A DNA stretch of 64,000 bases, from positions 65,297-129,296 of the forward strand of contig JAHDFY010000001.1 in NCBI GenBank assembly GCA_020627925.1. The letters run 5' to 3'. This document shows, one piece after another, positions 1-64,000 of the stretch. Under the pieces are notes generated by a model, which ran no database searches, had not been told where the DNA came from, and was given only the letters and a program-made list of their open reading frames with translations. Positions within the stretch are counted from its first letter, which is position 1; every line of letters starts with the position of its first letter. This DNA is from a bacterium (GTDB lineage: Bacteria > Patescibacteriota > Gracilibacteria > Absconditabacterales > Absconditicoccaceae). A program made the translations under genes and the position numbers.

Positions 1-90
1 CTCCGTTTTGTGGCATCGGTGCTTGCATCCCTCCATTTTGTGGCATCGGTGCTTGTATCCCTCCGTTTTGTGGCATCGGTGCTTGCATCC
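1..90. repeat. Three tandem 30-bp repeats, coding
   Basis: Three back-to-back 30-bp units (1-30, 31-60, 61-90) differ at only a couple of bases; a degenerate fourth follows. On the minus strand, in the frame of the gene they lie in, each unit encodes the decapeptide (M/I)QAPMPQNGG. The array touches the window edge, so its full copy number is unknown. There are no spacers, so it is not a CRISPR array. Confidence 0.9.
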
Positions 91-1177
91 CTCCGTTATT
101 GTTCCATCCATTTTGTTGGTACATTGTTCTTGGAGAACCACAATCATCGCAAGGTCTTGTAACGTGTTTTTTGTGACGTTTAATGAGGAATATTATCAAT
201 AATATCAACAGGATAAATCACACGATTATCAGCACCAACAATCGCGGGAAGATAAAAAAACCTCCGCTCAACGTCATTTCTTGCATCTTCCTCATCTCTT
301 CTGTAATATCGTCAGATTCAAAATCAAAAATAGTTTGATATTCTAGTCTATACGAAACAGAAACAGATCATTTGTACCAGGGTATCACAACTGGAGATTC
401 TACACTTGTTTGATCTCCAGGCAATAATTTTCTTGTTCAAACTTCTTCTTCTGCAAGAGTTCCAAACATTCCTTTGACAGTACGATAGATGGTCGCTTCT
501 TGAATAGTGTTTCCATTATTGACCATAGACAATGACGAAATCAATCCTTGTTCTTCATTCCTTACTCAAATGAATACTTCAGGATTATTTGATTGCGAAT
601 TATCTTCTTCTGTAGTAGGAACAATTTTTAATTCTGAAATGATTTTTCCATTAATAATCACGTCAATAAATGTTCCTTTACGAAGATCTATAGAAAACAT
701 TCCTCATCATCACGTATTTTCTTGGATTAACTTACTGATAATACATCCGTATATTTTACCAGTTACTCACGCGGGAAATTTTAACGAAAAACTTGTTCTT
801 GTAGTACCATTTGCTGGAACAACTACTTCTGTTTCATTAAATGTCACATATTGACCAAATCTTTCAATATCTGTATCGTTTTTACAAGCTTTTAGTTGGC
901 TTGAATCATTAGTAACCGTTCCATCAACAAATGTAACCGCTACTTTTGCTTGTTCTCATGCTTTATTTGCAAAATCTAAACACACTTCAAAATCCTCACC
1001 TGAGTCAAGCGTATAACTTGCTTCCGAAAGGCTTTCTTCTCCATTACAAAAGGTAATATCAATTTTTCCTATTTCAGCAGGATCATTAGCAAAAACTCCT
1101 AAAGATGAAAATAGAAAAATAAAACTTAGTAAAAACAATGTAGATAACACATTGAGAGATCATGAAATTATTTTCAT
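1..1177 (-). CDS. Membrane-anchored secreted beta-domain protein, WxLIP-like (partial, C-terminus off window)
   Basis: The reading frame runs off the left edge after 392 codons. The ATG at 1177 gives MKIISG and a hydrophobic run ending VFA|ND, a signal peptide with a UGA-coded Gly6. The exported domain (about 31-300) carries FVDGTVTND, FGQYVT, GTRKLLPGD and FDFESDDITEEM, each matched in the protein at 40754-41812. A membrane helix (about 305-330) is followed by a basic tail, a CDDC pair and PQNGG-rich decapeptide repeats. Signal peptide, beta-rich ectodomain, membrane helix and basic tail is the layout of Firmicutes WxL-interacting proteins (DUF916/DUF3324); that family link is inference from architecture. 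The Gly of GTRK is UGA here and GGC in the paralogue. It is divergent from the related gene at 1404. Confidence 0.85.
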
Positions 1178-1403
1178 CTGTCTAATAAAATCAAAAAATG
1201 TAAATATTTAGTTTGTTTTTTGTTAACATACTAAAACAAAGCTTATATGTTTTATCATTTTTTTCAAAGAAAAAACTATGGATATGCAAATATGGTACAC
1301 CGTTTTTCTTTTTTTATTACATTAATAAACAACAACAAAAAGCCTTTCAATATTTTGCTTAATTATTACAATGACACTAATTTTACATTATATAACAAAA
1401 CAT

Positions 1404-2096
1404 ATGTTTCGTTGAATACTATGAGTACTTGTACTATGCACTAGCTTCTCCATTACCTACGCTATGCCAAACGTTGCAGCAGTAAATCTTAAATTTTGTG
1501 ACAACCCTGATCAGCTAAAAAAAACACTGGTATATGAAGTTGCACCCAACCACCCGTATGAAATATGTGTCAGATTAGAAAATAAGAATGATGACATCAT
1601 TCCTATTGGTTTGAGCTTTGTTGAAGGTATTTACACTAATGATACTGTTGATAATAGAGCTTGTGAAACAGCAGATAAAGAATCAGAATTTGCTGCTCAT
1701 GCTACCATATCAGAAACAGATTTACTGATGGCTCCCAATGATGTAAAGTTTGAAAAAATAACACTTAACTTTCCTGAAAAACAAACAGGAAGCGGAAATT
1801 ATTTAGGCTGTTTGGTCATTATATCGCAATTGACAAACAAAAATGCTCCCAAATCAAATATTGAAATAGAACTTCGTAGAGCTATTTTTATGGACGTAAC
1901 AGTAAATCCATCACTAGAAGCATGAACACTCATAGATAAAACACAACCAGAAAATAATACAAGTGAAGGAGGAGAAGACGATCAAGACTACAAAAAGAAA
2001 AAAATTTGGTATGTATTAGCTCTCATCCTACTACTTGCTCTTATAGGAGGAATTGTATACAAACATACAGAAAAAAATAAACCATCAAAAAAATAA
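1404..2096 (+). CDS. Membrane-anchored secreted beta-domain protein, WxLIP-like short paralogue
   Basis: 230 residues. ATG at 1404 gives MFRGILGVLVLCTSF with two UGA glycines and a signal peptide ending ITYA; starting at the later ATG (1464) would remove it. The ectodomain holds LKFCDNP, FVEGIYTND and GNYLGCLVI, aligning with ITFC, FVDGTVTND and GKIYGCII of the divergent neighbour. An acidic linker (GGEDDQD) precedes a membrane helix and a Lys-rich end (NKPSKK). It is about half the length of the paralogues at 1-1177 and 40754-41812 and lacks their FDxxSDxITEEM segment. The role is inferred to be a cell-surface anchor or scaffold. Confidence 0.8.
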
Positions 2097-2107
2097 ACCA
2101 TCAAAAA

Positions 2108-2136
2108 AACTCTTCTTATAAAAAGAAGGGTTTTTT
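2108..2136 (+). terminator. Rho-independent terminator
   Basis: A ten-base-pair stem AACTCTTCTT/AAGAAGGGTT (one G-T pair) is followed by TTTTTT just past the stop at 2096. Confidence 0.8.
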
Positions 2137-2152
2137 CGTAATAAAAAGTTAA

Positions 2153-2803
2153 CTACAATAATGTCATATTAATTTTTCCGTACAATTCTCCCGGATTAGT
2201 AAACGCAGGAATTGTTACAGACAGCCAAGGGATTATTCCGTATTTACCAATACGTCCAAAGTTTTCTCCTGTTTTTCTTTGGAATAGTGTAATTGGGTTT
2301 GCTAGAGTAAAGTAATCTGTTGTGATACTTTCTCCCAATAGTAGATCTGGGTTTTCTGTTCCCGCTATTGTTGTAATATCTCTATTGTTTACTTTGATGT
2401 AGATATTTTCCGCTGGAATTTCTACTCCTTCCGCTGTTGCATGCACCAATGATGTTGCTTGCAATGTTACGTAAAATCCTTCATCGTCTCCCAATAGATC
2501 ATTTACTTGAAAATACTCTTCTTGTTCTTCTGAAAATTGTTTTTCTACTGTTACATCTTCATCAGATGCGGTAAATGCTCCCAAATCAAAATTAGATGGA
2601 GCTTCAATAGTAACACTTTTACCTGTCACTTTTACCTTTACTTCTGTTTCTTTTGCTCCAGCATCTGAAGCATCAACAGCATTTGCTTGAAGAAGTTGCA
2701 CTTGTGGTTCTTCAGCAACAGAGACAGCCATAACTTGTCCCATAGTTGTTAAAGTCATTACAGATAGAGCACTAACTGCTGCAAGTTTTCCAAATTTGTT
2801 CAT
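2153..2803 (-). CDS. Secreted WxL-like surface protein
   Basis: 216 residues with a signal peptide (MNKFGKLAAVSALSVMTLTT...VMA). The exported part is a single beta-rich domain: VTIEAP, F-VNDLLGDDEGFYVTLQATSL, ITLFQR, GKYGIIPWLSVTIPAF, then ELYGKINMTLL at the C-terminus. The same order of elements occurs in the protein at 37133-37735 and in the last 170 residues of the giant protein at 33253-36951. The C-terminal Y-x-x-x-hydrophobic-x-T-L pattern resembles the distal motif of Firmicutes WxL domains, with the Trp replaced. None of its glycines is UGA-coded. The family call is inference; a TasA-like or other beta-sandwich fold is possible. Confidence 0.75.
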   Translation of the reverse strand: MNKFGKLAAVSALSVMTLTTMGQVMAVSVAEEPQVQLLQANAVDASDAGAKETEVKVKVTGKSVTIEAPSNFDLGAFTASDEDVTVEKQFSEEQEEYFQVNDLLGDDEGFYVTLQATSLVHATAEGVEIPAENIYIKVNNRDITTIAGTENPDLLLGESITTDYFTLANPITLFQRKTGENFGRIGKYGIIPWLSVTIPAFTNPGELYGKINMTLL

Positions 2804-2941
2804 AATAATGAAAAAAGATCATAAAAGATGTAAGTAAAATGTTGAACATTGCACATTCTTTGTCAATAAGCGAATAGTGGTGGAGATCATCCAACAAAAA
2901 GACATGGTTTCAATGTTTTAATGTTTTACTTTACAAAAATA

Positions 2942-2970
2942 ATTATAATATCGATTCTAGAAATTTGCAA
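2942..2970 (-). promoter_or_regulatory. Promoter, TTGCAA-N17-TATAAT
   Basis: On the minus strand TTGCAA (2965-2970) is followed after 17 bp by TATAAT (2942-2947). It points to the WxL-like gene at 2803 and would leave a leader of roughly 130 nt. Confidence 0.5.
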
Positions 2971-3087
2971 AAAAAAAGTGACTTTTTTTAGTAAAATAAA
3001 ACAATCTAAAAAAATAGCAAAGAGAAACTGGGAAAATAAAAACAAAAAGAAAATAGAAAAAAAGGAATTATATCTTTTTTTATACAA

Positions 3088-3192
3088 AAAAAAGACAGAT
3101 GTGAGCCAGGTGGGGTTCGAACCCACGACCACCAGCTTAAAAGGCTGTTGCTCTACCGACTGAGCTACTGGCTCTCAAAATCTGTCTTTTTT
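3088..3192. repeat. 13-bp inverted repeat bracketing tRNA-Lys
   Basis: AAAAAAGACAGAT at 3088-3100 is the exact reverse complement of ATCTGTCTTTTTT at 3180-3192, and the tRNA fills the interval. In the transcript, leader and trailer could pair next to the acceptor stem, and the trailing U run could serve as a terminator. Confidence 0.85.
3103..3174 (-). tRNA. tRNA-Lys (UUU)
   Basis: The minus strand folds as a complete cloverleaf: acceptor GAGCCAG/CTGGCTC, D arm GCTC/GAGC, anticodon loop CTTTTAA (anticodon UUU), T arm GTGGG-TTCGAAC-CCCAC. CCA is not encoded. It is the last element of the ribosomal operon and sits inside a perfect 13-bp inverted repeat. Confidence 0.97.
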
Positions 3193-3216
3193 AGAAGTAA
3201 TATTATTATGTTGTTA

Positions 3217-3414
3217 TTAGACCCATTCAACTAATCCTCTGTACTTTTTGTACATTTTTGCTGAAATCTTAACAGAAGTATATACACCATCTCCTAGGTG
3301 AATTTTCTTCTTTATAATATTTGCTTTGTACAATCTTTTTCATTGTCTCATAGAGTGAGATCTTGTACGTCCCGCTTTTGTTTTCTTACCTGAAAACATA
3401 CATACTCTTGGCAT
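3217..3414 (-). CDS. rpmB: 50S ribosomal protein L28
   Basis: 65 residues beginning MPRVCMFSGKKTKAGRTRSH, matching the L28 start (SRVCxxTGKKPxxGNxxSHAxxxTKR). An in-frame TGA codes Gly in MRQGKRLYK. The protein binds 23S rRNA in the large subunit. It is the last protein gene of the ribosomal run on this strand, before tRNA-Lys. No Shine-Dalgarno sequence precedes the ATG. Confidence 0.9.
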
Positions 3415-3458
3415 AGGGATAATAATTAATAATTAAATGCATTCATAATACAATAGCA

Positions 3459-4058
3459 TTATTCTGTTGTTGTTGTTGATTCAGCGTTGTCATCAGATTC
3501 CTCTGCATCACCTTGTGTCAAAGCACTAACAGTAACGATAGCTTGAGCACCATCATCAAGAGAAGTTACTCCTTTTGGCAAAGTAATATCGTTTACAAAC
3601 AATACTTGAGACGTCTCTTCAATAACAGAAATATCAATAACAATTTCTTTTGGAAGATCTGCTGGTTTTGCTTTAATATGTAGAACATCTTTTACATATT
3701 GCAATTGACCCAAAGCAAGTTTTTCAACTTTTGATTCACCAGAGAATACCAAAGGAACTTCCGTTTCTACTTCTTGATCTTTGTTTACAGCTAAGAAATC
3801 TACATGCAGCAATTGGTCAGTAACAGGATCTAGATCATATCCTTTTACGATAACTGTTTGCTTCATTGCTCATTCCAAATCAATTGGCAAAGACAATCCT
3901 ACTTTTCTATATAACTTTAGAAAATCATTTTTTACAAAAGCAACATTGACGTTTGAGTCTATATCTTTTCCGTAAACGATTGCTGGCACAAGACCTTCAT
4001 TTCTTAGTCTCTTTACTTTTTTACCAACGATGGTACGATCAACAACATTTAATTTCAT
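3459..4058 (-). CDS. rplY: 50S ribosomal protein L25 (CTC/TL5 type)
   Basis: 199 residues, joined across one TGA (PIDLE-Gly-AMKQ). The N-terminal half (VGKKVKRLRNEGLVPAIVYGKD) is the 5S-rRNA-binding L25 domain; the second half (HVDFLAVNKDQEVETEVPL, KPADLPKEIVIDIS, LPKGV) is the beta-barrel of the long CTC form. An acidic, Ser/Thr-rich tail ends TTTTE. ATG at 4058 is preferred over upstream in-frame codons because it starts the conserved region. Confidence 0.95.
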
Positions 4059-4122
4059 TGCTATAATATACAATTAGACAAAAAATATTTTCAGCTTATC
4101 AAAAAGATAATCTATTATGTAA

Positions 4123-4590
4123 TTATTCTGTTGCTGTAGTTGTTTCTACGTCAGCAGATTCTGAAGTTTTTTCAACAGCTTCTTTTGCAACAGGTGAGTA
4201 TTCTTCTTCTGATTTCAACAAATCAATACCTCTTCTATCAGACGAAATCAAGCTTTTCATTCTTGCAGCTTTACCTACTTTATCTCTGATGTAATAGAGT
4301 TTTGATCTTCTTACTTTATATTCATCCAAAAGGATGATTTTTTTGAATTTTGAAAAAGAAAATGGGTAGATTTTTTCTACAACAACTCCTGCTGATGTTC
4401 CTCTAACAGTAAAAGTACCATCCGGGTGACCAGCTTTCCATACTTTAATAACAAGTCCCTTAAATTTCCAAGTTCTCTTGTTATCTCCTTCTCCAATTTC
4501 TTCGTGTATTTCTAGGTACTGACCAGGTTTTACATCGACTCTTTTTCCACCGAATCTAGCGTATACCTTTTGTAATCTTGAAAAGTCCAT
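4123..4590 (-). CDS. rplS: 50S ribosomal protein L19
   Basis: 155 residues. It contains the L19 core: VDVKPGQYLEIHEEIGEG, FKGLVIKVWKAGHPDGTFTVR, VVVEKIYPFSF and DEYKVRRSKLYYIRDKVGKAARMK. L19 lies at the subunit interface near the 30S. The acidic C-terminal extension (about 30 residues, ending TTTATE) resembles that of the downstream rplY product. No glycine is UGA-coded. Confidence 0.96.
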   Translation of the reverse strand: MDFSRLQKVYARFGGKRVDVKPGQYLEIHEEIGEGDNKRTWKFKGLVIKVWKAGHPDGTFTVRGTSAGVVVEKIYPFSFSKFKKIILLDEYKVRRSKLYYIRDKVGKAARMKSLISSDRRGIDLLKSEEEYSPVAKEAVEKTSESADVETTTATE

Positions 4591-4620
4591 TATGTTTGCA
4601 ATTACACAATACAGATAAAA

Positions 4621-4776
4621 TTATTTTGATGCAGAGGTAGCTTTACTATTCACTACTTTTGCTTTCCATTTTCTTTGTTGTTCGATCATTTTTCTAATAT
4701 CCATGATCACAACTTTGTCCACTCTTCTCAAAGCTTTTCTTAGCTTTTTCTTAGCGTTTGATCCTAATGTTGCCAT
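4621..4776 (-). CDS. Small basic protein in ribosomal operon, unidentified
   Basis: 51 residues: MATLGSNAKKKLRKALRRVDKV to SKATSASK, strongly Lys/Arg-rich. Its ATG overlaps the stop of the gene before it by one base (TAATG), so translation is probably coupled. The composition and position between rpsG and rplS suggest a ribosomal or RNA-binding protein. I do not recognise the family; a divergent or split S20-like protein is one possibility that I cannot support by motif. Confidence 0.7.
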   Translation of the reverse strand: MATLGSNAKKKLRKALRRVDKVVIMDIRKMIEQQRKWKAKVVNSKATSASK

Positions 4777-5045
4777 TATACATATGATTTAGCAATTAAA
4801 TCTTTGAGTCCTTTTCTTTCGAGTGCATTAGTAATTTGTTCAGCACTAATACCCAAAAGATTGATTCTACCAATTGCTCTTTCTTTTTCGTTAACAAGCA
4901 ACTTAGTTTCACCTTCTTTTTTTATTCTTTTTGCTATTTTAATGAAGTTTTCAATAGCTTTTTTATACTTAGCATTTGATTTTTTTCTCTTAATGTTTGG
5001 ATTTTGAAAAATATGCTTATATTTAGATTGAGACGGTTTTGACAT
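4776..5045 (-). CDS. Small basic protein in ribosomal operon, unidentified
   Basis: 89 residues, basic (KRKKSNAKYKKAIENFIKIAKRIKKEG), with a helical C-terminal half (SAEQITNALERKGLKDLIAKSYV). It sits 31 bp after rpsG and overlaps the next small gene by one base. S20-like charge and helix content, but no S20 signature that I can point to. A ribosome-associated role is inferred from position only. Confidence 0.7.
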   Translation of the reverse strand: MSKPSQSKYKHIFQNPNIKRKKSNAKYKKAIENFIKIAKRIKKEGETKLLVNEKERAIGRINLLGISAEQITNALERKGLKDLIAKSYV

Positions 5046-5076
5046 TCTAACACGTGTGTAAGCCTAATAAAAAATG

Positions 5077-5547
5077 TTATCTAACATATTTCGCCATGTA
5101 AGCGAAGGCTTTGTTAGCGTCCGCCATTTTATGACTTTCTTCTCTTTTCTTTACAGCGTATCCTTGTCCAGAATATGCAGCAAGAATTTCTTCAGCAAGT
5201 TTCTTGTACATTGATTTTCCTTTCTTAGATCTTGCTGCGTCAAGTATCCATTTACATGCGAAATAGAACTTTCTTCCAGCTTTTACTTCGATAGGTACTT
5301 GATATACAGAACCTCCTACTCTTTGAGATTTAACCATCATATTTGGTTGAGCATTTTCAATTGCTGTATCAAAAACAATCTTTGGGTTCATGTGTCCATT
5401 AGCTCTAATTTCAGCCATTGTCATGTGGAAAATACGTTTAGCTGTATTTTTTTTACCGTCCTTCATAATGTAGTTTATGAATTTTTCAGTTTTTTCATCT
5501 GCCATTGGAAGGTTAGATGAAACAGGTTTTTTAAACTTTTTTGCCAT
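5077..5547 (-). CDS. rpsG: 30S ribosomal protein S7
   Basis: 156 residues, full length. Recognised by KFINYIMKDGKKNTAKRIFHMTMAEI, ENAQPNMMVKSQRVGGSVYQVPIEV and the C-terminal ANKAFAYMAKYVR. S7 nucleates assembly of the 30S head. Second gene of the str-type order rpsL-rpsG; no fusA or tuf follows. No UGA glycines, as in other highly expressed genes here. Confidence 0.97.
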   Translation of the reverse strand: MAKKFKKPVSSNLPMADEKTEKFINYIMKDGKKNTAKRIFHMTMAEIRANGHMNPKIVFDTAIENAQPNMMVKSQRVGGSVYQVPIEVKAGRKFYFACKWILDAARSKKGKSMYKKLAEEILAAYSGQGYAVKKREESHKMADANKAFAYMAKYVR

Positions 5548-5646
5548 TTATAACTATTAATAGATTAAATAGTAGGGAGCTATGTTCCTGTTGCAAAAAC
5601 CAGTACTCGCTCACCTCTGGTGTAGATTATCAAACAAGATGTTTTA

Positions 5647-6060
5647 TTATTTTGGTCTCTTTGTTCCATACAACGATCTTCCTTGTCTTCTTCCTTCTAC
5701 AGGATTTGCATCATATTTACCTCTTACAATATGATATTTCACTCACGGAAGATCTTTTACTCTTCCACCTCTTACCAATACCACACTGTGTTCTTGTAAT
5801 GTATGCTTTTCTCCTCCGATGTATGCCATTACTTCTACACCATTTGAAAGCCTTACCTTAGCAACCTTTCTTTGAGCTGAATTAGGTTTCTTAGGTGTCA
5901 TTACTGTTACCTTTAGACAAACTCATCTTTTAAAAGGAGCTGGTTTTTCAACTCTCTTGTTGTGTTTCAATTTATTTATACCAAAAAGCAAAGCTCTCGC
6001 CTTAATCTTCTTTTTCTTCTTTTCTCTACCCTTTCTTACGAGTTGTTGAAATGTAGGCAT
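5647..6060 (-). CDS. rpsL: 30S ribosomal protein S12
   Basis: 137 residues: [11 protein letters not shown], then [28 protein letters not shown] and [18 protein letters not shown]. Both hyphenated glycines are TGA codons in positions that are invariant Gly in S12 worldwide, which makes this gene direct evidence for UGA=Gly. S12 is part of the decoding centre. A 99-bp spacer separates it from rpsG. Confidence 0.98.
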
Positions 6061-6122
6061 GCAATACAAAAATTACGAGGAATAAAGTATATTTTCAATC
6101 ATTTTTTCAATCAATACGATAG

Positions 6123-6152
6123 ACAATATAATAAACACGAACTGAATTGCAA
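6123..6152 (-). promoter_or_regulatory. Promoter of the ribosomal operon
   Basis: Minus strand TTGCAA (6147-6152), 18-bp spacer, TATTGT (6123-6128), 63 bp upstream of the rpsL ATG. The -35 hexamer matches those before ndk, dnaJ and def. Confidence 0.5.
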
Positions 6153-6249
6153 GTACTTTTTACATTATCTAATAGAAAATAATTTGTCAACAAGACTTTT
6201 CACAAAAAAAGATAAGTTTGTTCCTATATTTTCCCATAGTAGATTTATT

Positions 6250-6864
6250 TTACTTACAAACACGATATACTCTAAATCATTTATGAAGAGATAATTGTTC
6301 TGTCGCTCCCAAATACTCTTTGGAATAGGCAGCATAACTTTTTGCACCTTTCTTGGTAGGAACCACAAACCATAATTCTCATCAAACATTAAGCGCATCA
6401 AATGCTTTGTGCAACAAGTCAAAACAAAGTTGTTTTCCTGCAGAGAAAGGAGGATTGACCAATATCACGTCAAATGAGTCATTGTTTGTAACAAACCAGT
6501 CACGCGCATCAACACATAAAACGTTTTCTCCTGATCCTCCAACATTGATGAAATTATGACGAGCAAACTGACACGCACGCTCATTTATCTCCACCAAACG
6601 CACATTACATGCAGGCCACTTTTTTTTGATATAAGTACCAACAAGACCATAACCAGCACAAAGATCCAAAACAGAAGCGTTTGTCATGTTTTGGCACATT
6701 GGTGATTTTGCTACCTCTTGCAGCAGACAACGAGTTCCTTCATCAAATTTTTTGAACGAAAACATTCCTGGTCATGTAGAAAGCATCAAGGCTTCTCCTG
6801 CAATAGTGTCAGCAATAGTATATGTTTCTTCTGAAGAAAATTCGTTATCAAAGTAATGAGCCAT
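6250..6864 (-). CDS. RsmC-like class I methyltransferase (probable 16S rRNA guanine-N2)
   Basis: 204 residues with UGA glycines at STGPGMFS, NVGGELW and HKGFRV. Motifs: PGMFSFKKFDEGTR, VLDLCAGYGLVGTYI (SAM-binding), a second acidic motif LVEIN, VNPPF (catalytic NPPF typical of N2-guanine or adenine methyltransferases), and GGELWFVVPTKKG. It has the short single-domain form seen in Gram-positive YbxB rather than the two-domain E. coli RsmC. The exact target base is inferred. Confidence 0.85.
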
Positions 6865-6899
6865 ACATTATATATTATTTAATAAAATTTAGCAAAATA

Positions 6900-8495
6900 T
6901 TACACAAGTTTTTTTGCAATTCTTTTTAGTCGTGGGAATCGCACTCACAAGGTAAGCAAATTAAACACCGCAGCAACAACAAGAAACAAAACAAACTGAT
7001 CGGGAGCAAGACGAACAAAATAACCACCAATCAAAACAATACCATAAAACGCTATAATTTTGTACACATCAGCAAGGGCAAACGTAGGAGTAATAGCATA
7101 CAACTTGGCATAAAAAGCAAACAGCAGCAAAAAAATCACACCATAAACAATCTGCCCAATCGCTGCTCACAGCAATGCGTAATAATAAATCAAAGTAGAA
7201 CCGACAAAGAAACCAATAACCACCGAAAGCAAGTTGATAAGCAACAATTTATTATGATGATGCGTAGCAACAAAGAGATAAGTATACATATTTTTTATAA
7301 AGCTCACAATCAACACTATCCCAAAAAATGGCATCAAAAAATCAGCTCATAACAACGATTGATCAATGGTGGAAAAATGAGTCAACGCATACCAAATAGC
7401 GTCATACATCGAACCATCAATACGAGTTAAGAAATCACTTCAGGTCGCTCTACTTCACGCAACAAAATGAATAATCGGTTTTGCAAAAACAAGAAAATTA
7501 ACAAAAACTAATAATCCCAGCCATAGCATCAAAAGAAAAAAACTTCCAAAACTCTTTTTTTGTTTGGCAATATCATAATTAGTCACTTTATGTAGCATAC
7601 TATTTCCTAATGCCGAGGAAATGATCCACATCATTCCCATCAAAGCAGCGCCCAAATACCATTGTCAAGAATATCCATATCCTGCAACCGTTGGATACAA
7701 CCACCCCAAAACAATAAAAAGCAATGGCACATACAACCCACTAAAAAACTGTGACAAACCATATTTCCAGTTGTTTAACAAAAACTCTTTCCAAAAATTT
7801 CGAAATGGCACCCAACGCAAACGCAGGTAACTACCTCCTGCAATATAAGTATAGACAAATTCTGTCAACGCACTCATCAACATAGAAAATACCACCCCCA
7901 AAAAAACAACCAAAGGCAATGATTCATGAGAAAACGACGAAGCAGGAGCAATCCAAAACATTAACACAAGTAAGACGGTAATTTGTGAAAATCTTGCCAA
8001 AAAAAGAGAAATACTGACATGTTTCATGTTTCGATTGAGTTGTAAGGGCATCCTAAACATTGATCATCCAAGCGTCAATGCAGAATACAACATCCCCAAA
8101 GGAAGTCCCCACACCAAATAAATATTGTCCGTATAAGAAGGAATCGTATATGCCAGCACAATGGCAATCGCGTAGATAATTCCCATCATAAAGAACCTAC
8201 TTCGTACATACTGAGAGTAACGTATCTCCATGGCAGACTTCATATCCAAATCAGTTATATTTTTTTGTTGTTCATGTTGCAATTTTCCCATATCTTTGAG
8301 ACCAATAACATACAACCCAAAATCGGCAAAAGCAGTTCGCAAGACAAAATACTGTGCAACGGTCCCATAATCACCATATCTTAGTGAACCCAAATATCTT
8401 GTAACAAGCATTGTCACAACAAATCCCACCATAGCACTCACAATTTTGGCAAAAATTTGCCAAAAGGTATCTTTTAAAACAAGTTTGTAAGACAT
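6900..8495 (-). CDS. Polysaccharide flippase, MOP/Wzx family
   Basis: 531 residues, nearly all membrane helices (about 12-14). The start MSYKLVLKDTFWQIFAKIVSAMVGF and the following TRYLGSLRYGDYGTV match the RfbX/Wzx first helices and the GxxxYG loop. Several glycines are UGA-coded. Wzx proteins move lipid-linked sugar units across the membrane; substrate unknown, and no glycosyltransferases are beside it. ATG at 8495 is chosen because it starts the conserved N-terminus. Confidence 0.85.
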
Positions 8496-8635
8496 AAACA
8501 ATAACAACATAAAGTAAGTGACACAGTGATAGCGTCTTCTATGCATTTTTCAAATAAAAAAGTTTGATTTCTCAAAAAGGAGTGCTAGAATAACAAACAA
8601 ATCATCTTATATTTTCTATTTTTTAGAAAGCAACA

Positions 8636-9040
8636 ATGCTCAAAAAAACCATACATCGAGGAAAAAAAGCATCAACAAAAGGCATTTTTCTCGTCAAGAA
8701 AGTTCGATCACCTATCGAGAGAGTAATACATAGACAACCAGTTCCCATGAGATACACTCGATGATGAGTCACTATTATTTTTGGAACAATCAACCTTATC
8801 AATCCATTCATTCCTGGCTGGTTTCTCATCATTGCATGAGTAAGCATCATACACAAAACAAGAAAAGGAGTCCTACAAGAAAAACGCAACATCTTACTAA
8901 TCAAAACAAAAGGATTACCAAGCACTTTCAGACATATCCTTGAAGAAAAAAGAAAACAACTCGCAGAAACATTTAGCAGTGAATCTTACAAGAAAGTCGC
9001 TCATTACACTAACAAAAAGATCACAATAAAAACACAATAA
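8636..9040 (+). CDS. Small membrane protein, unknown
   Basis: 134 residues with UGA glycines in YTRGGVTIIFG and LIIAGVSII. A basic N-terminus (about 40 residues) leads into one or two membrane helices with a central PFIPGWFLIIAG, reminiscent of small PGPGW-type membrane proteins, then a basic helical tail. It is 24 bp upstream of radA on the same strand and divergent from the flippase. Function unknown. Confidence 0.7.
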
Positions 9041-9064
9041 ACTTCATTTCATCACCAACAATTA

Positions 9065-10351
9065 ATGTACAAATGTACCGTCTGTGGACATCACTCTGCA
9101 ACCAAACTAGGAAAATGTCCATCATGTAGCTCTTTTGGCACATTTATCAAAGATGAAAGCATAGCGCCAATCAAAAAGAAAAAAGATAGACACAATGTCT
9201 CGTCTGGTCAGGCATTGACGCACGATATTTCACGTCATGAATCAGTATTTCGAAACATCTCCCATCCTGAATTACAAAGATCATTCCAACAATGAGTTAA
9301 ACAAGGTGGAGTATACCTGCTTGGTGGAGAACCAGGAATAGGAAAATCAACATTGATCTTACAAATTATCAATGAAATTTTCAAAAACAATCAACTAACA
9401 ATTGCTTATTTTACTGGTGAAGAAAATGAGTCACAAGTAGTGAGTAGATATAATAGACTCACTAATGGGCAAGCAAATAATTTCCATATTTACCATGCAA
9501 CTCATTTCGAAGATATTATCACAACAACCAAACAAAATAACTACGATATGATTATTGTTGATTCTATTCAAACCATCTATTCGCCCCACACAGACTCAGC
9601 CGCATGATCAGCCAACCAAGTAAGGTTTTGTTCCGAAAAAATTTCTGAATTTTGTAAAAAAAGTACAACAACTGCATTCATTATTGGACATGTCACCAAG
9701 GGGGGAGAAATTGCTTGACCCAAATATCTCGAACACATTGTCGATGTGGTGCTATACTTAGAGGGTGACAGATTTGGACAATTAAGATTTCTCAGAAGTA
9801 AAAAAAATAGATTTGGCCATACTGATGATAGTGCTATTTTTGAAATGACCGCACAATGACTCATACCTGTCTATGATCTCAAAGAACGCATCATACAAAA
9901 CGCACATCTCAATGTTCCGGGTAATGTGCTTACTATCGGTTTGGACAATGGTCGTCCCGTCATCGCCAATGTCGAAGTGCTTTTAACCAAAACCAATGGA
10001 AACTACATTTCACGTAACTGTGTAGGGGTAGACAAAAAAAGAGTCGAAATGATCATTGCAATTCTTCAAAAATATCTCAAACAAAAACTTTATTTGTATG
10101 ATATTTATGTCAATGTTCCTGGAGAGTTTACTTTTTATGATTCAGGTCTTGATCTTGCAATCGCTGCAGCGATCACAAGCCAATATAATGACCAACCTAT
10201 CCTAGGAGAAACTATTTTTTTGGGAGAATTAGGATTAAGCGGTCAAATAGTCAAAACAAAATTTCACAGCAAAAGATCTAGAGAAATTCCCAAATGATTT
10301 GAACTCGTCGACTACGAATCCCTCACATCAATAAAAAATTTAACAATATAA
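9065..10351 (+). CDS. radA: DNA repair protein RadA/Sms
   Basis: 428 residues, read through five TGA codons. N-terminal zinc finger CTVCG...GKCPSC, Walker [11 protein letters not shown] (about 87-96), Walker [12 protein letters not shown], the RadA-specific KNRFG at 247-251, and a C-terminal Lon-protease-like domain ([31 protein letters not shown]). Gly88-type positions fit only if TGA is Gly. RadA promotes branch migration in recombination. Slightly shorter than the usual 450 residues. Confidence 0.96.
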
Positions 10352-10355
10352 AAAG

Positions 10356-10385
10356 AGAAGAGCTTAATAAAGCTCTTCTTTTTTT
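10356..10385 (+). terminator. Terminator after radA
   Basis: Perfect stem AGAAGAGCTT/AAGCTCTTCT with an AATA loop and a T run. Because the left flank is A-rich it may also stop the converging gene ending at 10384. Confidence 0.9.
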
Positions 10386-11082
10386 ATATTTCATAGCTTC
10401 CAATAGTTGTTTTTTCAGCAGATTGAATACCTAATGCATTTGCAATAAGTATATTACAACGTAAGAAAGAAATGTTTGTTGTTTTTAATTTATATTGGGG
10501 TTTAACAACAGAAACATAGACCATTGCCAAACAACCATCTTGACCATAAAGCTCATCGACACAAGAGCCTATTTTCTTAGTAACTTCTTTTAATTTATTT
10601 TTCAAAAGAGGCACAATGTCTTGCATGCCCACTGTCTTTTTAGTGGAACCACTTATATAAATGGCAGACCATTTTTTCTTAGGCAATTCAGCAATAAACG
10701 CTCCCAGTGAAAGAGTTACGGTTAGGTTAGCACCTGACGAACGAAGTTTAACAACAAGATTAGGCAAATAAGAAGAATTTTCTAACACAAGAATATTTTC
10801 TTTTTCATCATTACTTTGAGTTATATCTTGACTATTTTTATTAAAAAAAGCAATAATTTTTTCATCAATTTTAGAAGTGTTAAGACCGTAATCCAGTGGT
10901 GTCGGACCATTATCATTATCACATTGATTTAACAGTAGAAAACTACCGAAAAAAAGCAATAATGGCAATCCAATACGAAGCAAAGACCATCTTGGAGGCA
11001 AAACAACTCCTGTTCCTTGTAATAATTTTTTTAAGGTATTAATGTTGGTTTTTGTAGTATCTTTTTGTTTTTTAATAAACAT
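10384..11082 (-). CDS. Membrane-anchored protein, unknown
   Basis: 232 residues from the ATG at 11082. A basic cytoplasmic N-terminus (about 45 residues), one membrane helix (SLLRIGLPLLLFFGSFLLLN) and an outside domain of about 160 residues with NILVLENSSYLPNLVVKLRSSG, GAFIAELPKKKW and CVDELYGQDGCLAMVYV (two Cys that could pair). No family recognised. No UGA glycines. Convergent with radA, stop inside the shared terminator. Confidence 0.65.
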   Translation of the reverse strand: MFIKKQKDTTKTNINTLKKLLQGTGVVLPPRWSLLRIGLPLLLFFGSFLLLNQCDNDNGPTPLDYGLNTSKIDEKIIAFFNKNSQDITQSNDEKENILVLENSSYLPNLVVKLRSSGANLTVTLSLGAFIAELPKKKWSAIYISGSTKKTVGMQDIVPLLKNKLKEVTKKIGSCVDELYGQDGCLAMVYVSVVKPQYKLKTTNISFLRCNILIANALGIQSAEKTTIGSYEI

Positions 11083-11204
11083 GTGTGTTTTATTTAATGT
11101 AATTTGAGAAATAATTTTATTTTTGTAAAATAACTGTAGCAAAAAACTATCACAAAACAACAAAAAAAGTAGCGAGAAAACAACGCTACTATTTAGATTA
11201 GTAA

Positions 11205-11582
11205 TTATTCAAGCAAAGATCTTTTATCAAACATAAAAGAAAGAACAATGCTCGACGAAGAGATAATAACATTTGTTGCAAAAAATTCCCAAAGATCATT
11301 AGTAAAAAAACAAAATAGTCCAAGAAAAATAGTAACAACAACAAAAGCTAACCAATAGTCAAAGGACCCAAAGACATCATCTAAAGAATACTTCCCTGTT
11401 CTGCTTCTTTTAGCTCTTACTTCAATAATACAAGAGAATCCAAAAGAGAAAACAGCAGAGGTTGCAGAAAAACAATAAAGATCATTCATTGAAATTCCTG
11501 GAAAAAAGTAACTAAAAATTCCAGCATCAACTACAGAGAGAAGAAAAACTATTATAATAAAGTTAAGGCTAAATTTATCCAT
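11205..11582 (-). CDS. Four-helix membrane protein, unknown
   Basis: 125 residues, four predicted membrane helices, with a basic loop RAKRSRTGKYSLDDVF between helices two and three. Lies 122 bp upstream of the gene at 10384-11082 on the same strand and may be co-transcribed. No recognisable family and no UGA codons. Confidence 0.65.
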   Translation of the reverse strand: MDKFSLNFIIIVFLLSVVDAGIFSYFFPGISMNDLYCFSATSAVFSFGFSCIIEVRAKRSRTGKYSLDDVFGSFDYWLAFVVVTIFLGLFCFFTNDLWEFFATNVIISSSSIVLSFMFDKRSLLE

Positions 11583-11663
11583 CTTAGTAAAATTTAATTT
11601 GTTCTATCAAAACAATATTATTTTGACAAAAAATATTATAGATACTACAATAACAAAGTCAAT

Positions 11664-11697
11664 AAAAAAAAAAAACTGCAAACAAATTTGCCTGCAG
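11664..11697 (-). terminator. Terminator after dnaJ
   Basis: On the minus strand a GC-containing hairpin built from CTGCAGGCAAA and TTTGCAG is followed by about twelve T. Confidence 0.7.
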
Positions 11698-11716
11698 CTT
11701 ATTGAATCAAGAAAGT

Positions 11717-12772
11717 TTATTTTGTTTCTTTTAATTCTTTCCAAAGCTTTTCTTGATCTTTTGATAGCCTCTTAGGAATATGTAATTGTGGCAAGATAAA
11801 CAAATCTCCTACTTTTCCAAAAATTCATTTATCTCCGAATCCTTTCTTTTTAATTCTAATTTTATCTCCTACTTGTGTTCCCTTAGGGATTTTTACCGTC
11901 ATCTTTCCCTCAGGGTGATCAATAGTAATTTCTCCTCCAAGGACCATATCATAGATCGAAACTTTGGCTTTGACATACAAATCATCGCCTTGACGTTCGT
12001 ATTTATTAGACATACCAATACGAATTTTTACATAGAGATCCCCTACAGGAGCACCTCCCGTACCCTCATTTCCTCTTCCCGAGAATTTAATATACACGCC
12101 ATCATTGATACCAGAAGGAACTTTAACAGTAATGGTTTCTTCTTGTCTTTCTAAACCTCATCATCAAAGAATTTTTCCGTCTTTTTTGTAAATTTTTCCC
12201 ATTCATTGACATGTAGGACAAGCACTTTGTACTTGCATTACACCAAATGGAGTCTGTGCTTTTTGAGCAACTTTTCCTCTTCCACCACAAGTGTGACAAG
12301 TCTCTTCTGTGATACCATCCGCTTTGACCATCCTTGCATAGGTAATTTCTTTTTCTACTCCATGAAATGATTCTTCAAAGCTGATAGAAAGAGCTATTTG
12401 GATGTCGTCGCCTCTTCTTACTCACGATGACGAGCTTCCTCCAAATCAGCCACCAAAAAGATCGCCAACCAAGTCTCATAAGTCGACACCACCAGAAAAT
12501 CAACCAAATCATCCTCAGCCAAAACCTCAGAATCCTTGTCATCCGAAGCCACCAAAACCGCCACTTCTAAACATATCATACTGTTGTCTTTTTTGTGCAT
12601 CAGACAAAATTTGGTGTGCTTCATTGACCTCTTTGAATTTTTCGGCATCACCGCCTCTATCCGGGTGATGTTTGACCGCAGCTTTACGAAAAGCTTTTTT
12701 TATATCGTCTTCGCTTGCTTTTTCGTCAACTCAGAGTATATCATAGTAATTCTTTTTTGGATCAAAATCCAT
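11717..12772 (-). CDS. dnaJ: Chaperone DnaJ with a reduced zinc domain
   Basis: 351 residues. J domain with YYDILGV (UGA Gly) and HHPDRGG; then a Gly/Phe region (about 73-115) in which most glycines are UGA; then only two CxxCxGxG motifs, CHTCGGRG (about 158-165) and CPTCQGMG (about 184-191), where canonical DnaJ has four. The C-terminal substrate-binding domain follows ([46 protein letters not shown]). It activates DnaK's ATPase. dnaK and grpE are not nearby. One zinc site instead of two is the odd feature. Confidence 0.95.
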
Positions 12773-12850
12773 GAATAATATCTATTGAGATTCTAAATCA
12801 TTGATAGTAGAAACAAATAGCACCATAATGAGCTACATGCTATCAGATGC

Positions 12851-12878
12851 AGAATAACGATTTTTTTTACTTTTGCAA
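12851..12878 (-). promoter_or_regulatory. Promoter of dnaJ
   Basis: Minus strand TTGCAA (12873-12878), 16-bp spacer, TATTCT (12851-12856), 79 bp upstream of the dnaJ start. No CIRCE-type inverted repeat is visible. Confidence 0.45.
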
Positions 12879-12892
12879 TTGCTTGTTGCCCA

Positions 12893-13633
12893 ATGGACAT
12901 TATATCGTTTATTAATCAACATACCTTGCAAGACATCCTTTTGATAGAAGCACAAGATCAGCAGTTGCAAGTCATACAACGCGCTTGGCAAGCAATACGC
13001 ACAAAACACGGAGAACATGATAGCGTCAAGCATGCTTTTTTGTATGTACTTTTGCAAACTGCACTTATTTCTTATCAAATTGCTGGTTCTGGACCACTTC
13101 GACGAACAGAGATTACACAAAAAATAGAAAAAGATTTTGACCACCTTCACGCAAGCCTCCTTGATTCACGTTGCGTCTCGCCATGGCGGTTGCAAACAAT
13201 GATTTCATCTCAGTATAATAAGCGTATTTACAATATCAAATCACAAAGGATTGCAAAATTTTTTGCACAGTATGACCAATATTTTCATATAGAAACCACA
13301 TCGTACCATGATTTCTATCATGATATGGCATGATTGGTTAGTTTACTCGCTACCAGCATGAAACAAAAAATTACCAACAAGACGATTACCTTTGCCGTCA
13401 AAATTTTTGGATATGGAGCAAGAACTGTTTATGACCAACTCCGTCATTATCCTATGAACATTCGCATACCACTTGACTCACGTCTTCGCACAATCGGAAA
13501 ACAACAATGGGGAGAACTATCCGATAAGCAATACCAAGAAAAGTTTCAGCTACTCGCAGAAAAATTTACCATACCACCGCTCCACTTAGATAGTTTAATC
13601 TGGTTAAAATATCGAGAAAAAGTCAAGCAATAG
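12893..13633 (+). CDS. AGOG-type 8-oxoguanine DNA glycosylase/lyase
   Basis: 246 residues, joined across one TGA. The stretch NKTITFAVKIFGYGARTVY followed by IRIPLDSRL matches the helix-hairpin-helix and the catalytic Lys and Asp region of archaeal AGOG (KTIVFAVKMF...IPVDSR). AGOG removes 8-oxoguanine and cleaves the strand. The family is mainly archaeal, so its presence in this bacterium suggests old transfer or wider spread. Divergent from dnaJ. Confidence 0.75.
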
Positions 13634-13710
13634 CCAAGACAATACCTTACAAATTTTGTGATTCACTAAAGCAACAAGTATAATCATACAAGCTTTAGAC
13701 ACGATGATCC

Positions 13711-16617
13711 ATGACATTAGGAGCAAGTGAAAACAATAAAGAGAATATTTCGCAGGTCTCAACTACCGAAAGCAAAGAGACAAAAAAACATCAGGAAACC
13801 CAAAAGGTTACTGATGCTTTTTCACAAGAATTACAATTGGATCATCACAGTTTACAAAACGAACTACAAACACAAAACAACAAAAAAAATCAAGAACTAG
13901 TAGAAAATACACACAAAATCAACAATGACTTAGAATCTCTCAAAAAAAAACCATTGCCCCACACCTATCCGCTTATCAAAGAATCTCCATTAGGACAAGA
14001 GTTAGGTCCAGAAAAAACATCTGAGTTATTTGGACAGTTGGATAATATGGGAGAAAAAATGCTCAATAACTTTGTTGGAGGTCAAGAAATCGTAGCATCA
14101 ATTCTCACACCACAACAAAAACAAGTAATGTTGCGTTGTTTCACCATCTCTCTGTCAGAATCAATACAAACACAAGAAACAACAGTAGAAAGCGGAATAA
14201 TAGGAAAATTTGGCTGATTATTAGGAGGACAAGTAGGATCGTTGTTACAAGGAAATGGTGAAGAAATAAATTTCACATCTCTTGTGGGAACAATGCTTAC
14301 CCAAACAAGCAAATATCCATGATTCAAAATCCGTGCCAAAAGAATGCAACAAATAGCAAAAGAACTCACAAAATACAAATGAAAAAAAGAGCTTACCCTC
14401 AACACCAAAGACCTACTTGCATGGTTTGATGGAACTATGGACAAAACCGAATTAACGAGCAAAATTATACTCTCCCAACCAAACAGCTTAGATCCCCAAA
14501 GCCTCATAGATCACGCAAAAAACATCTCCCTTAATGAACAGTGAATAGCACTACTACAACAAATGACTGATATTTCCACCCAAGGAAGTTTATTGGATGA
14601 AACAGAAAGAGAACAGCAAGCAAATGAAATGTATGGATCCATGTACGATATTATTAAGTCAGTGTGATCATGGTTTGGGTACTCATCTCCCAAACAACTC
14701 ATTGAATCAGTAGGCATGGGAAGTAGCATGAGCATGGTACTGAGTCGGTTCGGGTACAAAGGAGGTGTTGATGAGCTTCATCAACATTACCTACTCAACA
14801 AAGTAAGTGAAGATCTGAGCAACATCAACCAAAAGGAATGTATTAGTGAAATATTTTCATTGACAAAATCAATGGTCCTTGACAAGCAAAATTATCCACC
14901 AGAAAACTCATTTATTAGAAAAATAACGGCAAGTGGAATACAACAACAAGATGAGTTATTTTCACTCATGCCTACCAACAAAAAAATTCTCACAGATGCT
15001 CTTACTCGTTCTCTACAAAACACGGGTGCTATGCCAGGAACTCATCTACTTCAGCGCTACACAAATTGCGTCACGCAACAAACAGACAAAAATGGAAATA
15101 CTCAAATAACTATTGATAAAAATAAATTTGATGCAGAACAATTTGTAGGAGCTTATATGAAAAAAGCGTGAACAAAAGATTTTTTTGCTATGCTAAAAAA
15201 AATAGATGAAACAAATAAAGACTTCTTTCACGGACCAGAGGACGTCGTGTCTGCGTGGGCATTGAATGTTTTTTCTGATTATGGAACACAAAGCTTTTTG
15301 GATGGTGCACTAACATTGTGAGATAGTGAGGAAGACTTTATTGCAGTTGACCTTACTCCCGCTCAACCACCACAAACGCCACAGCAACCCACATCAACAG
15401 CAAACACAACGTGATACGGTTCTTACAGTCCTTTGACAACTTCTGCCATGGGAGCAGCTCTCTCACTCAATAACCATGTCGGTTCAGTCAATTACAACAA
15501 AGCTTACATAGAACAGCTAGCGATTAATAAGCCAAATATCAATTATGCGCAAGACAAAGAGTTTATCAAATATTTGGTTGTCTTAGAAATAGAACACCAA
15601 CTTCCAATGGGTACAATGCGATCGTATATGATGAAAGAAAGTTCGTGACGCTTGTACAAAGACAATGAATTGATCAAATGAGCGAAACTCAAAGACGGAA
15701 GATTTGCCAAATGACTTTTTCAATTTACGGAAGGAACGGGAAGGGATTACTGATTACAAATTTCTACCACGTACCAACAATTAGGTTATCCCGATATCGA
15801 CGAAAGAGATAATCCTGTTACCTGCGCACGTGCTGCTGCAAAAAAATTAGCAAAAGATGGAAAAGCCGCCTCGTGAAATTTTGATATGAAACGCGCACAA
15901 ACCAAATATTATGGTGCCTACGACCAAAAATACTACGACTATATCATACAACATATGTCAACATTTCAGCAAAAATACGGTCATTTGGTACAACAAACAG
16001 AAAACATACAACAGGGAAATATTGATCAACACAATGGCAGCTACCAAGAAGCAAAAAATAATAAATTTGGGTTTGTTGAACAATCACCACTCTCAACACA
16101 CAATGCTTACAAAAATCATGGAAGAGTCAGTGGTTTTATCAATTGTTCAAGATCATCAAGAGTAACAAAAGAGTGAATAAAATATCTCTATGAGGTAGAA
16201 AAGAAAAAAACGCTCGTTTGTGTCGCCGCAGAAATTTCACAAGAAGACAGACAATATGCGCAATCATTAGGAATGAATGTGATATACCAACCGCTTACTT
16301 CCAAACCAGAAGATATGAATAAAGAAACGATGTTTCGTATTTGTAAAGCATTTCTTGAGGGAGGAACGCATTCCATGTGTAATCATGGAGCCGACAGAAA
16401 TGGTTTTGTACTTGCCATGGTAAGAAGACTCACACAGTGACGAACTGCTGCGCAAGCATTAGACGAACTATACCTCTACAACAAAAAAGTGGATCCACGT
16501 AACAACAATCAACAATGGATCAATATTTATGAGCCATTTCGTAAGGCAATTCAAACAGAAAATTACTTTCAGTTTAGTGCCCAAGAGTTAGAACAGCTCA
16601 AAATAAAGGAATCATAA
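13711..16617 (+). CDS. Large protein: lytic-transglycosylase-like plus tyrosine-phosphatase-like domains
   Basis: 968 residues, about 18 UGA glycines. No signal peptide; residues 1-100 are Gln/Asn/Lys-rich and probably coiled. The middle (about 100-540) is helical and unrecognised. A Pro/Thr linker (PPQTPQQPTSTANTTG, about 555-570) precedes an SLT-like domain: MKESSGRLY with Glu643 in the catalytic position, then AKGLFQFTEGTGRDYG. The C-terminal part (about 800-930) has VCVAAEISQEDRQYAQSLG and HSMCNHGADRNG, a CX5R loop with Cys890 and Arg896, then LTQGRTAAQALDEL as in DSP-like phosphatases. Domain calls are from motifs; the pairing is unusual. The N-terminus shows no export route. Confidence 0.75.
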
Positions 16618-16698
16618 AATAAAAAAAAACACACAATAGATTAAGAGTACGTGTTAAAGTTTTTCGTCGTTTTTTTCCAAAAAAAGAAAAAAAATCAT

Positions 16699-16723
16699 AA
16701 AAGAGCTCACCAGCTCTTTTTTT
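16699..16723 (+). terminator. Terminator
   Basis: Stem AAAAGAGCT/AGCTCTTTT with a CACC loop followed by T residues, 80 bp after the 968-residue gene. Confidence 0.85.
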
Positions 16724-16822
16724 GATTGATCCCAAAAAAGCACAAAGAGCCAACTAAAAACCAAAACATTCTATACCTGCAAAAATCCAATTAACAAGGG
16801 CTTAATGAAAGAACTTTATTGA

Positions 16823-16851
16823 TTGACAAAACCGTTTCATTAAAATAAAAC
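16823..16851 (+). promoter_or_regulatory. Promoter, TTGACA-N17-TAAAAC
   Basis: TTGACA at 16823-16828 and TAAAAC at 16846-16851, 25 bp before the lipoprotein ATG at 16877. Confidence 0.5.
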
Positions 16852-16876
16852 AAAGATTTATTTAATCAACAAAAAA

Positions 16877-17281
16877 ATGAAAAAGCATCTCCTTGGGTTT
16901 TTATGAACTTCTGCATTACTATTTATTTGATGTTGAAAAATTGAAAAAGAAGTAGTAATGAGCGATGAAATGAAATCTTTTGTATACATGGTCGATGGAA
17001 CAAGTCATGATGTCATGAGAGCGCTACAAAGATATGGAGAGGACAACAGCGTCAAAAGAGATGAGTTAACAAATTTTGATATAGAGCAAATTGAAGTACT
17101 TGATCGAGACGAAACCAGCAACAGTTATGACGTACAAATTGTTGGAAAAGAACTAGACAGTGAACTCACTGTCATTACATCAAAAATATACTGGGATCGT
17201 CACAAAATCGTCAACATTGATCATCTTACGATGAGTCCTTTGTCAGAAAAAGACAAAATTACATGATTTCCGGAGAATTAA
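16877..17281 (+). CDS. Small lipoprotein, unknown
   Basis: 134 residues. The ATG at 16877 gives MKKHLLGFLGTSALLFIGC: a lipoprotein signal peptide whose lipobox glycine (and two others) are UGA. The mature part is charged (VYMVDGTSHDVMRALQRYGED, YDVQIVGKELDSELTVITSKIYWDRHKIV). Its last 23 bp overlap the 3' end of argS on the other strand. No family recognised. Confidence 0.75.
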
Positions 17282-18965
17282 TACCCAACAAAGTCAGTCC
17301 ATTTTCTAATACCTGTCTTGTGCACGAAACAAGCACTAGACGAGCTTTCATCATAGCTTCATTTTCAACAAGAACTTTGTGTTTTTGATAATATGCATTA
17401 AACAAGTGAGATAACTCGAGAACATATCTAGCCACCAAATTAGGTCTAAACTCTTTTGCTGCTTTTTGTACTACATCAGCATAACGAGAAAGGTGAAGCA
17501 CCAAAGAAGTTTCTTCTTTTTCTACCAAAAGAGAGTAATCAATTTCTTGATGAGAAGCCTCCTGTGCAGCTCTCAAAATTGACGAAGCACGCGCATGAGT
17601 ATATTGTACATAAGGCCCTGTTTCACCGTCAAATCTCAATGATTGTTCCATGTCAAAAATGATTTTTTTGTATGAATCTTGCAACAGCATACTAAACTTC
17701 AATGCACCAAACGTAACATGACGGGCAATCTCTTCTTTTTGCAAATCATTAAGATCTCTTCATTCTAATTGTTCTTTTGCCTTTTTAATCATATTATCAC
17801 GATAATCGTGATAAGTAATAATAGTTCCTGCTCTTGATGACATTTTTCATGAAGACAACTCAACCATCTCATAACCTAAATGGTGCAATTTTTCTGTGTC
17901 ATATCCATAAAGTTCTAATGTCTTAAACAATTGTTTAAAATGCCAATTTTGCTCAGTTGCAACAACATACAACGATCTATCAAAAACGTATTCTTCTTCT
18001 TTGAGGTAAGCAAGCGCAATATCTTTTGTCGAATACAAGGATGTTCCATTCTTTTTGAGCAACACAAATACTCACAAATCATGTATCTCAAGATCTGCAA
18101 TAATAGCGCCATCACTATAACGAATTTCTTTGGTTTGTTGCGATGCTTCCATTTCTTTAACCATATCAATACCTGGCTGTTCTACATCACTTTCAAAATA
18201 CATTCTTTCGATAGTACACCCTAATTCTCTGAAGACATCAGTAATTCATTCAATACTCAAAAGACGAGTTGCCTTCCACAAATCTACCAACTCTTTTTCA
18301 CCAGCTTCTAGTCTGTGTTGCACATCATGAACTTCTTGTTCATAACGAGAGTCTTCTTTTACTTTTTTTGAAGCTTGTATATAAAGCAACGACGCCCATT
18401 TACAAAATTCTTCAGGGTTTTGAGGCCAAGCAGAATTGTCAAAAGTGATATAATACCAGATCCATTTCGCAACATGCGCACCAATATCTCCTCAATAAGC
18501 GGTTCTTATTACATTGTATCCTGCCGCTTCCAAAAGCGTACAAACCGATTCACTCATCAACGCATTTCTCAAATGTCCTACATGAAGAGCTTTATGAGTA
18601 TTGGGAGACCATCCCTCAACCAACCATGTTTGATTCTTGGGAGCACCAAGTCAATATTCTTTTGCTTCTGTCATAATAGCAGCAAGCACTTCGTGAAAAA
18701 ATGATTTTTTTACAAGAAGTACATTCACATATGGCCCTACCGCAATAACACGTTCAAAAAAAGAATGAGACACCAATCACGTCAATTCTTGAGCAATAAC
18801 GTGAGGAGCCTTCTTCATTGTTTTTGCCAACTGAAAGCAAGGAAAAGCCAAGTCTCCTTCTACATGATCGGGAGCAAGCTCTATCATAGAGAGGAGTCAT
18901 TCTTTATCTATTTGTATATGGGGAGCCAATGCATCTGCAAAAGCTTCTTTGTATTTTGCTAACAT
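17259..18965 (-). CDS. argS: Arginyl-tRNA synthetase
   Basis: 568 residues. Class I signature [20 protein letters not shown] (HVGH replaces HIGH as usual for ArgRS), [16 protein letters not shown] with UGA Gly, the KMSKS-equivalent region [12 protein letters not shown], and the C-terminal DALR anticodon-binding domain ([36 protein letters not shown]). It charges tRNA-Arg. The stop overlaps the convergent lipoprotein gene by 23 bp. Confidence 0.97.
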
Positions 18966-19028
18966 ATCACCAAAAACATTCTACTAAAACTAATTTTTAC
19001 CTTAACAAAAAGCAATAATAAAGCAAGA

Positions 19029-22000
19029 CTACCTAGATTTACGCTTTCTTGTACCAAAGTAAATAACAGGAATCACAAACAATGTCGCTGCTGATCCTAC
19101 AAATAAACCAAACATAATGGTGTACGCCAATCAAGCAAAAAATTCATCTTCAAGCGCAACTGACATCAATCCCAAAATAGTCGTAATAGTAGTCAAAATA
19201 ATTGGGTGAAGTCTTGCTTTTCCTGCTTCCATTGCAGCAAATTTTGGTTCCATTCATTTTGCAACATTTTTGTTGATTCTATCAATCAACACAATTGCAT
19301 CATTTACGACAATTCACGTCAAAGCAATAAATCATATTCACCATGCCATACTATATGGGTTTCATGTTACAAATAATCCAATATTTGCTCCCAACAGTCC
19401 CATCACCACACTATACATGATAATTGCTGGCTTTCCATAACTATTAAAGGTCAACACAAGGATTGAATAAATTAGAATAAGTGCAACCAATCATGCAACT
19501 CATGTAGCAGCAATAACATCACTGTTTTCAGCGTTTTCTCAACCTACTTCATAACTAATACCTTCTGGGTAATCATATGACTGAGCATAAGCCAAAAGAT
19601 CAGCTTGTAACGCATCTGGTGTCATACCAGGCATAACATCTGCTTCTGCTCTTACCAAAATTTTGGTATCTTCTCTTTTAATACTATCGATGGCGTTTTC
19701 AAAATCATAATCAAGAACAGTTCACAAGCGAACTGGACCCGCTTTGGTTGGAACAACGATATTCTGTACTTCCGAAGGTGTTAATTTATCAACATAATCC
19801 TTATAAATAACCTTAACGTCATGATCTTCATATCTTCCTTTGATGGTTCCTGCTCCCAATCATTGCACTCTAGCGAATACTTCTGTAGTAAAATCGCTAG
19901 GAGTAAGTCACAATTGAGCGAGCGCTTCTTTGTTAAATGAAAAAACAAACTGTCATGGAGAATCATCCGTTGATAATCCAACATTTCTTGTACCATTCAT
20001 ACGTAGTAGTTCTTGTTCAAATATTTTTGCAGTTTGAATAAGCTCAGCTAATTGATTAGTGTTATCAGCAATAAGTTTAATTCAGAGAGCTTTTCCTTGA
20101 GGCGGTCCACCACTTTGGATGTCTGTTTCTACTTTCAATCCCATTGTTTGAAGTGGTTCCAATCATGCTATAATTTCTTCTTCTACTTCAAAAGAATTTC
20201 TTTGACCGTTTGCGTCTCTTTGATTTTTACTATACAACTCTACAAGAAGAGTAATCGTATTTCATTGCACACTGTACGTATATATTTTCATCTCAGGTAT
20301 TTGTGAAACAACGTCTTCTACATGAGGCAAATAAGGAAGCATTTGTTCTTTAACAATTCATTTTTCTCCTTTAACAGAAATGGTAATTTCTGGGTTATCT
20401 GATGCAGGAAAAAATGAAGAGCCAATCGGAAGCATAAATGACGCAATCAACACAACAAATGGAATGATTACCAATGACCATCTTGCTTTTCTTGAATCAA
20501 GAATTTTTCCCAACAAATTTTCATAAAACCTTGAAGAATCAACAAGCATTTTATCACGCCAATTCAATGTTTCTTCTTTGTGTGCTTCTTTTCAAATTCT
20601 TTGAAATGCGAGTAATTCACGCTCATCCTCAGGAATATATTTTTCTTCTTCTTCATTTTTTGTATAATAATTCTTTTTAGAAGAAAATTTAAAGTATAGT
20701 GCTGAATTAATCGTTAATGCAAGAAACAAGGCCGCAACCAATGTAGAAAAAATAGTAATAGGTATATAAGCCAAAAATTTACCAGTAACACCAGGTAGGT
20801 TTAACATAGGCAAAAATGCAGCAAGTGTAGTACTTGTTCCCGCAATCAGTGGCCACTTATAATCCCTTACAGCCAACAATACTGCCGCCTTAGGATCAAA
20901 TCCAAGCCTCATTTTTTCGTGTGCTCATTCGACAATCACAATAGTCACATCAATTGCGATACCAAACGTAATAATCAAACTGAAATTTGTGAGGAAATTA
21001 AGTGACAACCCTAGCCAATTAAGTACAACAAACGTAATAAGAAACGCTAAAGGTATAGTAATACTTGCAATAATTGATTCTTTAAATCACACAAAAAAGA
21101 ATAAACACAAAAACACAAGGACAATAGTCATTCAACCATTTTCTGCCAATGATTTATAATCTTCTCTAATTGCTTCAGAAAGGTCGCTCACATAAGAAAA
21201 TTGTAAATGAGAAAACTCTTCACGCTGCAATAGGCCAACAAACCTCTCCTTTGCATCATCAGAAGAAGAGAAAATATTAGCACCCGCTTCTTTGTTAAAG
21301 GTAAGTTTTACATAAGTATAGCCTTTTTTTTCATACAGACCATTACCAAAGAGAGCTTTGTTACCATAATCAAAATCAATAGTAGCAATTTCTCCAAGTG
21401 TCACAACACCTCTCTGTACTGGAAGTGGAACTTGCAAAAGATCATTAACAGAGTCCAACTCTGCCTGTATTCTAAAATCATATGTTTTGTTTCCTACCTC
21501 AAAATTACCAATAGGCTGGTTTTGATTGTAAGATCTAATCGCTTGTGTCACCTGAAAAATAGATAATCACAATGTTTCCAATCTATGTTGATCAATAAGT
21601 ACACGAACATCAGCCGAACCCTCGTCTCCCAAAGAACCAATATCCACAGAAGCGATTGATCATCTTCCCTCCAAAGTATTTTTGATTACCAAAGCTTTAT
21701 CTAAAAGATAATCTTGTGAATACGTATCTGTAGGTGCATACAAAATTACATCAAACATGACCGTATTCGACGTTGTGATTTCAGTCACGACAGGATCGTT
21801 TGCATCGTCGGGTAAATTTACCTTTTCGACAGCATCTTTTACATCAACCAGTACTGCAGAAGTATCTGAATCAGTTTCAAGTTCCAAGACAACACTGGAC
21901 ACTCACAAGACACTATTCGATGTTATTTTTTTAATTCCTTCGACATCTTGAATCTCTTTTTCAATTTCTTGTGTAATCAGTTGATCGATATCAACAGGAT

Positions 22001-22217
22001 TAACACCGATATATGGAGTGGTAATACTAATAATTCCAAACTCAATATCAGGGCTTGATTCCTTGGGAATAGTGTACACAGAAAATCCTCCTACAAGAAG
22101 AATAACCAAAAGAAGGAGCATAGTCACTCTCCATTTGGTTACCCAAAAACCAAAAATTCATCCATATAATGTATCTAATATTTTTTTTACTCAGGGAGTC
22201 ATATTTTTTTCTGCCAT
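19029..22217 (-). CDS. RND-family efflux transporter permease
   Basis: 1062 residues, full AcrB-type length. N-terminal helix (TMLLLLVILLVGGFSVYTIPKESSPDIEFGIISITTPYIG) followed by IDQLITQEIEKEI as in hydrophobe/multidrug RND pumps; two large periplasmic loops; TM4 motif GIAIDVTIVIVEGAHE and the TM10 equivalent GIVVNDAIVLIDRIN. It expels substrates by proton motive force. No membrane-fusion partner or outer-membrane channel lies beside it, as expected if the cell lacks a typical outer membrane. Many UGA glycines. Confidence 0.93.
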
Positions 22218-22262
22218 ATGACAGCTTTGTTCAAATAAGTAAATAATTAAGAAGCAATATGT

Positions 22263-22541
22263 TTATCTATAAATAAACACATAAAAAACAGGAATCATTC
22301 GACAAATCATGATAAGCCAAAATTTCCACAAAAATGTTCATTTGAATTTTTTATGACGAAAGAAAGACATTCACATCAGAGCACCTAGTCATCCGCCCCA
22401 CATTGTTGCTTGCAAAAGTTTTTTTTCTGCTATGCGTCGTTGTTTATTGATCGCTCTTCTTTTGTCTAATCACCACAAAAAAAATGTATACAAACTAGCA
22501 AAAGCAAGATAGGCTATAAGAAGCCATTTTCGCCAAATCAT
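22263..22541 (-). CDS. DUF1294 small membrane protein
   Basis: 92 residues. The signature DKRRAINKQRRIAEKKLLQATMWGGGLGALMGM...FRHKKFKGTF matches DUF1294 (DKRxA, RIPE, GGxxGA, RHKT). Two or three membrane helices. Three glycines are UGA. It lies 45 bp upstream of the RND gene on the same strand. The role of the family is not known to me. Confidence 0.85.
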
Positions 22542-22687
22542 AGATAGACAAGAAGTAAATTTCTATAAAACAAAATTTGCAAATATTACTATCATGGATC
22601 TAGTCTATAATACAACTGATTCTCTCAATAATCATCTTACCAAACAAACATAGTTCAAAAAACATTGTTGACAGAAATTTTTATCCA

Positions 22688-22723
22688 TAAAAAAAGAACC
22701 AGCAAACAATACGCTGGTTCTTT
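22688..22723 (-). terminator. Terminator after the two-gene membrane pair
   Basis: Perfect 11-bp stem AAAGAACCAGC/GCTGGTTCTTT; on the minus strand it ends in a T run just past the stop at 22726. Confidence 0.88.
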
Positions 22724-22725
22724 AC

Positions 22726-23136
22726 TTATTTTGTTGATTGTTCTGCATAAAAAAGTGTCCAAGCCACGTAAATCACCAGAGGTGACAAAAGACAAAAAAC
22801 ACTATTTTGATGTAAAAAAAATCGCCAATACAAGGCAGGAAAAAAGGAAAAAAGTAGCAATAATCCATGTGGCTTTATGACCATATACCACCCATATAAC
22901 AGCACAGGATAATACATTCGTCCACCAACCTTTCGATAAAAAATCAATCGAAACACTATCTTGTGAGAGCAATAAAGCGACAAAAAATTACTTATCAATA
23001 AACCGATATTCCATACATTCTCATACAGCCCAAAGAGATAAACACATTGCACGTGAGTAACCAGCAATGTAGCTACACAAAGAATTAGTACTCGAGTAAG
23101 CCAGTCATTTTTCACTTTTCTGTTTTTTTTGATCAT
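22726..23136 (-). CDS. Membrane protein, unknown
   Basis: 136 residues from ATG at 23136 (MIKKNRKVKNDWLTRV). About four membrane helices with short loops, including KIVFRLIFYRKVGGRMYYP. Overlaps the end of the upstream membrane gene by 32 bp in another frame, which implies coupled expression. No family recognised, no UGA glycines. Confidence 0.65.
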   Translation of the reverse strand: MIKKNRKVKNDWLTRVLILCVATLLVTHVQCVYLFGLYENVWNIGLLISNFLSLYCSHKIVFRLIFYRKVGGRMYYPVLLYGWYMVIKPHGLLLLFSFFPALYWRFFLHQNSVFCLLSPLVIYVAWTLFYAEQSTK

Positions 23137-23554
23137 ATGCGTATTTTTTATATAATGCTCTTTTTTGTAATGAATCATGGTATATTCCAGCGAAATAGAA
23201 GAGCAAAATACTAGCCACGACATTAATAGGAATAATATATAAGGATACAGCTACACTAAGTCTCCAATAATAGCAGAAGTAAGCAACAGGTCCAAATAAA
23301 CCATAAATCCAAACAAAACAACAAAGAAGCAAATGAAAAAACACGATACGAAAACCAACAAAAAACGCCGATAAAGAAAAAGCAAAAGACTTAACCAGAA
23401 ACAAAATAGCAATAACGTTTATTATCATTGCACCCCAACTCATAGATCTCCATGTATTCATCACATTTCCTTCCGTCAAGAAAAGAAAAAAAGCAAACAC
23501 AGGAAGATACAATAAAAAAGTAATTTCAACAAAAAGTTTGAAATAATCCTTCAT
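23105..23554 (-). CDS. Membrane protein, unknown
   Basis: 149 residues with four or five membrane helices and a basic end (KKYAYDQKKQKSEK). First gene of an overlapping pair with the gene at 22726-23136. No recognised family. Preceded by an AT-rich spacer of about 110 bp after tex. Confidence 0.65.
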   Translation of the reverse strand: MKDYFKLFVEITFLLYLPVFAFFLFLTEGNVMNTWRSMSWGAMIINVIAILFLVKSFAFSLSAFFVGFRIVFFHLLLCCFVWIYGLFGPVAYFCYYWRLSVAVSLYIIPINVVASILLFYFAGIYHDSLQKRALYKKYAYDQKKQKSEK

Positions 23555-23668
23555 AGTAATTGTGATTTTATTATTATTAGTATTTATTTTTCAACAAGAA
23601 TATAAAACATCATTACAAAAAGTCAACAAAAAAAGACCGCTTTCGCGACCTCCTTTCTTTTGTATGTT

Positions 23669-25927
23669 CTAACTTCGTGAGATGTTTCCTTTGATGGTAC
23701 TCGTGGCAACATTGCTTGTTTCTTGTGGCTTTCTTCTTTCTCTTTTTGGTGCAGAATGTTTTTTAGGAGTTGTTTTTGTTTCTCCTGTTTTCATAGAAAG
23801 CTGCACTCTTTTTCTTTCTTTATCAATACCAATAACTTTGACAGTAACGGTGTCACCAACTTGTACAACCTCAAATGGATCAGTAACGTAGTAATTAGCC
23901 ATTTGCGATTTGTGCACCAATCCATCATTCTTCAGACCAACATCTACAAAAGCACCAAAATCAACAATATTTCTGACTACTCCTGTCAATGACATTCATT
24001 CACTCAAGTCATCAATAGTCAATACGTCAGACTTAAAGCTTCCTTCATCAAAATCTTGACGTGGATCTAATCCAGGGTTTGCAAGTTCTGCGATAATATC
24101 ATGTAATGTTTCTTCACCAATGTCGTAGCGTGAAGCCAATGATGAAACGTTTAATTCAGGACAAACATATGGAAGAGTCAATTGTTTCTTTTTTATTCCA
24201 CACTCTTTTTCAAGAATTTCATAAGTGATTTTGTAGGTTTCCGGATGAATTCCTGTGCTATCCAATTGCTCCTTAGCATGATTAATTCTCAAAAAACCGG
24301 CTGCTTGTTCAAACGCTTTTGGTCCAACTCCTTTTGCTTTTTTGACTTGTGCCCTTGATGCATATACTCCGTTTTCATCCCTATAGGAAACAACATTTTG
24401 AGCCGTTTTTGCACTTAATCCTGCGATATGTTGCAAAAGCGCAGCTGATGCAGTATTCACATCAACTCACACACTATTCACGGTATCTTCAATTTTATTA
24501 TCTAGTTTTTCTTTGAGCAATTTTTGATCAACATCATGTTGATATTGTCCGACACCAAGCGATTTAGGATCGATCTTGACATAAGTTGCCAGCGGATCTT
24601 GTATTCTTTGAGCAATATTGATAGCTCCTCTTACCGTTACATCCAAATCAGGATATTCTTTTTCAGCAAGTTTTGAAGCACTATAGACAGAAGCTCCTGC
24701 TTCCGACACAATCATGTACTTACATGTTAAGTCATTTTTTTTGATTGTTTCTGCAACAAATTGTTCTGATTCACGAGAACCAGTTCCATTACCAATACAA
24801 ATTAAATCAATAGAATATTTTTTGACCATAGCAGTCAACGTTGCTGCCGACTCAGCAATCTTTTGTTGTGGTTTGGTAGGATAGATAACATCATTGTGCA
24901 AGAATTTACCCGTTGCATCAATCACCGCCAGCTTACATCATGTTCTATATGCCGGATCAAAACCAAGAATTACTTTTCCTTTAACTGGAGGAAGCATCAG
25001 CATCGCTTGCACATTCTTACCGAATACGTCAATTGCTTCACGATCAGAAAGCTCTTTTTTGTTTGATCTTAATTCTCTTTCTATTGAAGGGTAAACCAGT
25101 CTTTTTAGACCATCAAAAATTGCTTCTTGAAGAAATACAACACTTGATGCTGCTGTTGCAGGAACAAACACTCACAACACATATTCTTCAATTTTTTCTT
25201 CACCAAAAGTAAGTTTTACACTTAATTGTTTTTCTTTTTCAGCTCTACAAACAGCAAGATATGCATAACTAGGCATGTCTGCCATTTTTTTTGCATACTC
25301 TCTATAAATTCCATACACTCATTGCTCATCAAATTTTTTGGTCGCTTTGGTTTGTAGTACGGATTTTTTTTCTTCTGTTTCTTTGATGAACGTACGTACA
25401 TTTGCATTATCACTCACCACTTCAGCACAAATATCCATCGCGCCCTGAATTGCTTCTTTTACATCAGCAACTGATGTTTTTGCATCACCAGTATCAATGA
25501 CAAACTCTTGTGCTTTTTCCTCAAAAGCTTCTTTGGTCATACTTGCTTCCAATAAAATATCTGCTAATGGCTGCAATCATTTTGCAATTGCTTTGGTTGC
25601 TCTTGTATTCTTTTTTTCTTTGAATGGTCTATAAATATCTTCAAGAGCTGCCAAAGTTTGTGCTTCTTGCAACGCTTTTTCTAACTCAGGAGTCAGCACT
25701 TCTTTTTCCGCCATCAAACGCAAAATATCAGCTCTTCTTTCTTCTAAGTTCTTTTGGTAATTATAAATTTCTTCAAAATCACGCAATTGAGTATCTGTTG
25801 CTCCCTCTGTTAGTTCTTTACGGTAACGAGCGATAAATGGAACAGTATTTCCTTCTTCCAAAAGCTCAATAATACTACCAACAACTTTTTCGGAAAGACC
25901 TGTTTTAGCAATAATTTTTTGTAACAT
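23669..25927 (-). CDS. tex: Tex family transcription accessory protein
   Basis: 752 residues, slightly short for Tex. N-terminal helical region (VPFIARYRKELTEGATDTQLRDFE), YqgF/RNase-H-like core (ILGFDPAYRTGCKLAVIDATG, UGA Gly in RTGCK), helix-hairpin-helix (NSVGVDVNTASAALLQHIAGLS, UGA Gly in VGVD), and a C-terminal S1 domain (GMSLTGVVRNIVDFGAFVDVG...DGLVHKSQM). It binds nucleic acid and affects transcription. Basic Thr/Lys-rich tail. Confidence 0.96.
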
Positions 25928-26041
25928 ATTTCACAAAATTTTAATACAATAAATATCGTCACACCGCACAAAACAACAAAAATCATTGGTGCGTTATAGA
26001 CACTCACTATAGTCGATCAGACAAGCAATTACAAGAGAAGC

Positions 26042-27232
26042 CTACTTTTTACAAAAATACTCGTGAGAAAAATCTTCTTGATTCCAAATAGATTTTGGTC
26101 TTTGATAATCATAAATTTTTAATCTTGTTGGATCGATAGCATCACAAAAATAGTCAGCAATATGACGAAACACTCTCCTTTCTGGATAGACAGGAACCTG
26201 TAGCTCACCAATAGATCGATGAAACACATCAATAAGAGCATACTCATTTTGCTCTTTGGTTCCGACCAAATAGCGCTGCAACAAGGGATCTAAAAGACGT
26301 AAATCTTCATCATACACTTGTACATAAAGATCCGTCCTTTTTCCCGAATAAAGAGAAAACGATACATACGCATCTCGTGCTCCCCACCAATGAAAAAAAG
26401 GTAGCAGCCAAGCAAAAACAATCATCAATCCAAGGACATAATGACGATCATACCACAAAGATGATATATTTTTTTGCAAGACATGATTATCTACACCACC
26501 AAACATCATGACAACCATGACCATCATAGCAAGATTCCATGGGTAGACAACAGCGTTCCATCAAGAAATCAAAGGACTCAAGTAGAACAAAATAAAACAA
26601 TGCATAAATAATACGAGCAAAACACCTCGTTTTCTCGTCGAGGGGAAAAGCAAAAAAAGCCCCAATAGTAGCTCCATCACGCCAATCCAGTATCATCAAA
26701 AAATAACCACCTCTCTCATTACAGGATCAGCAAACGTGACCAAAGCATCGACTATCTGCGGATACACCATAAAAACAAAATTATCATTGAGTTTGTGGAA
26801 TCATGACCAGACATACACCCCTATGAGCAATACTTGAAGACACACAAACACAATACGAATGCGTTCTGACTCTTTTTTGTGAAAACACAAAAGAAAAGGA
26901 AAAAGAACAAGAATGTACGTATAGACTCGAGGTTGTAGTCTCATTTGATCATCAAGTACAAGCAATCCGATCGCAAGCAATACCCAAAAGATAACCCGCT
27001 TCTTTTGCACAAAAAACAACACAATAAGTCAGGCAACCATCAGCCAAGAAAGCAACGATCCATCACCAATTCATGGCACAACGAGCCAAGGAGCATCCGG
27101 AAATACAGCGCCACCAAACCACAGCTTCCATGACAACAACATTCCCACAACAAAAAAAACACACACAGACTGTAACACTATCTGCAACCTCTTTTTAAGA
27201 GAAAGAGAAAACAAAAAAGAAAGAAATTTCAT
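26042..27232 (-). CDS. Multi-pass membrane protein, DoxX/HTTM-like
   Basis: 396 residues read through seven or eight TGA codons. About nine membrane helices; a central segment WSGFHKLNDNFVFMVYPQIVD followed by VIFGGYWIGVMELLLGLFLLFPSTRKRG resembles the GxxKLxxP and EllgGlLL pattern of DoxX/MauE or HTTM-type membrane proteins. A C-terminal soluble part (about 110 residues) starts WWGARDAYVSFSLYSG. Exact family uncertain; upstream of tex on the same strand with a 114-bp gap. Confidence 0.6.
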
Positions 27233-27316
27233 AGAAAAGAGCACACAACACAAAAGATAACACCCGAAGAATAACGAAGAAGCAAACCATTACTAGTAAT
27301 TTCTACCACAAAGTCC

Positions 27317-27339
27317 CTGTTGTTATATCATAACAACAG
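27317..27339. promoter_or_regulatory. Perfect 10-bp inverted repeat, operator candidate
   Basis: CTGTTGTTAT-ATC-ATAACAACAG lies in the 178-bp gap between divergent genes starting at 27232 and 27411. No T run follows, so a protein-binding site is more likely than a terminator. Confidence 0.5.
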
Positions 27340-27410
27340 TTCTCAACCAATAACAATTGCTATTTAGGAAATAGAAATTATTATACTTGACATAACAAAA
27401 AAACAATATT

Positions 27411-27776
27411 ATGAAAAACAATTACAACAAGAAACAAAAAAAGTATAATTCTTGGCATGAAGCCAGAGAGTGGATTAGAGGTATTATTTATGGCACATTT
27501 GATATGATCAGCCAACGTGCTTATCACGCAATCATCGACAAATTTCAAAGCAATGGAGGTAAAATCTCAGAGCAAGAAATTATTGATGTAGCAAAGCAAC
27601 ATGGAACCAAAAAAAATGGCAAAACACCTCAGAAAACTAATCAGAACCCTATTCCAAAAACACCAAATCTTGATCATTATGATAATACAAGAGATAGATA
27701 CAGTAGTAGAGACCTATCAAAAAACCAAGGAGGTTTTGGAAAATGGAACAATGATTATAATGAAGATAATTGGTAA
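27411..27776 (+). CDS. Small hydrophilic protein, unknown
   Basis: 121 residues, no UGA. An ordered N-terminal half (WHEAREWIRGIIYGTFDMI, AYHAIIDKFQSNGGKISEQEIIDVAKQHG) looks like a short helical domain; the C-terminal half is Asn/Lys/Gly-rich and probably disordered (SKNQGGFGKWNNDYNEDNW). The family is not recognised. Ends before a terminator. Confidence 0.65.
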   Translation: MKNNYNKKQKKYNSWHEAREWIRGIIYGTFDMISQRAYHAIIDKFQSNGGKISEQEIIDVAKQHGTKKNGKTPQKTNQNPIPKTPNLDHYDNTRDRYSSRDLSKNQGGFGKWNNDYNEDNW

Positions 27777-27789
27777 AAAATTTTATAGC

Positions 27790-27823
27790 AACTTACTCTT
27801 TCTATCGACTGAGTGAGTTTTTC
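27790..27823 (+). terminator. Terminator
   Basis: ACTTACTC and GAGTGAGT arms (one G-T pair) with a 12-base loop and a following T run. Confidence 0.65.
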
Positions 27824-27915
27824 TATAATACAAAACCTCTTGCCTTTACAGAATAAATACATATATCGTGATAAAATAACAAAACAAATCACACATCACA
27901 AAACTCATAAATAAA

Positions 27916-28236
27916 ATGAAAAGAAAAACAATATATAAAACGATATTAGCGTTAAGTATTGCATTAGGATTATACTTCTCTATTTGGGATTTTATTCCTC
28001 AGTACATTTGTTGGTCATTGGGTGTAAGCATCGCATCTATGGTGGCTTTGCGCATCAAACAAAGCAGTAAAGCAAATAATATACAGCTTATCTCCTCAAC
28101 AATGATGATGTCTTTTCTACTATTTGTCTTAGATGACAAAGGAGCATTAATCCAAGCGATACTATTTTATGTACTTTGCGGATATATAGCATTCATTCTG
28201 TTAAATTTTTTTATCATAAGATTTATCAAAAAATAA
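27916..28236 (+). CDS. Small membrane protein, unknown
   Basis: 106 residues, four membrane helices, basic N- and C-termini (MKRKTIYKT, RFIKK). No recognised family and no UGA. It stands alone between two terminators. Confidence 0.65.
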   Translation: MKRKTIYKTILALSIALGLYFSIWDFIPQYICWSLGVSIASMVALRIKQSSKANNIQLISSTMMMSFLLFVLDDKGALIQAILFYVLCGYIAFILLNFFIIRFIKK

Positions 28237-28243
28237 ATAGTCA

Positions 28244-28277
28244 AATAGTTTCAATGCATTATTGAAACTATTTTTTT
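28244..28277 (+). terminator. Terminator
   Basis: Perfect 12-bp stem AATAGTTTCAAT/ATTGAAACTATT with a five-base loop, followed by T residues. Confidence 0.92.
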
Positions 28278-28344
28278 ATTGTATAAATAGCCCAGAAAAG
28301 GGTACATTATAGCAAGTAATTTGGTAAGTAAGACCATAATTAGC

Positions 28345-28372
28345 TTGAATAAAAGAAAAAAAACACTATAGA
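28345..28372 (+). promoter_or_regulatory. Promoter of tRNA-Cys
   Basis: TTGAAT at 28345-28350, 16-bp spacer, TATAGA at 28367-28372, 30 bp upstream of the tRNA. Confidence 0.55.
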
Positions 28373-28402
28373 AGAATTCGTGTACCACATAACACACACT
28401 AT

Positions 28403-28476
28403 GGCACCGTGCTAGAGTGGTCCAATAGACGGGTCTGCAAAACCTTGGTTCGCGGGTTCGAATCCCGCCGGTGCCT
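28403..28476 (+). tRNA. tRNA-Cys (GCA)
   Basis: Cloverleaf with acceptor GGCACCG/CGGTGCC, discriminator U73 typical of tRNA-Cys, anticodon loop CTGCAAA (anticodon GCA) and T arm GCGGG-TTCGAAT-CCCGC. CCA is not encoded. It would not decode UGA. Confidence 0.97.
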
Positions 28477-28532
28477 TTAACCTATACTCTAGCGAAAGAA
28501 TCCAAGAGACTGAAAAATACCTCAGCTCCGTC

Positions 28533-28577
28533 AAAAAATGTTACTATAATCGCACGATTCAAGTAACATTTTTTTTG
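28533..28577 (+). terminator. Terminator after tRNA-Cys
   Basis: Outer stem AAAAAATGTTAC/GTAACATTTTTT encloses an inner AATCG/CGATT stem; T run at the end. Confidence 0.85.
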
Positions 28578-28686
28578 TTGTTTACTTATTCATGTTTGGT
28601 AGATAAATTATTTGCTAATAAGCAACAATTAGCTAAACATATTTTCATAGCACAAAAAATATATTTATTTTGATTTTTTTATAGTA

Positions 28687-30090
28687 ATGCACCTTTTTGT
28701 TCACAGTTTTCCAGGGCATAAGTATATACGTGATCACAAAAAAATTGATCAATTAAAGCAAAAACACGAACACACATCTGATGGATTTATTGAAGTAGTG
28801 TGTGGTGTTATTCGCAATGAAGCAGGAGAATATCTTGTTGTTCATCACAGTTTGGACAATAGATTCGTGATGCCAGGAGGAAAAGTAGACAAAGGAGAAA
28901 CACTCAAAGAAGCACTCAACAGAGAACTCAAAGAAGAAATCGACATAAACATTACTGATACCAAATACATTGGAGCACTCAAAGAAATTATCAGCAATAT
29001 CCCCTATAGATTGCACTATTTTTCTTGCACTATCCAAGGAGAGCCACGTATTATGGAAACAAACATCCACAGTACACTCAAACGAGTAGGTGTAGAAGCA
29101 ATGAACACCCCGCTTGGTTTTGGGCTAAAAATAGAAAACAATATTTTTTCAGAAATCAAAGATATACAAAAAACATCAATTGACTTATACTTTCTCCGCA
29201 CTCTTTTGCACCGTAAAGATATACAAAAAGAACTTGCTGAAGCCCCTTACAATATACCAAGCTATCTAGATCCACAAAAGGATTACCACCAAGTGTTTTG
29301 CTTACAACACAAAGAATATTTCGTCATACCGTACAATGCAACCCAAATTCCTACGCCTCACCCCAGATCCAAACAAACAATAGTTTTTTCAAACCAGTGA
29401 CGGGATCAAATAGGGCACACACACAACACTATCAAAACCGAGCAACTAACACCAAATTCACCCCAAATACACTTAGGAGATATCATCAAAGCAGTCAACC
29501 CACACAACCAACAAGTAAAATATATCAAAATCACCAAAAAAGAAAAACAAGAACGAAATTACGTCTTGCATGACTATCGAGAAACAAGCTATAACGATGA
29601 AGGCTTGCCCGTCCCATATTTTCGCTTTACTGAAGGAAACGCTGCTTATCAGCATGGAAGTCCTGTCGTACATAGACACAATATTGTCGCCGTACTCAAA
29701 CATCGATCAGAAGAAAAATTTCTTATACTCAAACGACCACAATTTGGACGATGAACTTTCGTTATGTGAGGTATAGACAAAGATGAAAATCACATCAATG
29801 CCGCACACAGGGAAATAATGGAAGAAACTGGGTACACCGACATAGGTGAAGGAAAGAGTATCGCGGAAGAAATACACAGCGAATATTACGCAGCCCACAA
29901 AAAAGAAAATAGATATGCAATCAATCATGCATACCTATTTCATTTACAAAGTAATGCGCAACAATCACACCAAAGAGAAGAACATGAAGATTTTGTCATC
30001 ATGTGGCTCAATCCGGAAGAAGTTATGCAACAACTTACAGGAGCTCCAATGAGATATATTTGGCAAAAAGTACTCGAGCAAAGCGATTAG
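28687..30090 (+). CDS. Double-Nudix hydrolase
   Basis: 467 residues with two Nudix domains. Box 1 (65-87): GKVDKGETLKEALNRELKEEI, consensus Gx5Ex7REUxEE except that the later Gly is Asp. Box 2 (361-383): GGIDKDENHINAAHREIMEETG, full consensus, with Gly361 coded by UGA. The two are separated by about 270 residues, including GFGLKIENNIFSEI, a Pro-rich hinge and a small beta-rich region. Nudix enzymes hydrolyse nucleoside diphosphates linked to another moiety; substrates here are unknown. Its 3' end overlaps the convergent phhB-like gene by 4 bp. Confidence 0.9.
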
Positions 30091-30335
30091 TCCGCAAATG
30101 TCTCATACGCTTGATCCAAGGCAGACGCTAATTGTCTGTCTTTTTCTGTAACAATATTTCCTTCATCGTGAGTACGAAGCACAACATAAATTTTGTTTTC
30201 AATATTCTTCCACTCTGGATGATGACCGAGTTCTTCTATCACAAAACTAGTCTCCAACATCCATGTTAATGCTTGAATAAATGAAGGGAACATAAATGTT
30301 TTTTGCAAACTATTGTCTATTTCTTTCCAATCCAT
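30087..30335 (-). CDS. Pterin-4-alpha-carbinolamine dehydratase
   Basis: 82 residues. LGHHPEWKNIENKIYVVLRTHDEGNIVTEKDRQLA carries the family's HHPEW and THD-x-G-x-T-x-x-D-x-x-LA pattern. The enzyme dehydrates 4a-hydroxytetrahydropterin and serves aromatic hydroxylases or molybdopterin metabolism in other bacteria; no partner is nearby. Overlaps the double-Nudix gene by 4 bp at the 3' ends. Confidence 0.9.
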   Translation of the reverse strand: MDWKEIDNSLQKTFMFPSFIQALTWMLETSFVIEELGHHPEWKNIENKIYVVLRTHDEGNIVTEKDRQLASALDQAYETFAD

Positions 30336-30444
30336 TGCTGTAAAAAATTATAGGTAAAACAAGTAACCTCTTATTCTTGCTCTTGCAGCAGGGACAAAAA
30401 ATTACTATAATGATAACAGTATTTTACATAGAGAATAATCGTCA

Positions 30445-31659
30445 ATGTTCAAGGCAAAAAAAACACTTATCTACATGATCGTTTGTCTATTAGCAATACA
30501 CACAACCCCTTTTTCTATAGCACAAGAACCTGAAGATGACCTACTCAACCTTATTGATGGCTTGCTTGACGAAGAAAACAATAGCGATAGACAAGGTGAT
30601 GGGATACCAGAAGACGAAATACTTCCCGATCTCAATATTGCAAGCGCACAATATATCAAAGAACAACACAATGTGACCGTACAAGTATGTCAATCACAAG
30701 CAAATTATGTCCAAAATACGACCATCACGGTAGAAGCAGAAATCAAATCATATCTACCAGTACTGCAAGATATCACTATTCCAGGAATAGGATGTAGCAA
30801 TGTATATCTGTCACTCAACAAAGATGCTTTACAAGAGGAATGAAGTGTGCTTATCGAGTTACAGGTTGATGGCAATAATCGTGTCAAAGAAACGGATGAG
30901 AGCAACAATGCATATCTTTTACATGCTGATTTCGGAACAACAACACAAGAAGCACCAATCAAAGCAAAACCTGATTTTTACGTAAAAAATGTATGATACG
31001 ATAATTTTTCAGAAAAAGTGGAAGCAACATTTTGTCAAAACAACGAAGAAAGCAGTGATACCTACTTTCCATTAGTTGGCCTACAAATCAACAACGGACA
31101 ACTAGTGTGAAACAAAAAAATAAAACTCTGAGCAAAAGGTTGTTATACCATGAACCGACATAGAAACAATTTATGAATCATCACATCGCAAAAATATTTA
31201 CTCAAAGCAAGCATTGACGATAATAATGAAATAGAAGAAAGCAACGAACAAAATAATCAAAAAACATCAACAGTATTGATAGAAACAGAAAACGACGAGC
31301 AATTTTCACAAGATTTCATTTTGCAATACCCTCTCGTAAAAGAGAACTGTACATATGACAAAATGTATACCATTACTGATTGTAAAAAATTTGGTGATAT
31401 AAGAAAAAAAATAAATGAATTATTGGATAAAATGGACAAGCGTATAGCAAGCCTGACTGGAGAAGATTTGTCAAACGAAATCAATCGCATGGAAAGTGAA
31501 ATGATTATACTAAACAACAATTTCCCTCATGTCCTAAGTGGAGAACAATTACTACGTAAAAATTTTATTTTTTCGTACACCAACTATAGCTTACAAATGT
31601 ATACATACTATATGACTCATTCTGACTCAAAAAATTTTAGAAAAGATATGTTCAAATAA
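30445..31659 (+). CDS. Secreted CARDB-like surface protein
   Basis: 404 residues with a signal peptide ending FSIA|QEPEDD. Two beta domains, about 60-170 and 180-275, each end in the CARDB pattern: VDGNNRVKETDESNN and DDNNEIEESNEQNN. An acidic linker precedes the first. The C-terminal 130 residues are helical (DIRKKINELLDKMDKRIASL). CARDB domains are Ig-like adhesion modules. Its stop overlaps the start of the ECF sigma gene (TAATG), so surface protein and regulator are co-expressed. Confidence 0.8.
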
Positions 31660-32324
31660 TGCTTCACATTCACCAACAAGTGTCACTTGCGCTACTATTT
31701 ACCAGCATCTTTGATCACGTGATCAATGCAAATGAAGATGAAATAGATTCACTTCCTGCAACCATAAGCAAAGAAGAAGTATTTTCTTTAGTAGTGAGTA
31801 ATTATGTTGATAAGCTCTACAGATACATCAACTATAATTTTTGATTACAAAAAGCTATTACCGATGATGTAGTACAGGAAATATTTCTTGCCTTACCAAA
31901 AAAATTACACCATTTTGATACCAACAAAAAACTTGAGCCACGGTTATTCAAAGTCGCATATAACATGACACTCGACTACATCAAAAAAAACAAAAGAAGA
32001 AACGACAAAGAAATCGAAATAGACATCATTGCAACAGAAGATTTTCTCTATCAAGTAAGTAGTCAAGAAGGAGAGCTACCTCAGACCTTAGAAAAAGCTT
32101 ATCATGAGGGTCTTTTGAGATTTGTTCTCCACAAACTAGATCAAAGATCGAGACAAATGATTATCCTCTACTTTTTTGAGAACAAAACTTACCAAGAAAT
32201 TGCAACTATTATTGGAGTGAAACCATCATGAGTAGGAACACTATTGGCAAGAGCAAAAAAACAGTTAAAGTTTCAAATTCAACAAGACGCTCTTTTGCAT
32301 GATGCACTAATCTACGACCTATAA
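31659..32324 (+). CDS. ECF-type RNA polymerase sigma factor
   Basis: 221 residues, one-base overlap with the upstream gene. Region 2: VSNYVDKLYRYINYNFGLQKAITDDVVQEIFLALPKKLHHFD and LFKVAYNMTLDYIKKNKRR; region 4: LEKAYHEGLLRFVLHKLDQRSRQMIILYFFENKTYQEIATIIGVKPSGVGTLLARAKKQLK. Two glycines are UGA. The sigma is followed by a single-pass membrane protein, the usual place of an anti-sigma factor. Targets are unknown; the surrounding surface genes are candidates. Confidence 0.92.
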
Positions 32325-32355
32325 AACAATATTTTGATTTCATAAAACAACATTC

Positions 32356-32688
32356 ATGAAAAAAATAAAGGTATCAAAACTTTTTGAACAAAGTGCTTAT
32401 CATGGAACCAAAGCCGATGACGAACTAATCAAAGCGATTCTAGAACAATCAAAACATCCAAACGGATGAGAACGATCATCACGAATCAAAAAAATAATTA
32501 TTTTCGTTGGAATTGTTTTCCTATGATTTTTGGCATATCTTATTTTCACCATTGCCTTTACACAAAAATTATATACAACGCCTCCTATCAACTCTCCAAC
32601 TACAGGAGAAACAACACCCAATACCGACAATCGAGAAGAAGAAATATTTCAGGATATCGAGGGAATTTTATTACAAAAAGCTGAATAA
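32356..32688 (+). CDS. Single-pass membrane protein, putative anti-sigma partner
   Basis: 110 residues: a cytoplasmic N-terminus of about 45 residues (KVSKLFEQSAYHGTKADDELIKAILEQS), one membrane helix (IIIFVGIVFLGFLAYLIFTIAF, UGA Gly) and an acidic outside tail. It lies 31 bp after the ECF gene. The size, topology and location fit an anti-sigma factor, but no zinc-binding HxxxCxxC motif is present, so this is inference. Confidence 0.65.
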
Positions 32689-32727
32689 ACAGAGTAAAAA
32701 ACCATTTATTTCTTCTCTATTTTTTTG

Positions 32728-33252
32728 ATGAAAAGATGTCTTACCTACATATTCATAGCTAGTATTGTTGTAATTTCATGATGTAAATCGACTACGATGA
32801 CACTACCACAAGAAGTACAAAACAAAGCACAAATAGCAGTCAACACAATACAACAAAAATCTACTGAATACAAACAAACTATCATCACAACAATCAACAA
32901 CGCACAAGTAAGCGCGCTTCCCTACATAGAAAATATCGAACAACAAATCACCCAAAGTATTGCTTCTTTGCAAAAAGGAGAAACCTCTCAAAATGAAATA
33001 GTGCAATGTCTTCAAAAAAAAGGACTAATCTACTATACCGCAGAAACATGCCATTTTGCTCAACAACAAAAAGAAGTACTCAAACAAGAATATCATTCTT
33101 TTGATCGCATTTTTTGTGACAAAAGCAAGGATCTTATTCTATGTCAAAAAGCAGGCGTTCAATGAACACCTGCCCGATGAATACAAAACGGAACTATTCT
33201 TCACGGAGTAAAATCATTAGCAGCGCTTTGAGAAGCTTTTGATTGTGACTAG
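32728..33252 (+). CDS. Thioredoxin-like lipoprotein
   Basis: 174 residues. Signal peptide ending VVISGC, with the lipobox Gly coded by UGA. A helical stretch (about 25-95) is followed by a thioredoxin-like domain: LIYYTAETCHFAQQQKEVL, FDRIFCDKSKDLILCQKAGVQGTPARGIQNGTILHGVKSLAALGEAF. This resembles the small thioredoxin-like domain linked to VKOR, but the active CxxC is reduced to C-H-F-A; other Cys residues remain. Last gene of the ECF operon; its stop abuts the convergent giant gene with no gap. Confidence 0.75.
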
Positions 33253-36200
33253 CTACCTATCATACAACGTATAAGTAAGCACTCCAGAATACACATCAGG
33301 ACGACCAAATGGAGGAATGGTCGTTTTTAATGTAATTTCGCTACCATACACTCCTGTTAAATTAGCATTAGCTCAAGGAGATCTTTGAATATACACCAAA
33401 GGAGTATCAAAGACATGATATCACGTCATACCTGCTGCCAATGTCACATTAGGATTGGCTGCTCACGACAGTAGTACTAATCCGTTCGACTTCACATAAA
33501 TATCTGTATTCAAAATAGAACTCATACTACCACTCAAATGTGTAATTTGCAATGTCGTATAATATCCATCATCCAATCAGGTATCATCTTGCAGTGTAAA
33601 CATACCGGCACACGTGTGCTCTATATCGAATGAAAACCTTTCAATTTCAAATGGGAAGGTCGAACAAATATTGGGAGCTTTGATAGTAATATTAGGCTCG
33701 ACAAAACGTTCAATAGAGAACCACATGACATTTTCTGCCGTATGACTATCACAATAATTGAAACCATCAGCTTCACAATATCTAATATCAGCCCCATTAC
33801 TCAAAACATTACGCGCCCATGGGTACTGAGGATCTTGATTACCATTATCACTATTTTGTGTCACCATGATAATTGGGTCAATGTAATTTGGACTAAAACT
33901 AATTGGTGTCCACGCACTATTTGATATAGAAGAGAAACCATATTGTGCTCATGTAATGCTCATAGAAGCAACATCAATTGCAACATAACCAAATGTTTCC
34001 GAAGGTTGACCACCAGCACAATCATCTCACGCTCATTGGTGAACACAACCAATAAGATTCATCGTATTAGTCGTCACATCATCAGCCCAAGCAATAGCCG
34101 AAATATTTGCTCACTGATTTTGTGTTTGACTAGTGGTAAAGATATATGGAACATTATCAAAAGTCGTATCAAACGAGCGAGCTGTGTCAGATCAATCAGT
34201 AGCTACTGTCGTTGTTCCTATCTCAATCCAATCAAAATATTTTGCTGTTGTCTTATCAAAGACCAAATAATGGAAATCTTCAACACCAAAACCAGTATCA
34301 CATGTGGTCGCACTTGCATCCATGCAATATTTTAGTTCAAATGATCATGTGGTTACATTTCTTACTTGCGGTATTGGGTAGACATTGGCAGCATTCGTCG
34401 TTACAGGAGTCACAATAACAACAGGCACTTCTGTATAATTTTTCTTGAATGCAACAGTTGTCCACGCATCTCATGAAATCCCCAAAGCAATATCTCCATA
34501 AACTAATCTATTAATTGCCAAAGGGTCAAGAATCCAATCAACCGTGACCGGTAATGATCCTGTATATCAGTAAGGATCTTCATACTCAAACACAAACGTT
34601 CAATTCGTAGAAAAAATGCGGACTCCGGTCCCTCCATTGTTGGTTATTATCGTTCACGAACTAGGAATGACCGTTGCAATTACTTGTCATGTAGCCAACT
34701 CTGGTGGAGAGAAAGAAATCTGAAACGATGGCATATCTTGTCTATCAAAAGCGGCCCAAACCAAATCTTCGCTTGAATGTCCATCACAAAAATTTGGACC
34801 ATCTGCTTCACAAAATCTTACTTGAGCAGCATTGATCGTTGCATTCCTTACCCATGCATATTGGGGATCTTGACTTCCATTATCACTATTCTGTGTTACC
34901 ATCAAGACAGGATCAGTAATTCACTCATCGTACAAAATACTCGTCCAAGTACTACTCGCCACAGGCACTAGACCCAAACGAGCATTAATGACATCTATCA
35001 TCGATGGATCTATAGCAACCCAACCAAAATTTTCATTAGGTTGCGAAGCTTGACAAGAATCACCTACTCATGGGTGAACACATCCAATAAGGTCTGCTTT
35101 TACTTTTCTGATTTTTGTTACCCAAGATACAGCAGCTATATTATCTGCTTGATTTTGTGTTTGACTTGTCGTCCAAACATAAGGATCATTTGACAAGTTA
35201 GAGCCATAAGAAAAAGAAGTTGTTCCTCCATCAGTTGTTCATGTCGTGTTACCTACAGCAATCCATGACAACGTTGCCGCCACATCTCTATCAAAAACCA
35301 TAACATCAATATTTTCTGGATTGGCTGTTTCATCACATTGAGGTTGTCCAGCATCAACACAGATTTTTAACTCAAAACCTGTTCTTGTGACATTTCTTAC
35401 TTGCGGAATTGGATAATTATTTCCATTATTATCAGTGGAAGGTGTTGCAATAATAACCGGAATTGAAGCATATTCCTTTTGATACAAGACAGTCGTTCGA
35501 ACAACCGGATCAACATCCTCTACACGGGATGCTCTGACCAATCTATCCAACACAATAGAATCTTGCACTGTTCCCGTATTTCCAAACGAATCTCTAAACA
35601 ACGCATAAACCGTTTTTAGTCCTCCAGGACCTGGCAACGTTCGTTGATAATCGCCACTAAAAGGAATCCACGCACTTGCATCTCTTTCGCCTGTCGTATT
35701 ACCAATTTTCATATCAACAACCCCTGTAATAACTGTTTGTAATTGTACTGTAGAATCATAAGTTACCGGAATATCTCCATTGATATAGAAATCACCATTA
35801 GCACTACCGACAGAGAAAAACGTCAAATGATTAGTAGAAAATTCCACAAAAGCGTCTCACGCAGAAACAATTGTTTTCGCTACACCATGATATTCCCACT
35901 CTAGACCATCTTGAGAAGTAAACACAATAAACTGTTCCTCTGCAATAAATCACTTGATAGGTACACGGATGGTAATATCAACCTGCCCACTTTCATTATA
36001 GAAATAAAGGTTTTCATCATAATTACCAATATGGATAATATTACGAACCTTTTGACCAAATAAACGAGAAGTATCAACAAACTCAGGCGCTTCCAAAATC
36101 CCTGTGTACAAGGTCAAATCTTCTTTCATCAACATCGTATCAGAAGGAATATAGACTTGAAGATCATTTGAAAGATTTGTTCTTTCTTTCCCAGCAACTA

Positions 36201-36951
36201 TGGTCGCTTCTGCAAAAGTACTTTGAAGAATATTCATATCCATATCCCCCGAATACGTAATAGTTGAAATGGTTCCCGTACCATTTACTCATGTTGCCAA
36301 AAAAGCATTTCCCGTACTCAACAATCATCTAGTCATCACTCATGTTTCATTCTGTCAAGAAACAGCGACTCACGACAACAGCAATCACGATCAATCCAAC
36401 AATTGTCACGAAAGCAATAGTCAAGAATTAAGCAATCATCAACTTACTCACGCACCGCTCATTCCTCATGAAAGAGTAACAATAATTCATGAAGAGAGAA
36501 CTCCTGTCTGGTTTCATGTTCCCAGAGATAATCACGTTGCGCTATTTCACGTAAAAAGGTTAAGTCCTGTCAACGACTTTCATGTATTCACCAATCCTGT
36601 GCTATCTGATCCTGTGACATGAGAAGTATTTCATGTAATATTACTTCATGATACACTATTTCATGTTATCACGTTGTTACTACCTGATCAAAGATTATTT
36701 CATGTAGCAGCACTGTGAGTAGATCAAGAAATAGTATTATTATTAGCACCAGTGTTGTGCAAAGTATTACCAACAGGAACAACAGATCACGAAAGCTGTG
36801 ATCAAGTAAGTAAAACACCTGTTGCTTGTGCCCAAACAAAAGAAGAGAGCAAAAAAGCAATCACAAATATTAGGTGAATAGAAAAAACAACAACTAATGC
36901 AGAGAAAAGCTTTACGTGAGAAATAAGTTTATTCAACCAATATGTTGCCAT
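33253..36951 (-). CDS. Giant secreted adhesin with UGA-rich linker, lectin-like repeats and WxL-like C-terminus
   Basis: 1232 residues, confirmed as one frame. A long signal peptide ends FVWAQA. Residues about 45-235 are low-complexity Gly/Ser/Thr/Asn/Leu (SGSNITGNTS, NSGLLLSGQLL), with about 26 UGA glycines. From about 485 a unit of about 345 residues appears twice: VPV-I-TP...YPIPQVRNVT..FELK, GCVH-GxGDxCxxxQPxExFG, MVTQNSDNGxQDPQYxW. It recalls H-type-lectin-like beta-sandwiches (weak). The last 170 residues (GYYTTLQITHLSG...YSGVLTYTLYDR) match the WxL-like proteins at 37133 and 2153. Function inferred: surface attachment. Confidence 0.8.
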
Positions 36952-37066
36952 AATGTTTGCCTTATAATAAAGTTACTCTAAGTATAACCAAATAATTTGT
37001 TTTACTCCAATACATCAAAAAAAAAACAATAAAAGACCACCCAATTTACAAAAAAATTATATAAAT

Positions 37067-37092
37067 AAAAAAAGCATACGCAAACGTATGCT
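37067..37092 (-). terminator. Terminator after the WxL-like gene
   Basis: Stem AGCATACG/CGTATGCT, loop of four, T run on the minus strand, 40 bp past the stop at 37133. Confidence 0.9.
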
Positions 37093-37132
37093 CTCCGGTA
37101 ACCAATAATAGCTCTGATGCTATAGGAGTTTT

Positions 37133-37735
37133 CTAATTTTCAAACAATGTAAATGTAAGTGTTCCTGAATAAACTCACACTGCTTGATATGCTGGCACTA
37201 GCACTCTAAGAGTTGGTAGTACTCCGTATCTTCCTGTCAGACCATTATTTGTTGCAGGGTCTCTTTTGATAAAAGTAATTGCACTATCAATAAGAGTAAA
37301 AGTTGTCGAAACCGATGGTCCAAAAGCAACGTTTGAGTTAGCTGATCCTGCTAATAACAAGATATTTAGGGGATCTACTCTCAATGATACATTTGATGCC
37401 GGAATAGAATTTCCTACACCATCAGTCAAATTTGATGCTTGAATTGTTGTATAATATCCTGAAAAAGCTCATTTCAGATCTTGCACAACAAAATGTTCAC
37501 TAGTAGTTCCACTAAACGTGTATTCAACTGGTGTCGCAACCGTAGAAACGGGAAGAACACCCATATCAATAGATCCGGTAGCCTCAATCGTTAGATCTCC
37601 CCCTGTTAGAGTCAGATACACATCTGTACCTGTTGTTGACTGAGCGTTTGTTGAACCAATTGATAATCCAATCAACGAAGTCACAGTAAGCATTCCAAGG
37701 AATAGTTTTTTCGCAAGGTTTCTCATGTATTTCAA
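37133..37735 (-). CDS. Secreted WxL-like surface protein
   Basis: 200 residues; signal peptide ends STNAQ. A single beta domain: LTIEATGSIDMGVLPV, HFVVQDLKGAFSGYYTTIQASNLTDG, NILLLAGSAN, ITFIKRDPATNNGLTGRYGVLPTLRVLVPAY, and C-terminal VYSGTLTFTLFEN. It is collinear with the domain at the end of the giant gene downstream and with the protein at 2153-2803. The terminal YxGxLTxTL resembles the distal WxL motif with Phe for Trp. Two UGA glycines (KGAFS, VGVYS). Confidence 0.8.
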
Positions 37736-38021
37736 AACAAGAATAAATCAGTTACTCATTCACATACAAGAATAGTTTCATGGTAGACAAACATACAGTA
37801 TACAGTACAACTTCTTATCATCAAAGACACAGAATATGTTCTGTTATTATTTGTCGTATCCAAATCTGTCTACGAACATCCCACCTCATCCAACCTCATA
37901 CAGTCTTTGAAAACCAATTGTACATCGTTGGCAAGTGATTAATGTTGTACTCTATGGTATACCATCCACCACGATGATTCTACTACCAGAAATATAATCT
38001 TTTTTGAATGAGCTAATTACA

Positions 38022-39410
38022 TTATATCACATAATCTTTTTTTGTCAATTTTTTGAGATCTTTTTTCTTTGGATCCTTCAAAATAATGTTACGCGCTAAA
38101 CTTCTATTGTAATCCCAGTACCAAAAAACATAGAATTCCAATAATTTTTTATTTCTCCAATCATTAGTATAATAGTCATCATAAATACTATCTAACCACA
38201 ATTCTATATCACCTCCCTTATACTCTTTTTCACAATTATGCAGCAAAGGGTCACAAGCAAAGAGGTCTTCACTCCAGACTGCATCATCAATCGTTGCAAC
38301 AGGTATTTTTTTAATTGTTATTTCATTATTAATTTCTGTAATCACCAGTGCAGTTTCTTCGTCATTTACTACCACCGGTCTATCAAGCGACTCTGTCAGG
38401 GGAATAGGAGAATAGACTGACTCATTATCAGGTAGTGGGGATCAGAATTTTTCATCAATAACCACTCATTCATCATCGCCAGATCCTACAGCAACTACTC
38501 AGGAAATAGTTCACTGTGTGGGGTCATCTCCAATAGCATCACACAGTCAGTCATAATAACTTGGAGACTTATCAACAGCACAGTCATCTTTAACAAGTAC
38601 CTTAGTAATAGTTCCTCATGGTGATCCATTTGATCCGTTATTACTTCCATACACAAAGTGTCCTATTGACGAAACAGACGCATTACCAACATTATCAACA
38701 GCAACAACGTACCAGAAAAGAGGTCATGATGGAAAAAAAGATCAAGACAATGCAAAAGAAGTTCAGGTAGTCTGATACACCAAAAATGGTGACGAAAATG
38801 TCGGACTAGTAGACAATACTATCTGATATCATGATAAACCAGCTCCAGTGTCCGACGAGGCTGCCCAATCAAAAGACACAGGTCACGTTGAAACAGTAAT
38901 CCCATCAGCAGGACCAATTCTTGATACAACTGGTGGCGCTGTTTGGTCAACAAACACACCAAAAGAAGGTAGTTGAAGAGGTTCTGTTCCTTTAATAAAC
39001 ATAGGATCAATAATTTTTAATCATTCGCCAGGGGTTGCATCTACTGTTGTATAAATATCAATACCAAAGTAGCCTGAAAGAGGATGTACAGAAGAAATTG
39101 TTTGTCACGAAAGCACATCTCAAGAAAATTCAGCAGTAGCGTTTGAAGAAGCATTGACAATAATCGGAATAGTAGCGCTCGAAGAAAAAAGTAAATCAAA
39201 AGAATTTTTATACAATAATCAAGTATTGGGAACAACATACCCTGTATATGTGTTCATTATTCTCAGCACCAAATCGGTATTTTTTTGTGCTCAAACAAAA
39301 GAAGAAAAAAAGAAAAATGAGAAAAAACAAAAACCAGCAAAAGCACAAAAAGAAAGCTTTCGATCAAAATTATGCAATGTTTTCTTGGAATTTTTGTAGT
39401 AAAAAATCAT
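38022..39410 (-). CDS. Secreted Ig/FN3-like protein, unknown
   Basis: 462 residues with about 16 UGA glycines. Signal peptide ending SFVGAQ. Residues about 45-135 form one beta domain; about 140-240 (APPVVSRIGPADG, PVSFDWAASSDTGAGLSGYQIVLSTS, FWYVVAVDNVGNAS) look like an Ig/FN3-type fold. A Gly/Ser/Asp-rich linker follows and the C-terminal 115 residues are mixed charge, ending in a Lys-rich tail (KDPKKKDLKKLTKKDYVI). No membrane anchor visible. Faces the solute-binding protein gene divergently. Confidence 0.75.
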
Positions 39411-39586
39411 AAGAATAATGACGATAAACTAGCTATAGTATAAGCGAACAAGAGGAATTTGTCAAAAATTGACGAATAATACAAAGAGATTGTTTTTAAT
39501 AAATAATACAATAATATAAAAAGTTAATAGAAAGAAGAGTAAAGCAAACACCAATTAAGAATATTTTGATACGATAAACAACAAAC

Positions 39587-40723
39587 ATGACGACCAAGAA
39601 TCTATTTTTGACCACAATAGCAGTCATTATATGTTTTTGTATTGTATGATATATTGAAACACAGCCTCGTGATACATACCCAACAAAAATTGGAATCATT
39701 GCTCCATTTGAGTGACAATTAAAAGTATTTGGTCAATCGCTCATGAACATCTACACCATACAGGTGGAAAAACACAACACAGCAAACCCCGACAATCAAG
39801 TAACGCTCATTCCAGCAAATGCAGACTGTAGCACCAAAGGATGAATAAGAGCAGCAACCGAATTGATCAGCAAACACCATGTGCAATTAGCCATGTGAGG
39901 ATCTTGTTCAGCGGAAGCACTTTGAGCAATGAGAGTGGCACAAAAAAACGACATGTTTTTGATGGCACCTACTGCATCATCAGCAGATCTTATCTACCTC
40001 AATGACACCATGTTTAGAATAATGGACAATGGTCTTGCTGCAAAAAAATTAGTGGAATACCTTCATAAGCACAACATCAGAAATATAGCCGTTGTTGTAG
40101 AAAATACCCCAGCAGCTATACCATTTGGTTATAATGTTACCCAAAACTTTACAGGAAATATAACCGTCAATCTTATTATTAGCCAGCAAGAAGGACAAAT
40201 AGAAAATACACTTGCTATTTTGGATCAAGTTGACATAGAAGCGCTCATCGTGTTCACACAAGGGCCTTTTCTCACCGTTGAGCTATTCAACAAAATGATG
40301 CAACAATGAACATATGAAAATTATAGAAAAAAAATATACAGCGCCTTCAATCTTTCTACAAAAAAATTCAATCAATTATTCACAGGAAACAAAAACTGAA
40401 TAAAAGAAGTTGGCTTACCTTCTGCTCATTACTTCGGTGCAGATGCTATGGATTTTATACAAGAATATAAACAATATTCTGCTCTGAAATTATCTGAGTG
40501 ACTAGCACTCAATGCCAAAATAGGAATAGATTTGTTGCTTAAAGCAATAGAAAAAGGCCATAAAACACCAGCAACAATAAAAACATTTCTCAAGCAATTC
40601 AACCAACAAAACCCCATACAAACAAGCATAGGCCCTATTCATTTTGATTTTAATGGTAATGCACAAAATATCATCTATAGTATCAATCAATTAAGTGGCG
40701 ATCACATCATATTGCTTGAATAA
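39587..40723 (+). CDS. Periplasmic-binding-protein-type-1 lipid-facing solute receptor, LivJ-like
   Basis: 378 residues. One N-terminal membrane helix (LFLTTIAVIICFCIVGYI) acts as an uncleaved anchor or signal. Then TKIGIIAPFEGQLKVFGQSLMNIY, DCSTKGGIRAATELISKHHVQLAMGGSCSAEALGAMRVAQKNDMFLMAPTASS: the first lobe of branched-chain amino-acid-binding (Leu/Ile/Val) type receptors, with UGA glycines at the conserved turns. No ABC permease or ATPase is adjacent, so it may be a sensor or an orphan receptor. Ligand unknown. Confidence 0.85.
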
Positions 40724-40744
40724 AAAAAACCGCCACAAAGGCGG
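40722..40744 (-). terminator. Terminator for the gene starting at 41812
   Basis: Stem CCGCC/GGCGG; on the minus strand it ends in eight T and lies 10 bp past the stop at 40754. It overlaps the end of the plus-strand receptor gene. Confidence 0.85.
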
Positions 40745-40753
40745 TATAAAAAA

Positions 40754-41812
40754 CTATTTCTTTCTTTTACCCGTTGAAGATTTAGATTTTTTCGATGAAT
40801 TACTTACTTTTCTTCGGTACTCGTGATTTGCCTTATATTTTCTCACTGCATAGACGACAAAGAGAACAAAAGCCATAACCATACCTATCATTTCCCAAGG
40901 AATAACAAGATACCTTGTGGTAAATACGTGGTGCTTTTCTTGCTTCATTTCTTCGGTAATATGATCAGAATTATAATCAAATACAGGGGTGTAATCAACA
41001 TGATATACTTCGGTAATAAGTCCTTTTTCCCAGAATTCTAAAGGAACCGGTGTAATCACTCTTGCAGTATCTCAAGGAAAAATTTTTCTTACGCCAAGAT
41101 TTTCCTCCCTTTTTTCACCAAACCAAGTATACGTTGTTTTGTAGAGAGTTGCTTCTTGAGAAATATTTCCACTATTGGCAAGCAAAACAATACTTGCCAA
41201 ACCTTCATTTGCTACATTAGTAGCAACATATGAATGCGCATGACTTGCAATGTCTTTTCCAAATTCTTTTTCTGGTGTAGAGAAATGTAGATCCAATTTA
41301 ATTTCTCCCTTTACATAAAAGTCAACAAAACTTCCTTTACGTAGTTCAATAGAAAACATTCCAGCTCCTTCAATATTATCAGGATTAACAATTTGCGTCA
41401 CAACACATCCATAACTCATTCCGGCAAAACCATCAGGATATTTCAGTGTAAATCTTTTTTCTACCGATCATTTTCCTGGTATAATAACTACCGGGTGATC
41501 AATAGTAACAAATTGTCAAAAGTTTTGCTTTTCATGTCAAAGCTTACATGCCTTATATTGACTTTCATCGTTAGTTACCGTACCATCTACAAAATCAATC
41601 GCTACATGTGCATTGTCCTGATGATCATTAAAAATCTTGAGACAAACTTCTTTTTCCTCTTCTGATTCGATTTCATAACTAACAGATTTAAACAACGATC
41701 CATCTTCTTCACAAAACCTCACCGTAATATTTCCAATATCACCCGCAGCATGCACTATGGTTGCAACACTCAAAAAAAGCGAGAAAAGAAATAAGGAGAA
41801 TAATTTTTTCAT
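40754..41812 (-). CDS. Membrane-anchored secreted beta-domain protein, WxLIP-like
   Basis: 352 residues. Signal peptide ends IVHA|AGD. Ectodomain contains ITVRFCEEDG, VAIDFVDGTVTNDESQYKACK, FGQFVTIDHP, GMSYGCVVTQIV, ENLGVRKIFPGD and VFDYNSDHITEEM; then a membrane helix (IPWEMIGMVMAFVLFVVYAV) and a Lys/Ser/Arg-rich tail (KSKSSTGKRKK). It aligns along its length with the gene at 1-1177; UGA and GGN glycines swap between the two at matching positions (FGQ, LGVRK, PGD). The same topology as DUF916/DUF3324 WxL-interacting proteins; assignment is inferred. Confidence 0.85.
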
Positions 41813-41943
41813 TGTACTGGGAACAATAAAGAGTAAATTACGTAATATAGCAGTTATACGAATCACTTCGCCCATACACAAAAAAAGCAAACAACTACTC
41901 TTGATAGAACCCCATTTCAGATTAATTCACATATAATCATACT

Positions 41944-42624
41944 ATGCCAAAGCAAAAACGATACGTCGTACGAGAAGGAAAGCAAAAAGGAATCTTTTCT
42001 GATCGACCCTCATGCCAAAAAGCAGTCAGTGGCTATGCCAACGCTCAGTACAAATCGTTCAGTTCACAGCAAGAAGCAATCGATGCCTTCGCTTCTGACT
42101 ATCAACAATATGTGTGACACAAAACCAATGGCAAAGTATATACTGCAACGCAAAAACAAGAAATCTGACTGCCCGTCACGTCTAGTCTCAGTGTGGACGC
42201 TGCTTGCTCGGGTAATCCAGGTATTCTTGAATTCAGATGAGTCAACACCGCTACAAGCGAAGTTCTTTTTGCATCAAATCCCTACGCACAAGGGACCGTT
42301 AATATAGGAGAATTTCTTGCACTTGTGAAATGATTGCAATATGCACAAAAACATAACATATCAATTATCTATTCGGATTCACGTACTGCAATGGCTCGAG
42401 CCAAAAAACGCCAAGCTAATACAACATTGCAGCCTACAGACCTCAACACACCGCTCTTCATACAACTTGACGAGGCAGAACGTCGAATACAGTCAGTAGA
42501 ATTTGTTGTACACGATCGTGCCCACAAAGACAATAAAAAACTAGCCAAAGACAAGCAAATACATATAATCAAACGAGAAACGGACCTTCGATGAGAAATT
42601 CCTGCAGATTATGGCAGAAAATAA
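41944..42624 (+). CDS. Ribonuclease H with N-terminal viroplasmin-type domain
   Basis: 226 residues. The first 50 (KRYVVREGKQKGIFSDRPSCQKAVSGYANAQYKSFSSQQEAIDAF) are the RNA:DNA-hybrid-binding domain of RNase H1. The catalytic domain has VDAACSGNPG (first Asp), NIGEFLALV (Glu) and SIIYSDSRTA (third Asp); the last acidic residue is not obvious. It degrades RNA in RNA-DNA hybrids. Several UGA glycines, e.g. FRGVN and VKGLQ. Confidence 0.92.
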
Positions 42625-42671
42625 AAAAGAGAGCGTTAGTAATACCTAACACTCTCTCAACATAAACTACA

Positions 42672-42785
42672 TTATGAGTCAAACTGCCAATTTATTCAAT
42701 TTACAGGAGAGTTTCCAGGGCCATTTCCCATAGAATGACCAGAATTGCCCGTTTGAGGTTGAGGGGATTTAATTGTGAATTTCAT
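42672..42785 (-). CDS. Possible 37-residue Gly/Asn/Pro-rich peptide
   Basis: An ORF of 38 codons on the minus strand: MKFTIKSPQPQTGNSGHSMG, continuing NGPGNSPVNGINWQFDS with one UGA Gly. It fills most of the gap between the RNase H gene and hflX. There is no ribosome-binding site, and I see no modification enzyme nearby, so coding status is uncertain. Confidence 0.35.
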
Positions 42786-42865
42786 AGAAAGAATTTAATT
42801 TAAGAGACATTATTTTGTTTTACACCACCACTATATTTTTTTAGATAGAAAAAGTCAAGAATAGA

Positions 42866-43960
42866 ATGAAAGTATTTCTCGCAGATATTATTGATCCTCA
42901 AACTAACCCACTGGAAGCCCAGTATAGGATGGAAGAGTTGGAAAATCTTGTAGGCACCTATGGATGAATTGTGGTACTCAAAACCATCCAAAAAAAACAA
43001 ATTCCTGATTACAAAACCTACATAGGGTCAGGGAAGCTTTCTCAAATTATTGAAGAAATGAAAGAAGCATGAGCAACGCTGCTTATAATGGGAAACATTC
43101 TCAAGCCAGCACAAACCTACAAAATAGGAGAACAACTAAGAAAACACAAAATGAAAGTACGAGATAGAGTGGATCTTATTCTCAAAATTTTTGGTAAACA
43201 TGCTCATAGCACAGAGGCAAAATTACAAATAGAGCTTGCCGCAATCAAGCACATGTGACCGAGAATTTTTGGAATGGGTATGGAACTTAGTAGACAATGA
43301 TGAGGTATCGGAACCAAAGGTATTGGTGAAACAAACACCGAAAGAATGAAAAGGCACCTCAAAGAAAAACAATATAAGATCAAAGAAAAACTCAAAAAAT
43401 ACAAAAAAATGCGTTGATTACATAGGGAAAGAAGAAAAAAAGTATGACTGCCCGTCGTGTGAATCGTTGGTTACACCAACGCCTGAAAATCAACATTGCT
43501 CAATGCTCTCACGGCAAAATGAGTCCTTGCAGAAGACAAGCTTTTTGCAACATTAGGAACCAATGTTGGTAAAATGTTTGTGATGACAGACCCAGCAATG
43601 TGACGCGGAAAAGAAATATTACTCAATGATACTATTGGTTTTATGAGAGACTTACCGCCACAGCTATTTGAAGCATTTGCATCAACATTGGAAGATAGCA
43701 TCCAAAGCGACATATTGCTTCATGTCGTAGACATCAACGATCCTGAAGTCATCGTCAAAATAGAAGTAGTCAATGACATACTCCAGCAAATTGGAGCAAA
43801 TCAGCCAATTATCTACGTATTCAACAAGATTGATCGTGTCAGTCCTTTGGAACTGTTGCAATACCAAAAACACTTTGAAACATACAACGCATCATTCATC
43901 TCCGCTCACAGCAATGAATGACTTGATCAGCTCAAGCAAAGAATAACAAAAGAATTATAA
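42866..43960 (+). CDS. hflX: Ribosome-associated GTPase HflX
   Basis: 364 residues, somewhat shorter than typical HflX. N-terminal HflX domain (TYIGSGKLSQIIEEMKEAGATLLIMGN, VRDRVDLILKIFGKHAHSTEAKLQIELAAI), then the GTPase: VGIVGYTNAGKSTLLNAL (G1, whose Gly before Lys is UGA), FATLGTNVG, NDTIGFMRDLPPQLFEAFASTLED (G3) and VFNKID (G4). It splits or rescues ribosomes under stress. UGA at a P-loop residue is strong support for the code. Confidence 0.96.
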
Positions 43961-43995
43961 AAAGTCTTCCTTCAATAACAGGGAAGACTTTTTTT
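43961..43995 (+). terminator. Terminator after hflX
   Basis: Stem AAAGTCTTCC/GGGAAGACTTT with a ten-base loop and T run; A-rich left arm means it could also serve the converging gene at 44022. Confidence 0.88.
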
Positions 43996-44021
43996 GTGAG
44001 CAAATGTCTCACATACTAAAA

Positions 44022-45566
44022 TTAATTTTTTACAGTAATTTTTTCAACAACTCCCAAATCCGGGGCTGCTATATAATAAATGCCTGAAGCAATCTCAGGT
44101 AAAGTAATTTTTTTGTTTTGCACTACTCCTTGGAAAACTATCGTTCCCAAAGAGTTGTAAAAATACACTTCTGTACCATTTTCAACTTGAGAAAACAATA
44201 ATTCTCCTCCTGCATTGACAGGGTTTGGATATACAGAAAAATCCATTTTCAATTTTTGCTCTAGTACTATTGTTCGAGAATACTCTCCCTCATTCTCTAA
44301 CCTATAGTAGGTATGAAAATAAGGGTTTTCATCTATGTATTTTTTTCTAATTTCACTTGAAGCAAAGACATCTTCAAAAAAGATTCCGTCTTTACTTTTT
44401 TGTAAAATAAGATGATCTCTGTCTGGATTATGCCACGAAAGCATATTTTCTCCCGACAATGCTTTACCAGCAAACACCACGTTTTCAATGTCCATCGTCG
44501 TGACAGAGCAATCAATGTTTACTCTACTAGCTACTTCTTCATAACAGTCACCAACAGAAGTGAGACCCCAAAAAAACACAGTATCTTCTGGATTAAATAT
44601 TGCTGTAGAAGCGAACGAAGGCTCAGCAACACCATTAATTTCAACATAAAAGAAAAACAAGACAGGGACATTCCACGTCAACAAGACAATGGAATCAACA
44701 CAATTAGTATCTAACGTATAGAGAAACAAACTCCCGTTAGTAGTAACAGTACTCGAAAATGTTCGAGTACAGCCTTTTTCCAAAAAAACTGTCGATTCAA
44801 CATCGTATGTTGAGTCAACAACATAGGTGTGGGATCTTGTAAAAAAGTTAGATGAATCAACTGTTGTTGTTCCATCACCCCAATCAGTCACGACATAATC
44901 AACTGCATCTAAAGCATTATGAGAAAACGTTAGTGTCGCTTCCTTTGAGCAAGGAGCAACAACGGAATGCGTTGCTCTGAAGTCATTCGCAATGGCTACC
45001 GTGTCATAAGCCACAGCATTGCAACCCAAAGCAGTTACATTATGCTGAACATAGCGCTGCCCGATTCCAGCTGGATAGTCAAATTGCGATACAACAAGAG
45101 TATCAACAGGATTTGAAGAAATTGGAGCAGCATTAAACAATGGAGTTCCCCATCCCCACGAATGGGTATGGTTTTGGTCATGAGCATCCACAATAACTTG
45201 CGTCTCACACCCACCACTCAGTAAAATCGTATCCACATCAAATGATGCTGACACTTTCTGTACATTAATCGTAGCAGTGGTCGTATCACGACAACCGCTA
45301 AAGTATTCAGTGATTAATCTTACGGTTCTCAGGGTATCTGACCCAAAGTCAAATACTAAATTTGAAGTAAACAACGTTGTGTCAATAGCTCCGTTGTTAT
45401 CCAAGTCCCATTCATATAGCACCGCAGTACTATTAGAACTTTGTAATGTTTTTGTCTCGCATCCTCCTAAATTGAGGATTTGAGAGGAATCGCATTGCGA
45501 AAAAGTTTTTTCTATCGAAAAAAATAGTAACGGTAGTACTATAAAAAAGGTCCATTTTTGATTCAT
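44022..45566 (-). CDS. Secreted PKD-domain protein with type-IX-secretion-style C-terminus
   Basis: 514 residues; signal peptide ends KTFS|QCDSS. Several PKD/Ig-like stretches (YEWDLDNNGAIDTT, VVTDWGDGTTTVDSS with HTYVVDSTYDVE). The last 70 residues, FSVYPNPVNAGG...VYFYNSLGTIVFQG...LPEIASGIYYIAA...VEKITVKN, fit the T9SS type-A sorting domain of Bacteroidota (YPNP, YDxxG, LxxGxY). About 30 glycines and not one UGA, unlike the surface proteins around it. Likely transfer from a Bacteroidota; no T9SS genes are visible, so the C-terminus may be non-functional here. Confidence 0.85.
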   Translation of the reverse strand: MNQKWTFFIVLPLLFFSIEKTFSQCDSSQILNLGGCETKTLQSSNSTAVLYEWDLDNNGAIDTTLFTSNLVFDFGSDTLRTVRLITEYFSGCRDTTTATINVQKVSASFDVDTILLSGGCETQVIVDAHDQNHTHSWGWGTPLFNAAPISSNPVDTLVVSQFDYPAGIGQRYVQHNVTALGCNAVAYDTVAIANDFRATHSVVAPCSKEATLTFSHNALDAVDYVVTDWGDGTTTVDSSNFFTRSHTYVVDSTYDVESTVFLEKGCTRTFSSTVTTNGSLFLYTLDTNCVDSIVLLTWNVPVLFFFYVEINGVAEPSFASTAIFNPEDTVFFWGLTSVGDCYEEVASRVNIDCSVTTMDIENVVFAGKALSGENMLSWHNPDRDHLILQKSKDGIFFEDVFASSEIRKKYIDENPYFHTYYRLENEGEYSRTIVLEQKLKMDFSVYPNPVNAGGELLFSQVENGTEVYFYNSLGTIVFQGVVQNKKITLPEIASGIYYIAAPDLGVVEKITVKN

Positions 45567-45827
45567 TGGTTTTTGTTTTAATTCTTATTCAACCATTTAT
45601 TCAACTATCAAGACAAGAAGTGAAGTGAAATTTACTGTTGAATGAGCTTTGTTAACTATTTGTTTACTACCATAATGTAAACATTTCTCACAAAAAGTCG
45701 AGGCAATTTTGGGGAAAATCAAACAAAACGGAAAAAAAGCAAACTGTCATACGTAGTAAATCTGTTGTTGCACATCCACTCAAAACAAATATACCAAGAA
45801 CAGTTATTTTATTTTCTTTGTTTTTTT

Positions 45828-46526
45828 ATGACAAAGACAGACAACATTATTTTTGTAGATATCGAAACTGTTTCATGAAAATCAAGTTATGCAGAACTTA
45901 ATGATACCATGAAAGCACTCTGGGACAAAAAATCGCAATACTTATGTGAAAAAAATAACTATTCTCCTGCAGAAGCGTATGAAGACAAAGCAGGCGTATT
46001 TGCAGAGTTTGGTAAAATTGTGTGTATTGTTATCGGTTTTTACAAAGAAAAGTTTGGTAATCATGAGTTTATCGTCAAAACATTCAAAGGAGACGATGAA
46101 TGACAATTGCTGACAGACTTTTTTGAAACCGTACGTCAATGGGGTCCGTGATATGCTTTTTGTGGCCATAATATCATAGAGTTTGATATACCATTTGTTT
46201 GTAGAAGGGCTATTATTCATGGACAGCAAATTCCTTGAATACTCAACAGTCAATGAAAAAAACCATGGGAAATTCCTCATATCGATACCATGAATCTCTG
46301 GAAATTTGGTGACTACAAAAATTATACCTCGCTTGATCTACTCGCCAATGTATTAGGTTTGCCGACAAGCAAGGATGATATCGATGGAAGTCAAGTTACT
46401 CGTGTGTACTATCAAGACCATGATTTACAAAGAATCGCAATCTACTGTGAAAAAGATGTAAAGCTAACGGCCAAAGTTTATTTTGCGCTCACTGATCAAA
46501 GAGAAAAGATCGGCCATATACACTAA
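45828..46526 (+). CDS. DnaQ-like 3'-5' exonuclease, PolB-exo2 type
   Basis: 232 residues. Exo I: NIIFVDIETVSG; Exo II: AFCGHNIIEFDIPFVCRRA; Exo III: YCEKDVKLTAKVYF, together with the DTMNLWKFGDYKNYTSLDLLANVLG segment. This fits predicted 3'-5' exonucleases related to DNA polymerase B (PF10108), common in Bacteroidota. Six or so UGA glycines, so it is adapted to this code. Partner and role unknown. Confidence 0.85.
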
Positions 46527-46581
46527 AAAACATAATAACATCACATAATAAATACAAAAAAGCATTTTTTGTCAAATTCTC

Positions 46582-46609
46582 TTGCAAAATACTGATAAAA
46601 AGGTATAAG
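46582..46609 (+). promoter_or_regulatory. Promoter of ndk
   Basis: TTGCAA at 46582-46587, 16-bp spacer, TATAAG at 46604-46609, 42 bp before the ndk ATG. Confidence 0.6.
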
Positions 46610-46650
46610 AAGCGCGATGTATTTTTTTAGTTTCATACACAAAACACCTT

Positions 46651-47157
46651 ATGGCAAACATTCAACAAACACTAGTGGTTCTAAAACCAGATACGATCGG
46701 AAGATCTATTATCGGAGAAATCATTGGTCGTTTTGAAAGAGCTGGTCTACACATCGTAGCAATGAAAATGACAAAACCTGATGCACAATTCCTAAGAGAT
46801 CACTACGAAGGAATCGGAAAATTGGGAACAAGAAAAGGAGAGACTATTCTTAACAACGTTGTTGATATGATGATGGCAATGCCTGTTGTTGCTATGGTGA
46901 TCGAAGGTGTTGAAGCAGTAGAATATGTAAGAAAAATGGTAGGAACAACAGAACCAAAATCTGCGGCTCCTGGTACAATCAGAGGTGATTATGCACATAT
47001 CTCGTATGGATATGTTGACAACGTTGATGACGCTGATTTCTACAACATTATTCACGCTTCTGCTGACGCTGAAGAAGCTGCACAAGAAGTGAAACACTGG
47101 TTCGCTGAAACTGAAATTCACAATCATACACCAATTCACTGTGTATTTACTAGATAA
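46651..47157 (+). CDS. ndk: Nucleoside diphosphate kinase
   Basis: 168 residues. TLVVLKPDTIGRSIIGEIIGRFERAGLHIVAMKM, VEAVEYVRKMVGTTEPKSAAPGTIRGDY and NIIHASADAEEAAQEVKHWF, with the catalytic His in IIHAS. It balances NTP pools by phosphate exchange. About 20 residues longer than the shortest family members. No UGA glycines among roughly 14, in line with high expression. Confidence 0.97.
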   Translation: MANIQQTLVVLKPDTIGRSIIGEIIGRFERAGLHIVAMKMTKPDAQFLRDHYEGIGKLGTRKGETILNNVVDMMMAMPVVAMVIEGVEAVEYVRKMVGTTEPKSAAPGTIRGDYAHISYGYVDNVDDADFYNIIHASADAEEAAQEVKHWFAETEIHNHTPIHCVFTR

Positions 47158-47160
47158 ATT

Positions 47161-47203
47161 GATTAGGTTCCGTACAATTGTGTACGATTGAAATGAACCA
47201 ATC
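47161..47203 (+). promoter_or_regulatory. Structured element between ndk and rpmE
   Basis: GATTAGGTTC (47161-47170) pairs with GAACCAATC (47195-47203) around an inner CGTAC/GTACG hairpin. No T run follows, so it is not a standard terminator; it lies 55 bp before rpmE and could be an mRNA leader or processing site. Confidence 0.5.
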
Positions 47204-47258
47204 GATCTTAGCTAATACAAACTAATAATTTCGTTATTTACAATTAAATTTTCCAAAA

Positions 47259-47489
47259 ATGGCAAAAAAAGGAATCCATCCAGAAATGAAAACAGTAAAA
47301 GTAATTGATATTAATGGATACGAATTTGATGTAGTAACAACTATTGATGGACCAATCAAAGTTGAATCATCACACCTTTCTCACCCAATCTACAACCCAG
47401 ATAAAGCGGTAAAGAAAGTAGTAAAAGGAAGACTTGAAAAATTCCTTGAAAAGCAAAAAAGAATGGATGGAGCAAAAAAAGGTGCATAA
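47259..47489 (+). CDS. rpmE: 50S ribosomal protein L31
   Basis: 76 residues. KKGIHPEMKTVKVIDINGYEF and KVESSHLSHPIYNP match L31; the CxxC zinc pair of the C+ form is replaced by Ser/His (SSHLSHP), so it is the zinc-free type. Lys-rich tail. L31 bridges the ribosomal subunits. Confidence 0.92.
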   Translation: MAKKGIHPEMKTVKVIDINGYEFDVVTTIDGPIKVESSHLSHPIYNPDKAVKKVVKGRLEKFLEKQKRMDGAKKGA

Positions 47490-47512
47490 CCAACTCCTCA
47501 CTATTCAGGCAG

Positions 47513-47545
47513 AAACAACCCATCATTCCTGGCGGGTTGTTTTTA
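47513..47545 (+). terminator. Terminator after rpmE
   Basis: Stem AAACAACCC/GGGTTGTTT with a 12-base loop and T run, 24 bp after the stop. Confidence 0.9.
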
Positions 47546-47604
47546 TTGCTTTCTGCAAAAACAACACTATAACAACATCAATTCACTTTTGATAATCAAG
47601 CTTC

Positions 47605-48258
47605 ATGTTTAGAAAAAGTATTGTAAGAAAATACGTTGATGGCCATATAGAATCACTGATTGGTCACAATCCAAGTGTTTATATTCGTATGGTCGTGCGA
47701 AATATCTTTATGCTGAGCGTAGCATATGGAGTTTTTACGATTGCCAATGGTATTTGGGAGGGTCATCGCCATATCACCACCGTATTTGGCGTTTTATGAT
47801 TATTTTTGCTTGCAAGATTTATCATCAATTTTCTCAATCTCTATCTCGATGCCATTGTACTCACCCCAACAGGAATTGCCATTTTTCGTCGAGAATGACT
47901 ACTGGAATACAAAACAGAATTTTTTGAACGAAACAAAATTGAGCTCATTAGTTTTGAACAAAACTCTTTATTAGACAAAATTTTTCTCAAAGGTGATATC
48001 ATCATTAGTTTAGACTACAACACTTCTTTTTCTTTTGAAAATATTTCCAACCCAAAAAAAAGAGTAAGCGAAATCATGATTGCCAAACACACCAATCAAG
48101 CACCTCCTTCATTCGAAGCAGAACCAAACGAACAAGACAAAGAAAAATTTGATATGCTAGTAGAAACACTCGGTGAAGTCATACAAGACTACATGACAAA
48201 AAAACCACAACACAAACAATCAGACCTCTTTGACGATGCGCCTTCATTTTGACTCTAA
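47605..48258 (+). CDS. PH-like-domain membrane protein
   Basis: 217 residues. Two membrane helices (IFMLSVAYGVFTIANGIW and LGLFLLARFIINFLNLYLDAIV), then a bacterial PH-like fold (VLTPTGIAIFRREGLLEYKTEFFERNKIELISFEQNSLLDKIFLKGDIIISL), and a disordered acidic tail. UGA glycines at GLF, GLL and the last Gly. YdbS/YdbT-type proteins have this layout; role unknown. Confidence 0.75.
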
Positions 48259-48485
48259 ACTTGTACGTGTAAGTTTTTCGCTTTATTGTCAATTATTCTC
48301 ATCTACAGCAAGATTTTGTAAGCAAAAATACTCATATTTCCTACGTGTTAATTATGTCGTTGTTCTATACAACGATTTTTTTATCATCACTTGTGACAAT
48401 AATTATTGCTCATAGTAACAGGATGATTCATTACCCCAACAAGTGGTAATAAAAAATTCATTAACAAAATTCAAAAAACAAAATT

Positions 48486-49898
48486 ATGAAAAATGTATTA
48501 TTTTTCGCATTGATTCTTGCTGGAATGGCGTATTTTTCGTCATGCAAAAAAGACACATCTATGCAAACACACAGCGACACACCTCTACAAGACAGTGTCA
48601 CCAACCACACAGACACCAATAATCAATTCTCATTGGACACATCACTAACGCTAGAACAAAAAAATACCATAGCACAAGAAGTCATAGAATTGTTTAACCA
48701 AGATCCTAGCAACAAAGGCATCGTTATAGGAACGCAAGATACTAGCAATGAACGCTCCAATAATGCTCAGTGGAATCCTCTTTCAGGACCACACAATAAC
48801 AGTTGCCCAGTAGCTGGACAAATAGAATGGTATACACTCTACCCAAACAAAGGGAAAGAATACAAAGCAAATGTTCACGCTGTTTTTGGAGCATATATTA
48901 TGGGGCTCATTGTGTATGATCCCAATAATCCAACAAGTAGTAATGCACAGGTGATTCAAGCATTCGCAGGAAACAGTATAAACCAACCAACAAGTAGTGT
49001 TTTTTACTCAAAATATGAAATACCAGCAGGAAAAGAACTACGGTTGTTTGTCAAATCATTATCAAATTTAGATTACCACACTGCTGTATATCAACGCGCA
49101 ATGAAATCACATCTTCGTGTCAACTTATCAGGATGGAAACATATCTATCAAAAAAGATTACCAGTAGATTACAACGATGTAAACAAATTCATGAACGGGC
49201 AAAGTAGTACTTATTTCCCATTGTATATAGGGTCTGCTCAATACAATCTATATAGCGAGAATCTCTGTGGGCTAGCTTCATATCTGATGGCTCGTGGCAT
49301 TGTAGGAGGATTAGGAAATCTTTCCGAAATTGGCAATACCAAATACAATAGAGCTTGCGAACTTGCAGAAGCAAGACACAGAATAAACTATATGATAAAT
49401 AAGTATGACATGAGGAGAAAGGGAGGATATAGTTTATTCCACCTTTTCCAATATGCCAATGGAACGCAATATTTTAAAGGAGACTACTTTGATTATTTAT
49501 CATTTTTTGGTGATTGTAATGGAAATGGAATATATGATGGCCTAGCAGAAACATGCAAAGCAGAATTAACTAGTCCTGTAGGATACAACAACGCTTATAA
49601 CAAAGTACGAAATGGCATAATAAGTGGGTACCCTGTAATTGTTGGAATGATTGGAAATTTCAGCTATCATCCCTCAAACCCAACAAACTATATCACTACA
49701 AATAAAAATAAAGGACATCACATAGTCACTATTGTTGGTATTGATGAATTATACAACGGACAAAAGTACGTACTATATGTAGACCCGTACTTTGATGAAA
49801 AAGCAATATGGCAATGTGAAGCTAATCATTTTTTTGCTTCAATGAAGAAAAATGGATCTGGCCACAACCATAGTATGCTAATTCTCAAAGGACATTAA
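48486..49898 (+). CDS. Lipoprotein with C39-like cysteine peptidase domain
   Basis: 470 residues. Signal peptide and lipobox YFSSCKKD are of the Bacteroidota style. A Thr/Asn/Asp-rich spacer is followed by a beta region (about 95-205) and a papain-like fold: SENLCGLASYLMARG (putative catalytic Cys), GYPVIVGMIGN, GHHIVTIVGIDELYNGQKYVLYVDPYF (His and Asp). About 38 glycines, none UGA. Both points suggest acquisition from a Bacteroidota. Proteolytic activity is predicted, not shown. Confidence 0.75.
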   Translation: MKNVLFFALILAGMAYFSSCKKDTSMQTHSDTPLQDSVTNHTDTNNQFSLDTSLTLEQKNTIAQEVIELFNQDPSNKGIVIGTQDTSNERSNNAQWNPLSGPHNNSCPVAGQIEWYTLYPNKGKEYKANVHAVFGAYIMGLIVYDPNNPTSSNAQVIQAFAGNSINQPTSSVFYSKYEIPAGKELRLFVKSLSNLDYHTAVYQRAMKSHLRVNLSGWKHIYQKRLPVDYNDVNKFMNGQSSTYFPLYIGSAQYNLYSENLCGLASYLMARGIVGGLGNLSEIGNTKYNRACELAEARHRINYMINKYDMRRKGGYSLFHLFQYANGTQYFKGDYFDYLSFFGDCNGNGIYDGLAETCKAELTSPVGYNNAYNKVRNGIISGYPVIVGMIGNFSYHPSNPTNYITTNKNKGHHIVTIVGIDELYNGQKYVLYVDPYFDEKAIWQCEANHFFASMKKNGSGHNHSMLILKGH

Positions 49899-49961
49899 AC
49901 ACAAACAAAAGCGTAACAATTATGGTGGTCTGTTGCATTGAACAGATTCAGAAAAAGACTA

Positions 49962-49996
49962 TACTGCTCCTAGCATATCTAGGAGTAGTATTTTTT
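49962..49996 (+). terminator. Terminator
   Basis: Stem TACTGCTCCTAG/CTAGGAGTAGTA followed by TTTTTT. A diverged copy of this hairpin and its left flank lies at 51163-51247. Confidence 0.92.
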
Positions 49997-50019
49997 ATTC
50001 ATATAAGCATAGCCACTAT

Positions 50020-51144
50020 ATGAAAAAACATTTTTATAGTTATCTAAGCATATTTATCGGATTGATGAGTATAAGTTGCTCACATTGATTCCATATTCAA
50101 GCACTAGAGCAAATGGACAAAGTGCATCAAAAGCTACAAAAGACATTACAAGAAAAAGATCCATACGACAACCAGATAAAAGATATCATAGCCCAAAAAT
50201 TAGTGACTATTTACCAACAAAGCGAAGGAAACAAAAAAGAACTACTCAATCATCTTCTCATCATTATGATCAACAATAATCTTTGGCATGATCAAAGCGA
50301 AATAATTACTCAAAGAACTGCTGCAATAGCAGTCCCATTTGAGAGAAATGATTCAAATAAATCGACTAAAATATGTCCATTTCATGGGTGAATAAAAGGT
50401 GATTTCATTATCTATAAAAATAATGCTATAAATATAGATTTACCTACACGAACACGCAGCGAAACAATCTATCAACCTAATAACTTCTGAACAGGCTTAT
50501 CTCAAGATATTTTTTATGATTTATCTACTATCAAAGAAGAAAGCACAATACTTGGCTGTCGCTTTCTACCTAATGAAACAACAGAAGAGTGAACATTGGC
50601 AATGACAAAAAAAACAAATTTATTGGTAAGTCCTAATCATATTCCTGTCTATGTGATAGAGCAATACATGCAAGCTCTAAACAATCAAGACTGGAAAGTA
50701 GTTGCAGACATTATTTCTTATGTCGATACATTTAACATAAAATTATACCCATACAAAGAATTCAAACCACCTCTATACAAAGCAATACCCACCGACAATG
50801 GGGTCATACTAATGTTTGGATCGCCAGAAAAATTCAATCCTTTTCATATCGTATCCTATATGACCATACATCAATGAATAATATATGAAGTTTACGCTAA
50901 CCAAACCATGACCAAAGACTTCTACCAAAATAATTGATCATTATTTACACAAAAAATTAAAGAAATAGAACGAGAGGAAGTTCCTCCTCAAGAATTCACG
51001 TCTCAAGAGACAACGGAAGGGCAAAACTTATCTCCCGACCACCCATGCTACAGCGACAAACAAAGCAAAAACTTCGAAGAACTCGTCGACATACTACTCC
51101 AGCAAAAAATCTGCCTCGATAAGCGACAAAAAGAACACTGATAA
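50020..51144 (+). CDS. Secreted lipoprotein-like protein, tandem paralogue 1
   Basis: 374 residues with a lipobox-like LMSISC. Parts: helical region (QKLQKTLQEKDPYDNQIKDIIAQKLVTIYQQSEGNKKELLNHLL), ICPFHGG motif, a central beta region (VLIF..GVILMF, YMTIHQGIIYEVYANQTMTKDFYQNN) and an acidic C-terminus (EREEVPPQEFTSQETTEG...HPCYSDKQSKNFEEL). UGA glycines at conserved places. The next gene shares the whole plan, with the last 240 bp almost identical. No known family. Confidence 0.75.
50896..51135 (+). repeat. Near-identical 240-bp 3' segment, copy 1
   Basis: Aligns without gaps to 52141-52380; differences are few single bases, whereas the 5' two-thirds of the same two genes are strongly diverged. 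Confidence 0.9.
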
Positions 51145-51212
51145 ACCACAACACAACCAAACTGTAACAATTATGATGAGTCTATCATATTGAACAGGTT
51201 CAAAGAAAGAAT

Positions 51213-51247
51213 ATACTACTCCTAAGCATTATTAGGGGTAGTATTTT
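51213..51247 (+). terminator. Terminator, copy of the one at 49962
   Basis: TACTACTCCTAA and TTAGGGGTAGTA arms followed by TTTTT; the preceding 50 bp (GTAACAATTATG...TTGAACAG) also match the 5' flank of the first copy. Confidence 0.85.
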
Positions 51248-51270
51248 TAGTTAAAAGTAAAAAGATCATT

Positions 51271-52386
51271 ATGAAAAAAATACTATATTGACGACTTCTT
51301 CTTGTGATGATGGGAACAGTACAAGGATATGAGTACCCATCATTACAAAAAGCTGCGAGCATCAATCAACAATTAGAACAAATAATAAGAGAAAAGAACA
51401 TATACGACGATATAGCAAAAGATAAAATAGCACAAAAAATTGTTACATTATATCATCAAAGCAATGGACCCAAAAAAGAACTTCTCAATAATCTACTGAG
51501 CATTATGACAAACAAAGATCAATGGAGCAATCAACGACATAGTATAATCCAAAGATTCCAACCACAATCAATTGCTCTCAAACATCTACAAACCCACAAA
51601 CAAGCAAAAATATGTCCATTTATTGGAGATGCCGGTAATGGAGAATTAACGGTATACTTTTCCAATAAAATACAAGCAAATCTTCCCCAATGGAAAACAT
51701 CGACAAAAGAATACAAACCAAATAATTTTTGAGCAAACATTGTTGACCAGTCCAACACTTATGCACTAGACGATATCAACCAAGACACAAAAATTTTAGG
51801 GTGCTACATCCAAGGAGAAATAAGAGAACAAGCAGCAATGAGCAACACGTCTCTTCTATTCACACCAAGCAAAGCACCCATAAAACTACTACAAGACTAT
51901 GCGCATGCTTTACATCAAAAAGATCGAGCAGAAGTTGCCGACATTATCACATTTGCTTACCAAGCTGGAATCATTCTCTATCTAGAAAACCAATACCAAC
52001 CAGTATTAGAAAAAGCAATTCCATCTCACAACGGAGTCATACTTATAAAACACATCGACTTGGGACCATACACAACAATAGAACCAGAACGTGAGCTGTC
52101 CTACCTTACCATTCACCAGGGAGTGCTCTACGAACTCTTCGCTAACCAAAACATGACCGAAGACTTCTACCAAAACAATTGATCATTATTTACACAAAAA
52201 ATTAAAGAAATAGAGCGAGAGGAAGTTCCTCCTCAAGCATTCACGTCTCAAGAGACAACGGAAGGGCAAAACTTATCTCCCGATCACCCATGCTACAGCG
52301 ACAAACAAAGCAAAAACTTCGAAGAACTCGTCAACATACTACTCCAACAAAAAGCCTGCCTCGATAAGTTACAAAAAGAAAAATAA
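51271..52386 (+). CDS. Secreted protein, tandem paralogue 2
   Basis: 371 residues; signal peptide without a lipobox Cys (MKKILYGRLLLVMMGTVQGY). Same plan as the preceding gene: REKNIYDDIAKDKIAQKIVTLYHQSNGPKKELLNNLLSIM, KICPFIGDAGNGE, the repeated YLTIHQGVLYELFANQNMTEDFYQNNG, and the shared acidic C-terminus with HPCYSDKQSKNFEEL. N-terminal parts have diverged while the 3' 240 bp are about 96% identical. Function unknown. Confidence 0.75.
52141..52380 (+). repeat. Near-identical 240-bp 3' segment, copy 2
   Basis: Second copy of the segment at 50896-51135, ending six bases before the stop codon of its gene. Confidence 0.9.
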
Positions 52387-52881
52387 GAAATTCAAAAACA
52401 TATAAAACTTTTTTTTAGCAAAATGTACAGTCAAAAAACAAATCATCAAACTAAAACAATAAAACAAAGAAAGTACTTCTTAGTACTCAATACACATACA
52501 AAAAGAGAACAATTACTACAATAGTAGTTGTCTTTTTTTGCAACAAAAAAATCAAGTTGCTAGGAACAATCACACAAAACAAACAAGAACAATTTCCATA
52601 ATAAGCAAAAAAACACAATCAAAGACAATGTTTTAGTTATGTTGTTTACTCCACTAAGCAAATCAATAAAATCACAACAAGAAACAAAAAGAAAATATAC
52701 TTCCATTGTTGGCGGCTTCTTGTGATGAATAAGCAAGTGGTCGTCCAATGATGCCTACATCTATCAATTTTGTGTATAGCACTCTCATATTCATTGATAT
52801 TTATAGGTCAAAAGCTATACTTATTCAAAGTAAGAAACAGATAGATAGCCCGCTTTGTGTTGATTTTTAGTATTCAACACA
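52387..52881. other. Long non-coding gap with a weak terminator
   Basis: About 500 bp, very AT-rich. A weak hairpin with a T run (52504-52539) follows the paralogue pair. Short hydrophobic reading frames on the minus strand (for example 52560-52748) have no supportable start or family and are not called. No repeats or RNA gene seen. Confidence 0.5.
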
Positions 52882-52909
52882 TTGACATCAATGGTATTTT
52901 ATATATAAG
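52882..52909 (+). promoter_or_regulatory. Promoter, TTGACA-N16-TATAAG
   Basis: TTGACA at 52882-52887, 16-bp spacer, TATAAG at 52904-52909, 58 bp upstream of the ATG at 52968. Confidence 0.6.
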
Positions 52910-52967
52910 TAAAATATAACGAAACTACATTATCACAAAGTTTCTTTACACATTTACCTTATGTAAC

Positions 52968-54248
52968 ATGGCAATTAGTATGAATAGAAAAGTTTTCGAT
53001 AAAGACCTTCCTATTTCTGGTGGTGGGTCACTCACACCCGAGCAAAGAATAACACAAGAAGCACTCACATATCTTATTGAAAATCTTGATGGTACATGGG
53101 TTCTCGATAATAACAAAATTGCTATAAATACTCCTAGTCTCGCCATCATACAAAAAGCAGAAGAACTTCTCAAAGAAAAAAATGGTGAGCAAACAACCAA
53201 AAACACTGTTACAAGAAGAAATGCTATCAAAAAGATACTTTTCGGGCTTGGTTTAGCTACTGCTGGCATATCAGGAGCAACTTATGCATATAACAACTAC
53301 AGCCAACCATCAGATGATAGCAGTCTTTCTGTAGACAAAAAAGATCCACTCAAGCCTGCTGATCAAGTAGGAGGAATTACATTGACGGACGACGAAGGCA
53401 ACACTGCATCACTTGAAGATGTCACACCAACAACAGAAAACCCACAAGCAATGGATTCACCAGAACAAGGAACAGAACTAAAAATACTTGATTCCGGAGA
53501 TTACCCATTCAGTCAAAAAGAACTCGATCTAGGAAAACCTCTTACCGACGAAGAACTACAAAAAATCGGTGCAGAACTACAAAAAGATATTGTATGAACA
53601 GGAACGCTAACCAGACTGGTAAATATAAACAATTTTGAAAAAAATCCTGAAAAATTCGATGATCTCTCGGAAGAAAATAAATACGATATGCTCAAACAAG
53701 CCTACAAACAACTGTACACTGTATTGGCAAAGCCAGGCATCAGCAATGCTGAAACATTTCTCAAAGACGCCGTCATAGCCATTTTCAAGCTTGACAAGCT
53801 AGGAGTCAGTAAAAACAACGAACAAGTAAAAGAATACCAACCACTCCTCAACGGAGCTATCTATGTTTTGACTACAACCTACGGACTGACTGCAACAGCA
53901 ACAGAAAAAGCGTATGTCAGCACCAACGCAACAGAAAAAACAGCAAGCAAGTCTCCCGATGGCCTAACAGAAAGCCAAAGAAAGAATTATAGGGAGATAA
54001 ACACCTGGTTAGTTGCAAAATGATTAGACAAAGGGAAAATAGACAAAAACTATCTTAAAAAATTAAAAAAAGTAGACAGTTATTTAAAAGCTCTTGATCG
54101 ATGAATTAAATTTGGTAATTACGGTAAGATAGAAAAAGAAGTATTAACACTCCTAAGAAACGAATTAAAAGAAATAGAAAAATCTGAAAAAAAACAAAAA
54201 AATAGCATTAGTTTAAATGATGATGATCTTGGTATAGACTTGGATTAA
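52968..54248 (+). CDS. Single-pass membrane protein with TRRNAIKK anchor, unknown
   Basis: 426 residues. A short cytoplasmic-type domain (about 80 residues) precedes TRRNAIKKILFGLGLATAGISGATYAY, a membrane helix with a twin-arginine-like start placed internally. The exported part has an acidic Thr/Pro linker, a helical core (LVNINNFEKNPEKFDDLSEENKYDMLKQAYKQLY) and the C-terminal motif DGLTESQRKNYREIN with KGIDKNYLKK-type repeats ending DDDLGIDLD. That C-terminus recurs in the next gene. Three UGA glycines. Function unknown. Confidence 0.75.
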
Positions 54249-54262
54249 AAAATTAATACAAT

Positions 54263-54292
54263 AAACCGATACTTACTATATCGGTTTTTTTT
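54263..54292 (+). terminator. Terminator
   Basis: Stem AAACCGATA/TATCGGTTT with a seven-base loop and T run. Confidence 0.9.
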
Positions 54293-54318
54293 ATTTACCA
54301 TCATTACAAACGCCAACA

Positions 54319-54759
54319 ATGGAATTATTATCTCATACTTCTTCTTCAAACAAGCAATCATCAAAATTGCTCACTGCAGCAATACTTCCCCTTTTTATGA
54401 CCCTTAGCTATACAGGAACTGCTCAAGACACAACAAATCACAATTCTCACACAATAGAGAAAACAAGTGATGGACTAGCAGAAAGCCAAAGAAAGAATTA
54501 TAGGGAGATAAATATATCATTAATTTGAAAGCTATTTAGTAGTGGAAAAATAAACCCAACAGCTGTTAAAGCATTAGCAAAAACTAATAATATTGATAAC
54601 TACATTAAAGCAACTAAACGAGGAATAGATTTTGGTGAATTTGATGAAATTGACAAAGAAATGTTATGATTAATAAAAAATGCTTTAGAAGAAGCGAGTG
54701 CTTCCAAGAAAAAAGATGAAATTAAAATAGATAATGACTTTGAGATAAATTTAGACTAG
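54319..54759 (+). CDS. Short secreted paralogue of the preceding C-terminus
   Basis: 146 residues with a signal peptide ending TGTAQ. Mature part DGLAESQRKNYREINISL, GKINPTAVKALAKTN, YIKATKRGIDFGEFDEIDKEMLGLIKN and a DNDFEINLD end: this matches the last 110 residues of the 426-residue neighbour. A 34-base stretch is identical at the DNA level, which shows recent duplication. Function unknown. Confidence 0.75.
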
Positions 54760-54894
54760 CAAAATCACTTACTATATATTCTTTGAGAGAAGATGTCAAG
54801 AAAAAACAAAGATAAGTCACGACAAAAATGGCAATACTAGAATAATTCTCATAAAATAGTAGAGATACCTTTATCTTTGCTATTTTTTGTGTAT

Positions 54895-57513
54895 ATGCCA
54901 TGACCAAACGGAGGTCCAGAAACAAGATCAACCGAATCGCTGGGCCAACAAACCAATCTATCTCCTGCTATATCCAAAAACAACGTATTACAAGCACATA
55001 ATACCAATTTTTCTCTGAGCAACGAACAGTTGCAAGCAGCACTCGATGCAGGACAACAACCTCTCGACCAGAAAAAAGAATTCATCATCCAGCTCATTGC
55101 AACCAAGGGCGATACATGGTTTGATAATTTTCGCTTTGGATCAAACCAAGAAAAAAACAATGCCAATCTAAGCAAGCTTCTCGCCTACGCATTCAAAAAA
55201 GACCTCAACAAAGGAGAATTCAAAGACCTATGTGAAGCAAAGCTTGCAAAGTTCAACAATCCGACCCAAGACATGAGTCCTATGCAAAACCTTCTCTACA
55301 TTGGTTTTGACAATGAAATACAAGGAAATCAAACATTACAAGCCAAGCGACAAGAATTCCAACAAACACAAGGACAAACTATACAAGGAGATAATCGACA
55401 AAAAGCAGCATTCGTGATGGAGTTTTTTGATCAAAATGGAGATGTCAAAAAAGGAAAAGTAGAAAATTATCAAGATGTTACTAAAGAAATAAAAGAAAAA
55501 ACTCAAAATGAAAAAATTTGAGAATTAATAAACTACGTAAAGGCAAAAAATACAGAACTCCTCGCCAACCAAGAATTTTCGCAAGAGTTGCAAGCATTTG
55601 AAAACAACCCAGAACTGATCAAAGATCCTGCTATGGAGCAAAAAGTGGCACAACTCAATCAACAGCAAGGGCTAACAGGAGAGCAAGCCATTACCGTACG
55701 TGATATCATGATGGGAGAAATGATATTACAAAACCAAGACAAGTACGCCAATCTTGTCGACGATGAATATCTCCAAAACATCACCGCAATTAGAGAAAGC
55801 ATGAATTTGGCGCCAAGTACCATGCCTCATGTAGATTTGATGGAAAGAAGCGCCGCGACACAACCAGCAGAGCTCAATATGAGCAATATCGACAACAACG
55901 CGCATATGATCCAAGGGTTGGAGCAAACGATACAACAGACACCCAACAATTTTCAAACACCCGAAGCCCTAGAAAAGGCGGTTGATGTCGAAGACCCGAC
56001 TATCTTCACCAACTTCTTGCCCAACATCACCAATGGCATACCCGAAAATTTTGCAGAAAGGCTCAACAATCACTTTCAAGACAATGAGATCATCGCACAA
56101 AAAGAATCGATGATTGCCCATTATCAATATCTGGAAATGGCAATAAACAACCCACAAGCACTAGCGACGACCTTACAACAAACAAGGTCCATCCCCGATA
56201 GTGAAAAACAAAACGCCATCAACTATTACACCACAATGCAACCAGAGCAGTTACAAAATGAATACCTCAAAGCGCAAAATCAAGCGGCGTTCATCGTCAA
56301 AGAGATGATGCTTCCGGTCACCAACAATATATTCAAACAAGAATCCGTCGCTGGTTTTCTTGATAATGTATCAGATTATTTTGCCGACATCGGTAGTGAT
56401 TTTGTCTTGCTCGATGGGCAAGGTGCAACCATGACACCAGAAGGCGGCTTGCAAGTAGAACTCGCCGTCAAAGACGTCAACGGACAGCTTCCCTTGGACG
56501 AAAATGGAAATCCGACAGCAAGCACCAAAGTCGTGTTTGGACCAGATGGAAGTGCCTCTATCGTAGACCCATTGGGAGGAGATATGGGATATATCTCCTA
56601 TGAAATGAAACAAATACTTGAGGGGATTCCTACAGCGAAAGACATCAACAACCCTCAAGGCATTCGTATGGACAGAGTATTAGAAAAAGCTGGAAACGGA
56701 TATGGCAACAAAAAACGAGAAGCAATGGAGTCATTGATGGGAAAAGCAGTCAAAAACCATGCAGATTCCCTACACAAAAGCAATGCTGCAGAAGTCAAAT
56801 CGCAAATACACTATCATCTCAACAAAATTAGGACGCAAGACCAATGTATGCAAATAGCCATGAAACAACGATGATTAACGGCAATGGAAGCGAATCAACC
56901 TGGTCCATATCAAACATTTGCTCAAAGGTTCTCATACAAAAAATTCAAAGAAGGAGGAAATCCTCCACAGTTGAGTGCAAGTGATCCAGAATTTGCGTCA
57001 TTCTATCGTATGGCAAAGATCATTGATCGTACTACCGACAACATGTCCGCAAATGAACAAAAAAACCTCATACAACAACTCAAAAATTTACAAGATGGTA
57101 TCGCAAAACGAGCAAGTTCACAACAAGATGAGGCACTCAATAAGGATCCTCTGATGAGAGGAATCGTTTCACAAGAAGCAAGAAAAAAGGCGAGTGCCTT
57201 TCCTAACCTCATCGACATGATGTGTAGAGACAAAAATGATCGTACCAAAACCGTAGAACCGCAGCTGATACAAGCGACCACCGAGCTAATCACCAATCGG
57301 GATCCAGCAAGGCCAGACAGACCACTGTTTGAAAGGCCTGCATTCAATGTAATCAAAGGTTATCCCAATGCATTGGACAAAATAGAGCACAATTATCGGG
57401 ATGTCATCGAACAAAATCATGAACTTGCAGACAATTGGGTAGAGCAAGAACTTGATAACTTGGGCGAAACAGAAACCGATAACATATACAAACAATTTAG
57501 TCAACCAGCATAA
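54895..57513 (+). CDS. Large Gln/Asn-rich protein, unknown
   Basis: 872 residues; only three UGA glycines. No signal peptide or membrane helix, so probably cytoplasmic unless exported another way. Helical, Gln/Asn-rich throughout; one beta-like stretch (about 505-565: FVLLDGQGATMTPEGGLQVELAVKDVNGQLPLDENGNPTASTKVVFGPDGSASIVDPLGGD). C-terminal region RTTDNMSANEQKNLIQQLKNLQ. ATG at 54895 follows a TAG in the same frame 54 bases upstream. General composition resembles the 968-residue gene at 13711, but no homologous domain is recognised. Confidence 0.75.
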
Positions 57514-57537
57514 ATACCCCCCACATACAAAAATAGT

Positions 57538-57568
57538 AGTTAGTCCCCACACCGGTCTAACTTTTTTT
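57538..57568 (+). terminator. Terminator
   Basis: AGTTAG/CTAACT stem with a 13-base loop followed by seven T, 24 bp after the 872-residue gene. Confidence 0.6.
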
Positions 57569-57736
57569 ATAAAACAAAAAAAGAGCGCTGACCAAATAAG
57601 CCAGCACTCAAGACACTTCATAAGAATTGTACCTAAGCTCCAACATAAGCACAACCCAAACCAACAGGAAATAAAATCAATTTCCTACCAAAACATATTA
57701 CTATTCTACTACACAAAGTCAATATATTATTATTTT

Positions 57737-58012
57737 TTATGAAAATTCTTGTGATAGCGTTGAAATTATCAATTCTCTCAAAGTAACTCCTTGTTCAAAT
57801 GACTTTATTTTGAGTTTTTTGTACAAATCAAGCGGTATATGGAGACTTGTTTTTTTGACTTCTTCATTTTTTGATGGTCTTCCTACTCTTCCTCCCGTGT
57901 GAATTTGCTTTGTTGCCATTTCTATGTCATCAACGTTTTTTGTCGATTTCTTGGTAAGTTTCTTTTTGGTTCCTAGCGTCAAAGCGCCTTTGACATCTAA
58001 TTTTTTAGCCAT
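57737..58012 (-). CDS. Ribbon-helix-helix protein, partner of ParA
   Basis: 91 residues from ATG at 58012. A basic N-terminus (KKLDVKGALTLGTKKKLTKK) precedes GRPSKNEEVKKTSLHIPLDLYKKLKIKSFEQGVTLRELIISTL, a ribbon-helix-helix DNA-binding domain. Just downstream of parA on the same strand, the place of an RHH centromere-binding protein in type Ib partition loci. Confidence 0.85.
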   Translation of the reverse strand: MAKKLDVKGALTLGTKKKLTKKSTKNVDDIEMATKQIHTGGRVGRPSKNEEVKKTSLHIPLDLYKKLKIKSFEQGVTLRELIISTLSQEFS

Positions 58013-58069
58013 TATACAATAGATACTCAATAAAAAATAATCACCATGTTCTCCTTTGACGACTCGCCA

Positions 58070-58714
58070 CTACTCCAAGTGATCTTCCAACTCTTGAATC
58101 AAACGAATCACTTCTTGTTTTGCTTTGACATCTTTCCCTTCGTAGACCCCCATTCATTTGATCATTGCTTCTTCGTATGCAACACGTTGATTGAGAACGG
58201 TAGCAAGTGTGGGAATTCCATATTCTTCGTGCAGCGACCCCATCGCGTCTTGTACTTCTTTTCTCAAATTTACTCTCGCATCATGCCTATTACACAAGAG
58301 TAGTGCTTTGAGATCATCATTGAGCGTTCTTGCTTGTTCGTATCTCTCGATAAACGGTTCCATCGCCCAAAAATCAGCCCCTGAGGCTACAATAGGAATC
58401 AATACTACATCAGCAACCAAAAGAATTTTACTCGTCATCTTTGACAAGGAAGGCTTTCCATCAATAAGCACAATTTCGTAATCTTCATTGAGCGCTTTGA
58501 TATTCTTAGGCAGAGCGTCCGAATCAGTAATACCAAAAACAGGCACAGAAGGTAAATGATCTTCTCTATAAGCAGACCATTTCATTGATGTTTGGTTGGT
58601 ATCGGTATCGACAATACAAACTTTGTAATCTTTGTGCGCAAAACACACTGCCAAATTCTGCGAGACAGTCGATTTTCCCACTCCTCATTTCAAATTTGTC
58701 ACAGATATAATCAT
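58070..58714 (-). CDS. parA: ParA-family partition ATPase
   Basis: 214 residues. Deviant Walker A NLKGGVGKST (9-16, Gly10 is UGA), CIVDTDTNQTSMKW, and IVLIDGKPSLSKMTSKILLVADVVLIPI (Walker B region with Gly for the usual Cys). It resembles small plasmid-type ParA/Soj proteins of about 210 residues. With the RHH gene it forms a partition pair; there is no replication gene, so this may be a chromosomal copy or a remnant. Confidence 0.93.
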
Positions 58715-58815
58715 ATTTCTTATCATCCAATAAAAGGATTTTTTATTCACGACCAACTATAACAAATTACTCCATTTTCGCAAGCAAATAAACAAAAAAT
58801 TACACAAATATGTAA

Positions 58816-59316
58816 TTATTTAATTAAATTATTGTTGCGAAATAACTTCCAAAGAAGATAACTACTTCAGTGAGAGCCATCATCAAGCAAAAAATCATCC
58901 ATATCTTGAATAGACTTCCACACAAGAGCATGAGAAATATCTTTAACATTCTCTTTCTTTAGAGAATCCAAGAAAACAACATAAACAGAATTTTTATAAA
59001 CGGCGAACTCATTAGATGCATCTTTTTTTGTCTTCCTATATTTTCGATGAATTTCTCCAGCCAAAAGATCAATAGAAGAAATATCGGAATAACCTGTTCT
59101 TGCATAAAGCAACTCTTTGACAGTTTTTAATGAATTCTTAGCTCCTCTCAAATTCCAATTAGGAAAAGCTATCATATCAAGTGCTGGATCTAAGTTTTTC
59201 AACAAAAGTAACTTTTCTTTAGATGGAGCAACAACAATTGCCGCAATTCTTTTGGTTTCGATGAGTTCTTTTCATGCAATAATAGGTTGTGTTTTTGATT
59301 CTCCTGAGTAAAACAT
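58816..59316 (-). CDS. Hypothetical protein
   Basis: 166 residues when the TGA after DDGSH is read as Gly, which extends the C-terminus by 16 residues to TAA. Start MFYSGESKTQPIIAGKEL (UGA Gly). KEKLLLLKNLDPALDMIAFPNWNLRGAKNSLKTVKELLYARTG, IDLLAGEIHRKYRKTKKDASNEFAVYKNSVYVVF. Alpha/beta, no family recognised. Confidence 0.65.
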
Positions 59317-59406
59317 AAAAAACAAAAGCAAAGTAAAACAATAGAAGATTTGTAACAAATTTTTTGTATAGTGCAAATCAAAGAAATATTTATTCAAAAA
59401 AGAATC

Positions 59407-60252
59407 ATGCAACAAGCACTAATTACTAACGCTGAAAAAATAGAACTATTTGCTAAGTCACTCAAAGATGATGGAATAGAGTCACTTCATGTTATAGCAG
59501 ATTACGACAATACACTCACAAAAAGCATAGTCAATGGACAAATAACAGCTTCTCTCATCAGTATATTACGCGATAATGAAAAATACTTAGGCGCAACATA
59601 TGCACAAAAAGCTCATGCAATGTATAAACATTACTCATGAATTGCAAAAGATCCAACAATAGCAATACAAGAAAAAGTTCAAGCAATGGAAGAGCGACGA
59701 AGAAACCACTTTGACCTTCTCATCAAATCATGATTAACAAAAGCAATGATTGATGATGCAATGACACAGGGCAACATTCAATTAAGAGAAGGAAGCAATG
59801 AATTTTTTGATACATTAGAGCACAATGAAGTACCGCTTATTATTTTCTCTGCAGGCTGACTAGGGGTCTATTCTATAGAAAGTTATATGAAACACAGCAA
59901 CCAGCTTCGTGATAATATGACCATCATATATAACCAATACCTCCGAGATAGTGAAGGAAATGCAAAAGGAATCCAAGAACCAATCATTCATTCACTAAAC
60001 AAAGACGAAACCTCTATCAGACAACACCCAATTTTTCAAAAAGTAAAAAATAGAAAAAATGTCATACTACTTGGAGATAATGTAGGTGACAGCAAAATGA
60101 TAGAATGATTTGATTACAAAAGCCTCCTCAAGGTATGTTTTATCAAAGATAGAGACGAGGAAAAAATTCAAAGTTGCAAACCTCATTTTGACGTGCTCAT
60201 TATCGATGACGGTGGCTTTGGATTTCTCAATGAACTACTTTCATCATACTAA
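59407..60252 (+). CDS. Pyrimidine 5'-nucleotidase (UMPH-1-like HAD enzyme)
   Basis: 281 residues. HVIADYDNTLTKSIVNG carries the HAD nucleophile pair DYDNT; PLIIFSAGGLGVYSIESY matches the Ser-Ala-Gly motif and NVILLGDNVGDSKMIEGFDYKSLLKVCFI the third motif (GDxxGD). This fits the UMPH-1 / cytosolic 5'-nucleotidase III family, mostly known from eukaryotes but present in some bacteria. UGA glycines at three conserved turns. ATG at 59407 is favoured over an upstream in-frame codon because the leader would be Ile-rich and basic. Confidence 0.85.
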
Positions 60253-60260
60253 TCAGCAAC

Positions 60261-60290
60261 AAAAAAAGCAGCCCTAATCAGGCTGCTTTC
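60261..60290. terminator. Terminator shared by converging genes
   Basis: Stem AAAGCAGCC/GGCTGCTTT with a seven-base loop, with T residues downstream on both strands. Confidence 0.85.
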
Positions 60291-60299
60291 ATATTTTTT

Positions 60300-60836
60300 C
60301 TAGATATTTTTTGAAGGTTTTTCTGTCGTTTTGGTCGTGGCTGTTGTTTTTTTGACAACGGTTTTATGTGACGACTTTGTATGAATCTCTTTAGGCTTAT
60401 GCGATTTGGAAGCTCCACAATGAAAGCAATGTAAGTATTCTTTGGGATAATAAGTTTCACAGTTAGCACACTGAACTGTTAAATCATCACCACACTGCAA
60501 ACAAAAATAATGATCACAAGGATTTCTTGTTCCACAGCTATCACACTGCACTGTCAATGAACGAAGCATCGCACGTGCATATAATTTGCGTGGATGGTAA
60601 TAAATTGGTCTGATAGCCAAATACAAAGGAATTCCAAACAATGGAGTAAATACCGTCACAAGCAAAACAGCAAGTATATGAAACCAAATATTAGACGTCC
60701 TGGCAATACTATCTTTTAAGGTCCATACAACAGCAGCAATCCACAAAAAAGTGAGCAAAAAAATCGCAACACTCAAAAAAGTCATAGGATCAAGCGACAA
60801 TAGTCATGCAATCGGTGTAGTAATTTCTCCAGTCAT
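60300..60836 (-). CDS. Double-zinc-ribbon membrane protein
   Basis: 178 residues. Two N-terminal membrane helices (FLSVAIFLLTFLWIAAVVWTL, ILAVLLVTVFTPLFGIPLYLAI), then two zinc ribbons: CDSCGTRNPCDHYFCLQCG and CANCETYYPKEYLHCFHCG. Lys/Thr-rich tail (HTKSSHKTVVKKTTATTKTTEK). ATG at 60836 gives MTGEITTPIAG with a UGA Gly. Function unknown. Confidence 0.85.
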
Positions 60837-60889
60837 CTCGCAATAGCAAATAATAATTGAAAATCTCATATAATGAGAAAAAAGAAAGT

Positions 60890-63151
60890 CTATGTAATTT
60901 TTGTCTTAATTCATGTTACAAAACTATCAAGTTTTTTCAAACCTTTGAGAAGGTAAGAAATTTTTGTAGGGTTTTGATGTTGTGTTTGTATGGTGATAGT
61001 AAAATAATCTTCCCTGTGATTATCAACGCTCATATGATCAATAGAAACATCCATAGCATTAAACACCTCCATCAACGAAACAAGATTTCCCGAAGCATTA
61101 GGCATAGTAATCATGAGTTTTACTTTATAGTTATTTTGCTCATCACCTCTCCAATGCGCCTCTACAAGTTTATCAAACGTGATACTATTAAGCGCCGAAC
61201 AAGAAGTTTTATGTATTTTGATTCACGATCTTCCTACTTTTGCAATAATTCTTGCATCAGAGCTTGGATCCGGATGACACGACTTACACATAACATAAGG
61301 CAACTGTATCAATCCATCAACGACCACATCTCCTTGGAGTTTTTCGAGCTTAGACATCTTTTTTTCGGCATTTTTTGTAGCCAAAGTCTGCTCGACACGT
61401 TTTATTTGGTCAGGATATATTTCTCTCACCAGCGCCATAGGCGTTTTTTGTTTATCTACATAACTCAAAAACAATGATCTCAATGCTTCTTCATCATGCA
61501 ACAGTGAAATTTTATCTCACTCAGCACCCAAAAGTGGTAAATCATATTTTTTTAGAGAGTGAAGCAACATTTCTTTTCCTCTTTGGAGATAGTGATCAAT
61601 TTCTTGTTTTCTAATAAACCTTGCAAGCTTTGCTTTTGCTGTTGGTGTATGCAAAAAATCCATCCAATGCCTAGTCGCGGTAACCCTGTACTTAAAGGTA
61701 TTAATTTGCACCACATCTCCTGTCTCAAGCACATGACTAATAGGCTTAATCGATCCGTTAATCATCGCATTTTTAAACCTGAGACCTACATCCGTGTGCA
61801 CCCTAAAAGCAAAATCAAGCACCGTACTACCCGCTGGAAACTCAATTACATCTCCTTTGGGAGTATAGATAAATATTTTTTTCGTCAGCACCTCAATATC
61901 CAAATTAGTTTTGAACTGATCAACCGCTTCTTTTTCTGTCTCTTTATAGTTATCAACAAGATTTTTGAGTTGTTTAATCCAATTAGTTTGCTTGTCAGAC
62001 ATGACAGTAGAATCATTTTTTTCACTGTACGCAAAGTGCGCTGCGACTCCAAGTTCTGCGATTTGCTCCATATTGGGTGTTCTTATCTGAATCTCCACCG
62101 GAAAATGAAACATTCCCAAGACTGTCGTATGAAGACTCTGATAGTTGTTAAACTTTGGAACAGCAATGTAATCTTTAATTTTATTGATAAGTGGATTGTA
62201 TTGTTTGTGTACCACTCACAAAGTGTGATAACAGTCGCCTATGTTATCAACAATAATTCTAAACGCCAACACATCAAGCACCTTAGAAAAATCCATCGAG
62301 TTGTATTTGATTCTCAATTTTTCGTGTATTCTATATGGACTTTTTATCCTTCATTTCAAGGTAAAACTTTGTACTCAAGCCTTACGTAGAATTCTTTCTA
62401 TTTTTTTCTTTCCTTGTTCTATATAATGATCTGCTTTTCCGTATTTTTTTTTCAAATATCATAAAACCCTTCTGTACCCATCAGGATAAAGAATTTTGAA
62501 CACACCATTTTCCAAATAAAGTTGGAACTTATATAGTCCTAATTTTCTACAAATAGGAACATATATTTTGAGAGTTTCCATTGCAATTCTCTTTCTCTTT
62601 TCTGGCTTGGGGTGAAAGTGCAATGTTTGAATGTTATGAATACGATCAGCTATTTTGACAAAAATAACTCTTAGATCTTTTGCCATTGCCAAAAATGTTT
62701 TTTTGAGAGTTTCTATTTGTCTTTCTTCTCATTTGTATCTCACTTTTGATACCTTTACTAATCATTCACAAAGATCAGCAACTTCCTGACCAAATTCATG
62801 TGAAATATCCTCGTATGTCACGTGTGTATCTTCTATCACGTCGTGAAGAATACATGTTTGGATTGAATAAATGTCAGGCTTGATAGACATAAGAATCTCC
62901 GTTGCCCTCAAAGGATGAATAATATAAGGTTCTCATGACAGCCTTATTTGTCATTCATGGGCTTTGGCCGCATATTCATAAGCGTCTTGTATTTTGGGTA
63001 AGAGATCTGCACTCATATAGGAGGAAGCTTTTTCTTTGATACCATCAACAATTTCTTGCGCATTTTGCAAATGGCTTGTCGAATACTTCAAAAATTGCTC
63101 AATCTCATCGATGTGAACATTTGCGACATTCTCATTAACTTTGGTAGACAT
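60890..63151 (-). CDS. rel: Rel/SpoT family (p)ppGpp synthetase/hydrolase
   Basis: 753 residues. HD hydrolase domain (EPYIIHPLRATEILM, CILHDVIEDT, FVKIADRIHN), synthetase domain (VLAFRIIVDN, DYIAVPKFNNYQSLHTTV, PVEIQIRTPNMEQIAELGVAAHFAY), TGS (IFIYTPKGDVIEFPAGSTVLDFAFRVHTDVG) and a C-terminal ACT-like domain. Bifunctional stringent-response enzyme; NNYQS for the usual NGYQS is a small oddity in the synthetase motif. Several UGA glycines such as HTLGVVH. Downstream of def and likely co-transcribed. Confidence 0.95.
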
Positions 63152-63190
63152 AAGCGTTGCATCTATCAAAAATAAAATATAGTGAGAAAC

Positions 63191-63685
63191 CTATTTTTCT
63201 TTAACTATTTTGTCCGTAAACATGATTCCATCAAGATGATCGATTTCATGCTGTACAATAATCGCATTAAATCACTCATAATCTTGTGTTACTTTTTTCC
63301 CATCAACGGTAATGTAACCTACAGTAATTTTTTTTGCTCTTTCTACAAGTCAAGACACTCACGGAAGGGAAAGACATCCCTCTTCTGTTATCATAGTCTC
63401 TTGACTCGATTCTAATATTTCAGGATTAATCATTACAGTATCTCCTAGGTGTTTATAATTATCTTTTTTAACCTTTCGTTGAGAGGTTGCTATCATACGA
63501 ATAGGAGATCCTATTTGTGGTGCAGCCAAACCAACACCATCGTACTCATGCATCAACAAAAGCAATGTATCAGCAAACCTTTGCAACTCAGGGGCAAGTG
63601 GCAAAGCAATAGGATCAGAAACAGATCTAAGAATTGGATGATTTTCTCACAAGACTAAAGGATATTGTTGTGTCAAATGACTCAT
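63191..63685 (-). CDS. def: Peptide deformylase
   Basis: 164 residues. All three motifs: GVGLAAPQIG, EEGCLSLPG (metal Cys; the Gly is UGA) and HEIDHLDGI. Removes the formyl group from nascent N-terminal Met. Start at 63685 gives MSHLTQQYPLVLGENHPILR. First gene of a def-rel unit, 39 bp before rel. Confidence 0.96.
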
Positions 63686-63741
63686 AACAAAAAAACAGCA
63701 AACTAAACAACATAACAATCATAATAACGTATATATGCATT

Positions 63742-63769
63742 ATTATATATATTTTAGTATGCGTTGCAA
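63742..63769 (-). promoter_or_regulatory. Promoter of def-rel
   Basis: Minus strand TTGCAA (63764-63769), 16-bp spacer, consensus TATAAT (63742-63747), 56 bp upstream of def. Confidence 0.65.
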
Positions 63770-63892
63770 CGGCTCAACAAGACGCATCAAAAAATAAAAC
63801 AAAAAGTTGCATATTATATACAAACACTATATACTAACATTACGTTGTTAACGTATAAAAATAAACAAAATGATTTTTAACAACAAATTCAC

Positions 63893-63920
63893 TTGCAATG
63901 CTATACAAAAAGTATAGTAT
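63893..63920 (+). promoter_or_regulatory. Promoter, TTGCAA-N16-TAGTAT
   Basis: TTGCAA at 63893-63898 and TAGTAT at 63915-63920, pointing right toward the likely tRNA at the window edge. It overlaps a small CTATAC/GTATAG hairpin. Confidence 0.5.
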
Positions 63921-63986
63921 GTGAAATGCTACTACCTCAACAAAAGTAGTACAAGTCTAGATGGTATCTATATATAAGATACACTA

Positions 63987-64000
63987 GGAGAGGTGGCAGA
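63987..64000 (+). tRNA. Probable start of a tRNA (Ser-like), truncated by window
   Basis: The last 14 bases, GGAGAGGTGGCAGA, look like the acceptor arm and D-arm start of a long-variable-arm tRNA, most like tRNA-Ser. Too short to fold or to read an anticodon. Confidence 0.45.

Follow-up and report, generated by a model that had tools for sequence, protein, structure and literature searches.

A transglycosylase-like and phosphatase-like fusion behind a conserved N-terminal module, a candidate wall-breaching protein of the Absconditabacteria lineage

What could a peptidoglycan-cutting segment and a phosphatase-like segment do within one and the same protein? The question is raised by an open reading frame of 968 residues, located on the forward strand (as are all the features of the protein described below) at positions 13711..16617 of the 64,000-nucleotide stretch of DNA analyzed here, hereafter the window. 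The genome reads TGA as glycine (code 25), and under this code the frame, a single-copy gene, is uninterrupted over its whole length, with 15 TGA-encoded glycines that include G646 of the ESSG motif and G668 of the GLFQF motif; the reading of the same interval with code 11 contains many stops and was rejected. A preliminary description had reported an SLT-type and a DSP/PTP-like segment in this protein, with E643 in ESSG, GLFQF at residues 668 to 672, and CNHGADR at residues 890 to 896. In the code 25 translation all these residues occupy those sites, and both segments were recovered by profiles (PF01464 and PF03162).

The SLT-like lytic transglycosylase domain extends from residue 606 to residue 745 (15526..15945), as indicated by Pfam, PHROG, and the profile of the relatives. 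On the separate segment, PF01464 (SLT) gave an E value of 3.5e-4 and 20.6 bits, just under the curated cutoff of 21.3, which the SLT-bearing relatives, different from the window protein, exceed. The first two SLT motifs are present: the putative catalytic Glu643 (15637..15639), in the ES.G context, is invariant among the SLT-bearing relatives, as are G668, L669, F670, and F672 of the second motif, GLFQF (15712..15726). The third motif (AYNAG/YNAG) could not be aligned, the relatives having AHYNAGP where the window protein shows a gap followed by TKYYG.

The PTP/DSP-like domain occupies residues about 800 to 945 (16108..16545). PF03162 (Y_phosphatase2) matched the separate segment with an E value of 7.3e-6 and 26.1 bits, just under the curated cutoff of 27, and the best PDB relative of the C terminus was the TpbA phosphatase (E value of 0.011). 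Although a CX5R pattern on its own is weak and nonsignificant evidence, the domain shares with TpbA and Y_phosphatase2 (PF03162; PDB 2m3v and 4r0s) both this loop, CNHGADR (16378..16398), with C890 and R896 assigned by translation and alignment, and an upstream acid, Asp868 (16312..16314), a candidate general acid whose KPED context aligns with the NPWD of a TpbA-like protein from a class relative. However, two usually conserved positions of the loop depart from these enzymes, with Met889 where a His normally precedes the Cys and Asn897 where a Ser/Thr normally follows the Arg; furthermore, TpbA is a stand-alone exported enzyme, whereas here the domain is fused to a lytic transglycosylase. Because of the third SLT motif and of these two replacements, the catalytic activity of both domains is only putative. 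No close relatives of the phosphatase-like domain were found in plasmids or in the other genomes of the family, so that among 49 family genomes it is confined to the window protein and looks like a private acquisition. The earlier remark that no known family combines the two domains agrees with the absence of the fusion from every other genome searched: the SLT-PTP combination is a private variant of the window genome.

What the protein shares with its relatives is its front part. The N-terminal module comprises residues 1 to 548 (13711..15354), is common to the relatives, and lacks a signal peptide; its most conserved motif, GYKGGVDELHQHYLLNK (residues 348 to 364, 14752..14802), contains the invariant G348, G351, G352, L356, and K364. 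In a search of 99 relatives, the shared region ran from about residue 210 to residue 720. A profile of the relatives built without the window protein matched residues 264 to 719 (E value of 1e-35), and an N-module profile built in the same way matched residues 316 to 520 (E value of 1.7e-10), while none of 200 shuffled sequences was matched by either profile. A broad N-module profile found the module, always as one copy, in 27 of the 49 genomes of the family, which corresponds to the Absconditabacteria/SR1-Gracilibacteria lineage (some of its loci come from metagenome-assembled genomes named as "candidate division SR1" or as "Candidatus Gracilibacteria," and several isolate names point to lakes). 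All the matches of a class-wide search of 353 genomes fell inside this one family, and a sample of the phylum returned only the window genome itself and one marginal short match. Since the remaining 22 family genomes do without it, the module is not essential to the lifestyle. No description of the module family was found in the literature searched, a search beyond whose reach most subscription papers lay. Two further members deserve mention: a 628-residue module protein with no recognizable enzyme at its end, adjoined by apparent ribosomal protein genes (L157, G021:C2, 2480-4366), and a gene of genome G003 that is broken into two open reading frames ahead of the cargo, by a frameshift or an assembly error (L061:3885-6081).

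A phage-derived tail or virion lysin, either domesticated or within a prophage, has to be considered at this point, because the PHROG "lytic tail protein" matches residues 628 to 740 (E value of 5.7e-5), phage tape-measure lysins weakly match the SLT part, and some of the relatives' cargo is tail-lysozyme-like. However, searches of viral contigs, PHROGs, and the PDB with the module gave no match, which disfavors a phage origin, and the chromosomal locus of the relatives is conserved across genera; we therefore consider this explanation very improbable.

Behind the module, the enzymatic end is exchanged. SLT followed by SGNH occurs in five genomes, with GDSL/SGNH over the cutoff in three of them, and the other cargo includes SLT alone, another type of lytic transglycosylase with SGNH, GH19-like domains, GH19 with SGNH, and VanY, the last one over the cutoff; glucosaminidase-like and tail-lysozyme-like ends were matched weakly, and a GH108-like end was judged by eye only. 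In the module tree, at least 13 changes of cargo are required among 24 proteins, and the new cargo is nearly always of a peptidoglycan-active type. In particular, well-supported sisters carry unlike cargo, as in the pairs L012 (SLT) and L050 (tail-lysozyme-like), L016 (SLT with SGNH) and L048 (GH108-like), and L052 (glucosaminidase-like) and L054 (VanY); the window protein forms a long branch, the placement of which is unsure. A front part that is kept while the back is swapped for differing wall-degrading enzymes suggests a tool to breach the walls of other cells. By analogy with the X-T4SS effectors considered below, we tentatively propose, as a reading that falls a little short of probable, that the window protein is modular, leaves the cell independently of Sec, and serves to breach the walls of host or prey cells.

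The manner of export was approached from both ends of the protein. By hydropathy, the first 45 residues are free of hydrophobic segments and hence of a Sec signal peptide, as the preliminary description had maintained, whereas a conventional lytic transglycosylase of the same genome has a signal-like N-terminal segment; this difference favors the Sec-independent reading. At the other end, 17 of 27 complete proteins terminate with Ala, compared to about 4% of 640 open reading frames on three contigs, the former count including the module-less SLT protein of G020 and being drawn from relatives that are not independent of each other; for this reason, and since its background count is off by one, the Fisher value for the difference was set aside. 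Tails of the kind KNLA, ENIA, SYIA, DNVA, YNLA, and DEIA recur behind unrelated cargo (for example, in L049, L050, L051, L052, L053, L055, and L060) and could represent a tag for export or for turnover/degradation; the window protein ends with KIKES and has no C-terminal Ala. Elsewhere in the window, an 872-residue hydrophilic protein (54895-57513, forward strand) with no obvious signal peptide ends with QPA.

The protein might instead be an autolysin or cell division hydrolase that is stored in the cytoplasm, evolves fast at its enzymatic end, and plays no part in contacts between cells. The single copy per genome and the noncanonical catalytic motifs of the window copy would suit such an enzyme, as would a C-terminal Ala that acted as a proteolysis tag. 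Nonetheless, we regard this as improbable, given that the same genome possesses the conventional signal-bearing transglycosylase, that 22 of the 49 genomes lack the gene, and that the type of enzyme has been replaced repeatedly.

The genomic context of the relatives points to a surface machine. Many of them have the gene next to a conserved locus encoding a PilT ATPase (TIGR01420, 361.6 bits), a 136-residue protein without a Pfam name that is present in 44 of the 49 family genomes, and two T4SS-pilin-like proteins, one of which is over the cutoff of PF18895; the locus is found, for instance, at L015:9640-12501 and, outside the window, at G000:C5:220586-223632. With the 136-residue protein as the marker for distance, the module gene and the locus share a contig in 16 genomes and lie at most 2.5 kb apart in 14 of these, a linkage that suggests function without proving it, since much of it may descend from one event. 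The distance is larger in G021 (11.5 kb) and in the window genome itself (141 kb). Moreover, T4SS-pilin-like genes are multicopy in all 49 genomes, and a VirB4-type ATPase (PF12846) was over the cutoff in only 2 of 10 genomes, so that a full T4SS would be conjectural. The supposition that every pilT/pilin locus carries a hydrolase was rejected: among 13 such loci read by eye in module-less genomes, including two truncated at the end of a contig, that of G029 alone has one (GH19-like). Separately, in two species of genus g21, the same locus position is occupied by short module-less proteins with another N terminus (L165:2653-3633, GH19-like, and L014:5856-6968, SLT).

The same linkage to pilT and T4SS-pilin-like genes also supports the main and serious rival, namely, a VirB1- or FlgJ-like peptidoglycan hydrolase with which the cell would make room in its own wall for a pilus or a machine resembling a T4SS. 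Helpers of this sort typically carry SLT domains, and the VirB1-type hydrolases of Gram-positive bacteria are two-domain proteins (PMC12102498), a likeness with the SLT and additional catalytic domain found here. Different from the VirB1 type, however, the window protein has a large N-terminal module and no Sec signal, its gene is not near pilin genes, and the family to which its module belongs offers many alternative enzyme types. The range of cargo (VanY, GH19-like, SGNH, glucosaminidase-like, and PTP) exceeds what a helper would be expected to need, and most module-less genomes have no such neighbor at their pilT/pilin loci. FlgJ consists of a scaffold part and a muramidase and is exported by the machine itself. 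Fusions of this type resemble the window protein in having a nonenzymatic N-terminal part, a C-terminal peptidoglycan hydrolase, and no Sec signal, whereas the cargo of the N-module family varies in type between close species. Taken together, we hold this rival to be rather unlikely, albeit one of real weight.

For the export against other cells that we prefer, a close parallel is offered by the X-Tfes, the antibacterial effectors of the Xanthomonadales X-T4SS, which are made for T4SS export and likewise join a constant part to exchangeable, mostly peptidoglycan-degrading domains (PMC6536674). However, the constant XVIPCD of the X-Tfes is placed at the C terminus, which in the window protein is the PTP-like domain, whereas the constant module is N-terminal here and unrelated to any known family; in addition, the X-Tfes are T4SS exported, while the T4SS link of the present family rests on the pilT and pilin-like genes of the relatives.

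Cultured Absconditabacteria are predatory epibionts that kill their hosts, and their wall hydrolases have been proposed to act against the prey wall (PMC8080830, PMC11452946); the source bacterium is tiny and probably host dependent. In the mechanism that we propose, the conserved N-terminal module (about 400 to 550 residues) would probably serve for delivery or anchoring. Behind it comes the exchangeable wall-degrading end, represented in the window version by the SLT-like transglycosylase and the private phosphatase-like domain. The protein would leave the cell by a route other than Sec, using or accompanying a surface machine related to pili or to a T4SS, and would cut the wall of its host or prey, while the phosphatase-like part might, as a guess, dephosphorylate a target (a wall polymer or a protein) or be a binding remnant. 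This reading is strengthened by the retention of the module through so many changes of enzyme and is supported by the locus linkage and by the C-terminal Ala shared despite unrelated cargo; it is weakened by the distance of the window copy from the pilin locus and its KES ending, by the nonconserved third SLT motif and PTP loop positions, by the multicopy nature of the pilin-like genes, and by the genomes that lack the module. The exported effector of an epibiotic or predatory lifestyle that had been suggested earlier therefore fits with regard to the exchange of cargo and the pilT/T4SS-pilin linkage of the relatives, whereas the phosphatase lends it no support.

It is possible, though in our opinion doubtful, that the N-terminal module, perhaps together with the short Ala-ending tail, constitutes an undescribed delivery device by which predatory or parasitic CPR bacteria bring exchangeable peptidoglycan-degrading ends, suited to the wall of the host, to an export machine related to the pilT/T4SS-pilin genes; the transglycosylase-phosphatase version would be that of the window. 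The finding bears on the means by which Absconditabacteria and CPR bacteria related to them get through the walls of the cells on which they live, as a family with one copy per genome, a constant front, and exchangeable wall hydrolases provides definite, testable candidate genes. A testable route of export is likewise suggested by the shared C-terminal residue and by the linkage to pilT and pilin genes, and the set of cargo domains may perhaps record how the family adapted to the walls of its hosts.

What the first reader, a model, noticed from the sequence alone, without database searches (positions are those of the whole stretch)
33253..41812. WxL / WxLIP-like surface system in a code-25 CPR bacterium
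The region encodes a giant adhesin with a WxL-like C-terminal domain, a stand-alone WxL-like secreted protein, and a signal-peptide/beta-domain/membrane-helix/basic-tail protein built like Firmicutes WxL-interacting proteins (DUF916/DUF3324). Another full set lies at 1-2803. The secreted domains share the C-terminal Y-x-G-x-L-T-(Y/F)-T-L ending, close to the distal WxL motif but without its Trp. I know of no description of such a system in these lineages.
Basis: inference. Interest (0 to 1): 0.85.

Follow-up and report, generated by a model that had tools for sequence, protein, structure and literature searches.

The report
WxL-type adhesin anchoring system in Absconditabacteria
A tiny, probably host-dependent bacterium (Absconditabacteria, genetic code 25) carries a distant version of the WxL/WxLIP surface-protein system known from lactic acid bacteria, apparently to hold lectin-bearing adhesins on its surface; the same pairing recurs across the Candidate Phyla Radiation, where I found no earlier description of it.

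Summary
The window lies in an Absconditabacteria (SR1) genome and holds one WxL-like cluster (33253-41812) and most of a second (1-2803; its two large WxL-like genes lie just upstream). WxLIP side: profile-profile match to eight Firmicutes WxLIPs (97.8%, 1.3e-12). The predicted structure's best match among all PDB entries is the solved Enterococcus WxLIP. WxL side: profile-profile match to 15 Firmicutes WxL domains (97.3%, 2.4e-11); crossed controls scored below 1%. In the family, 19 of 40 genomes have both partners, 19 have neither and 2 have one. 49 of 62 WxLIP-like genes have a WxL-like gene within 5 kb (2.6 expected). In 380 Patescibacteria, all 17 WxL-like-positive genomes also have the WxLIP-like gene. 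It is not WxL in the strict sense: both Trp positions carry Y/F (one M), and window proteins miss the Pfam cut-offs. Likely mechanism: a membrane-anchored WxLIP completes the fold of secreted WxL domains by lending a beta-strand, as pilus chaperones do for pilins, and so holds lectin/LamG/RTX adhesins for host contact. Strand donation and host binding are inferred, not shown.

The parts
33253..36951 (-). large WxL-like adhesin, 1232 aa: signal peptide, G/S/T/N-rich region, H-type lectin domains inside two copies of a roughly 1-kb module, C-terminal WxL-like domain (about 33253-33780)
   Evidence: H_lectin PF09458 E 8.7e-11, 3 stretches; two DNA repeat families with copies 1035 nt apart; WxL-like C-terminus 268.5 bits
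37133..37726 (-). small WxL-like protein (signal peptide + domain only), about 197 aa
   Evidence: 306 bits with the WxL-like profile; all-beta model, pLDDT 81
38022..39410 (-). recurrent fourth partner, 462 aa: secreted Ig/Fn3-like domains with a variable C-terminus (weak SLH match in one relative, hydrophobic TM-like segments in two others)
   Evidence: homologues next to the WxLIP in G010, G205, G078, G042; SLH E 0.004 in L087
40754..41812 (-). WxLIP-like protein: signal peptide, PGBD-like domain (about residues 29-178), second beta-sandwich (about 194-302), TM helix (306-343), K/R-rich tail
   Evidence: PF06030 E 0.0029; AF2 pLDDT 86; top PDB match WxLIP 9i1y E 1.5e-10; hhalign to Firmicutes WxLIP 97.8%
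1..1177 (-). WxLIP-like protein of cluster I, cut by the window start (whole gene C5:65016-66473, with an APMPQNGG-repeat tail)
   Evidence: PF06030 E 0.0017; whole ORF on L011
1371..2096 (+). short WxLIP paralogue: PGBD-like domain + TM, no second domain
   Evidence: 344 bits with the WxLIP profile; similar short copies sit next to the full WxLIP in L090, L091, L092, L094, L095
2153..2803 (-). small WxL-like protein of cluster I
   Evidence: Pfam WxL PF13731 E 0.002, top hit, 18.6 bits against cut-off 25

Best explanation
This is a distant, CPR-borne branch of the Csc/WxL surface system. The WxLIP-like protein is exported by Sec and stays in the cell's own membrane through its C-terminal helix and basic tail. 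Its first domain, built like a pilus chaperone, presents a flexible hairpin that completes the unfinished beta-sandwich of a secreted WxL-like domain. In that way it holds small WxL-like proteins and large, lectin-bearing WxL-like adhesins on the outer face of the envelope, probably against peptidoglycan. The adhesins then bind glycans on a host or prey cell. Shown here: sequence and fold homology of the WxLIP-like protein, sequence homology of the WxL-like domain, domain architecture, co-occurrence and clustering. Inferred: strand donation, peptidoglycan contact, membrane topology, host binding.
For: Profile-profile matches to Firmicutes WxLIP (97.8%, 1.3e-12) and WxL (97.3%, 2.4e-11), with crossed negative controls at 0.6% and 0.5%. 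PF06030 hits 21 of 31 relatives, best 1.2e-13; PF13731 hits 9 of 40, best 3.7e-6, and exceeds its cut-off in an Absconditabacteria-family relative (G010, 28.0 bits). The best PDB fold matches of the WxLIP model are 9i1y and 9i25 (WxLIP; WxLIP bound to long WxL), then CfaA and CsuC pilus chaperones. The WxL-like model best matches donor-strand-dependent pilins CsuA/B, CfaB and FimG. The model has an unstructured loop at 148-155 between strands 131-141 and 159-168; the published AF2 complex has the WxLIP hairpin becoming ordered and completing the WxL sandwich (PMC10599100), and residues beside it (I155, R158, I163, D164) are near-invariant. Co-occurrence and clustering. Large proteins carry H-lectin, LamG/ConA-like lectin or RTX modules, as CscC proteins carry ConA-like lectins (PMC1534035). 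The genome has PBP transpeptidases and sortases.
Against: No complex could be modelled. The WxL-like model did not list 9i25_A in its top 50, and its best E-value was only 1.7e-3. Both WxL tryptophans are replaced. No Pfam HBD (DUF3324) hit, and the NQIDKxxxYFDLK motif of Firmicutes WxLIP is absent. Code-11 CPR homologues carry LysM after the TM helix, which is hard to reconcile with a cytoplasmic C-terminus. WxLIP-like proteins are much commoner than WxL-like ones in the phylum (155 against 17 of 380), so the protein must also work without a detectable WxL partner.
Confidence: 0.7

Rival explanations
1. The same complex, but its job is capturing and processing polysaccharides or nutrients, as first proposed for Csc proteins of plant-associated lactobacilli, not attachment to a host cell.
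For: CscC proteins have lectin/glucanase-like domains and a proposed carbon-acquisition role (PMC1534035); the large proteins here carry lectin and LamG modules; a solute-binding-type protein (Peripla_BP_6, 39587-40723) lies inside cluster II.
Against: No glycoside hydrolase domain was found in the large proteins scanned. The relative Vampirococcus (Absconditabacteria) has very reduced metabolism and lives attached to prey (PMC8080830).
Confidence: 0.2
2. Unrelated secreted Ig-like proteins: generic beta-sandwich domains that only look like WxL and WxLIP by convergence.
For: Beta-sandwich domains attract weak matches (DUF916 also rings in Thermotoga and Methanosarcina controls); window proteins are below Pfam cut-offs; Foldseek also returns pilus chaperones and other Ig folds.
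Against: Both partners match their own Firmicutes counterpart and not the other (97.8% and 97.3% against 0.6% and 0.5%). WxLIP is first in the whole PDB. The two families cluster together in several family-level lineages. Trp is retained in other CPR members (GWSL, TWTL).
Confidence: 0.06
3. Recent acquisition of a Firmicutes WxL cluster by horizontal transfer.
For: The system is described almost only in Lactobacillales and Bacillales (PMC10599100, PMC9772566).
Against: In the WxLIP tree the 22 Absconditabacteria rows form one group (99) and the 8 Firmicutes rows another (100) on a long branch of 2.0 changes per site. Identity is about 13%. The genes use TGA as Gly, and relatives occur across the phylum.
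Confidence: 0.04

Closest known systems
Csc / WxL clusters of Lactobacillales and Bacillales (CscA = WxLIP, CscB = small WxL, CscC = large WxL)
   Same: Same three protein types, same C-terminal placement of the WxL-like domain, signal peptides, TM and K/R tail on WxLIP, clustering, lectin modules on the large protein; D and G of the D-x-R-G motif before motif 1 kept
   Different: Trp of both motifs replaced by Y/F; four near-invariant PGBD cysteines; extra PGBD-only paralogue; fourth Ig-like partner instead of a small LPXTG protein; genetic code 25; adhesins to 2643 aa
EfmWxLIP1 and EfmWxLIP1-WxL complex, PDB 9i1y and 9i25
   Same: Two-domain architecture; best fold match in the PDB (E 1.5e-10, 2.6e-10)
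   Different: 8-10% identity; TM-score 0.44-0.60; WxL chain 9i25_A not among the top 50 for the WxL-like model
Chaperone-usher pilus chaperones (CfaA, CsuC, FimC) and pilins (CsuA/B, CfaB, FimG)
   Same: Next-best fold matches, chaperones for the WxLIP side and pilins for the WxL side: suggests the same strand-donation logic
   Different: Membrane-anchored partner rather than a soluble periplasmic chaperone; no usher or pilus gene was identified among the cluster genes examined; sequence homology neither tested nor claimed

Membership tests
WxL domain (PF13731) | C-terminal domain of about 130-190 aa, alone in small and terminal in large proteins | tested here: met
   nearly every match ends at the protein's C-terminus; sizes 181 to 2643 aa
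WxL domain (PF13731) | two W-x-L motifs | tested here: not met
   motif 1 Trp column Y22 F8 W5 of 40; motif 2 F19 Y19; window proteins have no Trp at either. Firmicutes set W 11/15 and 14/15. Some code-11 CPR relatives keep W-x-L
WxL domain (PF13731) | score above Pfam's gathering cut-off | tested here: not met
   best window protein 18.6 against 25 bits; relatives pass (G010 28.0, G146 29.2, G157 26.6)
WxL domain (PF13731) | homology to Firmicutes WxL domains | tested here: met
   hhalign 97.3%, E 2.4e-11, 149 columns; control against WxLIP 0.5%
WxL domain (PF13731) | fold of the solved WxL domain (9i25_A) | tested here: inconclusive
   beta-sandwich, best matches pilins at E 1.7e-3; 9i25_A not in the listed top 50
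WxLIP (DUF916-DUF3324-TM) | PGBD (DUF916) sequence over Pfam cut-off | tested here: not met
   window 17.7-18.8 against 27.3 bits; met in relatives (G165 30.2 bits; 21 of 31 match)
WxLIP (DUF916-DUF3324-TM) | homology and fold of WxLIP | tested here: met
   hhalign 97.8% E 1.3e-12 over 246 columns; Foldseek first rank 9i1y
WxLIP (DUF916-DUF3324-TM) | second domain HBD (DUF3324) | tested here: inconclusive
   second beta-sandwich present and profile alignment runs into it, but no DUF3324 family is among the listed Pfam hits
WxLIP (DUF916-DUF3324-TM) | conserved N-terminal NQIDKxxxYFDLK | tested here: not met
   absent from the alignments; present in the Firmicutes set
WxLIP (DUF916-DUF3324-TM) | C-terminal TM helix | tested here: met
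   helix 306-343 with K/R tail
[quoted passage not shown]
   both clusters; family-wide pairing
WxL gene cluster | peptidoglycan binding and physical WxL-WxLIP contact | not testable with these tools
   needs a co-complex model or wet experiment

The most novel reading that the evidence does not exclude
WxL/WxLIP is an old, phylum-crossing 'anchored chaperone' display system: a membrane-bound homologue or look-alike of pilus chaperones permanently donates a strand to pilin-like domains, and CPR bacteria use it as a main way to hold host-recognition adhesins, with the Firmicutes clusters being one branch.
Probability: 0.35. Interest if true: 0.78.

Novelty: new variant of a known kind. Interest (0 to 1): 0.64.

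Why it matters
How Candidate Phyla Radiation bacteria recognise and hold their hosts is largely open; type IV pili are the main known factor. This gives a concrete, testable surface complex with lectin-type tips in Absconditabacteria and shows that a system described almost only in Firmicutes is far wider. The lost tryptophans and added cysteines also make an informative test of what the WxL motif is for.

Tried and rejected
Sequence search of the PDB with the window alignments found nothing useful. tblastn of a CPR WxL domain against plasmids: no match; the CPR WxLIP did find DUF916 proteins, which led to the Firmicutes yardsticks, taken from food or commensal strains. Literature: no paper holding 'WxL' together with 'candidate phyla radiation'; none of the 17 papers holding 'DUF916' has a CPR organism in its title or abstract start; subscription journals and preprints are not covered. 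Recent transfer from Firmicutes was considered and disfavoured. Chance similarity was considered and rejected. Co-occurrence P values (2.9e-9 in the family, 1.7e-9 in the rest of the class, 1.4e-7 in the phylum) ignore shared ancestry.

Full report
Observation. The window is G000:C5:65297-129296, part of a 1.27-Mb genome in ten contigs. The named relatives found in GTDB genomes are Candidatus Absconditabacteria and candidate division SR1. Profiles built from the window's own proteins find three WxLIP-like and six WxL-like places in the genome; all but one WxL-like place (C3:6918-7496) fall in two clusters on this contig. The first cluster continues upstream of the window with two large WxL-like genes, one carrying RTX calcium-binding repeats.

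Homology of the WxLIP side. Single-sequence Pfam scans are sub-threshold, but WxLIP_PGBD is the top hit for both full-length copies (E 0.0037 and 0.0017). Among 31 relatives, 21 match it, the best at 1.2e-13. A 13-row Absconditabacteria profile aligns with eight Firmicutes WxLIPs at 97.8% probability, E 1.3e-12, over 246 columns running into the second domain. The AlphaFold2 model (17-row alignment, mean pLDDT 86) shows two beta-sandwich domains and a terminal helix. Against all PDB chains the best two matches are the solved E. faecium WxLIP and the WxLIP bound to long WxL, followed by chaperones of chaperone-usher pili.

Homology of the WxL side. 40 CPR domains against 15 Firmicutes WxL domains give 97.3%, E 2.4e-11; crossed comparisons give 0.5-0.6%. 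Pfam WxL is the top hit for 2153-2905 (E 0.002) and exceeds its cut-off in relatives, among them an Absconditabacteria-family genome. The Trp of motif 1 is Y, F or rarely W, and that of motif 2 is F or Y; Firmicutes have W in 11 and 14 of 15. The Asp and Gly of the D-x-R-G sequence described before motif 1 (PMC1534035) are among the near-invariant columns. Some code-11 CPR members keep GWSL or TWTL, so the Trp loss is a property of this branch. The model of the small protein (pLDDT 81) best matches pilin subunits that need a donor strand, at modest significance, and did not list the solved WxL chain among the top 50.

Co-occurrence. In the family, 19 of 40 genomes have both, 19 neither, one each has only one; 49 of 62 WxLIP-like places have a WxL-like place within 5 kb against 2.6 expected. 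In the rest of the class 7 genomes have both, 2 and 3 have one, 190 neither. In 380 phylum-wide genomes, 17 have WxL-like domains and all 17 are among the 155 with WxLIP-like proteins. These counts are not corrected for ancestry. The excess of WxLIP-like proteins means they are not always paired with a recognisable WxL domain.

Architecture. Gene order is often large WxL, WxLIP, then a short PGBD-only paralogue or a fourth Ig-like protein. Large proteins reach 2102-2643 aa and carry LamG/ConA-like lectin, Big or PG_binding_1 modules; the window's carries H-type lectin domains within a repeated unit. The Absconditabacteria PGBD has four near-invariant cysteines (20-22 of 22), absent from code-11 and Firmicutes copies. 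The family tree puts Absconditabacteria and Firmicutes copies in separate well-supported groups on long branches.

Mechanism. The published AF2 complex has a WxLIP hairpin that orders and completes the WxL sandwich (PMC10599100), and a solved complex exists (9i25). The corresponding loop here is the least confident part of the ectodomain (148-155), beside near-invariant residues. I therefore take strand donation as most likely. The same paper suggests that the TM helix enters the host membrane; the K/R-rich tail here (13 against 1 acidic) fits the cell's own membrane better by the positive-inside rule (inference). LysM after the TM in code-11 homologues does not fit easily and is left open. 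Host binding is inferred from lectin modules and from the attached lifestyle of relatives (PMC8080830).

Verdict. A genuine, distant branch of the WxL/WxLIP system in the CPR, with altered motif and added cysteines: a new variant of a known kind.

Noticed in passing
window 31659-33252 (+): ECF-type sigma factor (Sigma70_r4_2 2.4e-12) followed by a small TM protein in anti-sigma position and a lipoprotein-like gene, running head-on into the large adhesin gene; a possible regulator of the cluster.
   Followed up: partly
L033-L037, L040, L041, L117-L122: WxLIP-like proteins of code-11 Patescibacteria carry one or two LysM domains after the TM helix, which conflicts with a cytoplasmic C-terminus.
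   Followed up: partly
L031:1321-2583, L032:826-2082: PGBD-like proteins in two family members lack the TM helix; L032 has a dockerin-like C-terminus (Dockerin_1 5.9e-4) and L031 a look-alike by eye.
   Followed up: no
L087:9092-10522, L089:9063-10463: The fourth Ig-like partner has an SLH-like C-terminal half in these two relatives (weak Pfam SLH match, E 0.004, in L087 only), unlike the window copy.
   Followed up: partly
C5:65016-65420 (across the window start): The cluster I WxLIP has a long (APMPQNGG)n tail beyond the membrane, partly N in the record.
   Followed up: no
genome C5:44013, C5:375917, C6:56331: Three sortase genes in this reduced genome; their substrates were not sought.
   Followed up: no
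window 30445-31659 (+): Secreted protein with CARDB Ig-like domains (1.9e-12) close to the cluster.
   Followed up: no
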